From the NCBI RefSeq assembly GCF_000165465.1, contig NC_017455.1:806001-870000 (forward strand): DNA of 64,000 nucleotides. The letters are read 5' to 3'. Below, piece after piece: positions 1 to 64,000 of the stretch. How positions within the stretch are numbered: position 1 is the stretch's first letter; the number at the start of each line of letters is the position of its first letter. The notes under the pieces are model-generated. The model was not told where the DNA came from, did not search any database, and saw only the letters and a program-made list of their open reading frames with translations. The DNA is from Halanaerobium praevalens DSM 2228. GTDB taxonomy: Bacteria; Bacillota; Halanaerobiia; Halanaerobiales; Halanaerobiaceae. The position numbers and the translations under genes are program-made.

Positions 1-1
1 T

Positions 2-562
2 GGTGGAATAAAGATTTCTCTTTTGATTTTATTATCTGGTACTACTTTTTGTTTAGCCTTAATTTCAATTTTGACTGAACCATATCGGAGAGAAAGATTA
101 ATGATTTTTATTAATCCTTGGCAAGATCCTTTGGATACTGGTTATCATATTATCCAATCTCTTTTAGCTCTAGGTTCGGGTGGTTTATTTGGAGTTGGTG
201 CTGGCAATAGTCATCAAAAATTTTTATATTTACCTGAACCAGGTACTGATTTTATTTTTGCTGTTTTAGGAGAAGAGTTTGGACTTTTAGGGACTTTATT
301 TATCATAACTTTATATTTTTTATTAGCTTGGAGAGGCTTAAGGATTGCAGTTAGGGTGGAAGATACTTTTGCCTCAATGTTAGCAATTGGTATTACCTCA
401 ATGATAATTATTCAAGCTTTAATTAATATGGCAGTAGTAACTTCTCTTTTACCAGTTACAGGTATTACTTTACCACTTATTAGTTATGGAGGTTCTTCTT
501 TAGTTATTAATGTAGTTTCATTAGCTTTATTATTAAATATTTCAGCTTATGTCAAAGGATGA
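2..562 (+). CDS. ftsW: Cell division protein FtsW, C-terminal part (5' end outside window)
   Basis: This is the C-terminal part of a SEDS-family glycan polymerase of the septum. The frame is open from base 2 with no stop, so the gene begins upstream of the window. The visible part has about five hydrophobic segments. It carries the SEDS signature around GxGxGxSxQKxxYLPEP followed by TDFIFAVLGEE, and the late motif PLISYGGSS that is conserved in FtsW/RodA/SpoVE. FtsW polymerises lipid II with its cognate transpeptidase in the inner membrane. The position directly before murG in a division cluster favours FtsW over RodA or SpoVE. The stop codon overlaps an alternative upstream start of murG, so the two genes are very likely co-transcribed. 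Confidence 0.93.
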   Translation, partial: GGIKISLLILLSGTTFCLALISILTEPYRRERLMIFINPWQDPLDTGYHIIQSLLALGSGGLFGVGAGNSHQKFLYLPEPGTDFIFAVLGEEFGLLGTLFIITLYFLLAWRGLRIAVRVEDTFASMLAIGITSMIIIQALINMAVVTSLLPVTGITLPLISYGGSSLVINVVSLALLLNISAYVKG

Positions 563-569
563 TATCAAT

Positions 570-1679
570 ATGAAAGCAGTAATTACTGGTGGAGGAACAG
601 GTGGGCATATTTATCCAGCTCTTGCCATTGCCGAAGCCTTAAAAGAACAAGGTTGGGAAATTATATATTTAGGTTCTAAACAGCGAATGGAAGCTGATAT
701 TGTGCCAAAATCAGGATTTGAATTTAAAGAATTACCTTTAAGGCCTTTGCCTAGAAAATTTTCTTTTAAAATATTTAGTTCTTTATTTTACAATTTAATT
801 TCCTTTTTTAAAGCTTTACATTTAATTTTTAATTTTAAAGCAGATCTTATAATTGGAACTGGAGGATTTGTAGCTGGCCCAGTTGTTTTAGCGGGGGCTT
901 TATTGGGGAAAAAAACTTTAATTCATGAACAAAATGCTTATCCAGGTATTACAAATAAATTATTAGCTAAATTAGTTGATAAAGTTTGTTTAAATTTTGC
1001 TGAAGCTAAAGAGCATTTAAAGGTAAATAATGATAAAATAGAAATCACAGGTAATCCTGTTAGACCAAAAATTATGGAAGTTCAGCTTCAAAAAGCATAT
1101 CAAGAATTAGATTTAGATCCTCAATTAGATACCATTTTAATTACTGGAGGTAGTCTAGGAGCTGAAATTATTAATCAAAATGTGATAGAGCTTTATAATT
1201 ATGCTTTAAAAAATAATTTTCAGATTTTACATTTAACTGGTAAAAATAATTATGATAGAATGGCAGAAGAATTGAAAAAAAATAACTTAGAGCCAGCAAA
1301 TCCTTTATTTAAATTAATTGCCTATTTAGATAAAATGGAATATGCTTTAGCAGTATCCGATTTAATTATTGCTAGGGCGGGAGCAACTGGTTTAGCTGAA
1401 ATAACAAGTTGTGCTAAAGCTTCAATTTTAATTCCTTTTGCAGCAGCAGCAGAAAACCATCAGTTATTTAATGCTAAAACATTAGCAACTAAAAAGGCAG
1501 CTTTAGTAATTGAAGAATCAGAGTTAAGTCCTGATTTATTATTAAAAAAAGTTAAACTTATTTTAGAGAATAAAACTAAAAAAGAAAAAATGGCTCAAGC
1601 AGCTGCTTCAATGTCACAAAAAAATTCTTTAAATAATATTATGCAAGTAATAAAAAAATTAAATATATATAATGATTAG
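570..1679 (+). CDS. murG: UDP-N-acetylglucosamine--N-acetylmuramyl-(pentapeptide) pyrophosphoryl-undecaprenol GlcNAc transferase
   Basis: MurG adds GlcNAc to lipid I to make lipid II at the cytoplasmic face of the membrane. At 369 residues it has the usual length. The N-terminal glycine-rich loop GGGTGGHIYPAL binds the diphosphate, and GTGGFVAGP, HEQNAYPG and GNPVR follow as expected for GT28 enzymes. In the C-terminal domain, ITGGSLGA and ARAGATGLAEI form the UDP-GlcNAc site. I chose ATG 570 because the product then starts MKAVITGGG, as family members do, and AAGGATG lies about 10 bases upstream. An ATG at 549 is in frame but would overlap the end of ftsW. Confidence 0.96.
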   Translation: MKAVITGGGTGGHIYPALAIAEALKEQGWEIIYLGSKQRMEADIVPKSGFEFKELPLRPLPRKFSFKIFSSLFYNLISFFKALHLIFNFKADLIIGTGGFVAGPVVLAGALLGKKTLIHEQNAYPGITNKLLAKLVDKVCLNFAEAKEHLKVNNDKIEITGNPVRPKIMEVQLQKAYQELDLDPQLDTILITGGSLGAEIINQNVIELYNYALKNNFQILHLTGKNNYDRMAEELKKNNLEPANPLFKLIAYLDKMEYALAVSDLIIARAGATGLAEITSCAKASILIPFAAAAENHQLFNAKTLATKKAALVIEESELSPDLLLKKVKLILENKTKKEKMAQAAASMSQKNSLNNIMQVIKKLNIYND

Positions 1680-1710
1680 ATTAAAATAAACTAGATTTAG
1701 GGTGATTATC

Positions 1711-3078
1711 TTGTTAAATAAAAATTCTCATATTCACTTAATTGGAATTGGTGGAGTTTCAATGAGTGGAATAGCAGAAATATTAGCTGAAAGAGGTTAT
1801 AACGTAAGTGGCTCTGATTTACAGGAAAGCAAATATTTTAATTTGTTAAAAAAACATAAAATAAAACTTTATTTAGGTCATCAAGCTGATAATATTTTAG
1901 GAGCAGATTTAATAGTCAAAACAAGTGCTATTCCAACTAATAATCCTGAATTAAAGGCTGCTCGTAAAAAGGGCATAAAAATTGTCAAAAGGGCCGAAAT
2001 GCTTGCTTATTTAATGAAAGATAAAAAAACGATTGCTGTAGCTGGTACACATGGTAAAACTACAGTTACTGCTATGTTAGCTGCAATATTTAAAGAAGCT
2101 AAAAAAGATCCAGCGGTGATGGTAGGTGGATATTTAAAAGAATTAAAAGGAAATATCGCTGATGGTGAAGGTGAGTATTTTATTACAGAGGCTGATGAAA
2201 GTGATGGTTCGTTTTTATATTTTGAGCCAGATATACTGTTATTAAATAATTTAGAGCTTGATCATCCTGACTTTTACAAAAATTTAGCCGAATTTATGAA
2301 TATTTTTGAAAGATTTGCTAATAAAAATGACAAAGAAGCTTTTCTATTATATAATAAAGACGACCAAAATTTGAATAATCTTTTTGCAAGTAGAAAAAAA
2401 AGTTCTAGTTTTTCCTTAAATCAAGCTAATTTTAGTGCTAAAAATATACAGTATAATAATTTTGAAAGCTCTTTTGAACTTTATTATTTAGATCAATTTG
2501 TTATAAAAATTGAATTATCTGTTCCTGGGGAGTATAATCTTTATAATGCTCTAGCAGCTGCAGCTGTATCTCTTAAATTGAATATTGATTTAACAGCACT
2601 AAAATCAGCCTTGAAAAAATTTAGTGGAGTTGGTCGTAGATTTGATTTTAAAGGTAAACTATTAGAGGGAAAAGTTGATTTAGTTGATGATTATGCTCAC
2701 CATCCAACTGAAGTTAAAGAATTATTGAAAACTGTAAAAAATATGAATTATAGTAATATAAGAGTTGTTTTTCAACCTCATAGGTATAGCAGAACTAAAA
2801 GGTTTTTAAATGATTTTAGTTATTCTTTCCTCAATGCGAATCAGGTATATTTAACAGATATCTTTTCTGCTTCTGAACAAAATAAATATAAGATTTCTTT
2901 AAATGATTTTGCAGCTGAAATTTCTAAAAACTCTCAAGTTGATTGTCATTATTATTCTGATTTTAATGAAATTAAAAATAAATTGTTAAAAGAGGTTAAA
3001 CCAGGTGATATAATATTGACAGTTGGCGCTGGAAATATTACTGAGCTTGCAGAAAGTTTTTTAGCGGGATTAAATTAA
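1711..3078 (+). CDS. murC: UDP-N-acetylmuramate--L-alanine ligase
   Basis: MurC attaches L-Ala to UDP-MurNAc with ATP, the first step of stem peptide synthesis in the cytosol. The product is 455 residues. It has the N-terminal Rossmann-like segment HLIGIGGVSMSG, the ATP loop AGTHGKTTV, EADESDGS in the central domain, and the late motif DDYAHHPTE with FQPHRYSRT. I start the gene at TTG 1711 because GGGTGAT lies seven bases upstream. A GTG at 1702 is in frame but has no ribosome binding site and lies inside that motif. No murB gene follows before ftsQ, unlike in many related clusters. Confidence 0.95.
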   Translation: MLNKNSHIHLIGIGGVSMSGIAEILAERGYNVSGSDLQESKYFNLLKKHKIKLYLGHQADNILGADLIVKTSAIPTNNPELKAARKKGIKIVKRAEMLAYLMKDKKTIAVAGTHGKTTVTAMLAAIFKEAKKDPAVMVGGYLKELKGNIADGEGEYFITEADESDGSFLYFEPDILLLNNLELDHPDFYKNLAEFMNIFERFANKNDKEAFLLYNKDDQNLNNLFASRKKSSSFSLNQANFSAKNIQYNNFESSFELYYLDQFVIKIELSVPGEYNLYNALAAAAVSLKLNIDLTALKSALKKFSGVGRRFDFKGKLLEGKVDLVDDYAHHPTEVKELLKTVKNMNYSNIRVVFQPHRYSRTKRFLNDFSYSFLNANQVYLTDIFSASEQNKYKISLNDFAAEISKNSQVDCHYYSDFNEIKNKLLKEVKPGDIILTVGAGNITELAESFLAGLN

Positions 3079-3100
3079 TTAAATTTATAGGGAGTAAATA

Positions 3101-3796
3101 ATGGAAAAAAAATATCAGTTTATTTTTATGATTATATTATTCATATTCTTAACTTTTTTATCTTTTTTATTTTCTCCTTTTTTTCATATCAGGAATTTCA
3201 TTTTTCACTCTCGGGATAATTTTAACAAAAATAATTTAAGAAAAAGTATCAATCAATTTTATGGAAATAATTTATTATTTTTAGATGAAGAAGAATTAAA
3301 AGTTAAATTATTAGAACATAATTTAATTTCAGAAGTTAAAATTGAAAAAAATTTCCCTTCAAAAGTTCATATTATAATTGAAACTCGCAAGGGAGTAGCT
3401 TGGATAAACAATAATGGACAAAAATTTATTTTTTCAGCTGATGGAATTATTATTGAACAAAAAAAGAATAACTTTAATGTAGATTTACCAAAGCTTGAAG
3501 GCTTTGCTTATTACTTTGAAGATGATAAAATAAAATTACCTTTGGCAAGTCAAGCTATTTTAGATGTATTAAATAAATTTGAAATTGAATTTTTAGCTAA
3601 AATGAAAAAAATTACTTATCAAGATAATGTTTTTAAGTTATACTTGAGTAATGGCAGTGGAGTTAATTTAGGTCAGGGGACTAAATTAGAAGAAAAATTT
3701 GCTATTTTAAATTCTATTTTAAACAAACAAGAGGAAAATAAAATTGATTATATTAATTTACAGGTTATTAAACATCCTGTGATAAAATTAAAATAA
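3101..3796 (+). CDS. ftsQ: Cell division protein FtsQ/DivIB
   Basis: This is a bitopic divisome protein that bridges early and late division proteins and helps restrain septal synthesis until assembly. The product is 231 residues: a short basic N-terminus, one transmembrane helix at about residues 5-28, then a POTRA domain at about 29-100. The POTRA domain contains the family pattern in which a chain passes from NLLFLDEEEL to VKIEKNFPSKVHI. A beta domain reaches the C-terminus. Sequence conservation in this family is low, so the call rests on topology, POTRA pattern and position between murC and ftsA. The gene has an ordinary GGGAG ribosome binding site. Confidence 0.9.
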   Translation: MEKKYQFIFMIILFIFLTFLSFLFSPFFHIRNFIFHSRDNFNKNNLRKSINQFYGNNLLFLDEEELKVKLLEHNLISEVKIEKNFPSKVHIIIETRKGVAWINNNGQKFIFSADGIIIEQKKNNFNVDLPKLEGFAYYFEDDKIKLPLASQAILDVLNKFEIEFLAKMKKITYQDNVFKLYLSNGSGVNLGQGTKLEEKFAILNSILNKQEENKIDYINLQVIKHPVIKLK

Positions 3797-3915
3797 GCTT
3801 TATTTACTGATAATAAAGGAATAATAGAATCTATCTGGAAATATTAAAATTGAGACTAATTTTTAAAAATTATAAAGAAGAATATATGTTTGGACAAGAA
3901 AGGAGGTAGACTGTT

Positions 3916-5196
3916 GTGCAAAAAAGAAAAATAATTACTGGGCTTGATATTGGTACTACCAAGATATGTGCATTAATTGCAGAGATAAATGAAGATAATA
4001 ATATAGAAATTATAGGAATTGGTTTAGCTCCTTCAAATGGACTGCGTAAAGGAATTGTAGTTGATATAGATAAAACTAGTCATGCTATTAAAAGCGCTAT
4101 TCAGAAAGCAGAAAGGATGGCTGGTCAAAAGGTTGATTCTGTTTATGTAGGTATTGCTGGTTCTCATATTAAGTCTATCAACAGTCATGGAGTAGTTGCA
4201 GTTACTGGAGAAGAAAAAGAAATAAAAGAAAGTGATATAAAAAGAGTTATTGAAGCAGCAAGAATAATTCCTATTTCAGCTGAGGAGGATATTTTACATG
4301 TTCTACCAAGGGAATTTATTGTTGATGGTAGCCCTGGTATTCAGGACCCTTTAGGTATGTCTGGAGTTCGGCTTGAGGTGGAAACTCATATTATTAAAGG
4401 TGCTTCGACCTCAATTCAAAATCTGGTAAAAAGTGTTTTAAGGGCAGGTTTAAGTGTTGATGAGGTAGTTTTAGAACCTCTAGCTTCTAGTCAAGCAGTA
4501 TTATCTGATGATGAAAAAGATTTAGGTGCTGTCTTAGTTGATATTGGTGGTGGTACAACAGATGTAATTGTATTCCACGAAGGTAGTATTGCTCATACTT
4601 CTGTTTTACCTGTTGGTGGTAATCATGTTAGCAATGATATCGCTGTCGGAATGAGAACCCCAGTTTCTGAAGCAGAAAAAATAAAAATTATGCATGGTTC
4701 TGTTTTACCACAAGAAATTGATGAAACAGAAAAAATTGATGTAATGGCAGCTAGTGGTAAAGAAAGAAAAAAGTTATCACGTAAACTTTTATGTCAGGTG
4801 ATTGAACCAAGAATGAGTGAAGTTTTTAAGTTAGTAAAAAAAGAGCTTGAGAGTGCTGGTTCAACAGATTTAACTCCAGCAGGGTTGGTTTTAACTGGAG
4901 GGGCATCTTTATTAGAAGGTACAGAAAAATTAGCTTCTGAAATTACTGAAATGCCAGTTAGAATTGGAGAACCTGATTATGTTAGCGGTTTATCAAATGT
5001 AATTGATAATCCTGTTTATATTAAAAAAGGTGATACTATACCACGAGCAATTTTTTCAACTGGTGTTGGCTTAATTGAATTTGCAGTGGAAAATGGAGAT
5101 GCTAAAAAAAGTAATTTAAATGATAAAAATAATAGTAAAGAAATTGTTAGTGGATTTTTTAAAAAATTAAAAAGTTGGTTTAGCGAATTTTTCTAA
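3916..5196 (+). CDS. ftsA: Cell division protein FtsA
   Basis: FtsA is an actin-like ATPase that tethers FtsZ filaments to the membrane and recruits later divisome proteins. The 426-residue product opens with the phosphate 1 motif GLDIGTTKICALIAE. The SHS2 (1C) domain follows at about residues 85-165, then phosphate 2 (VDIGGGTTDV) and the adenosine motif VLTGGAS. The C-terminus ends in a basic, aromatic amphipathic stretch (FFKKLKSWFSEFF), the expected membrane-targeting helix. GTG 3916 is chosen because AGGAGGT lies eight bases upstream. A gap of 119 bases separates it from ftsQ, so an internal promoter is possible but I see no strong one. Confidence 0.96.
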   Translation: MQKRKIITGLDIGTTKICALIAEINEDNNIEIIGIGLAPSNGLRKGIVVDIDKTSHAIKSAIQKAERMAGQKVDSVYVGIAGSHIKSINSHGVVAVTGEEKEIKESDIKRVIEAARIIPISAEEDILHVLPREFIVDGSPGIQDPLGMSGVRLEVETHIIKGASTSIQNLVKSVLRAGLSVDEVVLEPLASSQAVLSDDEKDLGAVLVDIGGGTTDVIVFHEGSIAHTSVLPVGGNHVSNDIAVGMRTPVSEAEKIKIMHGSVLPQEIDETEKIDVMAASGKERKKLSRKLLCQVIEPRMSEVFKLVKKELESAGSTDLTPAGLVLTGGASLLEGTEKLASEITEMPVRIGEPDYVSGLSNVIDNPVYIKKGDTIPRAIFSTGVGLIEFAVENGDAKKSNLNDKNNSKEIVSGFFKKLKSWFSEFF

Positions 5197-5244
5197 AATA
5201 ATTTTTTGGTTTTAGATACTAGCTTTAACTGGGAGGGAAAATTA

Positions 5245-6321
5245 GTGTTTGATATTGGAACAGAAATTGAGCAATTTGCAAATATAAAAGTTGTAGGTGT
5301 AGGTGGAGGCGGTAATAATGCCGTTAATAGAATGATTGAAGAAGGTTTAGATGGAGTAGAATTTATAGCAGTTAATACTGATGCTCAAGCTTTAATGGCC
5401 TCTAATGCTGGTGTTACAATTAGAATTGGAGAAAAGATTACTAGGGGTTTGGGAGCTGGTTCAGATCCTAATATTGGTTATGAAGCAGCAGAAGAGAACA
5501 AAGAAGAAATTGCTCAAGCTATTGATGGAGCTGATATGGTATTTATAACAGCTGGTATGGGTGGTGGAACTGGTACCGGAGCAGCACCTGTAGTAGCAGA
5601 AGCTGCTAAAGAAATGGGTGCTCTAACTGTTGGTGTTGTTACAAAACCTTTAACAGTTGAAGGAAAAAAGAGAATGAAAAATGCTATTTCTGGTATTGAT
5701 GAATTAAAGGCAAAAGTAGATACTTTAATAGTTATCCCTAATGATCGTTTATTAGAAGTAGCAGAAAGACAAACCAGTCTGATGGATGCTTTTAAAATTG
5801 CTGATAATGTTTTAAGACAAGGAGTACAGGGAATTTCAGATTTAATAACTATTACTGGTATTATTAATCTTGATTTTGCTGATGTAAAAACTATTATGAC
5901 AGATGCTGGTTCAGCTTTAATGGGTATCGGAAAAGCTGATGGAGAAGATAGAGCTACTGAAGCTGCTAAATTAGCTATAGCTTCACCTTTATTAGAAGCA
6001 TCTATTGATGGAGCTAGAGGTGTTTTATTAAATATCACAGGTGGTATGGATTTAGGAATTCATGAAGCTAATGAAGCTGCTAGAGTAATTCAAGAAGTTG
6101 CTGACCCAGATGCTAATATTATTTTAGGAGCTGTAATTAATGAAGAATTGGAAAGTGAAGTTAAAGTTACAGTGATTGCTACTGGTTTTGATTCAAATTC
6201 TCCCCAACAAGATCTAGAAAGAGAAGAAGACGAGATTCCAGAAGAAGATTTTGAAATGGAGAGTTTTTCTGGAGATGACCTTGATATACCAGCTTTTTTG
6301 AGAAATAAAAAAGAAAAATAG
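5245..6321 (+). CDS. ftsZ: Cell division protein FtsZ
   Basis: FtsZ is the tubulin-like GTPase that forms the Z-ring. The 358-residue product contains [14 protein letters not shown] near the N-terminus, the tubulin signature [12 protein letters not shown], the T7 loop with catalytic acids ([11 protein letters not shown]), and a short linker. It ends in [11 protein letters not shown], the conserved C-terminal peptide that binds FtsA and other partners. I use GTG 5245 because GGGAGGG is seven bases upstream; the TTG at 5206 in the same frame has no such site. It lies 48 bases after ftsA in the same operon, and a weak hairpin follows. Confidence 0.97.
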
Positions 6322-6323
6322 GC

Positions 6324-6355
6324 TTAAATCCTGATGCTTTAACATCGGGATTTAA
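6324..6355 (+). terminator. Hairpin after ftsZ, weak terminator candidate
   Basis: An inverted repeat of 13 pairs (one G-U) around a six-base loop sits three bases after the ftsZ stop. Only a short, mixed T/A stretch follows, so it may attenuate or stabilise the mRNA end rather than fully terminate. Confidence 0.4.
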
Positions 6356-6384
6356 ATTGTAAAGCTATTTTGTGGGTGATAAGA

Positions 6385-7287
6385 ATGACTGAAAAAAAAA
6401 CTATAAATTTTAAGCCATTTGTATTAATCTTTATTGTAATAATTACTTTGATTATAGCAATTCAAATTTTTGGGGCAGCTAGATTTGAAACTATTTTAGC
6501 AGCTCAAGCAGAAGTAGTAGATGGCTTTTGGGCTGAAGCTTTAATAGTTAGAGATGAAAAAGTGATAACCTCTCCAATTTCTGGTAGAGTAAAACTGATG
6601 GTAGGAGAGGGAGATAGGTTAGCAACAGGAAAAAAGTTGGCTGAAATTAAATCTGCTAATAATAATCAAAAAATATTTAATCAAAAAGCAGGTTTAGTTA
6701 GTTTTGCAGTTGATGGTTTAGAAACTAAAGTTAATTTAGATAATTTAAATAAATTAAATTTACAGCAATTTGAAAAATTAAATGGTCATTATAAACATTT
6801 GCTTTCTGGTGACAAAATTGCTGAGGGTGATCCATTATATAGAATAGTTAATAATTTTAAGCTTTTTATTATAGTAAAAGTTCCAAAAACTCAGTTAGAA
6901 AGATTTAGAATTAATGAGCTGATTTTTTTAGAACAAAAAAATTCAGAAGAACTTTTTGAAGCAAGAATAGTGGATATTCGGCAAAGTTTAGAACATAGTT
7001 TTTTTCAGATTGAAATTGAACAATTTGTGCCTGAATGGATTAATAGAAGAAAAATAAAATTAAATATTATTAAAAATATTTATCGAGGTATAAAAATACC
7101 TAAAAAAGCAGTTTTTAATCAACCTTCTGGTCGAGGGGTACTTAAAGTTACTGGTTATAATAAATATGAGTTTAAAAAAATTAAAATTTTAAATGGTAAT
7201 GATCATTCAGTTATTGTGGATGGTTTAGAAGTTGGAGAAGAAATAATTACAAATCCAGAAGATTTTAATTATGGTAGGGAGGTCTAA
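6385..7287 (+). CDS. HlyD-like membrane-anchored protein of the division/ylm cluster
   Basis: The 300-residue product has one N-terminal transmembrane helix at about residues 10-31. An extracytoplasmic part follows that resembles HlyD/RND membrane-fusion proteins: a first lipoyl-like half barrel around TSPISGRVKLMVGEGDRL, a second half around GDKIAEGDPLYRIV, then beta domains ending in GLEVGEEIITNPE. There is no long coiled-coil hairpin, so a role as a classical efflux adaptor is doubtful, and no pump gene is nearby. Its fixed company is ftsZ upstream and yggS four bases downstream, which suggests a job in division or envelope assembly. ATG 6385 has GGTGAT upstream and is preferred over TTG 6370. 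The function is not known to me. Confidence 0.7.
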   Translation: MTEKKTINFKPFVLIFIVIITLIIAIQIFGAARFETILAAQAEVVDGFWAEALIVRDEKVITSPISGRVKLMVGEGDRLATGKKLAEIKSANNNQKIFNQKAGLVSFAVDGLETKVNLDNLNKLNLQQFEKLNGHYKHLLSGDKIAEGDPLYRIVNNFKLFIIVKVPKTQLERFRINELIFLEQKNSEELFEARIVDIRQSLEHSFFQIEIEQFVPEWINRRKIKLNIIKNIYRGIKIPKKAVFNQPSGRGVLKVTGYNKYEFKKIKILNGNDHSVIVDGLEVGEEIITNPEDFNYGREV

Positions 7288-7290
7288 TTT

Positions 7291-7995
7291 ATGGAAAAAG
7301 AAGATTTGATTTCTAATTTTAAAAAAGTACAAGCAAAGATAAAAAAGGCAGCAGCTTTAGCAAATAGAGATCCGCAAGAAATTAAGCTATTAGCAGTTAG
7401 TAAAAATCATTATGCAGAAGCTGTTGAAATTTTAAATGAGGCTGGAGTTTCTTACTTTGGTGAAAATCGTGTCCAAGAACTAGAAGAAAAAAATGAAAAG
7501 TTAATAGAAAAAGGTATTGATATTGACTGGCATTTTATTGGTCATTTACAAAGAAATAAAGTTAAATATTTAATGAGAATGGAAAATTGCCAAATGATTC
7601 AATCTATAGATAGTTTACGTTTAGCTAAAGAAGTTAATAAAAGGGCTAAAAAAAATGAGAGAATTATTCCCGTGCTTGTTGAAGTTAATATGGCCAAAGA
7701 TGAAAATAAATTTGGAATTATGCCAGAAGAAGTAAAAGATTTTCTTAAACAAATTAAAGAATTTGAAAACTTAAAAATAGAAGGACTAATGACTATTTTA
7801 CCATATTTAGATGATTCTCAAAAATTACGTTCTTATTTTAAGCAAATGAAAAAGATTTATGATGATGTTTGTGAAAATTTGATGCCTTTAAATGAGCTTT
7901 CAATGGGAATGACAAATGACTATCAAATTGCAATTGAAGAAGGGGCAACAATTGTCAGAGTAGGTAGAGCAATTTTTGGTGAAAGAGAATATTAG
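7291..7995 (+). CDS. yggS: YggS/YlmE family PLP homeostasis protein
   Basis: This is a single-domain alanine-racemase-fold protein that binds pyridoxal 5'-phosphate. The family (YggS, YlmE, PLPBP) buffers PLP and affects amino acid and keto acid pools, and no enzymatic reaction is firmly assigned. The product is 234 residues, the usual length. Lys38 in LLAVSKNH is the PLP lysine; FGENRVQEL, WHFIGHLQRNKVK, SMGMTNDY and VRVGRAIFGER are family signatures. The start lies three bases after the preceding gene. The gene next in line in many relatives, sepF, is missing here. Confidence 0.94.
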   Translation: MEKEDLISNFKKVQAKIKKAAALANRDPQEIKLLAVSKNHYAEAVEILNEAGVSYFGENRVQELEEKNEKLIEKGIDIDWHFIGHLQRNKVKYLMRMENCQMIQSIDSLRLAKEVNKRAKKNERIIPVLVEVNMAKDENKFGIMPEEVKDFLKQIKEFENLKIEGLMTILPYLDDSQKLRSYFKQMKKIYDDVCENLMPLNELSMGMTNDYQIAIEEGATIVRVGRAIFGEREY

Positions 7996-8011
7996 CTAAT
8001 GGAGGAATTAT

Positions 8012-8296
8012 ATGTTCATATTAATAAAATTGGCTGATGCTATTTTTGAAATTATAAATTTATTAATTATAGCAAGAGTTCTTCTTTCTTGGTTTAGACC
8101 AAATCCTGGAGATAGAAGAATAACTAAAATAATAAAATTCATTTATGATGTAACAGAACCTATTTTAGGTCCAATTAGAGATTTATTACCCAGAGGTGGT
8201 ATTTTAGGGATTGATATTTCACCTTTGATAGCAATTTTTGCTTTACAAATAATTCATAATTTTGTTAGAGGAGTTTTGATTAGTCTTATATTTTAA
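8012..8296 (+). CDS. ylmG: YggT/YlmG family membrane protein
   Basis: A small integral membrane protein of 94 residues with two hydrophobic segments at about residues 5-25 and 68-90. They are separated by a polar loop containing RVLLSWFRPNPGD and YDVTEPILGPIRDLLP, which are the YggT family hallmarks. Homologues affect nucleoid or chromosome distribution in cyanobacteria and plastids and sit in the ylm cluster of Gram-positive bacteria; the molecular role is not settled. A GGAGGA site precedes the ATG, and ylmH starts 13 bases later. Confidence 0.9.
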   Translation: MFILIKLADAIFEIINLLIIARVLLSWFRPNPGDRRITKIIKFIYDVTEPILGPIRDLLPRGGILGIDISPLIAIFALQIIHNFVRGVLISLIF

Positions 8297-8308
8297 AGGT
8301 GGTAAATT

Positions 8309-9097
8309 ATGTTTGATCAAACTAAATTATTAAATCATTTAAATAGGGAAGAAGATAGAATTTTAGCTTCACATATTTTAGATAAGTGTGCTCAGGTTTT
8401 AAAATATCATAAAACTCAAGCAAGTGATTTTTTAAATCCTTATCAAATGAAAATTGCTATTCCCTTAGTGGAACAATTAGCAGATATTAATTTTAAAAAA
8501 GAGGGTGGTTATCAAGCGGCTGAACGTAAAAGACTGGTTGTTTTTCCTGAATATTTATTTCCAGATTTGGTAGAAAAACAAATAAAAATTTATCAGCTTG
8601 CTGGTAATTTTGCTTTTCAAAAATTAAGTCATAGAGATTTTTTAGGTGCTTTAATGGGACTTGGATTAAAAAGAAAGTTAATTGGCGATCTTTTAGTTCA
8701 CACTGATTTTGCCCAAATAATTGTAGCAGCTGAAATAGAAGATATTATTGAATTGAAATTAGAAAAAGTACACCAAGTTCCCATTAAGATTAAAGAAATT
8801 GATGAATCTCAGTTAGTTAGTCCAACTAGATATGAAAAAGAAATATTAACAACAGTAGCCTCAATGAGATTAGATGCAGTTGCTAGCTCTGGTTTTGGTG
8901 ATTCTCGGACAAAAATGGCAAGAGATATAGAAAGTGAAAAAGTTAAGCTAAATTGGAAAGTGGAAACAGATCCAGCAGCAGAAGTAGAAATTGGAGATCT
9001 GATTTCTGTCAGAGGAAGAGGTCGAGTTAAAGTAGAAACAAATCGTGGTCTTTCGAATAAAGGCAGAGTTAAGTTAACTTTAAAGAGGTTAACTTAG
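8309..9097 (+). CDS. ylmH: YlmH family RNA-binding protein (S4 domain)
   Basis: The 262-residue product matches YlmH of Bacillus and its relatives. The N-terminal two thirds form the YlmH-specific fold, including RKRLVVFPEY and a central HRDFLGALMGLGLKR segment that recalls domains of ribosome-associated proteins. A C-terminal S4 RNA-binding domain lies at about residues 185-250 (SMRLDAVASSGFGDSR and VKLNWK). In Bacillus, YlmH binds ribosomal particles and has been linked to rescue of stalled translation, so an RNA or ribosome quality-control role is likely. It sits between ylmG and divIVA as in many Firmicutes. Confidence 0.92.
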   Translation: MFDQTKLLNHLNREEDRILASHILDKCAQVLKYHKTQASDFLNPYQMKIAIPLVEQLADINFKKEGGYQAAERKRLVVFPEYLFPDLVEKQIKIYQLAGNFAFQKLSHRDFLGALMGLGLKRKLIGDLLVHTDFAQIIVAAEIEDIIELKLEKVHQVPIKIKEIDESQLVSPTRYEKEILTTVASMRLDAVASSGFGDSRTKMARDIESEKVKLNWKVETDPAAEVEIGDLISVRGRGRVKVETNRGLSNKGRVKLTLKRLT

Positions 9098-9114
9098 TTT
9101 AAGGGAGTGATAGA

Positions 9115-9642
9115 GTGAAATTAAACCCACTTGATATTTATAATAAAGAATTTAAAAATGCAACTTTTGGTTATAACAAAGATCAAGTTGATAATTTTTT
9201 AGATGATGTGGGAGTTGCTTATGAAAGGTTATTGAAAGATTTAAATAAATTACAATCAGAAAATGAAACATTAAAAGAAAAAATGGAAAGACAACAAGAT
9301 TTAGAAGCTAAATTACAGAACACTTTAGATTCAATGCAGGAAACAATTACTAAAAGAATTGAACAAGCAGATCAAGAAGCCAGAATGATAGTTAAAGAGG
9401 CGAGGATGAAAGCTGAGAATATTAAAGAAGAAGCTCAAGCAGAAGTTGTCGATGAGAAAAGAAAAGTTGAGCAGCTGCGTGAACAAAAGAAATTCTTTAA
9501 AATTAGATTTAAAACACTACTAGAAAGTCATTTGGGAATGTTAGATGATGAAGATGAGAATTCCTATGCAGCTGAATTGTCTGATTCTAGTTTATTAAAT
9601 AAAAATAAAACAAAAGATAATTCTAGTCAAAAAGTAAATTAA
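9115..9642 (+). CDS. divIVA: Cell-pole/division-site protein DivIVA
   Basis: DivIVA binds negatively curved membrane at poles and septa and recruits partner proteins. The product is 175 residues. The conserved membrane-binding N-terminus is visible (LNPLDIYNKEFKNATFGY, then DQVDNFLDDV). A long, charged coiled coil runs from about residue 45 to 135, followed by a short disordered polar tail. GTG 9115 is preceded by AAGGGAGTGA. It is the last gene of the block; the ileS promoter and T-box start about 30 bases after its stop. Confidence 0.93.
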   Translation: MKLNPLDIYNKEFKNATFGYNKDQVDNFLDDVGVAYERLLKDLNKLQSENETLKEKMERQQDLEAKLQNTLDSMQETITKRIEQADQEARMIVKEARMKAENIKEEAQAEVVDEKRKVEQLREQKKFFKIRFKTLLESHLGMLDDEDENSYAAELSDSSLLNKNKTKDNSSQKVN

Positions 9643-9669
9643 TCTAATTTAGAATAATATTTTAAAGAC

Positions 9670-9698
9670 TTGACTTATTTTTATTAATAGTTTATAAT
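9670..9698 (+). promoter_or_regulatory. Sigma-A-type promoter of the ileS T-box transcript
   Basis: TTGACT at 9670-9675 and TATAAT at 9693-9698 are separated by exactly 17 bases. This is close to consensus, and the T-box RNA begins just downstream. Confidence 0.85.
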
Positions 9699-9721
9699 TG
9701 AAAAAAATATTATATTATAAA

Positions 9722-9951
9722 ATGACTGAGATAGGACTAGTACTGATTTTTATTAGTTAAAAGCGAGCTGGAATGGTGAGAGCCAGTAACTAAGAAATTA
9801 GGAAGATCAACCTGGAGTTGGTTTGCGAATAGTTTAGCATTCCCGTATTTCTGCGTTAAAGATTGCTAAGATAAAATTGCTTTTTATTAAAGTAGTTTTA
9901 ATTAGGGTGGTACCGCGGTCTCTCGTCCCTTACAGGACAGGGGCCTTTTTT
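9722..9951 (+). promoter_or_regulatory. T-box leader (isoleucine) controlling ileS
   Basis: Nearly the whole 344-base gap between divIVA and ileS is a tRNA-sensing leader. Stem I holds the conserved GAGCTGG, ATGGTGAGAGCC and AGTA elements. A candidate specifier ATC (Ile) lies at 9806-9808. The T-box sequence AGGGTGGTACCGCG is at 9904-9917, with TGGT at 9908-9911 to pair with the tRNA acceptor end (ACCA). The terminator follows: GGTCTCTCGTCC pairs with GGACAGGGGCC and a run of six T. Family knowledge: uncharged tRNA-Ile stabilises the antiterminator and turns the gene on. The specifier was assigned by eye and from the downstream gene. Confidence 0.93.
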
Positions 9952-9986
9952 ATTTCAAATATATTTTACAGGAGGTAATTAGAAGA

Positions 9987-12782
9987 ATGAGTTATAAAGA
10001 GACAATTAATTTGCCGAATACAGATTTTCCAATGCGAGCAAATTTAAGTGAAAGAGAAGTTGATTTTCAAAAATTATGGCAAGAAAAAGAAATATATGAA
10101 AAAGCAGTAGAAAATAGAGAAGGAAATAAACCTTTTATTTTACATGATGGTCCTCCATATGCAAATGGAGATATTCATATTGGACATGCTTTAAATAAAA
10201 TTTTAAAAGATTTTGTGACTAGATTTGCTACCTTAAATGGATATTATTCTCCTTATATTCCTGGTTGGGATACTCATGGTTTACCAATTGAATATCAGGT
10301 AACAAGTGAAATGAGTGATCAAGAAAGAGCAGATATTTCGATCGCTGAGCTAAGAGAAAAATGTACAAATTATGCTTTGAAATATGTAGATCGTCAAAAA
10401 GAACAATTTAAAAGGCTTGGAGTTTGGGGTGAATGGGATAATCCATATTTAACCTTAAATAAGGAATATGAAGTAAAACAGATTGAAGTATTTGGTGAAA
10501 TGGCTAAAAAAGATTTATTTTATCGAGGTAAAAAACCTGTACACTGGTGTCCTCATTGTGAAACAGCTTTAGCTGAGGCAGAAGTTGAACATGGTGAAGA
10601 TAGAGCGCCATCTATTTATGTAAAATTCCCCTTAATCGATGAATTTGAAGTTGGTGGAGTTGAGTTAAGTAGTGAAGATAGTTATATTGTGATTTGGACA
10701 ACTACACCCTGGACTATTCCATCTAATATGGCAATTACTTTTCACCCAGAATTTCCTTATGTAGTAGTAGAAGCTGAGGGTGATAAACTTGTAATGGCCA
10801 AAGATTTAGTGGAAACAGTAATGGCTAATTCTGAAATTGAAGATTATGAAATAATAAGTGAAGAATTTAGTGCTAAAAAACTGGAAAATAAAAAAGCTAA
10901 ACATCCAATTATAGATCGTGAATCACTTCTGATTTTAGGAGAGCATGTAACCTTAGATCAGGGTTCAGGTTGTGTGCACACAGCTCCAGGTCATGGACAT
11001 GATGATTATATAGTTGGTCAAGAATATGGACTTGAGATTTATGCACCTATGGATAATAAGGGTTATTTTACAGAAGAAGCTGGTGATTTTGCTGGAAAAT
11101 ATTATGATGAAGCAAATATTATGGTTACAGATAAATTAAAAGAAAAAGATTTATTAATGAATCTTAATTTTATTGATCACCAATATCCACACTGCTGGCG
11201 CTGTAAAGGAAATTTAATTTTTAGAGCAACTGATCAATGGTTTGCTTCAATTGATGCAATTAAAGAAGAAACTCTAGCAGCAATTGCTGATGTAGACTGG
11301 TATCCTGCATGGGGTGAAGGCAGAATGACTGACATGATTGCAGATCGTTCAGATTGGTGTATATCTCGTCAGAAAAAATGGGGAGTTCCAATTCCAATTT
11401 TCTTCTGTGATGATTGTGGAGAAGCTATTATTAATGATGATACTTTAGATTCTATTAAAGCAATTTTTGCTGAAAAAGGATCTGTAGCTTGGTATGAACT
11501 TTCGGAAAAAGAATTATTGCCAGAAGGTTATACTTGTCCTCATTGTAATTCTGATAGTTTTACTAAAGAAGAAGATATTATGGATGTTTGGTTTGATTCA
11601 GGTTCCAGTCATAAAGCTGTTTTAGAAGCCAGAGATAATTTGAGCTGGCCAGCTCAGGTTTATCTAGAAGGTACAGATCAATACCGTGGTTGGTTTAATT
11701 CATCTTTATTAACAGCTGTCGCAACTGAAGGAGTAGCTCCTTATAGAGAAGTTATTACAAATGGATTTACAGTTGATAAAAAAGGAAATAAGATGTCTAA
11801 ATCTAAAGGGAATGTTGTATCTCCACATAAAGTAATTGATCAGTATGGGGCTGATATTTTAAGACTTTGGGTTGCATCTTCTGACTTCAAAAATGATATT
11901 AGAGTTTCAGATAATATTTTAAAACAAAGTTCTGAAGCTTATAGAAGAATAAGAAATACCTATCGTTTTATTTTAGGCAATATTAGTGATTTTGATAGTG
12001 ATCAAAATTATGTAGAATATGAAGATCGCCGAGAATTAGATCGCTGGATTATGATTCGCCTGCAGGATTTAATTAAAAAGATAACTTCTGCCTATGAAAG
12101 TTACGAATATCACCGTGTTTATCACGATGTTCATAATTTCTGTACTGTAGAAATGAGTTCACTCTATATGGATATCACTAAAGATCGTCTGTATACTGAT
12201 GGAACTGACTCTTTAAGTAGACGTTCTGCCCAAAGTACCTTATATGATATTCTGATGGCGCTTATGGTGACACTTGCCCCAATAGTTCCTCATACATCAG
12301 AAGAAGTATGGCAGTTCTTACCAGAAAAAATGAAAGCTGAAGAAAGTGTCTTTTTAACTGATTGGCCAGAAGTTAAGAAAAATTACTATGATCAAGAATT
12401 AATTGCTAAGTGGGATAAGCTGTTGGCAATTAGAAAAGATGTATCTAAAGCTTTAGAATTAGCAAGAGCAGACAAGAAGATTGGTAATTCACTGGAAGCG
12501 ATGGTAGAACTTAAGGGTTCTTCTGAAAGTCAAGAACAGTTATTAAAGTCAGAAATTGAACAATTAGCTGATCTGTTTATAGTTTCTCAGGCTGAACTTA
12601 ATGATAATCTGACTGCAGATAATACTCATCAGGGTGAAGAAAGTTCTGTTTTAGTTAAAGTGAGTGAGGCTAAAGGTGAAAAATGTGATCGCTGCTGGAA
12701 GTATGATCAAACAGTAGGCGAGATTGAAGAGCACGAAGATATCTGTCATCGTTGTGCAGATGTAATTGAAAAAGAACAATAA
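9987..12782 (+). CDS. ileS: Isoleucine--tRNA ligase
   Basis: IleRS charges tRNA-Ile and edits mischarged valine. The product is 931 residues, as in bacterial-type IleRS. Class I motifs are present: GDIHIGHAL (HIGH box, about residue 60) and KMSKSKGN (about residue 600). The CP1 editing domain lies between them ([10 protein letters not shown] and [13 protein letters not shown]). The C-terminal zinc finger has two pairs of cysteines (CDRCW and CHRC). ATG 9987 has AGGAGGT upstream. The gene is controlled by the T-box in front and ends at a strong bidirectional terminator. The order divIVA, ileS, lspA, rluD-type is conserved in Firmicutes, here broken by a MATE gene. Confidence 0.98.
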
Positions 12783-12801
12783 AAAATAGAGAATAAAAAT
12801 A

Positions 12802-12838
12802 AAAGGACAACCATTAAATTTATGGTTGTCCTTTTTTT
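12802..12838. terminator. Bidirectional terminator between ileS and the MATE gene
   Basis: AAAGGACAACCAT pairs with ATGGTTGTCCTTT over 13 pairs around a seven-base loop. T runs follow on the plus strand, and A runs before the stem serve the minus strand, so it can end both convergent genes. Confidence 0.9.
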
Positions 12839-12848
12839 AAAAATTTAT

Positions 12849-14213
12849 TTAATCTTCAATAAAAAATTCAATATTAGCCCACTCCATTTTCATAAATCTT
12901 CTAATAACAATTAAGGCTACAATCATAAATGAAATTATTTCTGCTATCCAAACTCCAGCTACCCCATAATTTGAAATAATGATTAAATAATAAGATAAAG
13001 GAATAAAAATAAACCAGAGCCTAATAATTGTAATATACATGGCACCTTTTGTATCTCCAGCACCTCTTAAAGCTCCAATCATAATTACTACAAAGGCTAA
13101 AAAAGCTTGATTTAAAGCAACTATCTTTAAAATAGGTAGTGAATAATTAATTACTTCAAGATCATTGCTAAATATTTGAAGGATTTGTAGTGGGAAAAAG
13201 AAATAAATTAAGGCAAGAGAACTTCCTAAAATAGATCCTATAATAGCGGCTGTTAAACCACTTTTGAGTGATTCATCTGGCTTGTTTTCACCTAAATGTT
13301 TACCAACAATTGTAGTTGCAGCAATTGCAATTCCAATTGCTGGCATAAAAGAAAGTGATTCTATATTTAATAAAATTCTAAAAGAAGCAGCTGCAGTTGT
13401 ATCTAGTTTAGAAATAAAAATACTATTAGCAAAAAATGCAAGCTGCATAAATAATTGTTCAATTCCAGCTGCATAACTTAAATTAATTAAAGGTTTAAAA
13501 ATTTTATGAGTTATTTTCATTAATTTTAATTTTAGTTTTAAAATTCCTCTTCCACTAGAAAATAAAATTAGATATAAAGCAGCTGCTATAAAACGGGCAA
13601 AGGCAGTTGAAATTGCAGCTCCTGCAATTCCTAGTTCTGGAAAAAAACTAAAGCCAGTAATCAAAACATAATTTCCAATAATATTTAATATATTTGCAAT
13701 TCCTGTAATATACATTGGAGTTTTAGTATCACCTGCTCCCCTTAAGGAAGCTGCAGAGGCAAAAGAAATAAACATGAAAACTTGGCCAATGGCAATATAT
13801 TTTAAATATCTAACTCCAAAGTTTTTAACAACTGGAGTAATATCGTAAACATTTAAAATTTGATCAGCAAAAAAGAAAGTAAATAAAGTTATAATAATTC
13901 CTAAGATAAAGTTTAAAGTTAAATTTTGATTCATTATTTTATTCATTCTTTGAGAATTTCCTTCACCATAACTTCTAGAAACCATAGCAGTTGCTCCAGC
14001 ATTAAAAGCTGAAAAAACAAAAATCAAAGTAAAAATTATTTGATTAGCAAAACCTACACCAGCTAAAGCTTCTTTACCTATAAACCTGCTAATCATAATT
14101 GTATCAGCCATTCCAACTAGGGTATTAAGTGACATTTCCATAATTGCAGGAAAAGCAAGAGTTAAAATCAATTTACTTCTTTTGAGACTATTTTTAGTTA
14201 ATTTTAATTTCAT
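12849..14213 (-). CDS. MATE family efflux transporter
   Basis: A multidrug and toxin extrusion exporter of 454 residues with about 12 hydrophobic segments in two similar halves. The repeated family motif is visible twice: SLRGAGDTKTPMYI in the first half and ALRGAGDTKGAMYI in the second, along with FNAGATAMVSRSYG near the N-terminus. Members exchange Na+ or H+ for drugs, or for unknown metabolites; the substrate cannot be predicted. GGATGA lies ahead of the ATG. It is the only gene on the minus strand in this part and splits the usual ileS-lspA pair, so it is probably a later insertion. Its base composition looks like that of its neighbours. Confidence 0.93.
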   Translation of the reverse strand: MKLKLTKNSLKRSKLILTLAFPAIMEMSLNTLVGMADTIMISRFIGKEALAGVGFANQIIFTLIFVFSAFNAGATAMVSRSYGEGNSQRMNKIMNQNLTLNFILGIIITLFTFFFADQILNVYDITPVVKNFGVRYLKYIAIGQVFMFISFASAASLRGAGDTKTPMYITGIANILNIIGNYVLITGFSFFPELGIAGAAISTAFARFIAAALYLILFSSGRGILKLKLKLMKITHKIFKPLINLSYAAGIEQLFMQLAFFANSIFISKLDTTAAASFRILLNIESLSFMPAIGIAIAATTIVGKHLGENKPDESLKSGLTAAIIGSILGSSLALIYFFFPLQILQIFSNDLEVINYSLPILKIVALNQAFLAFVVIMIGALRGAGDTKGAMYITIIRLWFIFIPLSYYLIIISNYGVAGVWIAEIISFMIVALIVIRRFMKMEWANIEFFIED

Positions 14214-14353
14214 AATTATTCATCCTTTATTTTGACTTAAATCTAAAAAAATATTCAATTTCTATCTTAGCATATAATTTAGTAATATAAAAGAGTAATT
14301 TTTAATTGTTTAAATTATTTTTGTATGTTAAAATTATAATTGGAGTTGGAATC

Positions 14354-14809
14354 ATGTCTATAATAATCTTAAGTTTAATAATTTGTCTTGACCAATTAAC
14401 TAAATTTATCTTTAGAATTAACTTTTTAGAGGGAGAAAAATATACTTTAATTGATCAATTTTTAACTTTAACTTTTTTGAAAAATAGGGGAGCTGCTTTT
14501 GGGATTTTAAGCGGTCAGCGAAACTTATTTATCTTATTGACTATTTTATTTTTTGTTTTTATAATTTATATGTATAAGTTTGAATTACCAGCTAAAAAAT
14601 CAGTTGAATTTGGTACTGCTTTTTTATTAGCTGGAGGAATTTCTAATTTAATTGATCGTCTATTTTTGCACTATGTAACAGATTTCATTGCTTTCAATTT
14701 ATTTGGTTTTTATAATTTACCAGTTATTAATTTTGCTGATATATTTATTTTCTTTGGAGTTTTAATTTTAATTTACCAATTATTATTTTCAGTAGATAGA
14801 GGTGTTTAA
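14354..14809 (+). CDS. lspA: Signal peptidase II (lipoprotein signal peptidase)
   Basis: LspA cleaves the signal peptide of diacylglyceryl-modified prolipoproteins in the membrane. The 151-residue product has four hydrophobic segments and the family motifs LDQLTK, LKNRGAAFGIL, GGISNLIDRL and NFADIFIFFG. The two aspartates in NLIDR and NFADI are the catalytic pair. ATG 14354 gives the usual length and has TGGAG eight bases upstream. An in-frame TTG at 14306 would add a 16-residue extension and has no binding site. It abuts the next gene, whose ATG follows the stop directly. Confidence 0.95.
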   Translation: MSIIILSLIICLDQLTKFIFRINFLEGEKYTLIDQFLTLTFLKNRGAAFGILSGQRNLFILLTILFFVFIIYMYKFELPAKKSVEFGTAFLLAGGISNLIDRLFLHYVTDFIAFNLFGFYNLPVINFADIFIFFGVLILIYQLLFSVDRGV

Positions 14810-15721
14810 ATGAAAGAATATAGTTTAACAGTAAAAAAGAAAGATCAAGGTCAAAGAATAGATAAATATTTAGCTAAATATTTTAAAGATTTATCTCGTT
14901 CTTTTATTCAAAAATTAATAAAAGAAAAAGAGATTAAAGTAAATAATAGAGTAATTGATAAAAGTTATAAAATTATTAATAATGATTTTATAGAATTAAA
15001 GCTTAAAGAACAAGAAAGTAAAGTAAAAGCTGTGGCAATGAAATTAGATATAGTTTATGAAGATCAAGATATTATAGTAATTAATAAAGATGCAGATCGA
15101 GTTGTACATCCAGCCCCAGGTCATTATAATGATACTATAGTTAATGGGCTTTTAGCTTGTGTAGACAATTTATCAGCTATTAATGGTATTAAGAGACCAG
15201 GAATTGTACACCGATTAGATAAAGATACTTCAGGGCTTTTAATTGTAGCTAAAAATGATAAAAGTCATAAAAGTTTAGCTAAACAATTTAAAGCAAGAAC
15301 TGTTGATAAATATTATTTTGCTTTAATTGAGGGTAATTTAGCCTATAAAAAAGGAAAAATAGAGGCTCCGATAGGTAGAGACCCTAACCACAGAAAAAAA
15401 ATGGCAGTTAGAAAAAGACATAGTAAAAATGCAATTAGCCGTTTTAAAATTATTGAAGAATTTAATCATTATACCTTAGTAGAAGTAAAAATTGAAACAG
15501 GTAGAACTCATCAGATAAGAGTTCATTTTTCTTATTTAGGCCATCCGATTGTAGGCGATCAAAAATATGGTTCTAAAAATAATTTAAATGTTAAAAGACA
15601 ACTCTTACATGCTAAAAAGTTATTTATTAAGCATCCTATTTCTCAGCAAAAAATGAAGTTTGAAGCTGAATTAAAAGATGATTTTCAAAAAGTTTTAACA
15701 AAATTACGTCAAAAAAAATAG
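14810..15721 (+). CDS. RluA/RluD family 23S rRNA pseudouridine synthase
   Basis: The enzyme converts uridines in large-subunit rRNA to pseudouridine. The 303-residue product has an N-terminal S4 domain (residues about 13-65, RIDKYLAKYF and SFIQKLIKEKEI). A catalytic domain follows with GIVHRLDKDTSGLL, in which Asp137 is the nucleophile, and GRTHQIRVH. S4 plus this motif set fits RluD (helix 69 of 23S rRNA), as in Bacillus ylyB next to lspA, but RluC-type specificity cannot be excluded by eye. It directly follows lspA with an AGAGGTG site in front. Confidence 0.93.
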   Translation: MKEYSLTVKKKDQGQRIDKYLAKYFKDLSRSFIQKLIKEKEIKVNNRVIDKSYKIINNDFIELKLKEQESKVKAVAMKLDIVYEDQDIIVINKDADRVVHPAPGHYNDTIVNGLLACVDNLSAINGIKRPGIVHRLDKDTSGLLIVAKNDKSHKSLAKQFKARTVDKYYFALIEGNLAYKKGKIEAPIGRDPNHRKKMAVRKRHSKNAISRFKIIEEFNHYTLVEVKIETGRTHQIRVHFSYLGHPIVGDQKYGSKNNLNVKRQLLHAKKLFIKHPISQQKMKFEAELKDDFQKVLTKLRQKK

Positions 15722-15777
15722 TTTTACTGCAGGAAAAGTAAGTTTTTACTAGAAAATAATTTTAGGAGGAGATAATT

Positions 15778-16980
15778 TTGTATAATTCAATTAAACTTAG
15801 CGAAAGCGTTGACTGGGTTGGAGTAAATGATAAAGAAACAGATTTATTTGAATCATTATGGCCTTTACCTGAAGGTATAGCCTATAATTCTTATATTATT
15901 AATGATGAAAAAGTAGCTTTAATAGATACAGTTAAGATTAATTATACTGATAGTTATTTAGAAAAAGTTAAAGATGTTATTGGAGATAAAAAGGTTGATT
16001 ACTTAATTATTAACCATATGGAACCTGATCATTCAGGCTCTATTAAATCAATTAGAGAAGCATATCCTGATGTTAAAATTGTAGGTAATGCAAAAACTAT
16101 GAACTTTCTTGAAGGTTTTTATGGAATTACTGATGGGACTAAAGTTATTAAAGATGGAGATGAGTTGGATTTAGGCTCTAGAAGCTTAAAATTTTATTTA
16201 ACTCCAATGGTTCATTGGCCTGAAACTATGATGACTTTTGATCAAAAAGATAAAATTTTATTTTCTGGTGATGCTTTTGGTGGTTTTGGTTCTCTTAATG
16301 GATATTTATTTGATGATGAAGTAAATGTTGACCATTTTGAAGAAGAAATCAGAAGATATTTTTCTAATATTATTGGTAAATATGGACCAGTTGTTCATAA
16401 AACTATTAGTCGTTTAGTAGAAGAAATTGAAACAATTGAGATGATTGCAGCTACTCATGGTTTAGTTTGGAGAAAAGATCCTGCTCATATTATTGAAGAA
16501 TATGATAGATGGAGTCAACAAAAGACGGAAGAGGGTGTTGTTGTAGTTTATGGTTCGATGTATGGAAATACTAAAATAATGGCTGAAGCTGTGGCTCGCT
16601 CTTTATCTGAAAATGGAATTGAAGATATTAAATTATTTGATGTTTCTAGAAAAGATATTTCTTTTATAATTAATGATATTTGGAAATATAAAGGAATTGT
16701 TTTAGGAAGTTGTACTTATAATAATGAGATATTCCCTCCTATGGAATATCTATTAAAAAGTTTAGAAAGTAGAAATTTGAGAGATAGAGTTCTTGGAATT
16801 TTTGGTTCCTATAGTTGGAGTGGAGGTTCTTTAGCACGTTTGCAAAGCTTTAAAGAAAAAGTTCATTGTGATTTAGTAGAACCTAGTATAGAATCCCAAT
16901 TTGCACCTAGGGGAGATATTTTGGAAAAGTGTTATTTATTAGGCAAAAATGTTGCTCAAACTGTAAAAGAAAAATGTTAA
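15778..16980 (+). CDS. fprA: Flavodiiron protein (FprA-type O2/NO reductase)
   Basis: Flavodiiron proteins reduce O2 to water or NO to N2O and protect anaerobes. The 400-residue product joins a metallo-beta-lactamase-like domain (residues about 1-245) to a flavodoxin domain (about 253-398). All expected di-iron ligands are visible: His80, Glu82, Asp84 and His85 in NHMEPDHSG, His146, Asp165 and His227. The FMN loop is GSMYGNTK. No rubredoxin or flavorubredoxin domain is attached, so the electron donor must be separate. TTG 15778 is the start, with AGGAGGAG upstream. The gene is followed by a strong terminator. Confidence 0.96.
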   Translation: MYNSIKLSESVDWVGVNDKETDLFESLWPLPEGIAYNSYIINDEKVALIDTVKINYTDSYLEKVKDVIGDKKVDYLIINHMEPDHSGSIKSIREAYPDVKIVGNAKTMNFLEGFYGITDGTKVIKDGDELDLGSRSLKFYLTPMVHWPETMMTFDQKDKILFSGDAFGGFGSLNGYLFDDEVNVDHFEEEIRRYFSNIIGKYGPVVHKTISRLVEEIETIEMIAATHGLVWRKDPAHIIEEYDRWSQQKTEEGVVVVYGSMYGNTKIMAEAVARSLSENGIEDIKLFDVSRKDISFIINDIWKYKGIVLGSCTYNNEIFPPMEYLLKSLESRNLRDRVLGIFGSYSWSGGSLARLQSFKEKVHCDLVEPSIESQFAPRGDILEKCYLLGKNVAQTVKEKC

Positions 16981-17007
16981 GTTTTTAACTTAGTAAATAA
17001 ATTATTG

Positions 17008-17049
17008 TAATCTACCCTGTTTATGTTTAAAAGGGTAGATTATTTTTTT
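17008..17049 (+). terminator. Terminator after the flavodiiron gene
   Basis: TAATCTACCCT and AGGGTAGATTA form 11 pairs around a 13-base loop and are followed by seven T. Confidence 0.9.
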
Positions 17050-17128
17050 AAATAATATTCAAAAAATTAAAGGAATTTAAATAACTATTGTAGAAGTAAT
17101 AAAATACAGAAAATTTAAATTAGTTTTT

Positions 17129-17157
17129 TTGAGAATTATTCTAATTTGAATTAGATA
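17129..17157 (+). promoter_or_regulatory. Possible promoter of the EF-G-like gene
   Basis: TTGAGA and TAGATA lie 17 bases apart, about 50 bases before the start codon. The match is moderate, but the terminator upstream means a promoter must lie in this gap. Confidence 0.4.
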
Positions 17158-17206
17158 TTTTCAATTAATAAAGATAACTAACTAAAATGGAAGGTTGGTG
17201 GAAAAA

Positions 17207-19255
17207 TTGAGTAAAATTACTAGTAAAGATATTAGAAACTTTTGCTTTATATCACATGGAGGTGCGGGTAAATCAACACTAACTGAAATGCTGCTTTATA
17301 ATGCAGGTGTTATTGATACACCGGGTAGTGTTGATCAAAAAAATACTCAATCTGATTTTAGAGCTGTTGAAAAAGAGCATAAACATTCTGTTAATAATAG
17401 TTATTTTAATTTTGAATGGCATAATAAATTATTTCATTTTATTGATACTCCAGGTTATGCTGATTTTAGAAGTGAAGTGATTAGTGCTTTAAGAATGGTG
17501 GAAAGTGCAGTTCTTTTAGTTGATGCCACAGCTGGAATTGAAGTTAATACAGGTTATGTTTGGAAATTAGCAAAGCAAAATGATTTGGCAAAAGCTGTAT
17601 TTATTAATAAAATTGATAAAGAAGAGGCAGATTTTGATAAAACAATAGAAGAGCTTCGTTCTACATATGATGATAGTTTTGCTATTGTAACAATTCCTTA
17701 TTATAAAGAAGGTCAATTTGAAGGTATAATTGATTTATTAGATGAAAAATTATATAAAAATATAGAAGGGGAATGTAAGGCTTTTCCTATACCTGAATCA
17801 GAAAAAGATAGAGTTGAAGACTATGAGTTAAAATTGACTGAAGAGATTGTAGAATTAAAAGAAGATTTAATGATTAAATATTTAGATGGTGAAAAAATAA
17901 CCATTAAAGAATTAACAAAGGCCTTTGAAGAAGAAGTTGCTGCTGAAGAATTAGTACCTGTTTTTGCTGGATCAGCTTTAGCAAATTGTGGAGTTGCTAA
18001 ATTTTTAGATGATTTGACTAAAATATTTCCTTCAGCTGCAGAAGTTCATTCTAATCATTTAGTTAAAACCGGGGAAGTATTAAAACCTAATCCAAAGAGT
18101 AAATTTAGTGCTCAAGTTTGTAAAACAATGGTTGATCCTTATATAGGGAAATTATCAATTTTTAGAGTTTTTTCTGGTAAATTAACAAGAGATGATTTAA
18201 TTGAAATCCCTAATATTGATGAAAAAATTAAAGTTACTAAGCTTTATAAACTTAATGGTGATCAACAAACAACTGTAGATGATCTAACTGCTGGTGAAAT
18301 TGGAGCAGTAGCTAAATTAGAAGAATTGGAAACATCTTTTACTATTAGAAATCCAGAAACAGATATTTATTATCATGAATTAGAATTTCCAGAGCCAATG
18401 TATGCCAGAGCTGCTTATCCAACTGAAGGAATTGATGAAGAAAAAATGGCTGCTACTTTACACCGTTATAGTGATTCTGATCCTACTTTTAAAGTTGATT
18501 ATAATAAAGTAACTAAAGAATTGATTTTAGCAGGAATGGGAACTATTCATTTTAAAATGGTTAAAGAAGAGTGTCAGCAAAAGTATGATGTTGATTTTAT
18601 TTGTCAAGAACCCAAAGTTGCTTATAGAGAGACTATTCGGAGAAAAGTTGATGTTGAAGAAAAATATAAAAAACAATCTGGTGGTAGAGGGCAGTATGGT
18701 CATGTAATAATGTCAATTGAGCCCTTAGCTAGAGGGAAAGAATTTGAATTTGAAGAGGAAATTTTTGGAGGAGCTATTCCTAATCAATATATTCCCGCAG
18801 TTGAAAAAGGAATTATTGATGCTAAAAAAGAAGGTAGTTTAGCTGGTTATCCTGTTGTTGATTTTAAAGTTGTACTTTATGATGGTTCTTATCATGATGT
18901 AGATTCTTCTGAGATGGCTTTTAAAATTGCAGCTTCTAAGGCTTTTCGCAAAGCTTTAACAAAAGCTAAGCCTATTTTATTAGAACCAATTATGTCTGTA
19001 AAAGTAACAGTTCCCCAAGAGTTTTTAGGAGATATAATGGGAGACTTTAATTCTAGAAGAGGTAGAATAGAGGGAATGGTACCTGATTCTGGTTTGCAAA
19101 TTATTAAAGCTAAAGTACCAGAATCTGAAATGTTTAATTATGCAGTTGAATTAAAAGCTTTAACTGGTGGTTATGGTTCCTTTACTATGGAATTTTCTAA
19201 TTATGATAAAGTGCCAAAAGATATTAGTGAAAAAATCATTGCAGAAAATGAATAA
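17207..19255 (+). CDS. EF-G-like translation factor GTPase (second EF-G type)
   Basis: A five-domain translational GTPase of about 682 residues. The G1 loop is HGGAGKST, FHFIDTPGYADF carries G3 (DTPG), and FINKIDKEEADF carries G4 (NKID). EF-G domains III-V follow, with GGRGQYGHVI and RRGRIEGMVPD in the late part. The G1 loop differs from the AHIDAGKTT of the main EF-G, and the gene stands alone rather than next to rpsL/rpsG/tuf, so this is a paralogue of the FusA2 or EF-G2-like type. Its exact role is unresolved; some paralogues act in translocation, others in ribosome recycling. TTG 17207 is my start (GGTGG just upstream), but GTG 17198 or TTG 17195 are possible. Terminators on both sides make it monocistronic. 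Confidence 0.88.
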   Translation: MSKITSKDIRNFCFISHGGAGKSTLTEMLLYNAGVIDTPGSVDQKNTQSDFRAVEKEHKHSVNNSYFNFEWHNKLFHFIDTPGYADFRSEVISALRMVESAVLLVDATAGIEVNTGYVWKLAKQNDLAKAVFINKIDKEEADFDKTIEELRSTYDDSFAIVTIPYYKEGQFEGIIDLLDEKLYKNIEGECKAFPIPESEKDRVEDYELKLTEEIVELKEDLMIKYLDGEKITIKELTKAFEEEVAAEELVPVFAGSALANCGVAKFLDDLTKIFPSAAEVHSNHLVKTGEVLKPNPKSKFSAQVCKTMVDPYIGKLSIFRVFSGKLTRDDLIEIPNIDEKIKVTKLYKLNGDQQTTVDDLTAGEIGAVAKLEELETSFTIRNPETDIYYHELEFPEPMYARAAYPTEGIDEEKMAATLHRYSDSDPTFKVDYNKVTKELILAGMGTIHFKMVKEECQQKYDVDFICQEPKVAYRETIRRKVDVEEKYKKQSGGRGQYGHVIMSIEPLARGKEFEFEEEIFGGAIPNQYIPAVEKGIIDAKKEGSLAGYPVVDFKVVLYDGSYHDVDSSEMAFKIAASKAFRKALTKAKPILLEPIMSVKVTVPQEFLGDIMGDFNSRRGRIEGMVPDSGLQIIKAKVPESEMFNYAVELKALTGGYGSFTMEFSNYDKVPKDISEKIIAENE

Positions 19256-19278
19256 AAAAATAATTAATTTTAGAAATT

Positions 19279-19307
19279 AGGTCAGCTATAAAAGCTGGCC
19301 TTTTTTT
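19279..19307 (+). terminator. Terminator after the EF-G-like gene
   Basis: AGGTCAGCT and AGCTGGCCT form a nine-pair stem (one G-U) with a short loop and seven T. Confidence 0.88.
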
Positions 19308-19342
19308 AATTTATAATATATAATAATTTTGGAGGCAGATAT

Positions 19343-20854
19343 ATGGAATTAATTTTACTTATCTTAACATCATTTTTATTTGTATTGCCAGTCTATTTTC
19401 CTGCTTTATTTTTCCTTACTTATTTTGCATTTATTCCTCTAATCTATTTAGTTAGAAGTTATGATTATAGCCACTCTTTTATTATCGCTTTATTAATAGG
19501 ATTTTTAAATTCCGTTTTTTCTTTTTATTGGTTATATAAACCAGTACAAAAATTATTTGAAATGCCTTTTTCTTTTACTTTATTTATTTTATTTTTATAC
19601 TTTTTAGTTTCAGCATTACCACTTGCAGTTTGGGTAATTATTAATAAATTTTTACAGCCAGAAAAAACTTATAGTCCTTTTATTGCAGCTTTGAGTTGGG
19701 TTAGTTTAGAATATTTAAGGTTTGAATTTTTTAACTTTAATCCTTTTAATTATATTGCTTATAGTCAAAGTTCATTTAATTTAATTAGTCAATATGCTAG
19801 TTATGGTGGTATTTTTTTAGTATCTTTTATTGTAGTTTTAGTAGCTTCTTATTTTGTTAAGATTTATTTTGAACCTAGTTGGAAGAAAACAATTCCTCTT
19901 TTTATTATTTTTATAGTTTTAATTTTAATTCCTTTTTTTAGAGGCCATGACTTTGAGCAAGAAGCAAATTCTAAACAAATTGATTTAGCAGTGATTAATC
20001 CACAATCTGCTGGAAATAGATTTGAAAAGATTGAAAGTGAAATTAAATTAATAGTTCAACTTATTCAAAGTTCAGAAAGCAAATATATATTTTTTCCAGA
20101 AAAAAGTTTAAGCTTTGATCTGATAAGAAATAATTATTATAGAGATCAATTGAAAACGGAATTAAATCAAGTAAATAATTCAGATTTTTACTTACAATTA
20201 GGTAGTAGAGCAGTGGAGAATAATAGCTACAATTCTCCAATATTTAATTCCTTATTTTTGCTTACAGATAAATTAGAAATTATACAGCGAACTAATAAGC
20301 AAAGTAATATTTTAACAGAATTAAAACTGCCTAAACAAAAAGCTATTATAAATTATTTAAGCAACTTGCTTTCATTTGATTTTAATAAAAACTTATTTAA
20401 TTCAGAGCAATCAATACATAAAATTGAAATAGATAATTTAGTTTATTTTAATTTGTTTTCAGATCAAATTTTTAGTCCTTTAACTGGAAAAGTTGCAAAG
20501 CAACTATCAGAATTTAATTTAATAGTAAATTCTGCTTCAGAATCAGAGTTAGACTCAATTGCTTATAATAATTTAGCTTTAGCTGCAGCTTCCTATAGAG
20601 CAGCAGAGGTTGAAAAACCTTTACTTAGAGTTGTCAATGGTGGCTATAGTGCTTATATTAATCCTCAAGGTAAAATATTAAAACAAAAAAGATTAATTGA
20701 TGAAAAAGAAACTATCAATGTCTTTTTAAATAAAGGTCAAAGTTATTATCAAAAAAACCCAAAAAAAATTATTAAGATTCAAATGCTTGTACTCTTAATG
20801 ATTACTATAGTTAAAATTATTTTAATAAGCAAAAAGAAAATTAGCAGCAGTTAA
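19343..20854 (+). CDS. Lnt-like apolipoprotein N-acyltransferase homologue without catalytic cysteine
   Basis: The product is 503 residues: about six to seven membrane helices (residues 1-200), a nitrilase-like domain (about 210-470), and a last membrane helix (about 475-495). This is the Lnt architecture. Matching segments include WVSLEYLRFEFF, FPEKS (the family Glu, Glu253) and RAAEVEKPLLRVVNGG near residue 420. Lnt uses a Glu-Lys-Cys triad to move an acyl chain to the lipoprotein N-terminus. Here the stretch that should hold the cysteine (about residues 366-372) reads LVYFNLF, and the whole protein has no cysteine. A lysine candidate is Lys319. It may be inactive, use another mechanism, or have a different role. 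It converges on the next gene with overlapping stop codons. Confidence 0.8.
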   Translation: MELILLILTSFLFVLPVYFPALFFLTYFAFIPLIYLVRSYDYSHSFIIALLIGFLNSVFSFYWLYKPVQKLFEMPFSFTLFILFLYFLVSALPLAVWVIINKFLQPEKTYSPFIAALSWVSLEYLRFEFFNFNPFNYIAYSQSSFNLISQYASYGGIFLVSFIVVLVASYFVKIYFEPSWKKTIPLFIIFIVLILIPFFRGHDFEQEANSKQIDLAVINPQSAGNRFEKIESEIKLIVQLIQSSESKYIFFPEKSLSFDLIRNNYYRDQLKTELNQVNNSDFYLQLGSRAVENNSYNSPIFNSLFLLTDKLEIIQRTNKQSNILTELKLPKQKAIINYLSNLLSFDFNKNLFNSEQSIHKIEIDNLVYFNLFSDQIFSPLTGKVAKQLSEFNLIVNSASESELDSIAYNNLALAAASYRAAEVEKPLLRVVNGGYSAYINPQGKILKQKRLIDEKETINVFLNKGQSYYQKNPKKIIKIQMLVLLMITIVKIILISKKKISSS

Positions 20855-20865
20855 ACTGCTGCTAA
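20841..20865. terminator. Bidirectional terminator formed by two overlapping gene ends
   Basis: An 11-pair perfect inverted repeat (TTAGCAGCAGT) around a three-base loop lies across the last codons and stops of the lnt-like gene and of rqcH. T-rich sequence follows on both strands. Confidence 0.75.
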
Positions 20866-22602
20866 TTTCTTTAATAATTCTTTTTTTGCTGGATCAATAT
20901 AGATGGTTTGATATTCATTATAATAAACTAAACCTGGTTTTGCTCCTTTTGGTTTATTAATATTTTCAACCAAAGTATAGTCTATAGGTACATTAGTAGA
21001 TTCTCTAGCTTGACTAAAATAAGCTGCAATGGCAGCAGCTTCTGTTAAGGTTTGTTCTGGAACTTCTACTTCAGTATCTCTTTTAATTATTACATGTGAG
21101 CCAGCTATTACTTTAGTATGAAGCCAAATATCACCATTATTAGCAATTTTTTTACTTAAACGATCATTTTGTTTATTATTTCTCCCAACTAAAATTTGGT
21201 AACCATTACTAGAAATAAATTTCCTTGGTGGTAGTTTTTTATTTCTTTTATTTCTTTTATTGTTTTTTTGTTTTTTAATATAATTTTCCTCTTTTAATTC
21301 TTCTTTTATTTCTTCTAGATCATCTAAACTTTCAGCTTGTTCAATATTCATACTAACTTGTTTTAAATATTTTTCTTCATGTCTTAATTTAGCAATTTCT
21401 CTTTTTAAATGTTTAACACTTTTCTTTAATTTATTATATTTTTTAAAATACTTTTGAGCATTTTCAGCCGGTGATTTAGCAGGATCAAGTTTAATTTCGA
21501 TTTTTGAATTTTTTTCATTATAATAATCTTGAACTACTGTTTTTTGATCACCACGATTTATCTGATAAATATTAGCGGTGATTAATTCTCCTTTTTTCTT
21601 ATACTTTGCTGCATCTTTACTTTCTATTAATTGCTTTTTTAATTTTTTTTGCTTTTTAATATTTTTATTCAAAAAATTATTTACAACTTTATTTAATTCT
21701 CTAATAGATTTTTTTAACTTTTTATCTTTTAAAAAGTTTTTAAAATAATAATCCATCATTTGATCTAGATTTTTAAATTTTTTAATTTTTTCTGGATTTC
21801 TGTGTTCTAGTTTAAAAGCTGAAATATAATCTATTTCTTCCTTTGTTATTGATAATACTGGATTATAAATTCCATTTTTAAACTGCTCAAAAAGTTTAAG
21901 CATTGATTCAGCTATTTTATTTTTTTCTAAATCAGATAAACTATTATAGTTTTCAGCGGGATCAACTTGAGCTCTATAAACTATTTCTCGAGCTGAATAG
22001 GGGCCAATACCTCTAAAATTATACATTACTGCTCTAAAAGCAGCTTGACTAAAGTCATCAGCTATAATTTGTCTAAATTCATTTTTAGTTTTTAATTGAA
22101 GTGGATTTAATTTACCTTGTTTTGGTGGTTTTTGATATTTTATACCAGGATATAATTGTCTTTCTGCATTTTGTTTCTCAGTAATTCTTTTCATTGCATC
22201 AAGTACTATTTCATTTTCATCTACTAAAATAACATTACTATATTTCCCCATTAATTCAGCTATTAAGCTGAATTTTTTTCCTCTTTTTTCAATATTTATT
22301 TTAAGCATTCTTTCAAAATCAGGTTGTTTTATTGATTTGATATAAGAATTTTTCAAATATTTTCTCAGCATCATACAAAAGTCAGGTGGGTAAGAAGGAA
22401 ATTCAAAATCCAATTCGGTTAAATTAATTCTTGCAGCTTGAGCATCAGTAGAAATTAGTAATTCTAAATTTTGGCTATTATTTCTTAAACGCACAATTAA
22501 ATACTTCTTATCTATTTGATAAGCCTTTTCGATGCGTCCACCTATTATTTTTTTCTTTAAATTATTTTTTAAGGCAGCTAACATAATTCCATCAAAGGCC
22601 AT
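20851..22602 (-). CDS. rqcH: NFACT family ribosome quality control factor RqcH (FbpA/Rqc2-like)
   Basis: RqcH binds stalled 50S subunits and recruits tRNA-Ala to add C-terminal alanine tails that mark nascent chains for decay. Older annotations call the family fibronectin-binding protein. The 583-residue product has the NFACT-N domain (MAFDGIMLAALKNNL, then FCMMLRKYL), a helix-hairpin-helix-like region around residues 190-230, a long charged coiled coil (about 280-430), and NFACT-R at the C-terminus (DIWLHTKVIAGSHVII). At the known Asp97-Arg98 position the sequence has Glu97-Arg98. ATG 22602 is chosen over GTG 22611 because GGAG lies eight bases upstream. It has its own promoter and is divergent from remA. 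Confidence 0.92.
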   Translation of the reverse strand: MAFDGIMLAALKNNLKKKIIGGRIEKAYQIDKKYLIVRLRNNSQNLELLISTDAQAARINLTELDFEFPSYPPDFCMMLRKYLKNSYIKSIKQPDFERMLKINIEKRGKKFSLIAELMGKYSNVILVDENEIVLDAMKRITEKQNAERQLYPGIKYQKPPKQGKLNPLQLKTKNEFRQIIADDFSQAAFRAVMYNFRGIGPYSAREIVYRAQVDPAENYNSLSDLEKNKIAESMLKLFEQFKNGIYNPVLSITKEEIDYISAFKLEHRNPEKIKKFKNLDQMMDYYFKNFLKDKKLKKSIRELNKVVNNFLNKNIKKQKKLKKQLIESKDAAKYKKKGELITANIYQINRGDQKTVVQDYYNEKNSKIEIKLDPAKSPAENAQKYFKKYNKLKKSVKHLKREIAKLRHEEKYLKQVSMNIEQAESLDDLEEIKEELKEENYIKKQKNNKRNKRNKKLPPRKFISSNGYQILVGRNNKQNDRLSKKIANNGDIWLHTKVIAGSHVIIKRDTEVEVPEQTLTEAAAIAAYFSQARESTNVPIDYTLVENINKPKGAKPGLVYYNEYQTIYIDPAKKELLKKLAAV

Positions 22603-22635
22603 ATTTATCACTCCATTCTTTAATTTATTAGTTTA

Positions 22636-22664
22636 AGTATAAAAGAAACTTAGCTTTGAGTCAA
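22636..22664 (-). promoter_or_regulatory. Sigma-A-type promoter of rqcH
   Basis: Read on the minus strand: TTGACT, 17 bases, TATACT, about 35 bases before the start codon. Confidence 0.82.
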
Positions 22665-22742
22665 TTAATTAAAAATTGTTTTATTTTAAAAATCTTTATT
22701 TTAGGCTTTAAATGACTTAAGTTTTTTCTAATTGATAGACCC

Positions 22743-22771
22743 TTGTCAAAAGTTAAAGCCTGTGGTATCAT
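22743..22771 (+). promoter_or_regulatory. Sigma-A-type promoter of remA-gmk-rpoZ
   Basis: TTGTCA and TATCAT are 17 bases apart, about 55 bases before the remA start. Confidence 0.7.
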
Positions 22772-22826
22772 TAATAAAGATAAGGAGCAAGTTTTTTAAA
22801 TAAATAAGATTTTAGGAGGTATATTA

Positions 22827-23072
22827 ATGGAAGTTAACTTAATTAATATCGGTTTTGGTAATATTATTGCAGCAAATAGGGTGATTGCAGTAGTGAGTCC
22901 AGAATCAGCACCTATAAAAAGAATTATTCAGGAAGCACGTGAAAGAGGAATGTTAATTGATGCTACATATGGTCGTCGCACTAGAGCAGTTATAATTACA
23001 GATAGTGATCATGTTGTTTTATCTGCAATTCAACCAGAAACTGTCTCACACCGATTAGAAGATGAAAAATAA
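22827..23072 (+). CDS. remA: RemA family DNA-binding regulator (DUF370)
   Basis: A small 81-residue protein of the RemA family. In Bacillus, RemA is a DNA-binding protein that activates matrix and osmoprotection genes. Family features seen are [29 protein letters not shown] and [18 protein letters not shown]. The gene lies just before gmk, as in many Firmicutes, and has a strong AGGAGGT site. Because the same pair is kept in species without Bacillus-type biofilms, the targets here are unknown. Confidence 0.93.
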
Positions 23073-23089
23073 TGTGGGGGTATAAGTAA

Positions 23090-23662
23090 ATGAAAAAGGG
23101 CTTATTATTTGTATTGTCTGGTCCATCAGGTGTGGGAAAAAACACGGTACTTGATGCACTATTTGAAAATTTTGATGCTGTGTCTTATTCTATTTCTGCA
23201 ACAACTAGAGCAAGAAGAAAAGGAGAAATTGAGGGAGAAGATTATTTTTTTATTTCTGAGGGGAAATTTAAGGAAATAGAAGCTGAAGATGGTTTTATAG
23301 AGAGCGCTTTAGTTCATGGCCATTATTATGGGACTCCTAAGAAATTTGTAGATCAAAAATTAGAAACAGGAGAAGATATAATTTTAGAGATTGATACACA
23401 AGGAGCCAAACAAGTTCGGGAAAAGTATCCAGAAGCAGTCTATATTTTTCTAGTTCCTCCTTCTTTAGAAGAATTAGAAAATAGGCTTGATAAAAGAGGA
23501 TCAGAAAATTCTAAGAGCAAAAATATTCGACTTGCAAATGCACGTCAAGAATTAAAAGAGGTACATAAATATGATTATGAAGTTATTAATGACAGTTTAG
23601 AAGATGCAGTTAGAGAGATTAAAAAAATTATTATAAAAGAACAAAAAAGGAGAGATTCTTAA
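23090..23662 (+). CDS. gmk: Guanylate kinase
   Basis: Gmk phosphorylates GMP to GDP. The product is 190 residues with the P-loop SGPSGVGKNTV, the GMP-binding stretch SISATTRARRKGEIEGEDY and the lid motif LEIDTQGAKQV. The family often has Gly-Thr or Ser-Thr where this P-loop has Asn-Thr after GK, a mild change. The stop overlaps the rpoZ start by one base (TAATG), so the two are translationally coupled. Confidence 0.96.
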   Translation: MKKGLLFVLSGPSGVGKNTVLDALFENFDAVSYSISATTRARRKGEIEGEDYFFISEGKFKEIEAEDGFIESALVHGHYYGTPKKFVDQKLETGEDIILEIDTQGAKQVREKYPEAVYIFLVPPSLEELENRLDKRGSENSKSKNIRLANARQELKEVHKYDYEVINDSLEDAVREIKKIIIKEQKRRDS

Positions 23663-23868
23663 TGATTACTGAACCCTCTGCAGAACAGCTAATAGGTAAA
23701 GCTGATAGTTTATATACAGTTATTATTTTAGGCTCAAAAAGAGCAAGACATCTTAATCAAAATGGACCTGAATTATTAGAAAAATATAGAAGCAAAAAAT
23801 TAGTCTCTAAAAGTTTAGAAGAAATCGAAAAAGATAAATTGACTTATGAAAAAAGAAGTAGTTATTAA
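23662..23868 (+). CDS. rpoZ: RNA polymerase omega subunit
   Basis: Omega aids assembly of RNA polymerase on the beta' subunit. The 68-residue product keeps the core pattern of the family: LIGKADSLYTVIILGSKRAR followed by a short acidic helix. Its length and its place between gmk and coaBC support the call. A short protein gives limited evidence on sequence alone, but the overlap with gmk makes it secure. Confidence 0.9.
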   Translation: MITEPSAEQLIGKADSLYTVIILGSKRARHLNQNGPELLEKYRSKKLVSKSLEEIEKDKLTYEKRSSY

Positions 23869-23929
23869 AGTTTAAGAATCATTTAGCTAAAACTAAAAAA
23901 ATACTACATTGAATAAAGGAGTAAAAAAA

Positions 23930-25120
23930 ATGTCTGCAAATATTATTTTAGGTGTTACAGGTGGAATAGCTGCTTATAAAAGTTTAGATGTTGCAAGTAG
24001 ATTAACTAAAGCAGGTCATAATGTTTATACAATCATGACAGAATCAGCTGCTGAATTTGTTAATCCAATAACTTTTCATTCGATAACTCATTTACCAGTT
24101 GAAAAAAAATTATTTAGTACCACTACAACTGATGTCAAACATATTGGTTTAGCTGATAAAGCAGATTTGGTTTTAATAGCTCCAGCTACTGCAAATTTTA
24201 TTGCTAAAGCTGCTGCTGGAATTGCTGATGATCTATTAACAACTGTTATTCTTGCTACTCAAGCACCAATACTGGTAGCACCATCTATGAATGTTCATAT
24301 GTTTGAAAATGAGATTGTTCAAAAAAATATGAAAACTGTAGAAGATTTTGGATATAAAATAATTACTCCTGCTTCTGGTTATTTAGCCTGTGGTTATGAA
24401 GGTAAAGGCAGGCTACCAGAAGCTGAAAAATTAGTAGAAACAATAAAAAAAGAATTAACTAGCAAAGATTTAGAAAATAAGAAAGTTTTAATTTCTGCTG
24501 GACCAACTCGTGAAGCTATAGATCCTGTTAGATTTTTAACTAATCATTCTACTGGTAAGATGGGTTATGCTTTAGCTAAAGCTGCAGCTTATAGGGGAGC
24601 AGAAGTTAAATTGGTTTCTGGCCCCACTAATTTAGAGGTGCCTTTAGGAGTCGAGTTAATAAATGTTGAAACAGCTGCAGAAATGAAAGATTCTTTATTA
24701 GCAGAGTTTGATCAATCAGATTTTACAATTATGGCAGCAGCAGTTTCTGATTATAGACCCCAGGTTTATACAAAACAAAAAATAAAGAAAAAACCAGGGG
24801 ATTTAAGTTTGGATTTAGAAAGAACAACAGATATTTTATCTGAACTAGGAAAAAGAAAAAAAGAATTTCAAACTTTAGTTGGTTTTGCAGCAGAAACTGA
24901 AAATTTAATAGAAAATGCAAAGAAAAAATTAGTGAAAAAAAATGCTGATTTTATTATTGCTAATGATATTTCTAAACCTAATATCGCTTTTGGTAGTGAT
25001 CAAAATCAGATTAGTATTTTAAGTAAATCTCAAGTTGAAGAATTAGCTTTATCTACTAAAGCTGATTTAGCAGATAAGATTTTTGATTATCTTTTAAAAA
25101 AATTAATCAATAAAAATTAA
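23930..25120 (+). CDS. coaBC: Bifunctional phosphopantothenoylcysteine decarboxylase/phosphopantothenate--cysteine ligase
   Basis: CoaBC performs two consecutive steps of coenzyme A synthesis. The 396-residue product has an N-terminal flavin-dependent CoaC domain (GVTGGIAAYKSLD, then PSMNVHMFEN, with the catalytic cysteine in YLACGYEGKGRL). A C-terminal CoaB domain follows (ISAGPTREAIDPVRF and NHSTGKMGYALA). ATG 23930 has AAAGGAGT eight bases upstream; TTG 23909 in frame has none. It closes the remA-gmk-rpoZ-coaBC run. The usual next gene, priA, is displaced by a 6 kb insertion. Confidence 0.96.
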   Translation: MSANIILGVTGGIAAYKSLDVASRLTKAGHNVYTIMTESAAEFVNPITFHSITHLPVEKKLFSTTTTDVKHIGLADKADLVLIAPATANFIAKAAAGIADDLLTTVILATQAPILVAPSMNVHMFENEIVQKNMKTVEDFGYKIITPASGYLACGYEGKGRLPEAEKLVETIKKELTSKDLENKKVLISAGPTREAIDPVRFLTNHSTGKMGYALAKAAAYRGAEVKLVSGPTNLEVPLGVELINVETAAEMKDSLLAEFDQSDFTIMAAAVSDYRPQVYTKQKIKKKPGDLSLDLERTTDILSELGKRKKEFQTLVGFAAETENLIENAKKKLVKKNADFIIANDISKPNIAFGSDQNQISILSKSQVEELALSTKADLADKIFDYLLKKLINKN

Positions 25121-25126
25121 ATTTTA

Positions 25127-25155
25127 TTGACTTGAGTCAATAAATGAATTATAAT
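25127..25155 (+). promoter_or_regulatory. Sigma-A-type promoter of the peptide ABC cassette
   Basis: TTGACT and TATAAT are 17 bases apart, directly after coaBC. A leader of about 100 bases follows before the start codon of the binding protein gene. Confidence 0.85.
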
Positions 25156-25264
25156 TATAATATCTTTAAAATTTAGCTAATAAAAAGTGGGAGGTGTTTT
25201 TTAACTTAAAAAAATTGAAAATTTAATAATCTTTAGCCAAAAAACGAGGAGGAAGAAGTATAGT

Positions 25265-26824
25265 ATGAAAAAATTAACTTTAGTAGTATTTAGTATTTTA
25301 GTAGGGATAATGGTTGTTTTTTCGGTAGGAGTAGTCGCTCAAGAAAAAGGCGGAACTTTAGTTTTTGGTCGTGGTGGAGATACAGTAGGCTTAGATCCAA
25401 TACAGGTAACTGATGGAGAGTCTTTTAAAGTAACTCAACAGCTTTATGATACACTTGTTGATTATACACCAGGTACAACAGAAGTAGAACCAGCTTTGGC
25501 AACAGATTGGGAAGTTTCTGAAGATGGTTTAACTTGGACTTTTGAGCTAAGAGAAGATGTAAATTTTCATGATGGCAATCATTTTAACGCAGAAGCGGTC
25601 AAGTGGAACTTTGATCGTTGGCGCTTAGAAGATCACCCATACCATATTGGGGGAGAATTCACTTATTATAGTTATATGTTCCAGGGTTTTCCTGGAATTA
25701 TTCAGGAAGTTAAGGTAGTAGATGAGTATACTGTAGAATTTGTTCTTTCTGAAAAACAAGCACCATTTTTAAATAATTTAGCAATGGTTCCTTTTGGAAT
25801 TGCTAGTCCTGAAGCAGTCAAGAAATATGGAGAAGACTACTTTAAAAATCCTGTAGGAACAGGTGCTTATACTTTAGAAGAATGGCGTCAAGGTGACCGA
25901 GTTATTCTAAAGGCAAATGAAAATTATTGGCGTGAAAGAGCTTATCTTGATAAGATAGTTTTCCGATCTATCCCTGATAATTCAGCCCGATTTATGGAAC
26001 TCCAGGCTGGAACAATCGATATGATGGATGGAGTTAGCCCTGAAGATGTGGAAGCTGTAGAAGCTTCTGATGAGTTTAAACTTTCTTTACGTCCAAGTAT
26101 GAATATTGGTTATTTTGCTATGAATTTTAAATTTGAACCTTTTGATGATGTAAGAGTTAGAAGAGCTTTTAATCATGCAATTGATAAACAAGCTATCATT
26201 GATGCATTTTATGCAGGCCTAGCTGAGCCAGCAAAAAATCCAATGCCAACTTCTATCTGGGGTTATAATGATCAAATAGAGCCTTATGAATATAATCCAG
26301 AAAAAGCAAAAGAATTATTAGCAGAAGCTGGTTATGAAGATGGTTTTGAATTTGATCTTTGGTATTTGCCAGTACCAAGACCTTATATTCCTCAAGGTAA
26401 ATTTATTGGTCAGGCTATTCAAAGTTATTTAAGTGAAATTGGAGTAACTGCTAATTTAGTAACTTATGATTGGAGTACTTATCTTGATAAGACAGAACAT
26501 CAAGAAGCTCCAACTTATATGTTAGGCTGGACTGGAGATAATGGTGATCCTGATAACTTCTTATATGTATTGCTAGATAAAACAAATAGTAATAATGCAT
26601 ATCAAAGTGATGAATTACATGAAGTCTTAGTAGAAGCTCAAAAGACTATGGATCATGATAAAAGAGTCGAACTTTATAAAGAAGCCCAGGCAATTATTCA
26701 CCAAGACGCGCCTTGGGTACCTCTAGTCCATTCAACTCCACCAATTGCTCTTAAGTCTAATGTTGAAAACTATATTCCAAATCCAACCGGAACAGAAAAA
26801 TTACACAGGGTTTGGAAAAAATAA
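25265..26824 (+). CDS. ABC transporter substrate-binding protein, family 5 (peptide type)
   Basis: A 519-residue solute receptor of the dipeptide/oligopeptide/nickel family. Residues 1-25 form a signal peptide with a probable cleavage site after GVVA. There is no cysteine at that site, so it is not a lipoprotein. That suits a free periplasmic protein in a two-membrane cell, whereas one-membrane Firmicutes usually anchor such proteins. The mature part has the family pattern WTFELREDVNFHDG, NPVGTGAY and DDVRVRRAFNHAID. The ligand cannot be told by eye; peptides are likely. AGGAGGAAG precedes the ATG. Two permease genes follow, but no ATPase genes. Confidence 0.93.
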   Translation: MKKLTLVVFSILVGIMVVFSVGVVAQEKGGTLVFGRGGDTVGLDPIQVTDGESFKVTQQLYDTLVDYTPGTTEVEPALATDWEVSEDGLTWTFELREDVNFHDGNHFNAEAVKWNFDRWRLEDHPYHIGGEFTYYSYMFQGFPGIIQEVKVVDEYTVEFVLSEKQAPFLNNLAMVPFGIASPEAVKKYGEDYFKNPVGTGAYTLEEWRQGDRVILKANENYWRERAYLDKIVFRSIPDNSARFMELQAGTIDMMDGVSPEDVEAVEASDEFKLSLRPSMNIGYFAMNFKFEPFDDVRVRRAFNHAIDKQAIIDAFYAGLAEPAKNPMPTSIWGYNDQIEPYEYNPEKAKELLAEAGYEDGFEFDLWYLPVPRPYIPQGKFIGQAIQSYLSEIGVTANLVTYDWSTYLDKTEHQEAPTYMLGWTGDNGDPDNFLYVLLDKTNSNNAYQSDELHEVLVEAQKTMDHDKRVELYKEAQAIIHQDAPWVPLVHSTPPIALKSNVENYIPNPTGTEKLHRVWKK

Positions 26825-26850
26825 AATTAAATATAAATTAATCATTAAAC

Positions 26851-26879
26851 TAATCTGCGGCCTTTTGGCCGCAGATTAA
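26851..26879 (+). terminator. GC-rich hairpin between binding protein and permease genes
   Basis: TAATCTGCGGCC and GGCCGCAGATTA pair perfectly around TTTT. The T tail is weak. Such hairpins after binding protein genes usually stabilise the upstream mRNA or lower downstream transcription, giving more receptor than permease. Confidence 0.65.
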
Positions 26880-26905
26880 TTTTAAGAGGAGGTAGTAATG
26901 AGAAT

Positions 26906-27910
26906 ATGATTAACTATATTATTAAAAGGTTATTTGCTTTAATTCCAATTTTAATTGGAGTAGCAGTTATTGTTTTTTTAATTGTGCATTTAATTCCTGG
27001 AGATCCAGCTCAAACTATGTTAGGTGAAAGAGCAACTGATCAAGCCTTAGAAAGACTAAGAGAACAGATGGGTTTAAATGATCCATTACCAGTCCAGTTT
27101 GGTAGTTATGTAAAGGATTTATTAAGAGGAGATTTAGGTCGCTCAATTATGAGTAATAATCCTGTCAGTAATGAATTAAGCAAAAGATTTCCCGCCACTT
27201 TAGAGTTATCATTTTTTGCAATCATGTTTGCAGTTGGGATTGGAGTTCCAGCAGGTATTTTTGCTGCTGTAAATCAAAACTCTTGGTTTGATAACTTAAG
27301 TATGTTAATAGCTCTAATGGGAGTTTCAATGCCGATTTTTTGGCTTGGTTTAATGTTTATTTGGCTTTTTGCAGTTGAATTAGGTTGGTTTCCACCTTCA
27401 TCAAGAATTGGGATCGGTTTAGATTTTAGTCCAATTACTAATTTATATGTTCTTGATAGTATTTTGCAGTTGAATTTTTCTGCTTTAAAAGATGTCTTAC
27501 ATCACCTTGTTTTGCCTGCTGTTGCTTTAGGTACTATTCCAATGGCAATAATTGCAAGGATGACAAGATCTTCAATGTTAGAAGTTTTAAGGAAAGATTT
27601 TATTAGGACTGCCTATGCTAAAGGCTTAAAAAGAAAAGTTGTTATTTTTAAGCATACTTTAAAAAATGCAATGGTACCAATTATTACTGTAGTTGGTTTA
27701 CAGTTTGGAGTTCTACTTGGAGGAGCAGTAATGACTGAAACTATTTTTTCTTGGCCTGGCCTAGGTAAATACCTTGTTGATGCTATTTATGCTAGAGATT
27801 TTCCAATTGTACAGGGAGGTATTTTATTTTTTGCCGGAGTTTTTGTCATAGTTAACCTTTTAGTTGATTTATCATATGCATTATTTGACCCAAGAATTCA
27901 GTATGAGTAG
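26906..27910 (+). CDS. ABC transporter permease, DppB/OppB type
   Basis: An inner-membrane permease of 334 residues with about six helices. The N-terminal motif is YIIKRLFALIPILIGV; then QMGLNDPLPVQF, and the EAA loop near residue 235 (RTAYAKGLKR followed by VIFKHTLKNAMVPII), which contacts the ATPase. It pairs with the next gene to form the pore. The start is unusual: the only in-frame ATG is 14 bases from the AGGAGG site. A three-codon ORF (ATG AGA ATA TGA, 26898-26909) uses that site and overlaps the permease ATG, so coupling is likely. Confidence 0.93.
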   Translation: MINYIIKRLFALIPILIGVAVIVFLIVHLIPGDPAQTMLGERATDQALERLREQMGLNDPLPVQFGSYVKDLLRGDLGRSIMSNNPVSNELSKRFPATLELSFFAIMFAVGIGVPAGIFAAVNQNSWFDNLSMLIALMGVSMPIFWLGLMFIWLFAVELGWFPPSSRIGIGLDFSPITNLYVLDSILQLNFSALKDVLHHLVLPAVALGTIPMAIIARMTRSSMLEVLRKDFIRTAYAKGLKRKVVIFKHTLKNAMVPIITVVGLQFGVLLGGAVMTETIFSWPGLGKYLVDAIYARDFPIVQGGILFFAGVFVIVNLLVDLSYALFDPRIQYE

Positions 27911-27925
27911 GGAGGATTAAAGTAG

Positions 27926-28804
27926 ATGTCAAATAAAAATGAAAAATTTATGAAAAAAAATACTAATCCTTGGCTAGAAGCCTGGAGAAGATTATTACAG
28001 AGTAAAATAGGTATAGCTGGATTAGGAATTATTATATTTTTAATAATCGTTGCAATTTTAGCGCCGAAGTTAGCACCTTATGATCCTTTAAAAACAAATA
28101 TTTTAGCTAGGTATCAGGCACCTTCATCAAGCCATTTATTAGGAACTGATGGAATGGGAAGAGATATTTTAAGTCGAATAATTTATGGTTCTAGAATTTC
28201 AATTCAAGTTGGTTTAGTTTCTGTCGGGCTTGCTTTATTTTTTGGGGTTAGTTTTGGACTTTTAGCAGGTTATTATGGTGGTAAACTAGATATGTTAATT
28301 ATGAGATTTATGGATATTATGCTTGCTTTTCCAAGTATTTTATTGGCAATAGGTATTGTTGCAATTTTAGGTCCTCAGTTAAAAAATGCTATGTTAGCAA
28401 TTGGAATTATAAATGTACCTCGTTTTGCCAGAATAGTTCGTTCATCAGTAATATCAATTAAAGAAAGTGAATATATAAGTGCTGCTAGAGCTCTTGGTGC
28501 TGGTGATTTAAGGATAATTTTCAAACATTTATTACCAAATGCTATGGCCCCATTGATTGTTCAAACAACTTTAAGTATAGCTACTGCTATTTTGGAAGCA
28601 GCTGCTTTAAGCTTTTTAGGACTTGGAGCTCAACCACCATCACCTGAATGGGGTGCCATGTTGAGTGATGCTCGAAGTTCATTACAAAAAGCACCCTGGG
28701 TAGCTACTTTCCCTGGTTTAGCAATAATCTTTGGTGTTTTAGGTTTCAATTTACTTGGAGATGGGCTCAGAGATGCTTTAGATCCTAAAATGAAAAATGT
28801 CTAA
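27926..28804 (+). CDS. ABC transporter permease, DppC/OppC type
   Basis: Second permease of the peptide-type importer, 292 residues with about six helices. Family patterns seen are HLLGTDGMGRDILSRIIYG, FGLLAGYYGG, the EAA loop (SAARALGAGDLRIIFKHLLP) and SFLGLGAQPPSPEWGAML near the C-terminus. A GGAGGA site precedes ATG 27926, and 15 bases separate it from the first permease gene. Since no dppD/dppF ATPases lie nearby, ATPases from elsewhere must energise it. Confidence 0.94.
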   Translation: MSNKNEKFMKKNTNPWLEAWRRLLQSKIGIAGLGIIIFLIIVAILAPKLAPYDPLKTNILARYQAPSSSHLLGTDGMGRDILSRIIYGSRISIQVGLVSVGLALFFGVSFGLLAGYYGGKLDMLIMRFMDIMLAFPSILLAIGIVAILGPQLKNAMLAIGIINVPRFARIVRSSVISIKESEYISAARALGAGDLRIIFKHLLPNAMAPLIVQTTLSIATAILEAAALSFLGLGAQPPSPEWGAMLSDARSSLQKAPWVATFPGLAIIFGVLGFNLLGDGLRDALDPKMKNV

Positions 28805-28817
28805 TTTATAAAGTAAG

Positions 28818-29597
28818 GTGATAAAAATTATTGATCCAATTTTAGTTAGTTTTTATTCTATTGAAATAAGGTGGTATGGTTTTTTAATAGTTTTAGCTTT
28901 AGTTATTTCACTTTTTATTTTAAATTATCTTTTAAAAAAAGAAGAAAATTTAGATCTTGATTTTTTTCTAGATTTTTTTATATTAGCTTTGCCGATTGGT
29001 ATTTTAGCTGCTCGGCTATATTATGTACTTTTTAATTTAAATTATTATTTAAAAGAGCCAGCTAAAATTTTAGCAATTAATGAAGGTGGACTAGCTATAC
29101 ATGGAGGACTACTTGCTGGCATAGTAGTCCTTTATGTTTTTAGTCTAAAAAAAGAAAATAATTTTCTCTTAACTTTAGATTATTTAGCTCCTTTAACAGC
29201 TTTTTCTCAAGCTATAGGTCGCTGGGGTAATTTTATTAATCAAGAAGCATATGGGAAGATAGTAAAACAAAATTATTATTCTTTTCTACCTAAATTTATT
29301 AAAAAACAGATGTATATTAATGGTTCTTATCGAGAAGCTACTTTTTTGTATGAATCAATAGCTGATTTTTTGCTTTTTGTTTTTTTATTGTTTTATTTAA
29401 GATCTAAAAATAAAAAAAGAGGAGAAGTTTTTGCTTTTTATTTAATTTTTTATTCTCTGGCTAGATTTTTTATAGAAGAACAGAGAGTTGATAGTTTATT
29501 AATTTATGAATTTCAGTTAGCAAAATTAATTAGTCTGGTTTTAATTTTGATTGGTTTATCTTTACTTTTTTATATTAATAAGTTTAATCAGTCTTAA
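28818..29597 (+). CDS. lgt: Phosphatidylglycerol--prolipoprotein diacylglyceryl transferase
   Basis: Lgt attaches diacylglycerol to the lipobox cysteine of prolipoproteins, the first step of lipoprotein maturation. The product is 259 residues with seven hydrophobic segments. Motifs include IRWYGFLIV, the HGGL element with its conserved histidine, the Lgt signature GRWGNFINQEAYG, and ARFFIEEQR. The start is uncertain: GTG 28818 fits the frame, but the AAGG site abuts it. An ATT start nine to twelve bases on would be better spaced but is rare. The gene follows the ABC cassette by 13 bases and may ride on the same mRNA. Confidence 0.93.
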   Translation: MIKIIDPILVSFYSIEIRWYGFLIVLALVISLFILNYLLKKEENLDLDFFLDFFILALPIGILAARLYYVLFNLNYYLKEPAKILAINEGGLAIHGGLLAGIVVLYVFSLKKENNFLLTLDYLAPLTAFSQAIGRWGNFINQEAYGKIVKQNYYSFLPKFIKKQMYINGSYREATFLYESIADFLLFVFLLFYLRSKNKKRGEVFAFYLIFYSLARFFIEEQRVDSLLIYEFQLAKLISLVLILIGLSLLFYINKFNQS

Positions 29598-29607
29598 AAT
29601 ACTTAAA

Positions 29608-29636
29608 TTGACAGTTAAAACTTTATGTGCTACACT
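29608..29636 (+). promoter_or_regulatory. Sigma-A-type promoter of metK
   Basis: TTGACA and TACACT lie 17 bases apart. The leader is only about 50 bases, with no sign of a SAM riboswitch. Confidence 0.82.
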
Positions 29637-29694
29637 AAATTTAATAATTATTAAATACATTAATTAAGAATATATATAGACGAAAGGTGATATT

Positions 29695-30879
29695 ATGACA
29701 CGTAAATATTTACTTAGCTCAGAGTCGGTAACAGAAGGTCACCCTGATAAGGTTGCTGATCAAATTTCAGATGCTGTTTTGGATGCTATTCTGGCCGAAG
29801 ATCCAGAAGCGAGAGTTGCCTGTGAAACAATGGTTACTACAGGTTTGATTTTAATAGCAGGTGAGATCACAACTTCGTGTTATGTTGATTTAAAACAAAT
29901 TGCTAGAGAAACAGTTACAGAAATCGGTTATACAAGAGCTAAATATGGTTTTGATGGAGAAACATGTGCTGTTTTAACAGCTATTGATGAACAGTCTGGA
30001 GACATTGCTCTGGGTGTTGACCATGCTTTAGAAGAAAAAGCAGGTGAATCTAATTCTGACTTAGGTGCTGGTGATCAGGGGCTAATGTTTGGTTATGCAA
30101 CTAATGAAACTGAAGAATTAATGCCTTTGCCAATTATGCTTTCTCATAAATTAGCTCGTAAATTAGCTGAAGTTAGAAAAAATGGTCCTTTAAAATATTT
30201 ACGTCCTGATGGCAAAACTCAGGTTGTTGTAGCTTATGAAGATGATCAACCTGTATATGTTGATAAAATATTAATTTCAAGCCAACACCATCCTCAAATT
30301 AGTCAAGAACAAATTAAAGAAGATATAATTAAATATGTAATAAATGAAGTTATTAGTTCTGACTTATTAAGATCAGACACCGAAATCTTGGTTAATCCAA
30401 CTGGTAGATTTGTAATTGGGGGGCCAAATGGTGATACAGGTTTAACAGGTAGAAAAATCATAGTTGATACATATGGAGGCTCAGCTCATCATGGAGGAGG
30501 AGCTTTTTCTGGTAAAGATCCAACTAAAGTTGATCGTTCAGCTTCTTATGCTGCTCGCTATATTGCTAAAAATATTGTAGCAGCAGAAATTGCAGCTAGA
30601 TGTGAAGTTCAAATTTCTTATGCAATAGGGGTTGCCAAACCTTTATCAGTAATGGTTGATACTTTTGGTACTGCACAAATTTCTGAAAATAAATTAGAAA
30701 AAATAATTAAAGAAGAGTTTGATTTAAGGCCGGCTAAAATTATTGAAAATCTGGAATTGAGAAATCCAATTTATAAGCAAGTAGCTGCTTATGGTCATTT
30801 TGGTCGTCATGACCTTCAATTGCCTTGGGAAAAGATAGATCGAGTCTCTAGTTTGAAAAAAAGATCTGGTTTAGAATAA
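29695..30879 (+). CDS. metK: S-adenosylmethionine synthetase
   Basis: MetK makes S-adenosylmethionine from methionine and ATP. The 394-residue product has all family signatures: [15 protein letters not shown], the ATP-site [23 protein letters not shown] and the P-loop-like [17 protein letters not shown]. It has its own promoter and a downstream hairpin, so it forms a single-gene unit. It supplies the methyl donor for rsmB, rlmN and rsmD, which also lie in this window. Confidence 0.98.
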
Positions 30880-30904
30880 AATTTTTAAATAAGATAATGA
30901 AGCT

Positions 30905-30930
30905 GCCGAAGGTTTTTTTACCTTCGGCTT
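30905..30930 (+). terminator. Terminator after metK
   Basis: GCCGAAGG and CCTTCGGC pair around an eight-base T-rich loop. The downstream T run is short (TTTT), so termination may be partial. Confidence 0.7.
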
Positions 30931-30996
30931 TTGACATTTAACTAAATAATATAGATTAAGAAATAGTTTAATTATTATTTTTAAGAAAGGAAAACT

Positions 30997-33225
30997 ATGG
31001 ATAAGGTAATAAAAGTAGTAGTTGATCTTCCACTTCGTAAGTTAAATAAAGAATTTGATTACTTACTACCAGATAAATTAAAGTCAAAAATTAAAATTGG
31101 TCAAATTGTTAAAGTTCCATTTGGGCGCCGTAAAATTGCTGCTTTTGTAACTAAAATAAATGTTAAATCGGATTTAGAAAAATCAAAGTTAAAAAAAGTT
31201 GATTCTTTATTATATAAAGAAAGTTTTTTTGATCAAAAACTTTTAGAACTTTTTTATTGGACTGCCTCTTATTATCATGCTTATTTAGCTCAAGTAATTA
31301 AATCAGCTTTACCTGCTGGAATTACAGCTAAGAAAATTAAAAAGAAAAAAATAGAATATTTAAAAGTTAATTCTGAAATTAGTAATTTTAAAAAAGAATT
31401 ATCTAAATTAAATCAAAAAGCACCTAAACAATTTTTGATTTTGAAATATTTATTAGAAAACAAAAAAAAACAAAATAAATTAAAAAAAGTTTTAAAATAT
31501 GCTTCTACTTCTCGTCAAACTGTTTACCGTTTAATAGAAAAAAAATTAGCAGTTTTATATACTGATACTAAGAGTAGACAACCTAAGCTTGATTCTAAAT
31601 TAGAAACTAAAAAAACAGTTAAATTTAATTTAAAAGCCTCAGAATCTAAATTAATAAATAAAATAGCTAATAATTTTTATCAAAAAAATAGTTATTTATT
31701 AAGAACTAGTAGTAATAATAAAAAAAGATTTATCTTTGTTTTAAAATTGATTGAAAAACTTTTGCAAAAAGATAAAAATGTCATTCTTTTGATACCAGAA
31801 ATTGAAAAAGATTATGTTTTTTTAGAACAGTTAAATGATTATTTTGAAGATCAAATTGCTTTTTTACACAGTAAACTTTCAAAAGGAGAAGTTTTTGATC
31901 AATGGCAGTTAATTAAAACTCATAAAGTCAAATTGGCAGTTGGAGCTAGATCAGCTATTTTTGCCCCCTTCGCTAAAGTTGATGCTGTAATTATTATGGA
32001 AGAAAATAATGAAAATTATAAAGGGCAAGAACATCCTTTGTATCAAGCTAGGCAAGTTGCTGCTAAACGTTTACAAAGTTCTAACTCAACTTTGATATTG
32101 GAATCTCCTTTTCCTTCACTTGAAAGTAAAAATCATGCTGATTTAGGTGAATATCAAGAGTTGAGAATAGATTCAGTAGTTGATAAAAGAAAACAGAAAG
32201 TGATTGATTTAAAAAATGAAGTAGAAAAAGGAAACTTAGGCAACTTAAGTCAAGAATTAAAAAAAGAAATTGAAAAAAATTTAAAGCAAAAAAATAAGAT
32301 GATTTTATTTTTAAATAGAAGAGGTACTGCAAATTATATAATTTGTAGAAAATGTGGTCATGTTATTAAATGTCAACATTGTGATATTTCTTTAAGTTAT
32401 CATCAAAAACAAAACAAATTAAGTTGTCATTATTGTGGCTTAGAAAAAAAGTTACCTCAAACTTGTCCTGACTGTGGAAGTTCTTTTATTGCTCAAGCTG
32501 GTTTAGGTACTCAAAAAATAATTGATGAATTAAAAGAGCTCTATTCAGATTATGCTATTATTAGAGTTGATGGTGATTTAAAAGAAAGTGAATTAAAAAA
32601 GAGACTTAATGATTTTAAAAATAATAAAATTGATATTTTAGTAGGAACTTCTATTATTTTAAAAAATCAATTTTATAATCAACTTAAATTTTTAGCAGTT
32701 ATTTCTGCAGATACTACTTTAAATAACTCTAATTTTAGAGCAGCAGAAAATAATTTTTTTCTTATTAATCAGTTAAAAAGTATGCTTGTTAATTCTGAAG
32801 CTAGCACTTTTTTAGTCCAAAGTTATGAACCTGAACATTATAGTTTAAAAGCTGCTTTGACTTCTAAAAAGGAATTATTCTATAAACAAGAAAAACAAAT
32901 TAGAAAGCATAGGAATTATCCACCCTTTTGTCGGCTTTTAAACATTATAATTAGTTCTCAATCGGAAAAAAAGGCAGAAAATATAAGCAAAAAATTATCT
33001 CTTTTTTTAGAACAATATCAAAATAAATTTTTAGAAAAGTTAGGAGCTGCACCTGCTGTTTTAAGTAAAATAAGGAAAAAATATCGCTGGCAAATAATTT
33101 TAAAATTTGATTCAATGCGTAATCGGGAATATATAATCCAGTTAATTGAAAAAAAATTTGTTGAAGCTAATAATGAACAAAGAGTAGAAATTCGTATTGA
33201 TGTAGATCCCTATCAAATGTTATAA
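30997..33225 (+). CDS. priA: PriA-like primosomal protein with degenerate helicase motifs
   Basis: PriA restarts stalled replication forks. The 742-residue frame is intact and of normal length. The N-terminal DNA-binding part is present (residues 1-105, FDYLLP, GQIVKVPFGRR). All eight zinc cysteines are present in four pairs (450/453, 459/462, 477/480, 490/493). The ATPase motifs are not. Walker A, normally GVTGSGKTEVY, is RTSSNNKKRFIFV at 236-248. The DEEH box is MEEN at 334-337. The motif V region is GTSIILKN. Motif VI, normally QVAGRAGR, is QLKSMLVN at 592-599. PSLES and EPEHY are kept. Loss of ATPase with a kept fold suggests a structural loader. It lies 22 bases before def. Confidence 0.88.
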   Translation: MDKVIKVVVDLPLRKLNKEFDYLLPDKLKSKIKIGQIVKVPFGRRKIAAFVTKINVKSDLEKSKLKKVDSLLYKESFFDQKLLELFYWTASYYHAYLAQVIKSALPAGITAKKIKKKKIEYLKVNSEISNFKKELSKLNQKAPKQFLILKYLLENKKKQNKLKKVLKYASTSRQTVYRLIEKKLAVLYTDTKSRQPKLDSKLETKKTVKFNLKASESKLINKIANNFYQKNSYLLRTSSNNKKRFIFVLKLIEKLLQKDKNVILLIPEIEKDYVFLEQLNDYFEDQIAFLHSKLSKGEVFDQWQLIKTHKVKLAVGARSAIFAPFAKVDAVIIMEENNENYKGQEHPLYQARQVAAKRLQSSNSTLILESPFPSLESKNHADLGEYQELRIDSVVDKRKQKVIDLKNEVEKGNLGNLSQELKKEIEKNLKQKNKMILFLNRRGTANYIICRKCGHVIKCQHCDISLSYHQKQNKLSCHYCGLEKKLPQTCPDCGSSFIAQAGLGTQKIIDELKELYSDYAIIRVDGDLKESELKKRLNDFKNNKIDILVGTSIILKNQFYNQLKFLAVISADTTLNNSNFRAAENNFFLINQLKSMLVNSEASTFLVQSYEPEHYSLKAALTSKKELFYKQEKQIRKHRNYPPFCRLLNIIISSQSEKKAENISKKLSLFLEQYQNKFLEKLGAAPAVLSKIRKKYRWQIILKFDSMRNREYIIQLIEKKFVEANNEQRVEIRIDVDPYQML

Positions 33226-33247
33226 TATAATTTAGGAGGTAGATAAA

Positions 33248-33700
33248 ATGGCTCTTTTAAAAGTAAGAGAAATTGGAGATCCAGTTTTAAGAACTAAGGC
33301 TAAAGAAATAGATGAGGTTAATAAAAAAACTAATGAATTAATAGATAATATGTTTGAAACAATGTATGCTGAAGATGGTGTAGGATTAGCAGCACCTCAA
33401 ATTGGGATGTTAAAAAGAATTGCTGTTGTTGATATCAGAGAAGGAAATAAAGTTATTTTAATTAATCCAGAAATTATAGAAAAAGAAGGCAAGGCAATTA
33501 TGGAAGAAGGATGTTTGAGTATTCCTGGTGAAACTGGTGATGTGATTCGAGCAGAAAAAATTAAAGTTAAAAGCTTAAATAGAAAGGGCAAAGAAGTTAC
33601 TTTTCTAGCAGAAGGATTTGAAGCAAGGGCAATTCAGCATGAAATTGATCATTTAGATGGTATTTTATTTGTCGATAAAATTATAAAAATTGCGGAGTGA
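33248..33700 (+). CDS. def: Peptide deformylase
   Basis: Def removes the formyl group from new N-termini. The 150-residue product has the three metal-site motifs: GVGLAAPQIG, EGCLSIPG (Cys ligand) and QHEIDHLDG (two His and the catalytic Glu). An AGGAGGT site precedes the ATG. It forms the conserved pair with fmt, which adds the formyl group to initiator tRNA. Confidence 0.97.
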   Translation: MALLKVREIGDPVLRTKAKEIDEVNKKTNELIDNMFETMYAEDGVGLAAPQIGMLKRIAVVDIREGNKVILINPEIIEKEGKAIMEEGCLSIPGETGDVIRAEKIKVKSLNRKGKEVTFLAEGFEARAIQHEIDHLDGILFVDKIIKIAE

Positions 33701-33704
33701 TTTT

Positions 33705-34649
33705 ATGAAAATAATATTTATGGGAACTCCTGAATTTGCAGTTCCTGCTTTAGTTGAATTAGAAAATGATGAAGAAATTGAGATTAAGGCTGTAGTTACT
33801 CAGCCTGATCGTAAAAGTGGTAGAGGCCAAAAAATTAATTATTCTGATATTAAAGAAAAAGCTTTAGCTTTAGATTTAGAAATTTTACAAAGTGAAAATG
33901 TAAATCAAAAAGATTTTTTAGAAAAATTAAAAGAAATAGAACCAGATTTTATAGTAGTTGTGGCTTTTGGTCAAAAATTAAGTCCTGAATTATTAGCAAT
34001 ACCTAAGTTTGGTTGTATTAATCTCCATGCTTCTTTATTACCTAAATATAGAGGTTCTAGTCCAATCCATAAGGCAATAATAGATGGCAAAAGTAAAACT
34101 GGTAATACAACAATGTATATGGCTGAAGGTTGGGATGATGGAGATATAATTTATCAACAAGAGATTGAAATAAAAAGAGATGATACAGTCGGTGATTTAC
34201 ATGATAAAATGGCTAAAAAAGGGGCGAATTTGCTGCTTAAAACTCTAAAAGATATAAAAACAGCTGAGGCACCTAAAATTAGTCAAAATGATTCTGAAGC
34301 AACTTTTGCTTATAAAATAGATAAATCTTTAGGTAGCATTGATTGGAATCAAAAAGCTGAAAATATTTATAATTTAATTCGAGGTGTCAATCCTTGGCCT
34401 GGAGCTTATAGTGTTTTAAATGGTGAAAAAATTAAAATTTGGGAAAGTAAAATAAGTGATTATCCAGATACAAATTTAAAACCTGGTACAATTATTAAAG
34501 CAAATCAAAAAGATGGTATTTTAGTTCAGACAGCTTCTGGTGTAATTTCTATTGAAAAATTACAGCTCCCAGGAGGGAAAAAAATAGACTATTATTCATT
34601 CTTAAATGGCCATCAATTACCAGAAAAAGAAAAGTTTGACAAGGCCTAA
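33705..34649 (+). CDS. fmt: Methionyl-tRNA formyltransferase
   Basis: Fmt formylates initiator Met-tRNA using 10-formyl-tetrahydrofolate. The 314-residue product begins MKIIFMGTPEFAVPAL and has the formyl-transfer site INLHASLLPKYRGSSPI. WDDGDIIYQ follows, and there is a C-terminal OB-like domain (about residues 205-310). I use ATG 33705, which has GGAGTGA ahead of it; a TTG at 33690 in the same frame overlaps def and is less likely. Confidence 0.96.
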   Translation: MKIIFMGTPEFAVPALVELENDEEIEIKAVVTQPDRKSGRGQKINYSDIKEKALALDLEILQSENVNQKDFLEKLKEIEPDFIVVVAFGQKLSPELLAIPKFGCINLHASLLPKYRGSSPIHKAIIDGKSKTGNTTMYMAEGWDDGDIIYQQEIEIKRDDTVGDLHDKMAKKGANLLLKTLKDIKTAEAPKISQNDSEATFAYKIDKSLGSIDWNQKAENIYNLIRGVNPWPGAYSVLNGEKIKIWESKISDYPDTNLKPGTIIKANQKDGILVQTASGVISIEKLQLPGGKKIDYYSFLNGHQLPEKEKFDKA

Positions 34650-34679
34650 TGAGAATTAATTTATCAAGGAGGTAGACAT

Positions 34680-35369
34680 ATGTTTCCATTTTTCTTTGAT
34701 CCAACGATGATTGTAATCCTTCCCGCTTTATTGATTGCAGTTTATGCTCAATATAAAGTAAAAAATACTTTTAAAAAATATAATCAAATTAATTTAAATT
34801 CAAATTTAACTGGTGCTGAAGCAGCTAGAAAAATTTTGTTAAGTAATAATTTAAGCAATATAGAGATTCGTCAAACTGATGGTAAATTAAGTGATCATTA
34901 TGATCCTGAGAAAAAAACACTTAATTTGTCAGCAGATGTTTATCATAATAATTCAGTGGCAGCAGTTGGTGTGGCAGCACATGAAGTAGGTCATGCTATT
35001 CAAGATAAAGAAAATTATAAACCGTTATCATTAAGAGCTTCTTTAGTGCCTGCTGCTAATATTGGTTCTAGTTTGGGTTTGCCCTTAGCAATTTTTGGCT
35101 TTTTTATTAGAGCTGATTTTTTAATTATGACTGGTTTTGTTCTTTTTTCCGCTGCTTTTTTATTCCATTTAGTAACTTTACCAGTTGAATTTAATGCAAG
35201 TAATAGGGCCATTAGTAATTTGAAAAATAGTAATTTATTAAATCAAGAAGAACTTAAAGGGGTAAAAAAAGTTTTAAAAGCTGCAGCATTTACTTATGTA
35301 GCTACAACTTTAGTTGCTTTAGCAAATATGCTGAGAATTTTACTCTTAGCTGGTTTAGGTGATGATTAA
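34680..35369 (+). CDS. Membrane zinc metallopeptidase, YugP family
   Basis: A 229-residue membrane protein with the zinc protease motif HEVGHAIQ at about residues 101-108, preceded by DGKLSDHYDP and followed by two or three hydrophobic helices. A further acid (EFNAS at about residue 170) is a likely third zinc ligand. The family matches Bacillus YugP, whose substrates are unknown. It sits between fmt and rsmB, an insertion compared with Bacillus but seen in other anaerobic Firmicutes as I recall. AAGGAGGT lies ahead of the ATG. Confidence 0.88.
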   Translation: MFPFFFDPTMIVILPALLIAVYAQYKVKNTFKKYNQINLNSNLTGAEAARKILLSNNLSNIEIRQTDGKLSDHYDPEKKTLNLSADVYHNNSVAAVGVAAHEVGHAIQDKENYKPLSLRASLVPAANIGSSLGLPLAIFGFFIRADFLIMTGFVLFSAAFLFHLVTLPVEFNASNRAISNLKNSNLLNQEELKGVKKVLKAAAFTYVATTLVALANMLRILLLAGLGDD

Positions 35370-36719
35370 TTGAAAAATTTACGCTCAGAAATTTTAAAAG
35401 CACTACTTAGAGTTGAAAAAGGAAGTTATTCAAATTTATTATTAAATTCTAAATTAAAGCTAATTGAGGATAAGAGAGATAAAAATTTGTTTACTGAAAT
35501 TTATTATGGAGTAATTAGAAATAAGTTATATTTAGATTATATAATAAATCAATTTTCCAAAACCTCTTTGCTTAAAATGGATAGTGAAGTTTTAATGGGA
35601 CTTAGGATAGGAGTTTACCAACTATTTTTTCTGGATAAAGTTCCCGCAAGAGCTGCTATTTATGAAAGTGTAGAGGCTGTAAAAATTATTTTGCCTGCTA
35701 GCCAAAAAGGAGCTATATCTTTTACTAATGGAGTTTTAAGAAATATTAATCGCAAGCGTAATTCGATTAAGCTTCCAGCTAAAAATAAGGATCCTGAAAA
35801 ACACTTATCAATTAAGTATTCATATCCAATGTGGTTAGTTAAACGCTTTATTAAACAATATGGTTTTAATAAAAGTGAAAAAATATTAAAAGCAGGTAAT
35901 AAAAGAGCTGAGGTTATTTATCGTCATAATTCACTCAAAATGACCAAAGCTCAATTTATAGAATTGCTAGATGCTGCTGATTTAGAATATGAGTCAACAT
36001 TTTTAGAATCTTTTTATAAACTAAAAAAAGTAAATAATCCAGCTCAAACTAAAGTTTTTAAAAGAGGAGGAGCCTATATTCAAGGTACATCTGCAGGCTT
36101 AGCTTCTTTATTATTAGATCCTTCCGAAAATATGGAAGTTCTTGATTTAGCTGCTGCTCCTGGTGGTAAAACATCTCATTTAGCAGCTTTAATGAATAAT
36201 ACTGGTCAAATTAAAGCTTTAGATATTAGCCAAAGTCGTTTAGATTTGGTTCAAGAAAATTTACTAAGATTAGGTGTTAAAAATGTTAGCTTAAAAAAAG
36301 CTGATGCTAGTAAATATCAGGATAATAAAAAATATGATAGAATATTAGCTGATTTACCCTGTTCAGGTTTAGGACTTATAGCTTCTAAACCAGAGATTAA
36401 GTGGGATAAGAATGAGAATATAATAGAAAAAATGGCTAAATTACAATATAAAATTTTAAATAATAATCTAAACAAACTTAAAAGTGGAGGTCAATTATTA
36501 TATTCCACTTGTACTTTAGCAAAAGAAGAAAACCAAGATTTAATTAAACGAATTTTAAAAGAAAATAAAGCCTATAAATTAATTGATCTAAGTAGTAGGT
36601 TAGAAAAAGCAAGTAGTTTAAATTTAGAAACTAAAGACAAATATTTAGAAATTTTACCTGGTGAAGTAGATTCAGAGGGATTTTTCTATGCATTAATACA
36701 AAAAGTGGAGAGTGATTAA
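35370..36719 (+). CDS. rsmB: 16S rRNA (cytosine-967-C5)-methyltransferase
   Basis: RsmB (Sun) methylates C967 of 16S rRNA. The 449-residue product has an N-terminal NusB-like RNA-binding domain (about residues 1-140). The Rossmann methyltransferase domain follows, with DLAAAPGGKTSHLA for AdoMet binding and two cysteines typical of m5C enzymes in DLPCSGLG and STCTLAKEEN. TTG 35370 follows directly on the stop of the peptidase gene, with AGGTGATG upstream, so it is tightly coupled. Confidence 0.95.
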   Translation: MKNLRSEILKALLRVEKGSYSNLLLNSKLKLIEDKRDKNLFTEIYYGVIRNKLYLDYIINQFSKTSLLKMDSEVLMGLRIGVYQLFFLDKVPARAAIYESVEAVKIILPASQKGAISFTNGVLRNINRKRNSIKLPAKNKDPEKHLSIKYSYPMWLVKRFIKQYGFNKSEKILKAGNKRAEVIYRHNSLKMTKAQFIELLDAADLEYESTFLESFYKLKKVNNPAQTKVFKRGGAYIQGTSAGLASLLLDPSENMEVLDLAAAPGGKTSHLAALMNNTGQIKALDISQSRLDLVQENLLRLGVKNVSLKKADASKYQDNKKYDRILADLPCSGLGLIASKPEIKWDKNENIIEKMAKLQYKILNNNLNKLKSGGQLLYSTCTLAKEENQDLIKRILKENKAYKLIDLSSRLEKASSLNLETKDKYLEILPGEVDSEGFFYALIQKVESD

Positions 36720-36725
36720 TTTTAA

Positions 36726-37769
36726 ATGAAGGACTTAAAAGAATTAACTAGAAATGAATTAATAGAAGACTTGAAAAAGGCAGGATTTCCAGCTTATAGA
36801 GGAGAACAGGTTTTTAATTGGCTATACAAAAATGGTATATCTAAAACAGAAGAAATGAAAAACATACCTAAAAAAATGCGAAGTTATTTAGACAATAATT
36901 ATAATTTAAACAATCTTAAAGAAAGCAAAAGAAGTGTTGCTGTTGATGGAACTGTAAAATATCTTTGGCAGCTAAATGATGGTGAAAATATAGAAGGGGT
37001 TTATCTTCCTTTTCCCGAATCAGGTAGACATAGTGCTTGTATTTCAACTCAGGTTGGTTGTGGTCTTGGTTGTTCATTTTGTGCAACTGGAATTGATGGT
37101 TTAAAAAGAAATTTAACTACTGGAGAAATAGTAGAGCAGGTACTTGAAATTCAAAAGGATATTAGTGGTTCCAATTTTGCTGAGCCAAGGTTAAGTAATC
37201 TTGTTTTTATGGGAATGGGAGAGCCACTTGCTAATTTTGATAATTTAATGCAAGCCGTTGAAATTCTAAATTCTAATCAAGGCTTAAACATTGGAATGAG
37301 AAAGATGACTATTTCTACAGCAGGACTTGTTCCAGAAATCAAAAAATTAGCTAAAGTTAATGATCAAATTGGATTAGCTATTTCTTTACATGCTCCTAAT
37401 GATAGATTAAGAAATAAAATTATGCCTATTAATAAAAAATATAATATAAATCAGCTTTTAAAAACTGTAATTGATTATATTGAAAAAACAGGTAGACGAG
37501 TAACTTTTGAATATGTATTAATGGATAGTGTTAATGATAGTCCTGAATTATCAGTTCAACTTTCAGAATTATTAAGAGGTATAAATTGTCATGTCAATTT
37601 AATTCCTGCTAATCCAGTTCCAGAATTAGGAATTGAAAGACCAGTTCAAAAAGTTATTGATAGTTTTTATGATACTTTAGTTAATAATGGAATTCAAGTT
37701 AGTCTCCGTAAAGAAATGGGAAGTCAAATTGAGGCTGCTTGTGGCCAGTTAAAAAGAAAAGAAAAATAG
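36726..37769 (+). CDS. rlmN: Dual-specificity 23S rRNA/tRNA (adenine-C2)-methyltransferase RlmN
   Basis: RlmN is a radical SAM enzyme that methylates A2503 of 23S rRNA and A37 of some tRNAs. The 347-residue product has the radical SAM cluster motif CGLGCSFCATG, the MGMGEPLAN segment, an SLHAPND segment and the second reactive cysteine in EAACGQL near the C-terminus. It needs a 4Fe-4S cluster and two SAM molecules per turnover. It starts six bases after rsmB. Confidence 0.97.
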   Translation: MKDLKELTRNELIEDLKKAGFPAYRGEQVFNWLYKNGISKTEEMKNIPKKMRSYLDNNYNLNNLKESKRSVAVDGTVKYLWQLNDGENIEGVYLPFPESGRHSACISTQVGCGLGCSFCATGIDGLKRNLTTGEIVEQVLEIQKDISGSNFAEPRLSNLVFMGMGEPLANFDNLMQAVEILNSNQGLNIGMRKMTISTAGLVPEIKKLAKVNDQIGLAISLHAPNDRLRNKIMPINKKYNINQLLKTVIDYIEKTGRRVTFEYVLMDSVNDSPELSVQLSELLRGINCHVNLIPANPVPELGIERPVQKVIDSFYDTLVNNGIQVSLRKEMGSQIEAACGQLKRKEK

Positions 37770-37798
37770 ATTTTAGTTTTATTTAAAGGAGGAAAAAA

Positions 37799-38512
37799 AT
37801 GCGGTTTGCAGCTTTATCTGATAAAGGTAAAAAACGCAGCGTCAATGAAGATAATTTTTTTGTTAATGAAAAATTAAATTTTTTTATGGTTGCTGATGGT
37901 ATGGGAGGTCATGCTGCAGGCGAAATAGCCAGTCAAATTGCTGCTGAAGTTTCTGCTTCTTTTAATTTTAGCTTAGTAGACCCTTTAGAGGATTTAAATA
38001 ATTTAACCCAGCTGATAAATGAAGAAATAATCAAAAAAAGCAAAAAAAACATTGATTATCAAGGAATGGGTACAACTTTTGCCGCTGTACTAATTAAAGA
38101 TAAAATGCTTTATTATACTAATTTAGGTGACAGCCGTATTTATATTTATAATCAAAAAAATAAAATTTTAAAAAAAATATCGCAAGATCATTCATTAGTT
38201 GCAGATTTATTGAGAAAAGGAAAAATAACTAAATCTGAGGCTTTTAATCATCCTCAAAAAAATATATTAACTCAAGCCCTTGGTTTAGAAGAAAAACTTG
38301 ATTTAGATCAGGGTAAATTAAAACTTGAGGCTGATGATTATATACTATTATGTACAGATGGTCTTAGTGATATGCTTAAAGAGGAAAAGATAAGTTATAT
38401 TTTTAATTATAATAAAGAGCTTAAAATTATTTCTGAAAAATTATTAGAAAAAGCTTTAAGTAATGGTGGTTTAGATAATATTACGATTTTGGTTGTTGAT
38501 TGGAATGAATAA
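37799..38512 (+). CDS. prpC: PP2C-type Ser/Thr protein phosphatase PrpC/Stp
   Basis: The phosphatase reverses phosphorylation by the kinase encoded next. The 237-residue product has the PP2C metal-site motifs SVNEDNFFV, VADGMGGHAAGE, GMGTTFAA, CTDGLSDML and GGLDNITILVV. It is cytosolic, with no membrane segment. The phosphatase-kinase pair, followed by rsgA, rpe and thiN, is conserved from Bacillus. Confidence 0.96.
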   Translation: MRFAALSDKGKKRSVNEDNFFVNEKLNFFMVADGMGGHAAGEIASQIAAEVSASFNFSLVDPLEDLNNLTQLINEEIIKKSKKNIDYQGMGTTFAAVLIKDKMLYYTNLGDSRIYIYNQKNKILKKISQDHSLVADLLRKGKITKSEAFNHPQKNILTQALGLEEKLDLDQGKLKLEADDYILLCTDGLSDMLKEEKISYIFNYNKELKIISEKLLEKALSNGGLDNITILVVDWNE

Positions 38513-38545
38513 TAAGTATTGGTTAAAGTTAATTGAGGTGAATTT

Positions 38546-40612
38546 ATGCAAGCTAAGATTTTAAATGACCGTTATAAGATAATAGAGGAAATTGGTCGGG
38601 GAGGGATGGCTATTGTATACGCAGCAGAAGACACTCTTTTAGAAAGAAGAGTGGCTTTAAAGATGCTGCGCTCAGAGTACAAATCTGATGCTGAATTTAC
38701 TCGTAAATTTAGACAAGAAGCCAGAGCTGTAGCTAAACTATCTCACCCAAATGTTGTAAGCATTTATGATATTGTAGTAGATGAAGAAAGAATTTATCTT
38801 GTAATGGAAATAGTTGAAGGTGAAAATCTAAAAGATTTAATAAAAAGAAGAACTAAACTTTCACCTGCTGAGGCATTAGAAATTGCCAAACAAATTGCTT
38901 CTGCTCTCTCAGTTGCTCATGCAAATCAGATTGTCCATTGTGATATTAAACCTCATAATATAATTTTAGATAAAGAACTTGAGGTTAAGGTAACGGATTT
39001 TGGGATTGCTAGAGCTGTTAATAATTCAACTATTCAAATGACTGAGACAGTTGTTGGAAGTGCACATTATTTTTCACCTGAACAAGCTAAGGGAGGAGAG
39101 ATAAAGGCACATTCTGATATTTATTCATTAGGAGTAGTTCTGTATGAGATGACAACTGGTGAATTACCTTTTAGGGGAGAAAGTCCGATTTCTGTTGCTT
39201 TAAAACATATCCAACAGACACCTTTAGAGCCAAAAGAAATAAATAGAGAGTTAACAGAAGCAGTTAATGATTTAATTTTGAAGGCAATTGCCAAGGATCC
39301 AGCTGCTCGTTTTCAAAATGCTGTAGAAATGAGACATCAAATAACTTATTGCTTAAAAAATTTAAAAAATGATAAAAATAAAAAATTAAATAAAAATAAA
39401 AAAGATTTTAAGCCTGATGAGACTAAGGTAATGAATAAAAAAGATTTCCCTTTTTTAAAGAAAACAAAATCTAAAAATAAAAAAACAGATTCATTATCTG
39501 CCGGTAAAATAAATTCTGAATCAATAAAAAAAGCAAAAGCTGATTTATTAAATAATGAGTATCACAAGCAAACAAAAGCTAAATCAAAATTAAATAACAA
39601 AGAATCTTTAAAAGATGAAATTATAAAAGATAGTAAAAAAACAAAGCAAAATAAAAACAAATTTAAAAGACCTTTAATTATTACGGCTTCTATTTTATTG
39701 TTCTTTTTAGTTTCAATTGGAGCAGTAAATTTTTTGTTTAATCAATATACTAATGTACCTGTAGTTCAGGTTCCAGATATTGAAGGTAAGAGTTTAGCTG
39801 AAGCTAAAAAAATGGCAGCCGAAACAGGTTTGGATTTAGTTGAAAATAATGCTAGAGTTTTTAGTGAAGATTTTAAAGTAAATCAAATTATTAGTCAACA
39901 ACCTAAAGCTGGGACTAGAATTAAACAAAGTCGTTCTTTAAAAATTACAGTAAGTAAAGGAGCGGAATTAATAAAAATACCAGATTTAATAGGTCAGTCA
40001 CTAAGAAAAGCCTTAATTGAACTTAATAATTTAGCTTTAAATAGTGGTGATATCCAATATATATTTAGATTATCTGAAGAGCCTGGAACAGTAATAAATC
40101 AAATTCCAACAGCTGGAGCTGAGGTTGATAAAGGGAGTGAAGTTACTTTATTTGTAAGCAGAGGTGAAAGAAATATTTCTGTAAAAATGCCTGATTTATC
40201 AGGTCTTAGTCAAAAGCAAGCCTTTAATTTGATTAGAGAAAATGGCTTAAATATTGGTCAAGTTAAAGTGGAAAACTCTAATCGCTTTGCTGAAGGAAAT
40301 GTTATTTCGCAAAGTGTCAAAGCAGGAGAATACTTACCTAAAGGAATAGCTGTTGATTTTGTAATTAGTAAAGGACTAGTGGCAGCAAAGCCAAAAAATT
40401 TGCATTCAAATAGAATTTCAATAAATGTTAATAGCACTAGCCAAAAAGAAGTTAAAATTGTGGTAGAAGATAAAAATGGTCAAGATAAAGTATATCAGGC
40501 AGTTCATCAACCTGGTGATAATATAGTTAGAGATATTCAGAGTCAGGGCCAAACAAAAATAAAAATTTATTTTGATGATCAATTAATAAAAACGGAAGAA
40601 TTTGGGAGCTGA
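38546..40612 (+). CDS. prkC: Ser/Thr protein kinase with PASTA domains (PrkC/PknB type)
   Basis: A membrane kinase that senses muropeptides or lipid II and phosphorylates cytosolic proteins. The 688-residue product has a kinase domain at residues 10-270 (glycine loop GRGGMA, Lys39, catalytic HCD 131-133, DFG 151-153) and a lysine-rich juxtamembrane linker (about 275-373). One transmembrane helix (about 375-398) precedes three PASTA repeats (about 407-475, 476-545, 546-615). The C-terminal 70 residues match no domain I know. The catalytic loop has Cys in place of the usual Arg before Asp (HCD, not HRD). Confidence 0.95.
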   Translation: MQAKILNDRYKIIEEIGRGGMAIVYAAEDTLLERRVALKMLRSEYKSDAEFTRKFRQEARAVAKLSHPNVVSIYDIVVDEERIYLVMEIVEGENLKDLIKRRTKLSPAEALEIAKQIASALSVAHANQIVHCDIKPHNIILDKELEVKVTDFGIARAVNNSTIQMTETVVGSAHYFSPEQAKGGEIKAHSDIYSLGVVLYEMTTGELPFRGESPISVALKHIQQTPLEPKEINRELTEAVNDLILKAIAKDPAARFQNAVEMRHQITYCLKNLKNDKNKKLNKNKKDFKPDETKVMNKKDFPFLKKTKSKNKKTDSLSAGKINSESIKKAKADLLNNEYHKQTKAKSKLNNKESLKDEIIKDSKKTKQNKNKFKRPLIITASILLFFLVSIGAVNFLFNQYTNVPVVQVPDIEGKSLAEAKKMAAETGLDLVENNARVFSEDFKVNQIISQQPKAGTRIKQSRSLKITVSKGAELIKIPDLIGQSLRKALIELNNLALNSGDIQYIFRLSEEPGTVINQIPTAGAEVDKGSEVTLFVSRGERNISVKMPDLSGLSQKQAFNLIRENGLNIGQVKVENSNRFAEGNVISQSVKAGEYLPKGIAVDFVISKGLVAAKPKNLHSNRISINVNSTSQKEVKIVVEDKNGQDKVYQAVHQPGDNIVRDIQSQGQTKIKIYFDDQLIKTEEFGS

Positions 40613-40620
40613 TTTTTTTA

Positions 40621-41481
40621 ATGGAAGGGATTTTAATTAAATCTATAGGAGGATTTTTTTTTGTAGCTGATCAAAAAGGAGAAGTATATCGCTGCCGAAT
40701 AAGAGGTAAAATACAAGAAAAAATTTATCCTGGAGATCACGTTGAGTTTGATAAAGAAAATAAGATGTTAGAAGGTTATCATGCCAGAAATAACCTTTTA
40801 CAAAGGCCTAAAGTAGCTAATATTGACCAGGTAGTTATTATGCATTCTGTAAAAAATCCTGATTTTGCACCTGCACTATTAGATAGATTTTTATTACTTG
40901 TAGAAAGTTCTGGTTTTGAGCCTCTAATTGTGATTAATAAAATTGATAAAGCAGATCCTGGTTTTAAAGAAAATTTTGTTGAATATCAAAAAGCAGGTTA
41001 TAATTTAATTTTTATTAGTGTTAAAGAAGCTAAAAATTTAACTAAATTATTTGAGCAATTAAAAAATAAAATTAATGTCTTAACTGGTCCTTCAGGAGCT
41101 GGTAAATCATCATTTTTAAACCAAGTATTAGAAGATACTAATTTAAGAACTGCTGCAATTAGTAAGAAATTAAAAAAAGGTGTTCATACAACAAGGATGG
41201 TAGAACTTTTAGCTTTACCAAGTAATGGTTGGGTAGCAGATACTCCTGGTTTTTCTTCCATTAAAAAACTTAATTTAGAGATTGAAGCAGATAATTTATC
41301 TTGGTACTTTCCAGAAATCGCAAAATATAACAATTCATGTAAGTTTAATGGCTGTAGTCATTTACATGAACCTGGTTGTTTAGTTCAGCAAAAAGTAAAA
41401 GCTGGGGAAATTGCAGAAAGACGTTATCAAAGTTATCAACAAATATATAATGAATTAAAAGAAAAGGAGAGTCGATATTAA
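40621..41481 (+). CDS. rsgA: Small ribosomal subunit biogenesis GTPase RsgA
   Basis: RsgA is a circularly permuted GTPase that checks late 30S assembly. The 286-residue product has an N-terminal OB fold (residues 1-65), then the permuted order NKID (G4), GPSGAGKSSFLN (G1) and DTPGF (G3). The C-terminal zinc knuckle is CKFNGCSHLHEPGC. The stop overlaps the rpe start (TAATG). Position after prkC fits Bacillus, where PrkC phosphorylates this protein. Confidence 0.96.
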   Translation: MEGILIKSIGGFFFVADQKGEVYRCRIRGKIQEKIYPGDHVEFDKENKMLEGYHARNNLLQRPKVANIDQVVIMHSVKNPDFAPALLDRFLLLVESSGFEPLIVINKIDKADPGFKENFVEYQKAGYNLIFISVKEAKNLTKLFEQLKNKINVLTGPSGAGKSSFLNQVLEDTNLRTAAISKKLKKGVHTTRMVELLALPSNGWVADTPGFSSIKKLNLEIEADNLSWYFPEIAKYNNSCKFNGCSHLHEPGCLVQQKVKAGEIAERRYQSYQQIYNELKEKESRY

Positions 41482-42137
41482 TGAAAACTGAATTTGCCCC
41501 TTCATTATTAGCTGCTGATTTTAGTCAATTAAAAAAAGAACTGCAGCTAATAGAAAAAGCAGATTATTTACATTTAGACGTTATGGATGGTGTTTATGTA
41601 CCTAATATTAGTTTTGGCTCAGGGATTATAAAAGCTATTAGAGAGCAAACAGAACTAAAATTTGACACTCACTTAATGATTACTAAACCTGAAAGATATA
41701 TTAAAGATTTTGCTGAATCAGGATCTGATATTTTGACTGTTCATTTAGAAGCAACTGATCATATTCATCGAGTAATTCAAATGATCAAAAATGAAGGTCT
41801 GAAAGCAGGAGTTTCACTTAATCCAGCAACTTCTCTTAATACTTTAGAGTATATTTTACCTGAACTGGATCAGGTTTTGATTATGTCAGTTAATCCTGGT
41901 TTTGGAGGTCAATCTTATATTCCGCAAATGACAGCTAAAATATCTAAATTAAAAAAGATAATTGAAGAAAATAATTATCAGTGTAAAATAGAAGTAGATG
42001 GTGGGATTAAAGCTCATAATTTAGAAAAAATTGTTAAAGCAGGTGCTGATATTATAGTTGCTGGATCAGCTATTTTTGGAGCTGAAGACCCTGCTCAAGC
42101 ATTAGCTGAAATGAGAGGTATAGCTTCTAATGTCTAA
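41481..42137 (+). CDS. rpe: Ribulose-phosphate 3-epimerase
   Basis: Rpe interconverts ribulose 5-phosphate and xylulose 5-phosphate. The 218-residue TIM barrel starts FAPSLLAADF and has HLDVMDGVYVPNIS with a metal-site Asp, FDTHLM, SVNPGFGGQ and EVDGGIKAHN with the second catalytic Asp. It overlaps rsgA by one base and thiN by eight. Confidence 0.97.
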   Translation: MKTEFAPSLLAADFSQLKKELQLIEKADYLHLDVMDGVYVPNISFGSGIIKAIREQTELKFDTHLMITKPERYIKDFAESGSDILTVHLEATDHIHRVIQMIKNEGLKAGVSLNPATSLNTLEYILPELDQVLIMSVNPGFGGQSYIPQMTAKISKLKKIIEENNYQCKIEVDGGIKAHNLEKIVKAGADIIVAGSAIFGAEDPAQALAEMRGIASNV

Positions 42138-42783
42138 AAATGCTCTTTTGATTCTCAACGGTGAATTAAATTTAACTAAAAGAGAAATTGATTTATTGCT
42201 TGAGAAAAAAGAAATTGATAAGCTAATAGCTGTCGATGGAGGAGCAAATAGAATTAAAAAAATAAATATTTTACCTGATTTAGTAATTGGAGATCTTGAT
42301 TCTTTAACTAAAAAAAACAGAAAATATTATCAAAGCCAAAAAATAGAAATAATTAAACATCCTGTTGAAAAAGATCAAACAGACAGTGAACTTGCTATTG
42401 ATTACTGTTTAAATAATAATTTCCAAAAAATATATCTAACTGGAGCTTTAGGTGGAAGATTTGATCAACAATTAGCTAATTTAAACTTGTTAGAATATAT
42501 AGTTGAGCTCGGTTTAGAAGCTAAAATAATTTCTTCTCATTTAGAAATTGCTTTAATTAAAGAACAGCAAAAATTTATTAATAAAAAAGGATATCGCCTT
42601 TCTTTAATAGCTCAGACTAAAATTGTGAAAGGTTTAACTATTACAGGCTGTAAATATGATTTAGACAATGAAGACCTTAAACGCTCTCAAACAAGAGGAA
42701 TTAGTAATTTAATTAAAGCAGATAAAGCAGAAGTTAAATTAGAAAATGGATTATTAATTTATACTTTAGAAAAACAAAATTAG
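42130..42783 (+). CDS. thiN: Thiamine diphosphokinase
   Basis: ThiN transfers diphosphate from ATP to thiamine. The 217-residue product has the family motifs VDGGANR, VIGDLDS, EKDQTDSELA and TGALGGRFDQQL, with a C-terminal beta domain that holds thiamine (ISNLIKADKAEV). It is a salvage enzyme; no TPP riboswitch is seen in front, which fits its place inside the operon. Confidence 0.93.
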   Translation: MSKNALLILNGELNLTKREIDLLLEKKEIDKLIAVDGGANRIKKINILPDLVIGDLDSLTKKNRKYYQSQKIEIIKHPVEKDQTDSELAIDYCLNNNFQKIYLTGALGGRFDQQLANLNLLEYIVELGLEAKIISSHLEIALIKEQQKFINKKGYRLSLIAQTKIVKGLTITGCKYDLDNEDLKRSQTRGISNLIKADKAEVKLENGLLIYTLEKQN

Positions 42784-42806
42784 TTCTTTCTTAAGGGGGA
42801 AGAGTT

Positions 42807-44033
42807 TTGGATATTTATCAAAAAGCTTTAAAATTACATAAAGAAAAACAGGGTAAATTAGAAATGAAGTCAAAAGTTAAGGTCCGAAATAAAAGCGAAC
42901 TTAGTTTAGCTTATTCACCTGGAGTTGCTGAGCCTTGTAGAGAAATTAAAAAAGACAAGGAAAATAGATATCAATATACTGCTTATGGAAATCAGGTAGC
43001 AGTTGTTTCTTCCGGAACTGCAGTTTTAGGTTTGGGAGATATTGGACCTGAAGCTGCTTTGCCAGTCATGGAGGGTAAAGCTGTTTTATTTAAAGAATTT
43101 GCTAATGTAGATGCATTTCCGCTTTGTGTGGGAACTAAATCTGTTGAGCAAATTGTGGATTTTGTTAAACTTTTGGAGCCAACTTTTGCTGGGATTAATT
43201 TAGAAGATATTGCAGCTCCCAAGTGTTTTGAAATTGAGTCTCGTTTAAAAAAAGAAACTAAGATGGCTATTTTTCATGATGATCAGCATGGAACAGCAAT
43301 AGTTGTTTTGGCAGCTGTAATTAATGCTTTAAAGCTTGTTAATAAAAAGTTAGCAGATATAAAAATTGTGGTTAATGGAGCAGGAGCTGCTGCTACAGCA
43401 GTTTCTAATTTATTACTAGATGCTGGAGCTCAAAATTTAATTATTAATGATAAGATAGGAATTTTAAATAATAATAATCTTAATCAATATGATCCTTTAA
43501 GACAAAAATTAATAAAAAGAACTAATCCAAATAATATAAATGGTCATTTAGAAGAAGCAATTCAAGGAGCAGATTTATTTATTGGTTTATCAGTTGCCAA
43601 TATATTAAAAAAAGAAATGGTTAAAAAAATGAATTCTCAACCATTGATTTTTGCAATGGCTAATCCAGACCCTGAAATTAAACCTGAAATTGCTTTAAAA
43701 GCAGGGGCAGCAGTTATTGCAACTGGTAGGTCTGATTATCCTAATCAGATTAATAATGTTTTAGCTTTTCCTGGGATTTTTAGAGGTACACTTGATGTTC
43801 GAGCTTCTAAAATTAGTGAGGAAATGAAAATAGCAGCAGCAGAAGCCATAGCTGATTTGGTTGAAGAAGATTTAGCTGCTGAATATATTATACCAGATCC
43901 TTTTGATCAAAGAGTTGTTCCAGCTGTAGCCTTTGCAGTTGCTAAAAGTGCTTTAAAAAATAAATTAGCTCAAATAGAGCTTAGTGATCAAGAATTAAAA
44001 ACTAAAATTAAAAAAAGATTAAAAAATAATTAA
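42807..44033 (+). CDS. NAD(P)-dependent malic enzyme, short bacterial type
   Basis: The enzyme decarboxylates malate to pyruvate. The 408-residue product has SLAYSPGVAEPC, GDIGPEAALPVMEGKA, HDDQHGTAIVVLAA with the metal-site acids, the dinucleotide loop VNGAGAAATA and DPFDQRVVP. It lacks the C-terminal phosphotransacetylase-like domain of larger bacterial forms. TTG 42807 is the start, with AAGGGGGAAG upstream. It lies between thiN and rpmB, where Bacillus has no such gene, and a strong hairpin follows. The coenzyme cannot be told by eye. Confidence 0.95.
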   Translation: MDIYQKALKLHKEKQGKLEMKSKVKVRNKSELSLAYSPGVAEPCREIKKDKENRYQYTAYGNQVAVVSSGTAVLGLGDIGPEAALPVMEGKAVLFKEFANVDAFPLCVGTKSVEQIVDFVKLLEPTFAGINLEDIAAPKCFEIESRLKKETKMAIFHDDQHGTAIVVLAAVINALKLVNKKLADIKIVVNGAGAAATAVSNLLLDAGAQNLIINDKIGILNNNNLNQYDPLRQKLIKRTNPNNINGHLEEAIQGADLFIGLSVANILKKEMVKKMNSQPLIFAMANPDPEIKPEIALKAGAAVIATGRSDYPNQINNVLAFPGIFRGTLDVRASKISEEMKIAAAEAIADLVEEDLAAEYIIPDPFDQRVVPAVAFAVAKSALKNKLAQIELSDQELKTKIKKRLKNN

Positions 44034-44051
44034 ATACGCCAAAAAGTACTA

Positions 44052-44094
44052 AAGGGAGCAAAGCATATATAATATATGCCTTGCTCCCTTTTAT
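44052..44094. terminator. Bidirectional terminator between malic enzyme gene and rpmB
   Basis: AAGGGAGCAA pairs with TTGCTCCCTT and GCATATA with TATATGC across one mismatch. T runs on either side suit both convergent genes. Confidence 0.88.
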
Positions 44095-44108
44095 TATCTA
44101 AACCTTAA

Positions 44109-44339
44109 TTAGTAAGCTCTTTCGACCTTACCTGATTTAAGACATTGAGTACACACCTTAATTCTTTTTGGTGATCCGTCAACAATTGCTTTAACTTTTT
44201 TTAGATTTGGACGCTGAGTTCTTTTAGTAGAACTAGTAATGTTGCGTCCAACTCCTCCTTTTTTCTTAGCTTTACCACGTCTTTGTATGCTATTGGCTTT
44301 ATTTCCACCTTTACCGCAAATTTCGCAGACTCTGGACAT
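44109..44339 (-). CDS. rpmB: 50S ribosomal protein L28
   Basis: A ribosomal protein of 76 residues starting MSRVCEICGKG. Two cysteine pairs (CEIC and CTQC) mark a zinc-binding form of L28. The core motifs SIQRRGKAKKK, TKRTQRPNLKKV and GSPKRIKVCTQC agree with the family. The ATG at 44339 has AAGGAGGT upstream; a longer reading frame toward 44414 runs through the structured leader and is not credible. As in Bacillus, the gene is divergent from yloU. Confidence 0.97.
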   Translation of the reverse strand: MSRVCEICGKGGNKANSIQRRGKAKKKGGVGRNITSSTKRTQRPNLKKVKAIVDGSPKRIKVCTQCLKSGKVERAY

Positions 44340-44357
44340 AGAAAAACACCTCCTTTC

Positions 44358-44508
44358 ACTAAGTCTTATTTTCTTAACTTCAGACTTAGTATTTTTAAAA
44401 CGAGTACGGCACACTAAAGTTTAGATTAATAATTAAAAACTTTAATACTTGTACATCGATAGCGCACCATATATTTAAAAATTTCAGATATTAGGGTGCC
44501 TTAACGCT
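44358..44508 (-). promoter_or_regulatory. Structured 5' leader of rpmB, unassigned
   Basis: Between the rpmB promoter and its ribosome binding site I see three successive hairpins, given in plus coordinates. 44461-44468 pairs with 44495-44508 (GCACC/GGTGC plus AGC/GCT with a bulge). 44404-44422 pairs with 44437-44454 (GTAC and CTAAAGTTT against their complements, a C-A mismatch at one end). 44358-44366 pairs with 44382-44390 (nine perfect pairs). The last ends about six bases before GGAGG. I know no class that matches; autoregulation by a ribosomal protein is one guess. Confidence 0.4.
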
Positions 44509-44533
44509 TTCAATAAAAACTTTGTCAGATTAT

Positions 44534-44563
44534 ATTTTAACATAGATAAACGGTCTTTAGCAA
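44534..44563 (-). promoter_or_regulatory. Probable promoter of rpmB
   Basis: On the minus strand, TTGCTA and TAAAAT are 18 bases apart, leaving a leader of about 185 bases before the start codon. Confidence 0.6.
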
Positions 44564-44675
44564 GTTTAATAAAGTAATTTTAATAAAAATATAAAATTTA
44601 ATATGCAGGAATGTATTAATTTATCTTGAAATAAATAATAAATGAGAGATTAATTTAGTTGCTTAGATTTAATTC

Positions 44676-44704
44676 TTGCATAGACTGTTTATATGAGATA
44701 AAAT
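44676..44704 (+). promoter_or_regulatory. Sigma-A-type promoter of yloU-yloV-recG
   Basis: TTGCAT and TAAAAT are 17 bases apart, about 28 bases before the yloU start. The 390-base gap between rpmB and yloU otherwise holds the rpmB promoter and leader and about 110 bases of AT-rich sequence without visible structure. Confidence 0.7.
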
Positions 44705-44731
44705 AATTATGTATGAAAAGAGGTGTTAAGA

Positions 44732-45094
44732 ATGGAGAAAGAATTAAAAAATGAATTAGGAAAGATTATAATTGATGAAGAGGTAATAGCTAAAATAGCT
44801 GGTATTGCTGTTATGGAATGCTATGGCCTTGTTGGTATGTCTTCTAGAAGTGTGCAGGATGGCTTAGCAGATCTTTTAGGTTGGGATAATATTAGTAAGG
44901 GTGTTGGGGTTGAGATTAGTGAAGATAAAGTTCAGCTAGATCTAAATATCATAGTTGAATATGGAACTAATATTCATGAAGTAGCTCATAATGTAATGGA
45001 AAGAGTTCGCTATACCCTTGAAAAAAATGTTGGAATTGAAATTATAACTATAGATGTTAATGTAAGGGGAGTGAGGGTTGGCGATGCCAATTAA
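44732..45094 (+). CDS. yloU: Asp23/Gls24 family envelope stress protein YloU
   Basis: A 120-residue cytosolic protein of the Asp23 family. Features include IIIDEEVIAKIAGIAVMECYG and GVEISEDKVQLDLNIIVEYG, then a late VNVRGVRV. Staphylococcal Asp23 coats the membrane through a partner, and the YloU job is unknown, though it is nearly always paired with yloV. ATG 44732 has AGAGGTG six bases upstream; GTG 44723 lies inside that site. Confidence 0.93.
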   Translation: MEKELKNELGKIIIDEEVIAKIAGIAVMECYGLVGMSSRSVQDGLADLLGWDNISKGVGVEISEDKVQLDLNIIVEYGTNIHEVAHNVMERVRYTLEKNVGIEIITIDVNVRGVRVGDAN

Positions 45095-45107
45095 TAAAGG
45101 TGAGAAA

Positions 45108-46826
45108 ATGAAATCAATTAATGCAGAACAATTTAAAAATATGATGTCTACATCTTTATACTGGCTTAAAGAACAAAAATCATTTATTGATTCTTTAAAT
45201 GTTTTTCCAGTTCCAGATGGTGATACAGGAACAAATATGTATTTAACTTTTCAAGAAGCAGTTTCTAATTTAGAAGCTAATAATTCAAATAGTGTTTCAA
45301 AATTAGCAGCAGCCTTGTCTAAAGGGGCTTTAATGGGAGCCAGGGGTAATTCGGGTGTTATTTTATCTCAGCTAATTAGAGGCTTTGCTCAGGCTTTAAA
45401 AGAAAAGAAAACAATGAATAGTAAAGATTTTGCTCTAGCTTTAGAAAAAGCATCTGAAGTAGCTTATCATGGTGTTTTAAAACCAGTTGAAGGAACAATC
45501 TTGACAGTTTCTCGTCAAGCTGCTGAAGAAGCTATTAAAGAAGCAGAATCAACTCAGGATATATTAGAACTTTTGCAGATAACTATTGCAGCAGCAGCAG
45601 ATTCTTTAGCTAAAACTCCAGAACTTTTAGATGCTTTAAAAGAAGCAGAAGTAGTAGATGCTGGGGGCCAAGGCTATTTAACGATTCTTAAAGGTATGCT
45701 TAAAGGTTTAAAAGGAGAAAAAATTGAATATCAGGCTGCTAAAACAGAAAAAAAGAGTGCTCAGAAATCAAAATTAGCAGAAAATATTAAATTTACTTAT
45801 TGTACTCAAATGTTAATTAAAATTAATACACGTAAATTTAAACTTGATAGATTAATTGAAAAAATTAGAAAAGATATGCAAAGTTATGGAGACTCAATTA
45901 TGGTAGTTGGTAGTGATGAGATAATTAAACTGCATATTCACACTAATCACCCTGGGGTACTCTTAGAATATGGTTTAAAAAAAGGTCAAGTTTTTGATAT
46001 CAAGATTGATAATATGCGTAAACAAAACCAAGAAAAAGTTGAGCGCGAAAATATGCAAGAATTTGATCATTCTCAGTTTCATAACAAGGACAATAATTTA
46101 GATGCAAGTCTTGATTCTGAAACTGAAGTTAGTAAAAAAGATCAAAATCAAGCAGAAAAAATAGAAATAGATAAAAAAATAGCTATTATCTCAGTTGCTA
46201 ATGGCAATGGAATTGTTAATATTTTAACTGAATTAGGTGTAGATTATATTATTGAAGGGGGTCAGTCAATGAACCCTTCAACAAATGATTTTTTAGAAGT
46301 TGTTAAAAAAATGAATTCAGATAAAATAATTATTTTACCAAACAATAAAAATATTATTTCTGCAGCTAAACAAGTTTCAGATTTAACTGATAAAAATATT
46401 GAAATTATTGAAACTAAATCTATTCCACAAGCAGTGGCTGCTCTAATGAGTTTTAATGATCAGTTAGAATTAGATGACTTAAAAGCTAAAATGGAAGCTG
46501 AGATTAAACATGTTAAAACATTAGAAATTACACAGGCTGTAAAAAACTCTAAAGTTAATGGCTTAGAAATTACTGAAGGTCATTATTTAGGCTTAAGCGA
46601 TGGAAAAATTATAGTAAGTGAGCAGGATAAAGAAAAAACAGTTATTGAATTATTAAATGAAGTAGCTGAAGCTGAAGAATTAGTTACCATTTATTATGGT
46701 GAGGGTATAACTGAGGCTGAAACTAGACAAATTAAAACAATTATGGAAGAAAAATTTGATTTTGATGAAATTGAAATCTATGCTGGAGACCAGCCTTTAT
46801 ATCCATTTATTATTTCTCTAGAATAA
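45108..46826 (+). CDS. yloV: YloV/FakA-like DAK domain kinase
   Basis: The 572-residue product starts with a DhaL-type ATP-binding domain (residues about 8-200, NVFPVPDGDTGTNMYLT and GARGNSGVILSQ). A central domain follows (about 225-320), and the C-terminal region resembles the DegV-fold partner (from about 365). This is the FakA pattern, where the kinase phosphorylates fatty acids held by FakB (DegV) proteins. Whether this member acts on fatty acids is an inference; no fakB gene is next to it. ATG 45108 has AAAGGTGAG in front; TTG 45078 overlaps yloU and is rejected. Confidence 0.9.
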   Translation: MKSINAEQFKNMMSTSLYWLKEQKSFIDSLNVFPVPDGDTGTNMYLTFQEAVSNLEANNSNSVSKLAAALSKGALMGARGNSGVILSQLIRGFAQALKEKKTMNSKDFALALEKASEVAYHGVLKPVEGTILTVSRQAAEEAIKEAESTQDILELLQITIAAAADSLAKTPELLDALKEAEVVDAGGQGYLTILKGMLKGLKGEKIEYQAAKTEKKSAQKSKLAENIKFTYCTQMLIKINTRKFKLDRLIEKIRKDMQSYGDSIMVVGSDEIIKLHIHTNHPGVLLEYGLKKGQVFDIKIDNMRKQNQEKVERENMQEFDHSQFHNKDNNLDASLDSETEVSKKDQNQAEKIEIDKKIAIISVANGNGIVNILTELGVDYIIEGGQSMNPSTNDFLEVVKKMNSDKIIILPNNKNIISAAKQVSDLTDKNIEIIETKSIPQAVAALMSFNDQLELDDLKAKMEAEIKHVKTLEITQAVKNSKVNGLEITEGHYLGLSDGKIIVSEQDKEKTVIELLNEVAEAEELVTIYYGEGITEAETRQIKTIMEEKFDFDEIEIYAGDQPLYPFIISLE

Positions 46827-46863
46827 AAATTTATTTTTAAAATAGAGGAGCATTATTAAGAGT

Positions 46864-48921
46864 ATGAAATCAAAACTTGCAGATGAAGTTCAATTTGTTA
46901 AAGGTGTTGGGCCCAAATGGGCCGAGCGCCTTTCCCAATTAGATATAAAAACTGTCAGAGATTTGTTATATTATTTCCCCAGAGAATATGAAGATAGAAG
47001 TCAGTTAAGTCAGATTAAATATACCAAAATAGGAGAAAAGGCGAATTTTAAAGTTGAAGTCTTAAAAATAAATTATCAAAAAATAAGACCTAATTTAGAT
47101 TTGCTAAAGGTAAGTTTTTCTGATGGTAGTGATGTTGTAAATGGTATTTGGTATAATCAAGCTTATTTAAGAAATCAATTTAAAGAAGGAGATCAGTATT
47201 TAATTACTGGCAAAATAAGTGAAAAAAACTGGAGAAAATATAAAAGAAAAGAAATAAATAATCCAGTTTATGAAAAAATAGGCTCTGAAGCTTCTGTCTT
47301 AAATACTGGCCGAATTGTTCCTATTTATCCTTTAACAGAAGGGCTTAGCCAAAGAAGGTTAAGAAAGGTTATAGCAAATGTTATTAAAAATTATGGATCT
47401 TTGCTTAAAGATCAACTACCTAGAAATTTATTAGAAAAATATCAATTTCCAGATTTAAAAACTGCTATCTTAGGAATGCATTTTCCTAAAAATCAAAAAC
47501 ATAAAAATCTATCTAGACAGAGATTAGCTTTTGAAGAGTTTTTTCATTTGCAATTATATGCTCTAGAAGAAAAGAAAAAGAAAACTAAGTTTAAGGGTAT
47601 AAAACATGAATTTAAACAATCGGTAAATGATAAATTATTGAGTCAATTAAATTTTGAGTTGACTGCTGCCCAAAAACGAGTTTTGAATGAAATTGAAGCT
47701 GATATGGGATCAGAAAAAACAATGGCTAGACTCTTACAAGGAGATGTAGGATCAGGTAAAACTATAGTTGCTGCTTTAGCATTATTACAAACTTTAGCTA
47801 ATGGTTGTCAAGGGATATTTATGGCTCCAACTGAGATCTTAGCTGAACAACACTTTTTGAACTTTCAAGAGCTCTTAAAAGATTTTGACTATAAAGTTGA
47901 AATATTGACTGGAAGTGTTAAACAAGCTGCTAGAAAAGAAATTGAGGCCGAAATTAAAACTGGAGAAATAGATTTGATTATTGGAACTCATGCTCTTTTT
48001 CAAAAGGCTTTAACTTATCAGAACCCTGGTTTAGTAGTTATTGATGAACAACATCGATTTGGAGTTGAACAGCGCCATAGTTTAAAAGAAAAAGGGGATA
48101 GCCCAGATTTATTAATTATGACTGCTACTCCAATACCAAGATCGATGGCAATGTTAATTTATGGTGATTTAGATCTTTCTGTTATTGATCAAATGCCTCC
48201 AGGTAGAAAAAAAATAGCTACTTTTTGGAGGAGAGAAAATAGAAGAAAAAAAATTTATTCTTTTTTAGAAGAAAAAATAAACAAAGGTAGACAGGCTTAT
48301 ATTGTTTGCCCTCTAATTGAAGAATCAGAAGAAATGCCTGAGCTTTTAGCAGCTGAAGAATTATATAATAATTTAAAGACAGGTTTTTTTAAAAATAATA
48401 AACTTGCTTTAATTCATAGTTCAGTTCCTGCTTTAGAAAAAAAAGAAATAATGGAAAAATTTAGAGCTGGTAAAATTGATATTTTAATAGCTACAACTGT
48501 AATTGAAGTTGGAGTAGATGTGAGTAATGCAAGTATTATGATTATAGAGAATGCTGAACGTTTTGGCTTAGCTCAATTACATCAGTTGAGAGGAAGAGTT
48601 GGTAGAGGTAGTTATCAATCTTATTGTATTTTGATTTCTAATCCGAGAGGTGAAGATGCAACTAGACGTTTAGAAATTATGTGCAAAAGTAATAATGGAT
48701 TTTTAATTGCAGAAGAAGACTTGAAAATGCGGGGTCCAGGAGAATTTTTTGGAACAAAACAGCATGGAATAGATGATTTAAAAGTTGCTAGTTTAACAGC
48801 TGATCAAGAATTATTAGCAAAAGCACGCACTGAAGCTCAAGCAATAGTTGAATTAAATAATTGGCAGAAAAAATATAATCAATTAGCTAATATTATTGCT
48901 CAAATAGAATTAAAAATATAG
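46864..48921 (+). CDS. recG: ATP-dependent DNA helicase RecG
   Basis: RecG remodels stalled forks and Holliday junctions. The 685-residue product has an N-terminal wedge (OB) domain (about residues 50-150). It has intact helicase motifs: QGDVGSGKTIVA (Walker A), VIDEQHRFGVEQR (DEQH), TATPIPRS, and the motif VI-like RGRVGRG. It is notable that RecG keeps all ATPase residues while PriA in the same window has lost them. It follows yloV as in Bacillus. Confidence 0.97.
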   Translation: MKSKLADEVQFVKGVGPKWAERLSQLDIKTVRDLLYYFPREYEDRSQLSQIKYTKIGEKANFKVEVLKINYQKIRPNLDLLKVSFSDGSDVVNGIWYNQAYLRNQFKEGDQYLITGKISEKNWRKYKRKEINNPVYEKIGSEASVLNTGRIVPIYPLTEGLSQRRLRKVIANVIKNYGSLLKDQLPRNLLEKYQFPDLKTAILGMHFPKNQKHKNLSRQRLAFEEFFHLQLYALEEKKKKTKFKGIKHEFKQSVNDKLLSQLNFELTAAQKRVLNEIEADMGSEKTMARLLQGDVGSGKTIVAALALLQTLANGCQGIFMAPTEILAEQHFLNFQELLKDFDYKVEILTGSVKQAARKEIEAEIKTGEIDLIIGTHALFQKALTYQNPGLVVIDEQHRFGVEQRHSLKEKGDSPDLLIMTATPIPRSMAMLIYGDLDLSVIDQMPPGRKKIATFWRRENRRKKIYSFLEEKINKGRQAYIVCPLIEESEEMPELLAAEELYNNLKTGFFKNNKLALIHSSVPALEKKEIMEKFRAGKIDILIATTVIEVGVDVSNASIMIIENAERFGLAQLHQLRGRVGRGSYQSYCILISNPRGEDATRRLEIMCKSNNGFLIAEEDLKMRGPGEFFGTKQHGIDDLKVASLTADQELLAKARTEAQAIVELNNWQKKYNQLANIIAQIELKI

Positions 48922-48940
48922 TTTGAAGGAGGGATTATTG

Positions 48941-49480
48941 ATGAGAATTATTGCTGGTAAAGCTGGTGGCTTAAAATTAAAAAGTCTCAAAGGTAGAGAT
49001 GTAAGACCAACTTTAGATCGTGTTAAAGAATCTATGTTTAATATAATTGCTTTTTATTTACCAGAAGCTGAAGTTTTAGATTTATTTTCTGGTTTTGGTA
49101 ACTTAGGAATTGAAGCCTTAAGTAGAAGAGCAAAAAAGGCTGATTTTGTTGAATTAAAACAAGCTCATCTAAATATTATAGAAGAAAACTTAAATAAAGC
49201 TAAATTATTAGAAAAAGCAGACCTTTATCAACAAGATGTTTATTCCTATTTGAAAAACTCGAATAAAAAGTATGACTTAATTTTTATGGATCCACCTTAT
49301 CAAAAAAAGATGACTGCTGAAGCAATTGAATTAATTATAAAAAATAATTTACTCAAAGATAAGGGGTTAATTATAAGTGAAAAATCAGCTTCTGAAAAAA
49401 CAAATGAGTTTGCAGAATTGGATATTATAAAAAATAAAATTTATGGTAATTCATTATTAACAATTTATCAACTAAATTAA
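48941..49480 (+). CDS. rsmD: 16S rRNA (guanine-966-N2)-methyltransferase
   Basis: RsmD methylates G966 of 16S rRNA. The 179-residue product begins MRIIAGKAGG and has VRPTLDRVKESMFN, the AdoMet loop VLDLFSGFGNLGIEAL and the catalytic FMDPPY motif of N6/N2 methyltransferases. ATG 48941 has AAGGAGGG upstream. It forms the usual pair with coaD. Confidence 0.95.
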   Translation: MRIIAGKAGGLKLKSLKGRDVRPTLDRVKESMFNIIAFYLPEAEVLDLFSGFGNLGIEALSRRAKKADFVELKQAHLNIIEENLNKAKLLEKADLYQQDVYSYLKNSNKKYDLIFMDPPYQKKMTAEAIELIIKNNLLKDKGLIISEKSASEKTNEFAELDIIKNKIYGNSLLTIYQLN

Positions 49481-49502
49481 AAAATAAGGGGTATTTATTA
49501 AT

Positions 49503-49991
49503 ATGAGCAAAAAGATAGTTTATCCAGGTAGTTTTGACCCAGTTACAAATGGCCATCTTGATATTGTAAAAAGAGCGGCCAATATTTTTGATGAAGTAAT
49601 AGTTTCAGTTTTTAATAATCCCAATAAAACACCAGTTTTTACAATGGAAGAAAGAGTAGAGATGTTAAAAAACTCTACTAGGGAACTTGAAAATGTAAAA
49701 GTAGATTCTTTTTCTGGCTTAACGACTAAATATATTAAGTCAATTGGCGGAGATGCTATTTTACGTGGTTTAAGAGCTGTCTCTGATTTTGAAGGTGAAT
49801 TTCAAATGGCTTCGATGAATAAACACCTTGATGAAAATATTGAAACTATATTCTTGATGACAGATACTAAATATGCCTTTTTAAGTTCTAGTGTAATAAA
49901 AGAAGCTGCTTATTTTGATGGTGATATTAAAGAATTAGTTCCAAATTTTGTATATCACAAACTTAGAAATAAATTTATAGAAAAAAATTAA
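49503..49991 (+). CDS. coaD: Pantetheine-phosphate adenylyltransferase
   Basis: CoaD adds AMP to 4'-phosphopantetheine, the step before CoA kinase. The 162-residue product has GSFDPVTNGHLDI with the TNGH nucleotidyltransferase motif, ILRGLRAVSDFEGEFQMA and the ATP-site FLSSSVIKE near the C-terminus. With coaBC at 23930, two loci of the CoA pathway lie in this window. Confidence 0.97.
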   Translation: MSKKIVYPGSFDPVTNGHLDIVKRAANIFDEVIVSVFNNPNKTPVFTMEERVEMLKNSTRELENVKVDSFSGLTTKYIKSIGGDAILRGLRAVSDFEGEFQMASMNKHLDENIETIFLMTDTKYAFLSSSVIKEAAYFDGDIKELVPNFVYHKLRNKFIEKN

Positions 49992-50004
49992 GGTGGTAGG
50001 TAGT

Positions 50005-50943
50005 GTGAACTTAAAGGTTTTTTTAAAATTGGTAGAAATTAGAACTAAAATTGCCAGTTTTACTCCTTTTTTACTGGGAAATTTATATTTTATATATAAT
50101 TATAAAGGTTTTAATATTTTTAATTGCTTGCTTTTATTGTTATCTTTATTATGTGTTGATATGGGGACAACTGCCCTTAATAATTATCAAGATTTTTTGA
50201 AAGCAGAAAAAAAAGAAGGTTATAATTATGAGCAGCATAATGCAATAGTAAATTATAATTTAAATAAAAGAACTGTTAAAAAAATTATAATTATACTTTT
50301 TTTATTAGCTATAGTTATTGGTTTACTTCTTTATTTACATAGTGATGTTATAGTACTTTTAGTAGGTTTGATTTCATTTGCAATTGGAATTTTATATACT
50401 TCTGGCCCAGTGCCTATCTCTAGAACACCTTTAGGCGAGCTTTTTTCTGGTTTAACTATGGGGTTTTTGATTACTTTTTTAACCGTTTATATTCAAAATC
50501 TTAATTTGGTTAATTTATTTTTTAGCCTCGGTCTTTTAAAAATAGAAATTCAATTTTTAGAAATTATTAAGCTTTTTATTTTTTCTTTACCTTTAGTTTT
50601 AGGAATTGCAAATATTATGTTAGCAAATAACATTTGTGACTTCAGTGATGATTTGGTAAATAAAAGATATACACTGCCAATTTATATTTCTAAAAAAAAG
50701 AGTCTGCAGTTATTTAGCTATTTATATTATTTATCATATTTAAGTCTTGTTTTGGCAGTAGTAATTAATATTTTACCACTTATTTCTTTGCTTTCTTTAT
50801 TAACATTTTTTATAATTAAGAAAAATATTAATAAATTTAAAAGCAAACAAAGTAAAAAAGAAACTTTTATTTTAGCTGTTAAAAATTTTGTGATTTTAAA
50901 TTACACTACAGCTTTGACTTTGATTTTAGCAATTTTGATTTAA
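50005..50943 (+). CDS. UbiA family prenyltransferase, MenA-like
   Basis: A 312-residue membrane protein with about eight or nine helices. Two acidic loops fit UbiA enzymes: NNYQDFLKAEKKEG and ANNICDFSDDLVNKRYTLP. The first motif has Asn where the common pattern starts NDxxD, so the metal site is slightly changed. MenA moves a polyprenyl chain onto dihydroxynaphthoate, but no other quinone genes are here and a fermentative anaerobe may not need menaquinone. The substrate is therefore open. GTG 50005 has AAGGTGG eight bases upstream; GTG 49993 does not. Confidence 0.8.
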   Translation: MNLKVFLKLVEIRTKIASFTPFLLGNLYFIYNYKGFNIFNCLLLLLSLLCVDMGTTALNNYQDFLKAEKKEGYNYEQHNAIVNYNLNKRTVKKIIIILFLLAIVIGLLLYLHSDVIVLLVGLISFAIGILYTSGPVPISRTPLGELFSGLTMGFLITFLTVYIQNLNLVNLFFSLGLLKIEIQFLEIIKLFIFSLPLVLGIANIMLANNICDFSDDLVNKRYTLPIYISKKKSLQLFSYLYYLSYLSLVLAVVINILPLISLLSLLTFFIIKKNINKFKSKQSKKETFILAVKNFVILNYTTALTLILAILI

Positions 50944-50960
50944 AGAAGGTGGAGATAAAA

Positions 50961-51332
50961 ATGACTTTATTAGGAAATATTATTTGGTTTATTTTTGGTG
51001 GCTTGATTCAATCGTTTTTCTGGTTTATTTTCGGTTTGCTTTGGTCAATAACAATCATTGGAATTCCTGTAGGTAAACAATGTTTCAAAATGGCTAAAAT
51101 GCAGTTGGCTCCTTTTGGTAAAGAAATAATAGAAACTAATAATTCGTCTGTTAGTTTAATTGCTAATATATTATGGATTATTCTTTTTGGTTGGGAATTA
51201 GCTATAGCTAATTTAACGGCAGCTTTATTCTTTGGGATTACTATTATTGGTATTCCTTTTGCTAAACAAAATTTAAAACTTGCTTATTTATCCTTAATGC
51301 CTTTTGGAAAAGATATTAGAAAAGTAAAGTAA
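50961..51332 (+). CDS. yccF: YccF domain-containing membrane protein
   Basis: A 123-residue protein with the YccF pattern in two similar halves. The first holds NIIWFIFGG then ITIIGIPVGKQCFKMA, the second NILWIILFGWELAIANL then ITIIGIPFAKQNLKLA. Each half has two hydrophobic stretches and ends in a PFGK motif. The family's function is unknown. ATG 50961 has AAGGTGGAG upstream and is preferred over GTG 50949. Confidence 0.88.
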   Translation: MTLLGNIIWFIFGGLIQSFFWFIFGLLWSITIIGIPVGKQCFKMAKMQLAPFGKEIIETNNSSVSLIANILWIILFGWELAIANLTAALFFGITIIGIPFAKQNLKLAYLSLMPFGKDIRKVK

Positions 51333-51348
51333 AGAGGTGTTATTTATT

Positions 51349-52218
51349 TTGAAATTAGAAGATTGTGCTCTTGTACTTGAGGGCGGTGGAATGAGAGGTT
51401 CTTTTACAGCTGGAATTATTGATTATTTATTAGAAAATAATATTTACTTTGATTATACAATTGGAGTTTCTGCTGGAGCTAATAATGGAGCAAATTATAC
51501 CAGTCGCCAAAGACAAAGAAATAAAAAAATATTTACTGATTTAGTAGAAGATAAAAGATATATGGGAATAAAAAATCTGATTAAAGAAGGAAGCTATTTT
51601 GGCATGGATTTTCTTTTTCACCGGCTACCACATGAAATATTACCTTTTGCTTATAATAGTTTTAAAAATTCTTCTACAACATTGAAGGTAGCTGCAACTG
51701 AATGCAGTAGTGGTGAAATAAGATATTTTGAACCTCAAAAATATGATGAGCTAAATAAGATTGATAAAATTTTTAAAGCTTCTAGTAGTCTACCTTTAGT
51801 TTCTAATCCTGTAGAAATTGAAGGGGCTTGTTATTTAGATGGTGGGATAAAAGATTCAATTCCTATAAAAAAAGCTTTGGCAGATGGTTATCAAAAAATT
51901 GTTGTTGTTTTAACCAGAGAAAAGGGTTATCGGAAAACTCCTGTTAAGGCTAAATTTTTATTGGACTTTTTTTTAAGAAAATATCCTAATTTAGTTCAAG
52001 ACCTAAAAGAAAGATATAAAGTTTATAATCAGACTTTAAATTTGATTAAAAAAAAGGAAAAAGCAGGAGAAATTTTTGTTTTTAGACCAGAAGAAATAAA
52101 AATTGATCGTTTCAGTCGTGATGCTGAAGAATTAGAAAAACTTTATCAATCAGGTTATAATCTAGCCCAAAATGAGTCTCTAAAATTTGAAAATTGGTTA
52201 AAAAAGATTAAGGAGTAA
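51349..52218 (+). CDS. Patatin-like phospholipase (YlbK/RssA type)
   Basis: A serine acylhydrolase of 289 residues. The oxyanion loop is GGGMRG, the nucleophile elbow is GVSAGA (GxSxG), and the second dyad residue is the Asp of DGGIKDSIP. The gene corresponds in position to Bacillus ylbK, near coaD and before ylbL. Natural substrates of this subfamily are not established. TTG 51349 is my start because AGAGGTG lies about nine bases upstream; GTG 51337 is inside that site. Confidence 0.9.
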   Translation: MKLEDCALVLEGGGMRGSFTAGIIDYLLENNIYFDYTIGVSAGANNGANYTSRQRQRNKKIFTDLVEDKRYMGIKNLIKEGSYFGMDFLFHRLPHEILPFAYNSFKNSSTTLKVAATECSSGEIRYFEPQKYDELNKIDKIFKASSSLPLVSNPVEIEGACYLDGGIKDSIPIKKALADGYQKIVVVLTREKGYRKTPVKAKFLLDFFLRKYPNLVQDLKERYKVYNQTLNLIKKKEKAGEIFVFRPEEIKIDRFSRDAEELEKLYQSGYNLAQNESLKFENWLKKIKE

Positions 52219-52220
52219 TT

Positions 52221-52991
52221 ATGAATTTATCTTTAGATAGATCTGTCACAGCACAAGTAGTAAAAGCAATAGCAGAATTTGATTTAATAAATGATGGAGA
52301 TCGAATTGCAGTTGGTCTTTCTGGTGGTAAAGATAGTGCATTTTTATTATTAGTTTTAAAAATTTTTTCTAAGTACTTTAGTAAGGATTTTATGTTGAAA
52401 GCTGTTCATGTAGATCCAGGCTTTGATGATTCTAGTTCTTTGGCTCTTAAAGATTTTTGTCAGCAACTAAAAATTGATTTAAAAATTATAAAAAGCGAAA
52501 TTGCTCTTTATATTAATTCTACTGAAGCAAGTAATCCTTGTTCAAAATGTGCTCATTTTAGAAAAGGAGCAATTATTAATTATCTTAAACAAAATAATTT
52601 TAACAAATTAGCTTTTGGTCACCATTTAGATGATGCTGTTGAAACTTATTTAATGAGCATTATTTATTCTGGTCAACTTCAAACTTTAGCACCTAAAAGA
52701 TTTTTAGATAAAAACAAAGTGGAAATAATTAGACCATTGATTTATTTAAGAGAGTCTGTAATTATTAGAGAAATTAAAAAAAGAAATATAAAAATCAAAA
52801 AAAGTCTTTGTCCTTATGATGGTAATTCAGCTAGAGCAAAGATTAAAAAAGATTTTGCTAAATACTTTAAAGATGAACAATTATTTTCTAATTTAACTGC
52901 AGCAATGAGAAAAAAAGAAAATAATAATTTATGGCCAACTAAAACAGAAGAAAAATTATTAACTCAAAAGATGAAAAAATATTGGAAATAG
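52221..52991 (+). CDS. TtcA/TilS-type PP-loop ATPase, probable tRNA thiolation enzyme
   Basis: The 256-residue product has the PP-loop SGGKDS at about residue 35, a cysteine pair CSKC with a third cysteine in LCPY, and GHHLDDAVETYL. This is the TtcA-like family, in which three cysteines hold a 4Fe-4S cluster used to put sulfur on a tRNA base (C32 for TtcA). The target base in this subgroup is unknown. It overlaps a possible upstream start of the next gene, so the two may be co-transcribed by chance. Confidence 0.85.
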   Translation: MNLSLDRSVTAQVVKAIAEFDLINDGDRIAVGLSGGKDSAFLLLVLKIFSKYFSKDFMLKAVHVDPGFDDSSSLALKDFCQQLKIDLKIIKSEIALYINSTEASNPCSKCAHFRKGAIINYLKQNNFNKLAFGHHLDDAVETYLMSIIYSGQLQTLAPKRFLDKNKVEIIRPLIYLRESVIIREIKKRNIKIKKSLCPYDGNSARAKIKKDFAKYFKDEQLFSNLTAAMRKKENNNLWPTKTEEKLLTQKMKKYWK

Positions 52992-53005
52992 GGGAGGCTA
53001 ATTTG

Positions 53006-55096
53006 ATGGCTCAAAAAAATGATGAGAACAGTTTAAAACATAAACTACAATTTACGGAGAATAAATTAAACTTAATTTATCAAAATTCCCCCCTTGCTTT
53101 TATTTCTTGGTCTAATAATGGTCAAATTAAAAATCTCAATCAAGCAGCAGTTAGACTTCTGGGTTGGGAACAAGAAGAGCTTACAAACCAAAAATTTATT
53201 AGCACAATTATTGCAGAAAAGGATCGAGAAATTTGGTCTAAATTTAAAAACGAAAAATTAGAATATTTGCCCCAGGGATTTATGAGTAGAACTTTAAAAA
53301 AAAATGGGACTATTATTAATTGTAGATGGAATAATATAATCATTCCTAAAAGAAAAAATAAATTTGAAATTATTTCTATGGCTCAAAATGTAAGTTATAG
53401 TTTAAAAAGAGAAATGGAAATGGTAAAATTAGTAAAGGCAATTAATGAAACTGATAATTGGGTAGTTATTACTGATAAAAGAGGAATTATTGAATATGCA
53501 AATACAACAGTAGAAGAAATTACAGGTTATAAAAAAGAAGAAGTAATAGGTCAAAATCCTTCGATTTTTAAATCTGATAAACATTCTAATCAATTTTATC
53601 AAAAAATGTGGAATAAGATTAGAGCAGGTGAAGTATTTAATGATGTTATCATTAATAAAAAAAAGAATGGAGATTATTTTTATTCAGAACAAACTATAAC
53701 TCCTATTAAAGATCAAAATCAAAAAATAATAAATTATATTTCAGTTGGTAGAGATATTACTCAAAATGAAAAATTAAAACGTAAAATAGAGTATATTTCT
53801 AATTATGATATCCAATTTGGTTTACCAAATCGAAAATCAATAAAAAATAAAATGGAAAATTTAATTGGTTTGAAAGCTAAATCTAAATTAGCAATTCTAG
53901 TTCTTAATATTAATAATATAAAATATTTAAATGATATTTATAATAATAGTCAAACCGAAAAAGATTTGATTAATTTATTAGCTGATTTAATAAATAAGCA
54001 GCAGTTAGTAAATCAAAAATGTGTTAAAATAGACAGAGAAAACTATCTAGCTTATTTAGGTGGCAATAACTTTGCTTTAGCAGTTGATAATCTAAATTCT
54101 GCTAATGAAATTTATAAATTAGCTGAAAAAATATTAGATATTTTTACTGATACTATAGATTATAATCAAGAATCTTTTATGTTGAATGCAAGAATTGGGA
54201 TTTCTATTTATCCTGATGACTGTATAAGTTCTCAAAATTTATTATCAAATGCTGAAATTGCTTTAATTAATATTAAAAAAAATGATTATGCTTTTTTCGA
54301 CCAAGAAATGAATCAAGAAATAAAGAAATTTACAAAAATGGAAGCAAAATTAGATAAAGCTATTAAAAACGATGAATTTGTTATTTATTATCAACCATAC
54401 TATAAAGGAGCTGATCATAGCCTTTATGGAATGGAAGCTTTAATTCGCTGGCAAAATCCTCAGCAAGGTTTAATTTCTCCAGCTGAATTTATACCTATTT
54501 TAGAAAATTCCCAACTGATTAAAAAAGTTGGTTTAATAGTTATTAGTAAAGTAGTTAATAGTATTAAACATTGGTTAGCTAAAGGTTATCAAGTAGTACC
54601 TGTTTCTATTAATTTATCTGCTAAACAGCTAGAAGATAATACTCACTTAAAAAATATTTATCGTCTTATATTAAATAGTGGTATTAATCATTCTTTAATT
54701 AAATTTGAAATTACTGAATCATCTGCGATGAATGATGTTAATTATAGTTTAAAAGTAATGAATAAAATGAAAGAAAAGGGTTTTGCAATTTCTATTGATG
54801 ATTTTGGTACTGGATATTCTTCTTTTAGCTATCTCCAAAAGTTTCCGATAGACTATCTAAAAATTGATATTTCTTTTATTAGAAATATGACTTTAAGTAA
54901 AGATGGGCAAAATATTGTTGAATCAATAATTAATATTGCTCACCTTTTAAATTTACAAACTATTGCTGAAGGAGTAGAAAAAAAATCAGAGTTAGATATT
55001 TTAAATAAATTGACTAATGATTATATACAGGGATATTATTTTGATCGTCCCATGCCTAAAAGTGATATAGAAAAAATGTATATAGAAAAAGAATAA
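53006..55096 (+). CDS. PAS-PAS-GGDEF-EAL protein, probable c-di-GMP phosphodiesterase
   Basis: A 696-residue soluble signalling protein. Two PAS domains come first (about residues 18-130 and 140-255; the second has TDKRGIIEYANTTVEEITGY). A GGDEF-type domain follows (about 258-425), then an EAL domain (about 440-690). The cyclase site GGDEF reads GGNNF at 352-356, so it cannot be expected to make c-di-GMP. The EAL domain keeps EAL (477-479), DDFGTGYSS and AEGVE, so it should cleave c-di-GMP. No transmembrane helix is present. ATG 53006 has GGGGAGG eight bases upstream. Confidence 0.93.
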   Translation: MAQKNDENSLKHKLQFTENKLNLIYQNSPLAFISWSNNGQIKNLNQAAVRLLGWEQEELTNQKFISTIIAEKDREIWSKFKNEKLEYLPQGFMSRTLKKNGTIINCRWNNIIIPKRKNKFEIISMAQNVSYSLKREMEMVKLVKAINETDNWVVITDKRGIIEYANTTVEEITGYKKEEVIGQNPSIFKSDKHSNQFYQKMWNKIRAGEVFNDVIINKKKNGDYFYSEQTITPIKDQNQKIINYISVGRDITQNEKLKRKIEYISNYDIQFGLPNRKSIKNKMENLIGLKAKSKLAILVLNINNIKYLNDIYNNSQTEKDLINLLADLINKQQLVNQKCVKIDRENYLAYLGGNNFALAVDNLNSANEIYKLAEKILDIFTDTIDYNQESFMLNARIGISIYPDDCISSQNLLSNAEIALINIKKNDYAFFDQEMNQEIKKFTKMEAKLDKAIKNDEFVIYYQPYYKGADHSLYGMEALIRWQNPQQGLISPAEFIPILENSQLIKKVGLIVISKVVNSIKHWLAKGYQVVPVSINLSAKQLEDNTHLKNIYRLILNSGINHSLIKFEITESSAMNDVNYSLKVMNKMKEKGFAISIDDFGTGYSSFSYLQKFPIDYLKIDISFIRNMTLSKDGQNIVESIINIAHLLNLQTIAEGVEKKSELDILNKLTNDYIQGYYFDRPMPKSDIEKMYIEKE

Positions 55097-55104
55097 TAAA
55101 AAAA

Positions 55105-55127
55105 ACCGCCTTTGAAGGCGGTCTTTT
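55105..55127. terminator. Bidirectional terminator after the EAL gene and the NhaC-type gene
   Basis: ACCGCCT pairs with AGGCGGT around TTGA. T runs on the plus strand and A runs before the stem serve both convergent genes. Confidence 0.88.
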
Positions 55128-55142
55128 TATTATGATTAAAAA

Positions 55143-56684
55143 TTAAATAGCATCTTCTGCTTTTTTTCCGATCACCTGAACAACTATATAAAGTGCAATA
55201 ATTCCAACTGGTAATAGATAAATAGCAGAAAATCCAAATCCAGCTGGTAAGAAGCCAAATAGAGCAGCAACTAAACCAATAGTTAAAGCATAAGGCATTT
55301 GAGTACTTACATGGTCCATATGATCAACTGCAGAGGCAGTAGAAGACATAATGGTAGTGTCAGAGATAGGTGAACAATGGTCCCCCATTACACTTGCAGT
55401 TAAAACAGCTGCAATTGTTGGCAGCATTGGGATTCCAATTGAATGAGCTAAAGGTATAGCAAGTGGCATTACAATTGCTACAGTTCCCCAAGAACTTCCA
55501 ATTGTAAAAGCAATAAAAGCTGAGAAAACAAAGATCATAACTGGAACTATTTCTGGTATTATATTACCTTCTAAAATTGAAACTAAATAATTTGCAGTTC
55601 CTAAATCTTCAGTAATACTACCAATTGACCAGGCTAAAACCAGAATTAAACAAGCAATAAACATTGATTTTGCTCCATCAATCCAGCCATCAACTGTTTC
55701 ATTTACATTTAAAATTCCTTTAGCCAAACTAAGAATTCCAGCAATAAAACTACCTGTAATTGCAGCCCAAAGTAAGACAATACTGGCATCTGCATTACCA
55801 AAAGCATCTCGAATTGAAGTACCAGCTTCTAAACCTCCACCATTATACCAGAGTCCAAATAATGTTATTAAAATAACTCCAATTATTGGTAAAAAAGAAT
55901 TGAAAAAATTAAAACTTTTACCTTCTGGTTGTTTAATTTCTTCCATTTCTTGAGAAACCATTGGTGTTGAACCTGGTCTTAAAGTTTCACCAGTTGAACG
56001 TGCTCTTTTTTCTGCTTTTAACATTGGTCCAAAATCTTTGGCAGTAAAGATAATTATTAGGGCAAAAGCTAAAGCAAAAATACTATAAAAGCGATAAGGT
56101 ATTGTCTGGACAAAAGTTCCATAAGCATTCATTTCTATTCCTAGAGCATCAAATCCATCTTTAATAACTCCGACTTCAAAGGCTATCCAGGTAGAAATTG
56201 GAACAATACTTGAAACAGCAGCAGCAGTTAAATCAACAATAAAAGCTAATTTTTCTCTTGAAATTCTCATTTTATCAGTAATAGGCCTCATTGTATTACC
56301 AACAATTAAAGTATTAGCATAATCATCAAAAAAGATCAGAACTCCCATAATCCAGGCTGCAAACTGAGTTTTAGCTATAGAATTAGCTCTCTCAGCGACA
56401 TATTCTCCAATGGCAACTATACCACCTGACTTATTAATTATTCCAATCATTCCTCCCATAGCTAATAAGAATAAAATAATACCTGCATTCCAAGAATCTG
56501 CCAAAGAAGCAAGAATATAATTATCTAGAGTATGCATAAAAGCAAAAAGAGGGTTATAAGCGTTAATAATTAAGGCCCCTGAAAAAATACCTAAAAATAA
56601 AGATAAGACAACTTGTTTAGTCCACCAAGCTAAGATAATAGCCAATAATGGTGGTAATAAAGAAATAACACCAAAACTTTCCAT
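55143..56684 (-). CDS. NhaC-family antiporter, likely lysine transporter
   Basis: A 513-residue inner-membrane protein with about 11-12 helices. NhaC family patterns include FFDDYANTLIVGNTMRPI, AFTIGSSWGTVAI and VMGDHCSPISDTTIMSSTA. The family moves Na+ or H+ against diverse solutes such as malate, lactate or amino acids. Here the gene is preceded by a complete lysine riboswitch with a terminator, so lysine should repress it. Comparative genomics has assigned riboswitch-controlled NhaC proteins (LysW) as lysine transporters. The transporter function is therefore an inference from regulation plus family. It has a strong promoter and ends at a terminator, so it is a single-gene unit. Confidence 0.9.
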   Translation of the reverse strand: MESFGVISLLPPLLAIILAWWTKQVVLSLFLGIFSGALIINAYNPLFAFMHTLDNYILASLADSWNAGIILFLLAMGGMIGIINKSGGIVAIGEYVAERANSIAKTQFAAWIMGVLIFFDDYANTLIVGNTMRPITDKMRISREKLAFIVDLTAAAVSSIVPISTWIAFEVGVIKDGFDALGIEMNAYGTFVQTIPYRFYSIFALAFALIIIFTAKDFGPMLKAEKRARSTGETLRPGSTPMVSQEMEEIKQPEGKSFNFFNSFLPIIGVILITLFGLWYNGGGLEAGTSIRDAFGNADASIVLLWAAITGSFIAGILSLAKGILNVNETVDGWIDGAKSMFIACLILVLAWSIGSITEDLGTANYLVSILEGNIIPEIVPVMIFVFSAFIAFTIGSSWGTVAIVMPLAIPLAHSIGIPMLPTIAAVLTASVMGDHCSPISDTTIMSSTASAVDHMDHVSTQMPYALTIGLVAALFGFLPAGFGFSAIYLLPVGIIALYIVVQVIGKKAEDAI

Positions 56685-56742
56685 AATTTCATCCTCCTAG
56701 TTATTTTTTAAAAAATTGAATATTTAAACTTTAAGCAAATAA

Positions 56743-56975
56743 AAAATCCCTAGCAAAATGCTAGGGTAAATAAAATAACCCCATCTAATATCATGAGATA
56801 GCACAACATAGTTAATTTAACTATGACAGTCCTGTATATTTTTTATACAGTCCCAGTGATTTTTTTAATCCTAAAAAAATACACTTCGGCAGTAAACCCT
56901 TTCATTTTAAGTTTAAGCTGGATTTGCAAGAGTAAAATTACTGATTTTTACTGCTCCTCTACCTCATCTTAGATG
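56743..56975 (-). promoter_or_regulatory. Lysine riboswitch (L-box) with terminator
   Basis: Read on the minus strand, the aptamer spans 56975 to 56782. P1 joins CATCTAAGATGAG with CTCATGATATTAGATG. Core boxes match the L-box: GAGGTAGAGGAGC, GAAAGGGTTTACTGCCGAAGTG, CTGGGACTGT and GGACTGTCATAG, then GTGCTATCTCA. About 15 bases after P1 comes the terminator at 56766-56748 (CCCTAGC against GCTAGGG, then T runs). Lysine binding should favour termination. It fills most of the 505-base gap before the NhaC-type gene. Confidence 0.94.
56748..56766 (-). terminator. Terminator of the lysine riboswitch
   Basis: CCCTAGC and GCTAGGG form seven pairs, followed on the minus strand by a T-rich run. It lies upstream of the gene and acts as the regulatory switch. 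Confidence 0.9.
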
Positions 56976-57035
56976 AGGCATTTAATAACTAATATTTTAA
57001 TTAATTATTTTTTTCTCAATATTTAATTTAATAGA

Positions 57036-57064
57036 ATTATAACTTAGAGAAAGATTTATGTCAA
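57036..57064 (-). promoter_or_regulatory. Sigma-A-type promoter of the lysine riboswitch transcript
   Basis: On the minus strand, TTGACA and TATAAT are separated by exactly 17 bases, about 60 bases before the aptamer. Confidence 0.88.
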
Positions 57065-57081
57065 GAAATTAATAAAAAACT

Positions 57082-57111
57082 TTGCATTAGATAGGATTTA
57101 TAATATATAAT
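57082..57111 (+). promoter_or_regulatory. Possible promoter of ylbL
   Basis: TTGCAT and TATAAT are 18 bases apart, about 78 bases before the start codon. A divergent unit upstream makes a promoter here necessary. Confidence 0.45.
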
Positions 57112-57189
57112 AAACATGTTGTCTTTTTTTTAGAGAAGTTAAAATAAATAATTATTTTAGTTAATAATAAAAATAGAAGGAAGATTAAT

Positions 57190-58200
57190 ATGCAAAAAAA
57201 GAATTTTAAGAACTTAAGTTCAAAATTATTTGGAATAATATTTGTTTTATTTGTAATTAGTCATTTTGTGCCAGTACCTTATCAAGTGATGGAGCCTGGA
57301 GTTGCTGAAGAATTATCACCAATGATTGAGGTGGATTCAGCTTATCAAAATGAAGGTGAATTCTTATTAACAGCAGTGGGTACAAAGAGAGCAATGGCCT
57401 GGGATTATTTTTATATAACATTATTTTCCCCCTCTGATAAAGAACTTAGTTCTATTAGAGATTATTTGCCAGAAAATATGGATTTAAATCAATACATAGA
57501 ATTAATGGCAGAACTTATGGAAGAAAGTAAACTTCAGGCACAAGCAGTTGCTTTTGAAAAAGCTGGCTATCAAGTTCAAATAAGTGGAGAAGGAGCTCTT
57601 GTTGTTCAAGTTATGGAAAATGGAAGTGCTTATAACAAACTAGAACAAGGTGATTTAATTAAATCTGTAGATGGTAAAAAGGTAGAAATGGCTGCTGATG
57701 CAGTTAATATTATAAAAAATAGAAAAATTGGTGATTTGGTTGAATTAAAAGTATTAAGAGAAGAAGAACTGTTGGAATTTAACTTAAGAACAGTAGAACT
57801 TGAAGGTAATAAGGGTTCTCCTTCAATTGGTGTTTTAATTAGTTCTCAGGGTTTAGAATATGATATTCCAAGAAAAGTTAATTTTAAAACTGAAAATATT
57901 ATTGGACCTTCAGCTGGTGGTGTTTTTACTTTAGAAATTTATAATCAGCTGACTGAAAGAGATATTACAAATGGTAAAAAAATTGCTGGAACTGGGACAA
58001 TTAGTTTAGATGGTAAACTTGGTAGAATTGATGGAGTTAAATATAAAATAATGGCCGCTAAAAAGGCTGAAGTAGACTTATTTATAGTTCCAAAAGAAAA
58101 TTATGAAACTGCTGCCCAATTTGCAGGAGATCTAAAGTTAATCAAAGCAGATAATATTAATGATGTCTTAAATTATTTAAAACAAGATCAAAGTTTATAG
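57190..58200 (+). CDS. ylbL: YlbL/SepM-type PDZ and Lon-like (S16) membrane protease
   Basis: The 336-residue product has one N-terminal membrane helix (about residues 9-28), a PDZ domain (about 125-200) and a C-terminal S16 protease domain. Catalytic Ser241 lies in IIGPSAGGVF and the lysine is probably Lys286 in GVKYKIMAA. Streptococcal SepM cuts a peptide pheromone outside the membrane, and Bacillus YlbL counters a DNA damage checkpoint protein. The substrate here is unknown. It keeps its Bacillus-like place near tmcAL, which is convergent here. Confidence 0.92.
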   Translation: MQKKNFKNLSSKLFGIIFVLFVISHFVPVPYQVMEPGVAEELSPMIEVDSAYQNEGEFLLTAVGTKRAMAWDYFYITLFSPSDKELSSIRDYLPENMDLNQYIELMAELMEESKLQAQAVAFEKAGYQVQISGEGALVVQVMENGSAYNKLEQGDLIKSVDGKKVEMAADAVNIIKNRKIGDLVELKVLREEELLEFNLRTVELEGNKGSPSIGVLISSQGLEYDIPRKVNFKTENIIGPSAGGVFTLEIYNQLTERDITNGKKIAGTGTISLDGKLGRIDGVKYKIMAAKKAEVDLFIVPKENYETAAQFAGDLKLIKADNINDVLNYLKQDQSL

Positions 58201-58233
58201 TGAATTAATTGTTTATCAATTTTTAGATATTTA

Positions 58234-59520
58234 TTATATTTTAATTAACTTTTGGTAAAAATCTCTTTGAGCCTGACTATGTTTTGGGTTTTGATAGAGT
58301 AAAGCATAAAGATCTGAAGCAAGTAAATCATAACTTAGAGATAAATCAAGTGCTTTTTTTGCATTTAAGTCAATAGCTTTAATTTTAGCAGCTGGATTAA
58401 TTATAATCTCTAGCTCAGATTTATTTTGTAGTTGCGAAAGTAAATTTTCTTTACCTTTTTTGATCCCAAGTACTCTTAAATACTGAGGAGCGGAATCAGC
58501 TATTAAATTAAGTTTATCTGTTTTAAGCTCAAAATAAATCTGCAAAATTTTCCTTTTTATTTTACTTTCAGTTATATTTTTAGATTTTAAGTTTTCTAAA
58601 AAAGATCTTTCTTTAAATTCTGCTTGAGCTTTTTCTAAAAATCTATTTTCTAAACCATTATTGATTCCTTGATATTTTTTTAAATCAGAGCTATTAAGTC
58701 TTCTTATTTGATCAACTGTTTTAGCTAATATTTTTTTATATTTACTTTGCTGAACAAATCTACCTTTTTTAACTTCATTATTTAAAATTTGCCAGGATTT
58801 TAATGGCATTAAATTTTGAGTTTTTTGCAAGGCTTTAGCCTGAGGTAGAGTTTTAAATAGATTTCTAATTAAAGATGCACTAGCATAGTTTTTCTGGATT
58901 TCTTGACTGTGATATGCACTACCGATTCTTTTTATTGTTTTAGGCTTAAGATTTGAATTTAAACTAAGAATAGATTTTAAATATTCAATGCCCAAAATGT
59001 TGTTTGGTTCTTTTAAAGTCTTTTTAATTTTTGCTTTGCTAAAATTTTGTAAATGTTTATAACTTTGATAAGCAGAGAGTAAAGCTTTTCTTCTAGCGGT
59101 AGGGAAATTAATCCCTTTTTTCAAGTAGTTTTGGAGATTATTTTTAAATTCTGGACTTTCATTAATAAAGGCGTGGGCAATAGCAGAAATGATTTCAATA
59201 TCACCTGCTTCACTACCAAAAACAACTGAATCTACAATCTTACTTTTAGTTAAACTTAAAATTGAATAATGGGCAAAGTATTCAGCACTACGAATATTAT
59301 AAGCTAAAGGAAGTTCTAAAACTAAATCAGCTCCACAACTTAAAGCTTGTTTGGTTCTGGCCCATTTGTCAAGCAAAGTGGGTTCACCTCGTTGGCTAAA
59401 ATTGCCACTCATAATTACAATTAGGTTATTAGCTTTAGTTATTTTTTTGCTTTGATTTAGGTGGTATTGGTGGCCATTATGAAAAGGATTATATTCTACG
59501 ATTAAAGCAGTTGTATGCAT
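58234..59520 (-). CDS. tmcAL: tRNA(Met) cytidine acetate ligase
   Basis: TmcAL makes N4-acetylcytidine at C34 of elongator tRNA-Met using acetate and ATP. The 428-residue product has the nucleotidyltransferase motif YNPFHNGHQYHL near the N-terminus, then IMSGNFSQRGEP, DLVLELP and FGSEAGDIE. The last third is helical and variable. Acetate use fits the pta/ackA genes next door. On the minus strand it is convergent with ylbL and divergent from pta. Confidence 0.93.
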   Translation of the reverse strand: MHTTALIVEYNPFHNGHQYHLNQSKKITKANNLIVIMSGNFSQRGEPTLLDKWARTKQALSCGADLVLELPLAYNIRSAEYFAHYSILSLTKSKIVDSVVFGSEAGDIEIISAIAHAFINESPEFKNNLQNYLKKGINFPTARRKALLSAYQSYKHLQNFSKAKIKKTLKEPNNILGIEYLKSILSLNSNLKPKTIKRIGSAYHSQEIQKNYASASLIRNLFKTLPQAKALQKTQNLMPLKSWQILNNEVKKGRFVQQSKYKKILAKTVDQIRRLNSSDLKKYQGINNGLENRFLEKAQAEFKERSFLENLKSKNITESKIKRKILQIYFELKTDKLNLIADSAPQYLRVLGIKKGKENLLSQLQNKSELEIIINPAAKIKAIDLNAKKALDLSLSYDLLASDLYALLYQNPKHSQAQRDFYQKLIKI

Positions 59521-59695
59521 AAAAACACCTCAAATTTAGATTTAAGTAAATTGTTTTAGTTATAATAAAAGTTTTACTTTTCGAACTTTTTACTTTAAAA
59601 AAGGATTTGTAACTTTAATATAGTATTATATACATAATAGCAAAGATATAGTTAAAGAACAAATATGATTTTTTTACTATCAGGGAGGAATAAAA

Positions 59696-60694
59696 ATGGA
59701 TATTTTAAAGAATTTTAAAGAAAAAGCAGCATCAGATTTAAAAACAATAGTTTTTGCTGAAGGAAATGATGAAAGAATAATAAGAGCTGCTGCAGAAGTT
59801 GAAACTGAAAAAACAGCTCAAATTGTTATTTTAGGTCAAAAAGAAGAAATCCAAAGTTCTGCTCAAACATATGGAGTGGATCTAACAGGTGTTGAGATTA
59901 TTGATCCTCAGGCATCAGAATACATAGCAGAATTTAGAGATGAATTCTATGAATTAAGAAAACATAAAGGGATTAGTAAAGCTGAGGCTGAAAAAGCAAT
60001 TAAAGATCCATTATATTTTGGAACTATGATGGTTTATACTAAAAAAGCTCATGGAATGGTAGCAGGTGCTGTGAATGCAACTGCTAATGTTTTAAGACCT
60101 TCCTTTCAAATTGTAAAAACTAAAGCAGGTATTTCTACAGTTTCTAGTGCTTTAATTATGGTTTTGAAAGATAAAAGTTTTGGTGAAGATGGAGTAATGG
60201 TTTTTTCTGATTGTGCAGTAAATCCTGCTCCTAATTCTGAACAATTAGCAGAAATTGCAATTACTACTGCTGATACTGCTCAGTCACTTTTAGATTTTGA
60301 TCCAAAAGTTGCTATGCTTTCTTTTTCAACTATGGGAAGTGCTAAACATGAGAATGTAGATAATGTTAGAAATGCAGTTGAAATTGCTCAAAAAAATGCA
60401 CCGCATTTAAAAATAGATGGAGAAATGCAGTTAGATGCTGCTTTAGTTGAAAGTGTTGGTAAGAGAAAAGCACCTGAAAGTGAAATTGCAGGTGAAGCTA
60501 ATGTTCTTATTTTCCCAGATTTACAGTCTGGTAATATTGGTTATAAATTAGTACAAAGAATTGCTGGAGCAGATGCAGTTGGCCCTATTATTCAGGGATT
60601 AGCTGAACCAATTAATGATTTATCTCGTGGCTGTTCAGTTTCAGATATTGTTAATTTAACAGCTATTACAGCAGTTCAAGCTCAAAACAAATAA
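59696..60694 (+). CDS. pta: Phosphate acetyltransferase
   Basis: Pta converts acetyl-CoA and phosphate to acetyl phosphate. The 332-residue product is the short form without the N-terminal regulatory domain. Motifs are [45 protein letters not shown] and [17 protein letters not shown]. Sixteen bases separate it from ackA. Upstream, TTGTAA with TATACA about 16 bases on is a weak promoter candidate near 59607-59634. Confidence 0.97.
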
Positions 60695-60710
60695 AATTGG
60701 AGGAATAAAA

Positions 60711-61904
60711 ATGAAAATACTTGTTATTAATAGTGGAAGTTCATCATTGAAGTATCAATTGTTTAATATGGAAACAGAAAGTGTATTAGCAAAAGGTTTA
60801 ATTCAAAGAATAGGAATTTCAGGATCATTTTTAGAATATGAAAATAATGAAGGAGAAGAAGTTCTAATTGAAAAAGATATTGCAACTCATAAAGTTGGAA
60901 TTGAATTATTGTTAGAAACTCTTTTATCTTCTGAGCATGGAGTTTTAAAAGATATAGATGAAGTGGAAGCTATAGGTCATAGAATTGTACATGGAGGAGA
61001 AGCTTTTGCAGAATCTACAGTTATTGATGAAAGCGTAATCAAAGAATTAGAAGAAGTAGCTGATTTAGCTCCACTTCATAACCCACCAAATATTATGGGA
61101 ATTAAAGTGTGTAAAGAATTAATGCCGACTAAACCTCAGGTAGGAGTCTTTGATACAGCTTTCCACCAAACTATGCCAGAGAAAGCTTATATTTATGCCT
61201 TGCCATATGAATATTATAAAAAGTATGGTGTGAGAAGATACGGTTTCCATGGTACTTCTCATGGTTATGTAGCTCAGAGAGCTGCTAAAATGTTAGAAAA
61301 AGATTTATCTGAGCTTAAAATTGTAACTTGTCATTTAGGTAATGGAGCTAGTTTAGCAGCAGTCAAAAATGGTGAGGTTGTTGATACTAGTATGGGTTTA
61401 ACTCCTTTAGAAGGTTTAGTAATGGGAACTCGTTGTGGAGATATTGATCCAGCAATCATACCATTTATTATGGAAAAAGAAGATCTTTCTGCTGCTGAAA
61501 TTGATAATATTTTAAATAAGAAAAGTGGCCTTTTAGGTATTTCAGGTGTTAGCAGTGATTCTCGCGATGTTGAAAATGCTGCTGAATCAGGAAATCATCA
61601 GGCAGAAGTTGCTTTAGAAATATTTAATTATAGAGTTAAAAAATATATTGGAGCTTATACTGCAGCTATGGGTGGTGTTGATGCAATTGTATTTACTGCT
61701 GGAATTGGGGAAAATGCAATTGAAACTAGAGCTGGAATTTTAAATGGACTTGAATATTTAGGTGTTGAATTAGACGAAGAGGCTAATGATATGCGTGGAA
61801 AAGAAAAAGTAATCTCAAAATCTGATTCTAAAGTAAAAGCTTTAGTTATTCCGACAAATGAGGAATTAGTTATTGCTAGAGATACAAAGGATTTAGTCAA
61901 CTAA
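60711..61904 (+). CDS. ackA: Acetate kinase
   Basis: AckA makes ATP and acetate from acetyl phosphate, the energy step of acetate fermentation. The 397-residue product has the N-terminal motif [43 protein letters not shown] with catalytic residues, and HLGNGAS. With pta it forms the acetate operon. The next gene has its own promoter overlapping the short gap. Confidence 0.98.
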
Positions 61905-61915
61905 TAAGTTTTCGC

Positions 61916-61944
61916 TTGACAGTTAAAGCTTATTTTTATATAAT
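61916..61944 (+). promoter_or_regulatory. Consensus sigma-A promoter of yceD-rpmF
   Basis: TTGACA and TATAAT are separated by 17 bases, a perfect consensus. Transcription should start near 61951, which rules out the in-frame ATG at 61948 as a start of yceD. Confidence 0.92.
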
Positions 61945-61977
61945 AAAATGTGGTTATTTACAGGGGTGATTAAAAAA

Positions 61978-62454
61978 TTGTATATAAACCTCAGTGATTT
62001 AAAAGAAGTTGGAGCTAGAAAACAAGTAGAATTAGAGCTTGAATTTCATAATTTTGAATTTGCCAATCGTGAAATTGAAATAAAAGATCCAATTGAACTT
62101 GAACTTGAAATTTTTAACACTACTGATTCTTATGTAGTTGAAGGTGAAATTAAAGCCAAATTGATTTTGAGTTGTAGTCGCTGCCTACAAGAATATAATT
62201 CTACAATCAACTTAGATCTAACTGAAAATGTTGTAAAAAATGAGATGGAAGATCAAGAAGAGTTATATTTAGATGAAATTATTATGGATAATATAATTTT
62301 ATCTTTACCTATGAAACCACTTTGTTCTGAAGACTGTAATGGGATTTGTCCCCAATGTGGTCAGGATTTAAATAAGGGTGAATGTGATTGTGAGGTAGAA
62401 ATATTAGATCCACGTTTAGCAAAATTGAAAGACTTTTATGATGAAGAGCAATAA
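61978..62454 (+). CDS. yceD: YceD/DUF177 family protein (YlbN)
   Basis: A 158-residue protein of the DUF177 family that is nearly always found before rpmF. It has an acidic N-terminal half and a cysteine set in the C-terminal half: CSRC in the middle, then [13 protein letters not shown] and CDC near the end, which suggests metal binding. A role in rRNA accumulation has been shown for plant and bacterial members. TTG 61978 is chosen because AGGGGTGAT lies seven bases upstream and because the -10 box lies just before the ATG at 61948. Confidence 0.9.
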
Positions 62455-62471
62455 ACAAGGAGGTGTATAAA

Positions 62472-62645
62472 ATGGCTGTACCAAAGAAAAGAACTTCTAA
62501 AACTCGTAAGCGTAAAAGACGTACTCATAAGAAATTGAGTGCTCCAAGCCTTACAGAATGTTCTAATTGCCATGAGAAGATTTTACCTCATCATGTGTGT
62601 CCTGAATGTGGACATTATGATGGCAAAAAGGTGAGCAAAAATTAA
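62472..62645 (+). CDS. rpmF: 50S ribosomal protein L32
   Basis: A 57-residue ribosomal protein beginning [17 protein letters not shown], with two cysteine pairs (CSNCH and CPECG) for zinc. ATG 62472 is preceded by AGGAGGTG; an ATG three codons earlier lies inside that site. It is followed by a strong terminator. Confidence 0.97.
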
Positions 62646-62660
62646 AATATTTTAGATAAG

Positions 62661-62695
62661 CAGAGATCTCTACTTAAGAGATTCTCTGTTTTTTT
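62661..62695 (+). terminator. Terminator after rpmF
   Basis: CAGAGATCTCT pairs with AGAGATTCTCTG (one bulged T) around a short loop and is followed by seven T. Confidence 0.88.
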
Positions 62696-62707
62696 CTTGC
62701 CATAAAC

Positions 62708-62736
62708 TTGCAATTGACCAATGGTTGAGATATAAT
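62708..62736 (+). promoter_or_regulatory. Sigma-A-type promoter of plsX-fabK
   Basis: TTGCAA and TATAAT are 17 bases apart, about 58 bases before plsX. I see no inverted repeat of the FapR type around it. Confidence 0.72.
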
Positions 62737-62793
62737 GTTTTGCAAATGATATAGATAAAATTTTGTTTTTTTGTAATTTGGGAGGCGGCCTAA

Positions 62794-63807
62794 TTGTATA
62801 AAATAGCTGTTGATGTTATGAGTGGAGAAAAAAAAGCAGAAGAGTTAATTAAAGGTGCTCTAAAAGCTTTAGCAGAAGAAAAAGAACTAGAATTGACCCT
62901 GATTGGTGAATATGATATTATAAGCCAAGAGTTAGCTAAAACTGACTTTGATTCGAATCGGCTTAAAATTGAAAAAGCAGATCAAATAATAACTATGGAT
63001 GAATCACCAGTTAAGGCTTTAAGAAAGAAAAAAAATTCTACTGTTAATGTAGGAGCAAAGCTTTTACGAAAAAAGGAAGTAGAAGCCTTTATTTCTCCAG
63101 GTAATACAGGTTCAGTTATGGCAGCAGGTCTACTTAAAGTAGGTAGAGTTAAAGGTGTTTTAAGACCACCAATTGCAATTCAATTCCCTGCTATTAATGG
63201 AAGTACTTTGATTTTAGATAATGGAGCTAATACTAATTGTAGTCCTGAGAATTTAGAACAATTTGCTTTAATGGGACAGCTTTATGCAGAGAAAGTAATG
63301 AAAATAGATAATCCCCGCATTGCTCTTTTAAATATTGGAGAAGAAAAAACAAAAGGTAATAAACTAACTAAAGCAAGTTATGAACTTTTAAATAATAATC
63401 CGAAAATAAAGAATTTCATTGGGAATGTAGAGGGTAGAGATATTTTTTCTGAAAAAGTAGACATTATAGTTACTGATGGATTTGTTGGAAATATAGTTTT
63501 GAAAACAACAGAGGGAGCAGCCTCTTTTTTTCTGGAATTAATAAAAGATAGTTTTAAAACTAATTTACTTTCTAAACTTGCAGCTTTTATTTTAAAACCT
63601 TATCTTAAAAAATCTTTAGATAAAATTGATTATAGACAGTATGGAGGGGCTCCTTTATTAGGGGTTAAAGGCTTAGTGGTTATTAGTCATGGCAGTTCTG
63701 ATTCGACTGCTATTTATAATGCTATTAAAGCTGCTAAAAAAAGTATAGAAGAAAATATGGTTGAATTAATTAAAAGTGAGTTTGCTAAGAATGAGGAGTT
63801 GGAATAA
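62794..63807 (+). CDS. plsX: Phosphate acyltransferase PlsX
   Basis: PlsX turns acyl-ACP into acyl phosphate for phospholipid synthesis. The 337-residue product has the N-terminal pattern AVDVMSGEK, DESPVKALRKKKNSTV, SPGNTGSVMA, LILDNGAN, NIGEEKTKGN and TDGFVGNIVLKT. Family members usually start VDAMGGD, so VDVMSGE is a variant of the first motif. TTG 62794 has GGGAGG eight bases upstream. The next gene starts directly after its stop. Confidence 0.94.
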   Translation: MYKIAVDVMSGEKKAEELIKGALKALAEEKELELTLIGEYDIISQELAKTDFDSNRLKIEKADQIITMDESPVKALRKKKNSTVNVGAKLLRKKEVEAFISPGNTGSVMAAGLLKVGRVKGVLRPPIAIQFPAINGSTLILDNGANTNCSPENLEQFALMGQLYAEKVMKIDNPRIALLNIGEEKTKGNKLTKASYELLNNNPKIKNFIGNVEGRDIFSEKVDIIVTDGFVGNIVLKTTEGAASFFLELIKDSFKTNLLSKLAAFILKPYLKKSLDKIDYRQYGGAPLLGVKGLVVISHGSSDSTAIYNAIKAAKKSIEENMVELIKSEFAKNEELE

Positions 63808-64000
63808 ATGGCATTGAAAACAGAAATTTGTGATTTATTAAAGATAGAAAAGCCAATTATTCAAGGGGGAATGGCCTGGGTTGCAACAGGAGAATTAGCT
63901 GCTGCAGTTTCAGAAGCGGGTGGTTTAGGTGTTATTGGAGCAGGCAATGCTCCAGCTGAGGTTATTGAAAATGAAATTGATAAGTTAAGAAAAATAACTG
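63808..64000 (+). CDS. fabK: Enoyl-ACP reductase II FabK, N-terminal part (continues past window)
   Basis: The first 64 residues are visible. They start MALKTEICDLLKIEKPIIQGGMAW, then ELAAAVSEAGGLGVIG, which is the FMN-dependent FabK / nitronate monooxygenase fold. FabK carries out the last step of fatty acid elongation. Position right after plsX makes FabK much more likely than a nitronate monooxygenase. The 3' end lies outside the window. Confidence 0.85.
   Translation, partial: MALKTEICDLLKIEKPIIQGGMAWVATGELAAAVSEAGGLGVIGAGNAPAEVIENEIDKLRKIT

Follow-up and report, generated by a model that had tools for sequence, protein, structure and literature searches.

Identity and context of the gene

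The helicase of PriA is dispensable in laboratory Escherichia coli, yet it is conserved in most bacteria. Can a PriA that has lost this motor persist as the only, and still functional, PriA of a lineage? The question is raised by a locus of Halanaerobium praevalens DSM 2228, analysed here as a window of 64,000 nucleotides (contig NC_017455.1, positions 806,001–870,000), in which a first-pass annotation had described a full-length priA with eroded ATPase motifs.

All features are given in window coordinates and lie on the forward strand. The open reading frame (30997..33225, 742 codons, stop included) begins with ATG, carries no frameshift or premature stop and is preceded by a likely ribosome-binding site read from the sequence, GAAAGGA (30985..30991), 5 bases ahead of the start codon. 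The predicted protein scored 433.7 bits against the TIGR00595 priA profile (cut-off 230.35), and three PriA domains exceeded their Pfam cut-offs (PF17764 PriA_3primeBD, PF18319 Zn_ribbon_PriA and PF18074 PriA_C); the full length of 742 residues described for this frame was borne out. The DEAD domain was not found in the protein by the Pfam search, and Helicase_C stayed under its cut-off. PriA chains were the only matches in a sequence search of the PDB, and the protein grouped inside the PriA of its own order in a phylogenetic tree. Orthology was also supported by synteny, with the conserved neighbours def and fmt (33248..34649) downstream; the gene order lgt-metK-priA-def-fmt is shared with the sister genus. 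The G + C content of priA was 0.246, compared with 0.291 for the window.

The H. praevalens genome is a single contig of 2,309,262 bases (99.99% complete), and a TIGR00595 search of this contig found no second priA. The remaining matches were weak, partial and located in other helicase-like reading frames, one of them the RecG of the window. The possibility of another intact priA in this genome was therefore rejected, and the gene is single-copy.

Loss of the helicase motifs

Alignment with 21 intact PriAs from the same order placed the motif strings quoted in the first-pass annotation (Walker A, MEEN, GTSIILKN and QLKSMLVN) exactly at the expected motif positions. At motif I (Walker A; residues 236–248, 31702..31740), where intact PriAs carry LLHGVTGSGKTEVYI, the window protein carries LLRTSSNNKKRFIFVL, and the whole position reads RTSSNNKKRFIFV. 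The DEEHE of motif II (Walker B; residues 334–338, 31996..32010) is replaced by MEENN. Motif V (residues 550–562, 32644..32682) reads GTSIILKNQFYNQ, with GTSIILKNQFY in place of GTQMVAKGHDY, and motif VI (residues 592–599, 32770..32793) reads QLKSMLVN instead of QVAGRTGR. The loss had been counted as affecting these four motifs, each of which is indeed lost, but the count was too low: motif Ia is partly lost (PEIEKD for PEISLT; residues 264–273, 31786..31815) and motif III is lost (ESPFPS for GSATPS; residues 369–374, 32101..32118), so that six motifs are lost or broken. A whole-protein motif search found no P-loop, DExH/D or QxxGRxGR elsewhere in the protein, and displacement of intact motifs, including Walker A and DEEH, within PriA was rejected. 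The protein lacks the residues for ATP binding, for hydrolysis and for coupling hydrolysis to movement, and its ATPase activity has presumably been lost together with these motifs.

The changes were concentrated in the motor. Among 158 positions invariant in the 21 intact PriAs, 34 were changed in all 10 Halanaerobium genomes, and 21 of these 34 fell in motifs I, Ia, II, III, V and VI, with none in the 3′-DNA-binding domain or the C-terminal domain. Changed invariant positions accounted for 21 of 46 in the motifs versus 13 of 112 elsewhere (Fisher p = 6.6e-6, for columns that are not independent).

Parts kept and predicted fold

Outside the motifs, the architecture of PriA is retained. The 3′-DNA-binding domain (residues 6–106, 31012..31314) matched PF17764 at 1.4e-26, and the C-terminal domain (residues 643–738, 32923..33210) matched PF18074 at 7.2e-20 and kept 10 of 12 invariant positions. 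The cysteine-rich region (residues 450–493, 32344..32475; PF18319) kept its eight zinc cysteines, at residues 450, 453, 459, 462, 477, 480, 490 and 493, which agrees with the initial description of an N-terminal DNA-binding part and a complete cysteine set. Within the motor itself, all 10 genomes keep motif Ib in full (GARSAIFAP; residues 316–324, 31942..31968), including each of its 7 invariant positions, and keep most of the aromatic-rich loop region (residues 339–358, 32011..32070), with 6 of 8.

An AlphaFold2 model, computed with the window protein plus eleven others from related loci as input, reached a mean pLDDT of 86 and a pTM of 0.86, and its best structure matches in the PDB were all PriA. 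VIA-align comparisons gave Z 32.4 over 683 residues (rmsd 4.0) with 4nl4 and Z 37.8 over 586 residues (rmsd 3.4) with 6dcr, a winged-helix-deleted E. coli PriA; non-PriA helicase-fold proteins began at Z 18 and were matched over the motor lobes. The PriA fold, including both RecA-like lobes, is thus predicted to be kept.

Distribution within the order

The motif-less PriA was found in all 10 Halanaerobium genomes having a full-length gene; the two genomes without one were 75%–83% complete. The PriA of the sister genus (L034) is also motif-less but differently worded (DQEH, GTRMAVKSEY). Across the clade, all 11 members carry other residues at Walker A, DEEH and motif VI. A sequencing error or strain-specific defect was rejected because these 11 genomes agree in the motif-less state, as do eight named related-locus records, a set that overlaps with them. 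The motifs were intact in the family's third genus (L033) and in every other readable PriA of the order. In a PriA tree built without the motif columns, the deep branches of which were weakly supported, Halanaerobium and the sister genus formed a clade with an ultrafast bootstrap of 100, with L033 as its sister. Because this support was obtained with the motif columns removed, one ancestral loss would suffice, and the simplest history places that loss ahead of the divergence of the two genera. The family offers a clean natural contrast: Halanaerobium and its sister genus lack the motor, a close relative has it, and the loading operon is the same on either side.

Selection on priA

Omega was estimated with a GY codon model for the ten Halanaerobium genes and for three intact clades. 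The tree-wide value for Halanaerobium was 0.064, against 0.078, 0.077 and 0.039 in the intact clades. By region, omega was 0.061 for the 3′-DNA-binding domain, 0.125 for the winged helix and linker, 0.056 for the C-terminal domain, 0.068 for the first former motor lobe and 0.042 for the second lobe with the zinc region. Given the depth of the tree and the partial saturation of synonymous sites, close pairs were also computed. The closest Halanaerobium pair gave a dN/dS of 0.135 (dS 0.45) and the other pairs 0.206, 0.172 and 0.154, compared with 0.07–0.14 for intact pairs. The gene therefore does not show the value near 1 that would mark neutral drift: both the tree-wide estimate and the close pairs (0.13–0.22) lie well below it. 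Over the former motor lobes, close-pair values were 0.10–0.26 versus 0.03–0.12 in intact pairs, so constraint is somewhat relaxed there. Overall, Halanaerobium priA is under strong constraint, slightly weaker than in active PriA, with ratios far from 1. Strong constraint is not, by itself, proof that replication restart is the function being conserved.

Loading partners and RecG

The replicative-helicase operon of H. praevalens is intact and encodes a DnaD/DnaB-type protein (370 aa, PF07261), a DnaI-like loader (340 aa, P-loop GPIGSGKS) and the helicase, the latter two named by sequence reading. Binding of PriA to the DnaD-like protein is assumed here on the model of the Bacillus subtilis pathway. 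The DnaD-like protein occurred in all 14 family genomes examined, whether the PriA motor was lost or kept, and each genome of the family has a single gene of the DnaD/DnaB type. The idea that a loss of DnaD caused the motor loss was rejected: the intact relative G012 carries the same set, so the two do not correlate. DciA was not found in the Halanaerobium family, and it was rejected as a replacement loader; the search did find it in Deinococcus-Thermus control genomes. The only DciA match in the order was L077 (G030:C56:2778-3035), a 94-aa open frame that was possibly transferred or lies on a stray contig.

RecG in the window keeps all its motifs (GDVGSGKT, DEQH, TATP and QLRGRVGR), as had been stated in the first-pass annotation, where it was proposed as a source of fork remodelling. 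RecG is near-universal in bacteria, and this proposal is therefore not specific to Halanaerobium.

A proposed fork platform independent of ATP

These results lead us to propose, with a probability of roughly 0.8, that the only PriA of Halanaerobium is a clade-wide pseudohelicase acting as an ATP-independent platform for fork recognition and loader recruitment. The protein is in all likelihood functional. Abandoned forks and D-loops would be recognised through the 3′-DNA-binding domain, the winged helix and the aromatic-rich loop, and the surface of the cysteine-rich region and C-terminal domain around lagging-strand single-stranded DNA would also be used. PriA would then recruit the DnaD-like protein and the DnaI-like loader, so that the replicative helicase could be reloaded without ATP being used by PriA. 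Where the lagging arm is double-stranded, unwinding might be left to other helicases or omitted. In E. coli, restart by PriA and PriB in vivo works without the ATPase or helicase of PriA (PMC10175261), and the E. coli PriA domains named for this mechanism are those kept in Halanaerobium, from which we infer an ATP-free platform for fork binding, loader recruitment and restart. The parts retained in PriAs with a dead motor (motif Ib, the aromatic-rich loop, the zinc region and the C-terminal domain) in turn point to what restart needs as distinct from unwinding.

Other readings of the same gene have to be weighed against this platform. If the helicase were simply dispensable, the motifs could be drifting while PriA is being lost. 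Within the genus, I and VI, alone among the former motifs, do vary more than PriA as a whole (pairwise identities of 0.41 and 0.55 vs 0.60), and for the former motor the close-pair dN/dS is roughly double the value in intact relatives. Against such decay, the frame is open over its full length in each of the 10 genomes and in the sister genus, omega is 0.064 and synteny is kept. The other former motifs are, moreover, conserved in a new form: K271 and E369 occur in 10 of 10 Halanaerobium genomes and N337/N338 in 9 of 10, and these fixed or nearly fixed residues fit re-packing rather than drift. Decay is thus already largely refuted and retains very little probability. Selection for a non-helicase role, which had been favoured over decay from the outset, is supported by the clade-wide, motif-less but full-length state, the omega far below 1 and the clustering of losses in the motifs; none of the three refuting conditions named in the first-pass annotation held.

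The derived residues fixed in the genus could also be new interfaces, as expected if PriA now served with different partners as a regulator that binds forks or ssDNA, while restart proceeded by another route. We consider this unlikely, given that the genome has no second priA, that the DnaD-like/DnaI-like loading operon and the fork-binding parts of PriA are kept, and that DnaB binding persists in a PriA proven to be a pseudohelicase (PMC4504706). Residual nucleotide-dependent switching or unwinding, by unconventional residues or a partner ATPase, might be suggested by the two-lobe fold of the predicted model and by the retention of motif IV NRRG and GxGTxK in most genomes. It appears quite improbable: other residues stand in place of the Walker A GKT, the catalytic DEEH and the arginines of motif VI, there is no alternative P-loop, and in E. 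coli PriA one K-to-R substitution in Walker A is enough to abolish the ATPase (cited in PMC4504706).

Recurrence across the phylum

PriA was present in 397 of 398 surveyed genomes of the same phylum, and only a handful scored low. The remaining genome (G254; 96% complete, 220 contigs) gave no match to PriA at an E-value of 1e-20 or below. Further full-length PriAs without Walker A and motif VI, as in Halanaerobium, were L111 (genome G409, of the same class), L109 and L112 (G249 and G383, of one family) and L107 (G269), all placed elsewhere in the PriA tree than Halanaerobium. L111 stood apart from L107, L109 and L112, and both groups stood apart from Halanaerobium; despite the weak deep branches, the three motif-less groups were kept apart by flanking intact relatives (L106, L088–L096 and L033). 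These separate positions imply that the motor was lost at least three times within the phylum, at least two of them beyond Halanaerobium. The low-scoring PriAs of G236 and G287 were rejected as pseudohelicases, their matches being split or cut at contig ends and hence fragments. The genome G293 carries an intact full-length PriA (L106) and a second, partial match, L113 (G293:C23:12027-12938; 380 bits, 542-aa frame).

Loss of the PriA motor might be a recurrent event, having occurred at least three times in the phylum and also in Deinococcus-Thermus and probably in Actinobacteria, and marking lineages in which the lagging arm at forks is always single-stranded or is unwound by another helicase that has taken over the task. 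We regard the chances for and against this generalisation as even. If it is true, PriA unwinding is separable from restart in natural lineages.

Comparison with known PriA proteins

Actinobacterial PriA is annotated in UniProt as lacking helicase motifs, and the Halanaerobium protein had accordingly been suggested to be a second, independent case. This is not right, as the PriA of Deinococcus-Thermus is a pseudohelicase already proven by experiment (PMC4504706) and more losses occur in the phylum of Halanaerobium. Actinobacterial PriA has been described as "smaller and very divergent" (PMC1193525) and corresponds to NCBIfam PRK14873. By profile score, the window protein is an ordinary-type PriA whose motifs were lost later, because it reached 579.5 bits against the ordinary PriA profile (PRK05580.1-3) and 152.8 bits against PRK14873.1-3. 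Our literature search found no paper naming Halanaerobium together with PriA and none on PriA without helicase under that description.

Active PriAs of E. coli and Klebsiella pneumoniae (8fak, 6dgd and 4nl4) share the fold and domains of the window protein (Z 31–38 over most of the chain), but they carry GxTGSGKT, DEEH, SATP, GTQMxxKG and QVxGRxGR, none of which is present in it. The closer parallel is Deinococcus radiodurans PriA, a pseudohelicase without ATPase or unwinding activity that binds ssDNA, forks and DnaB; in an alignment covering 100 genera in 18 phyla, PriA motifs were well conserved, with Deinococcus-Thermus as the notable exception (PMC4504706). As in Halanaerobium, the full PriA architecture and the DNA-binding parts are kept while Walker A and B residues are lost clade-wide. 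Deinococcus is, however, a separate lineage in another phylum, and its helicase loader differs, DciA being absent from Halanaerobium. The loss in Halanaerobium spans motifs I, Ia, II, III, V and VI, whereas the Deinococcus study stresses I and II, with R for the Walker A lysine; the properties of Deinococcus PriA were demonstrated by experiment, whereas Halanaerobium PriA is known here from its sequence and predicted fold. This rare kind of pseudohelicase is thus already known, and Halanaerobium would be a further, ordinary member of it; what is new is the lineage and the recurrence.
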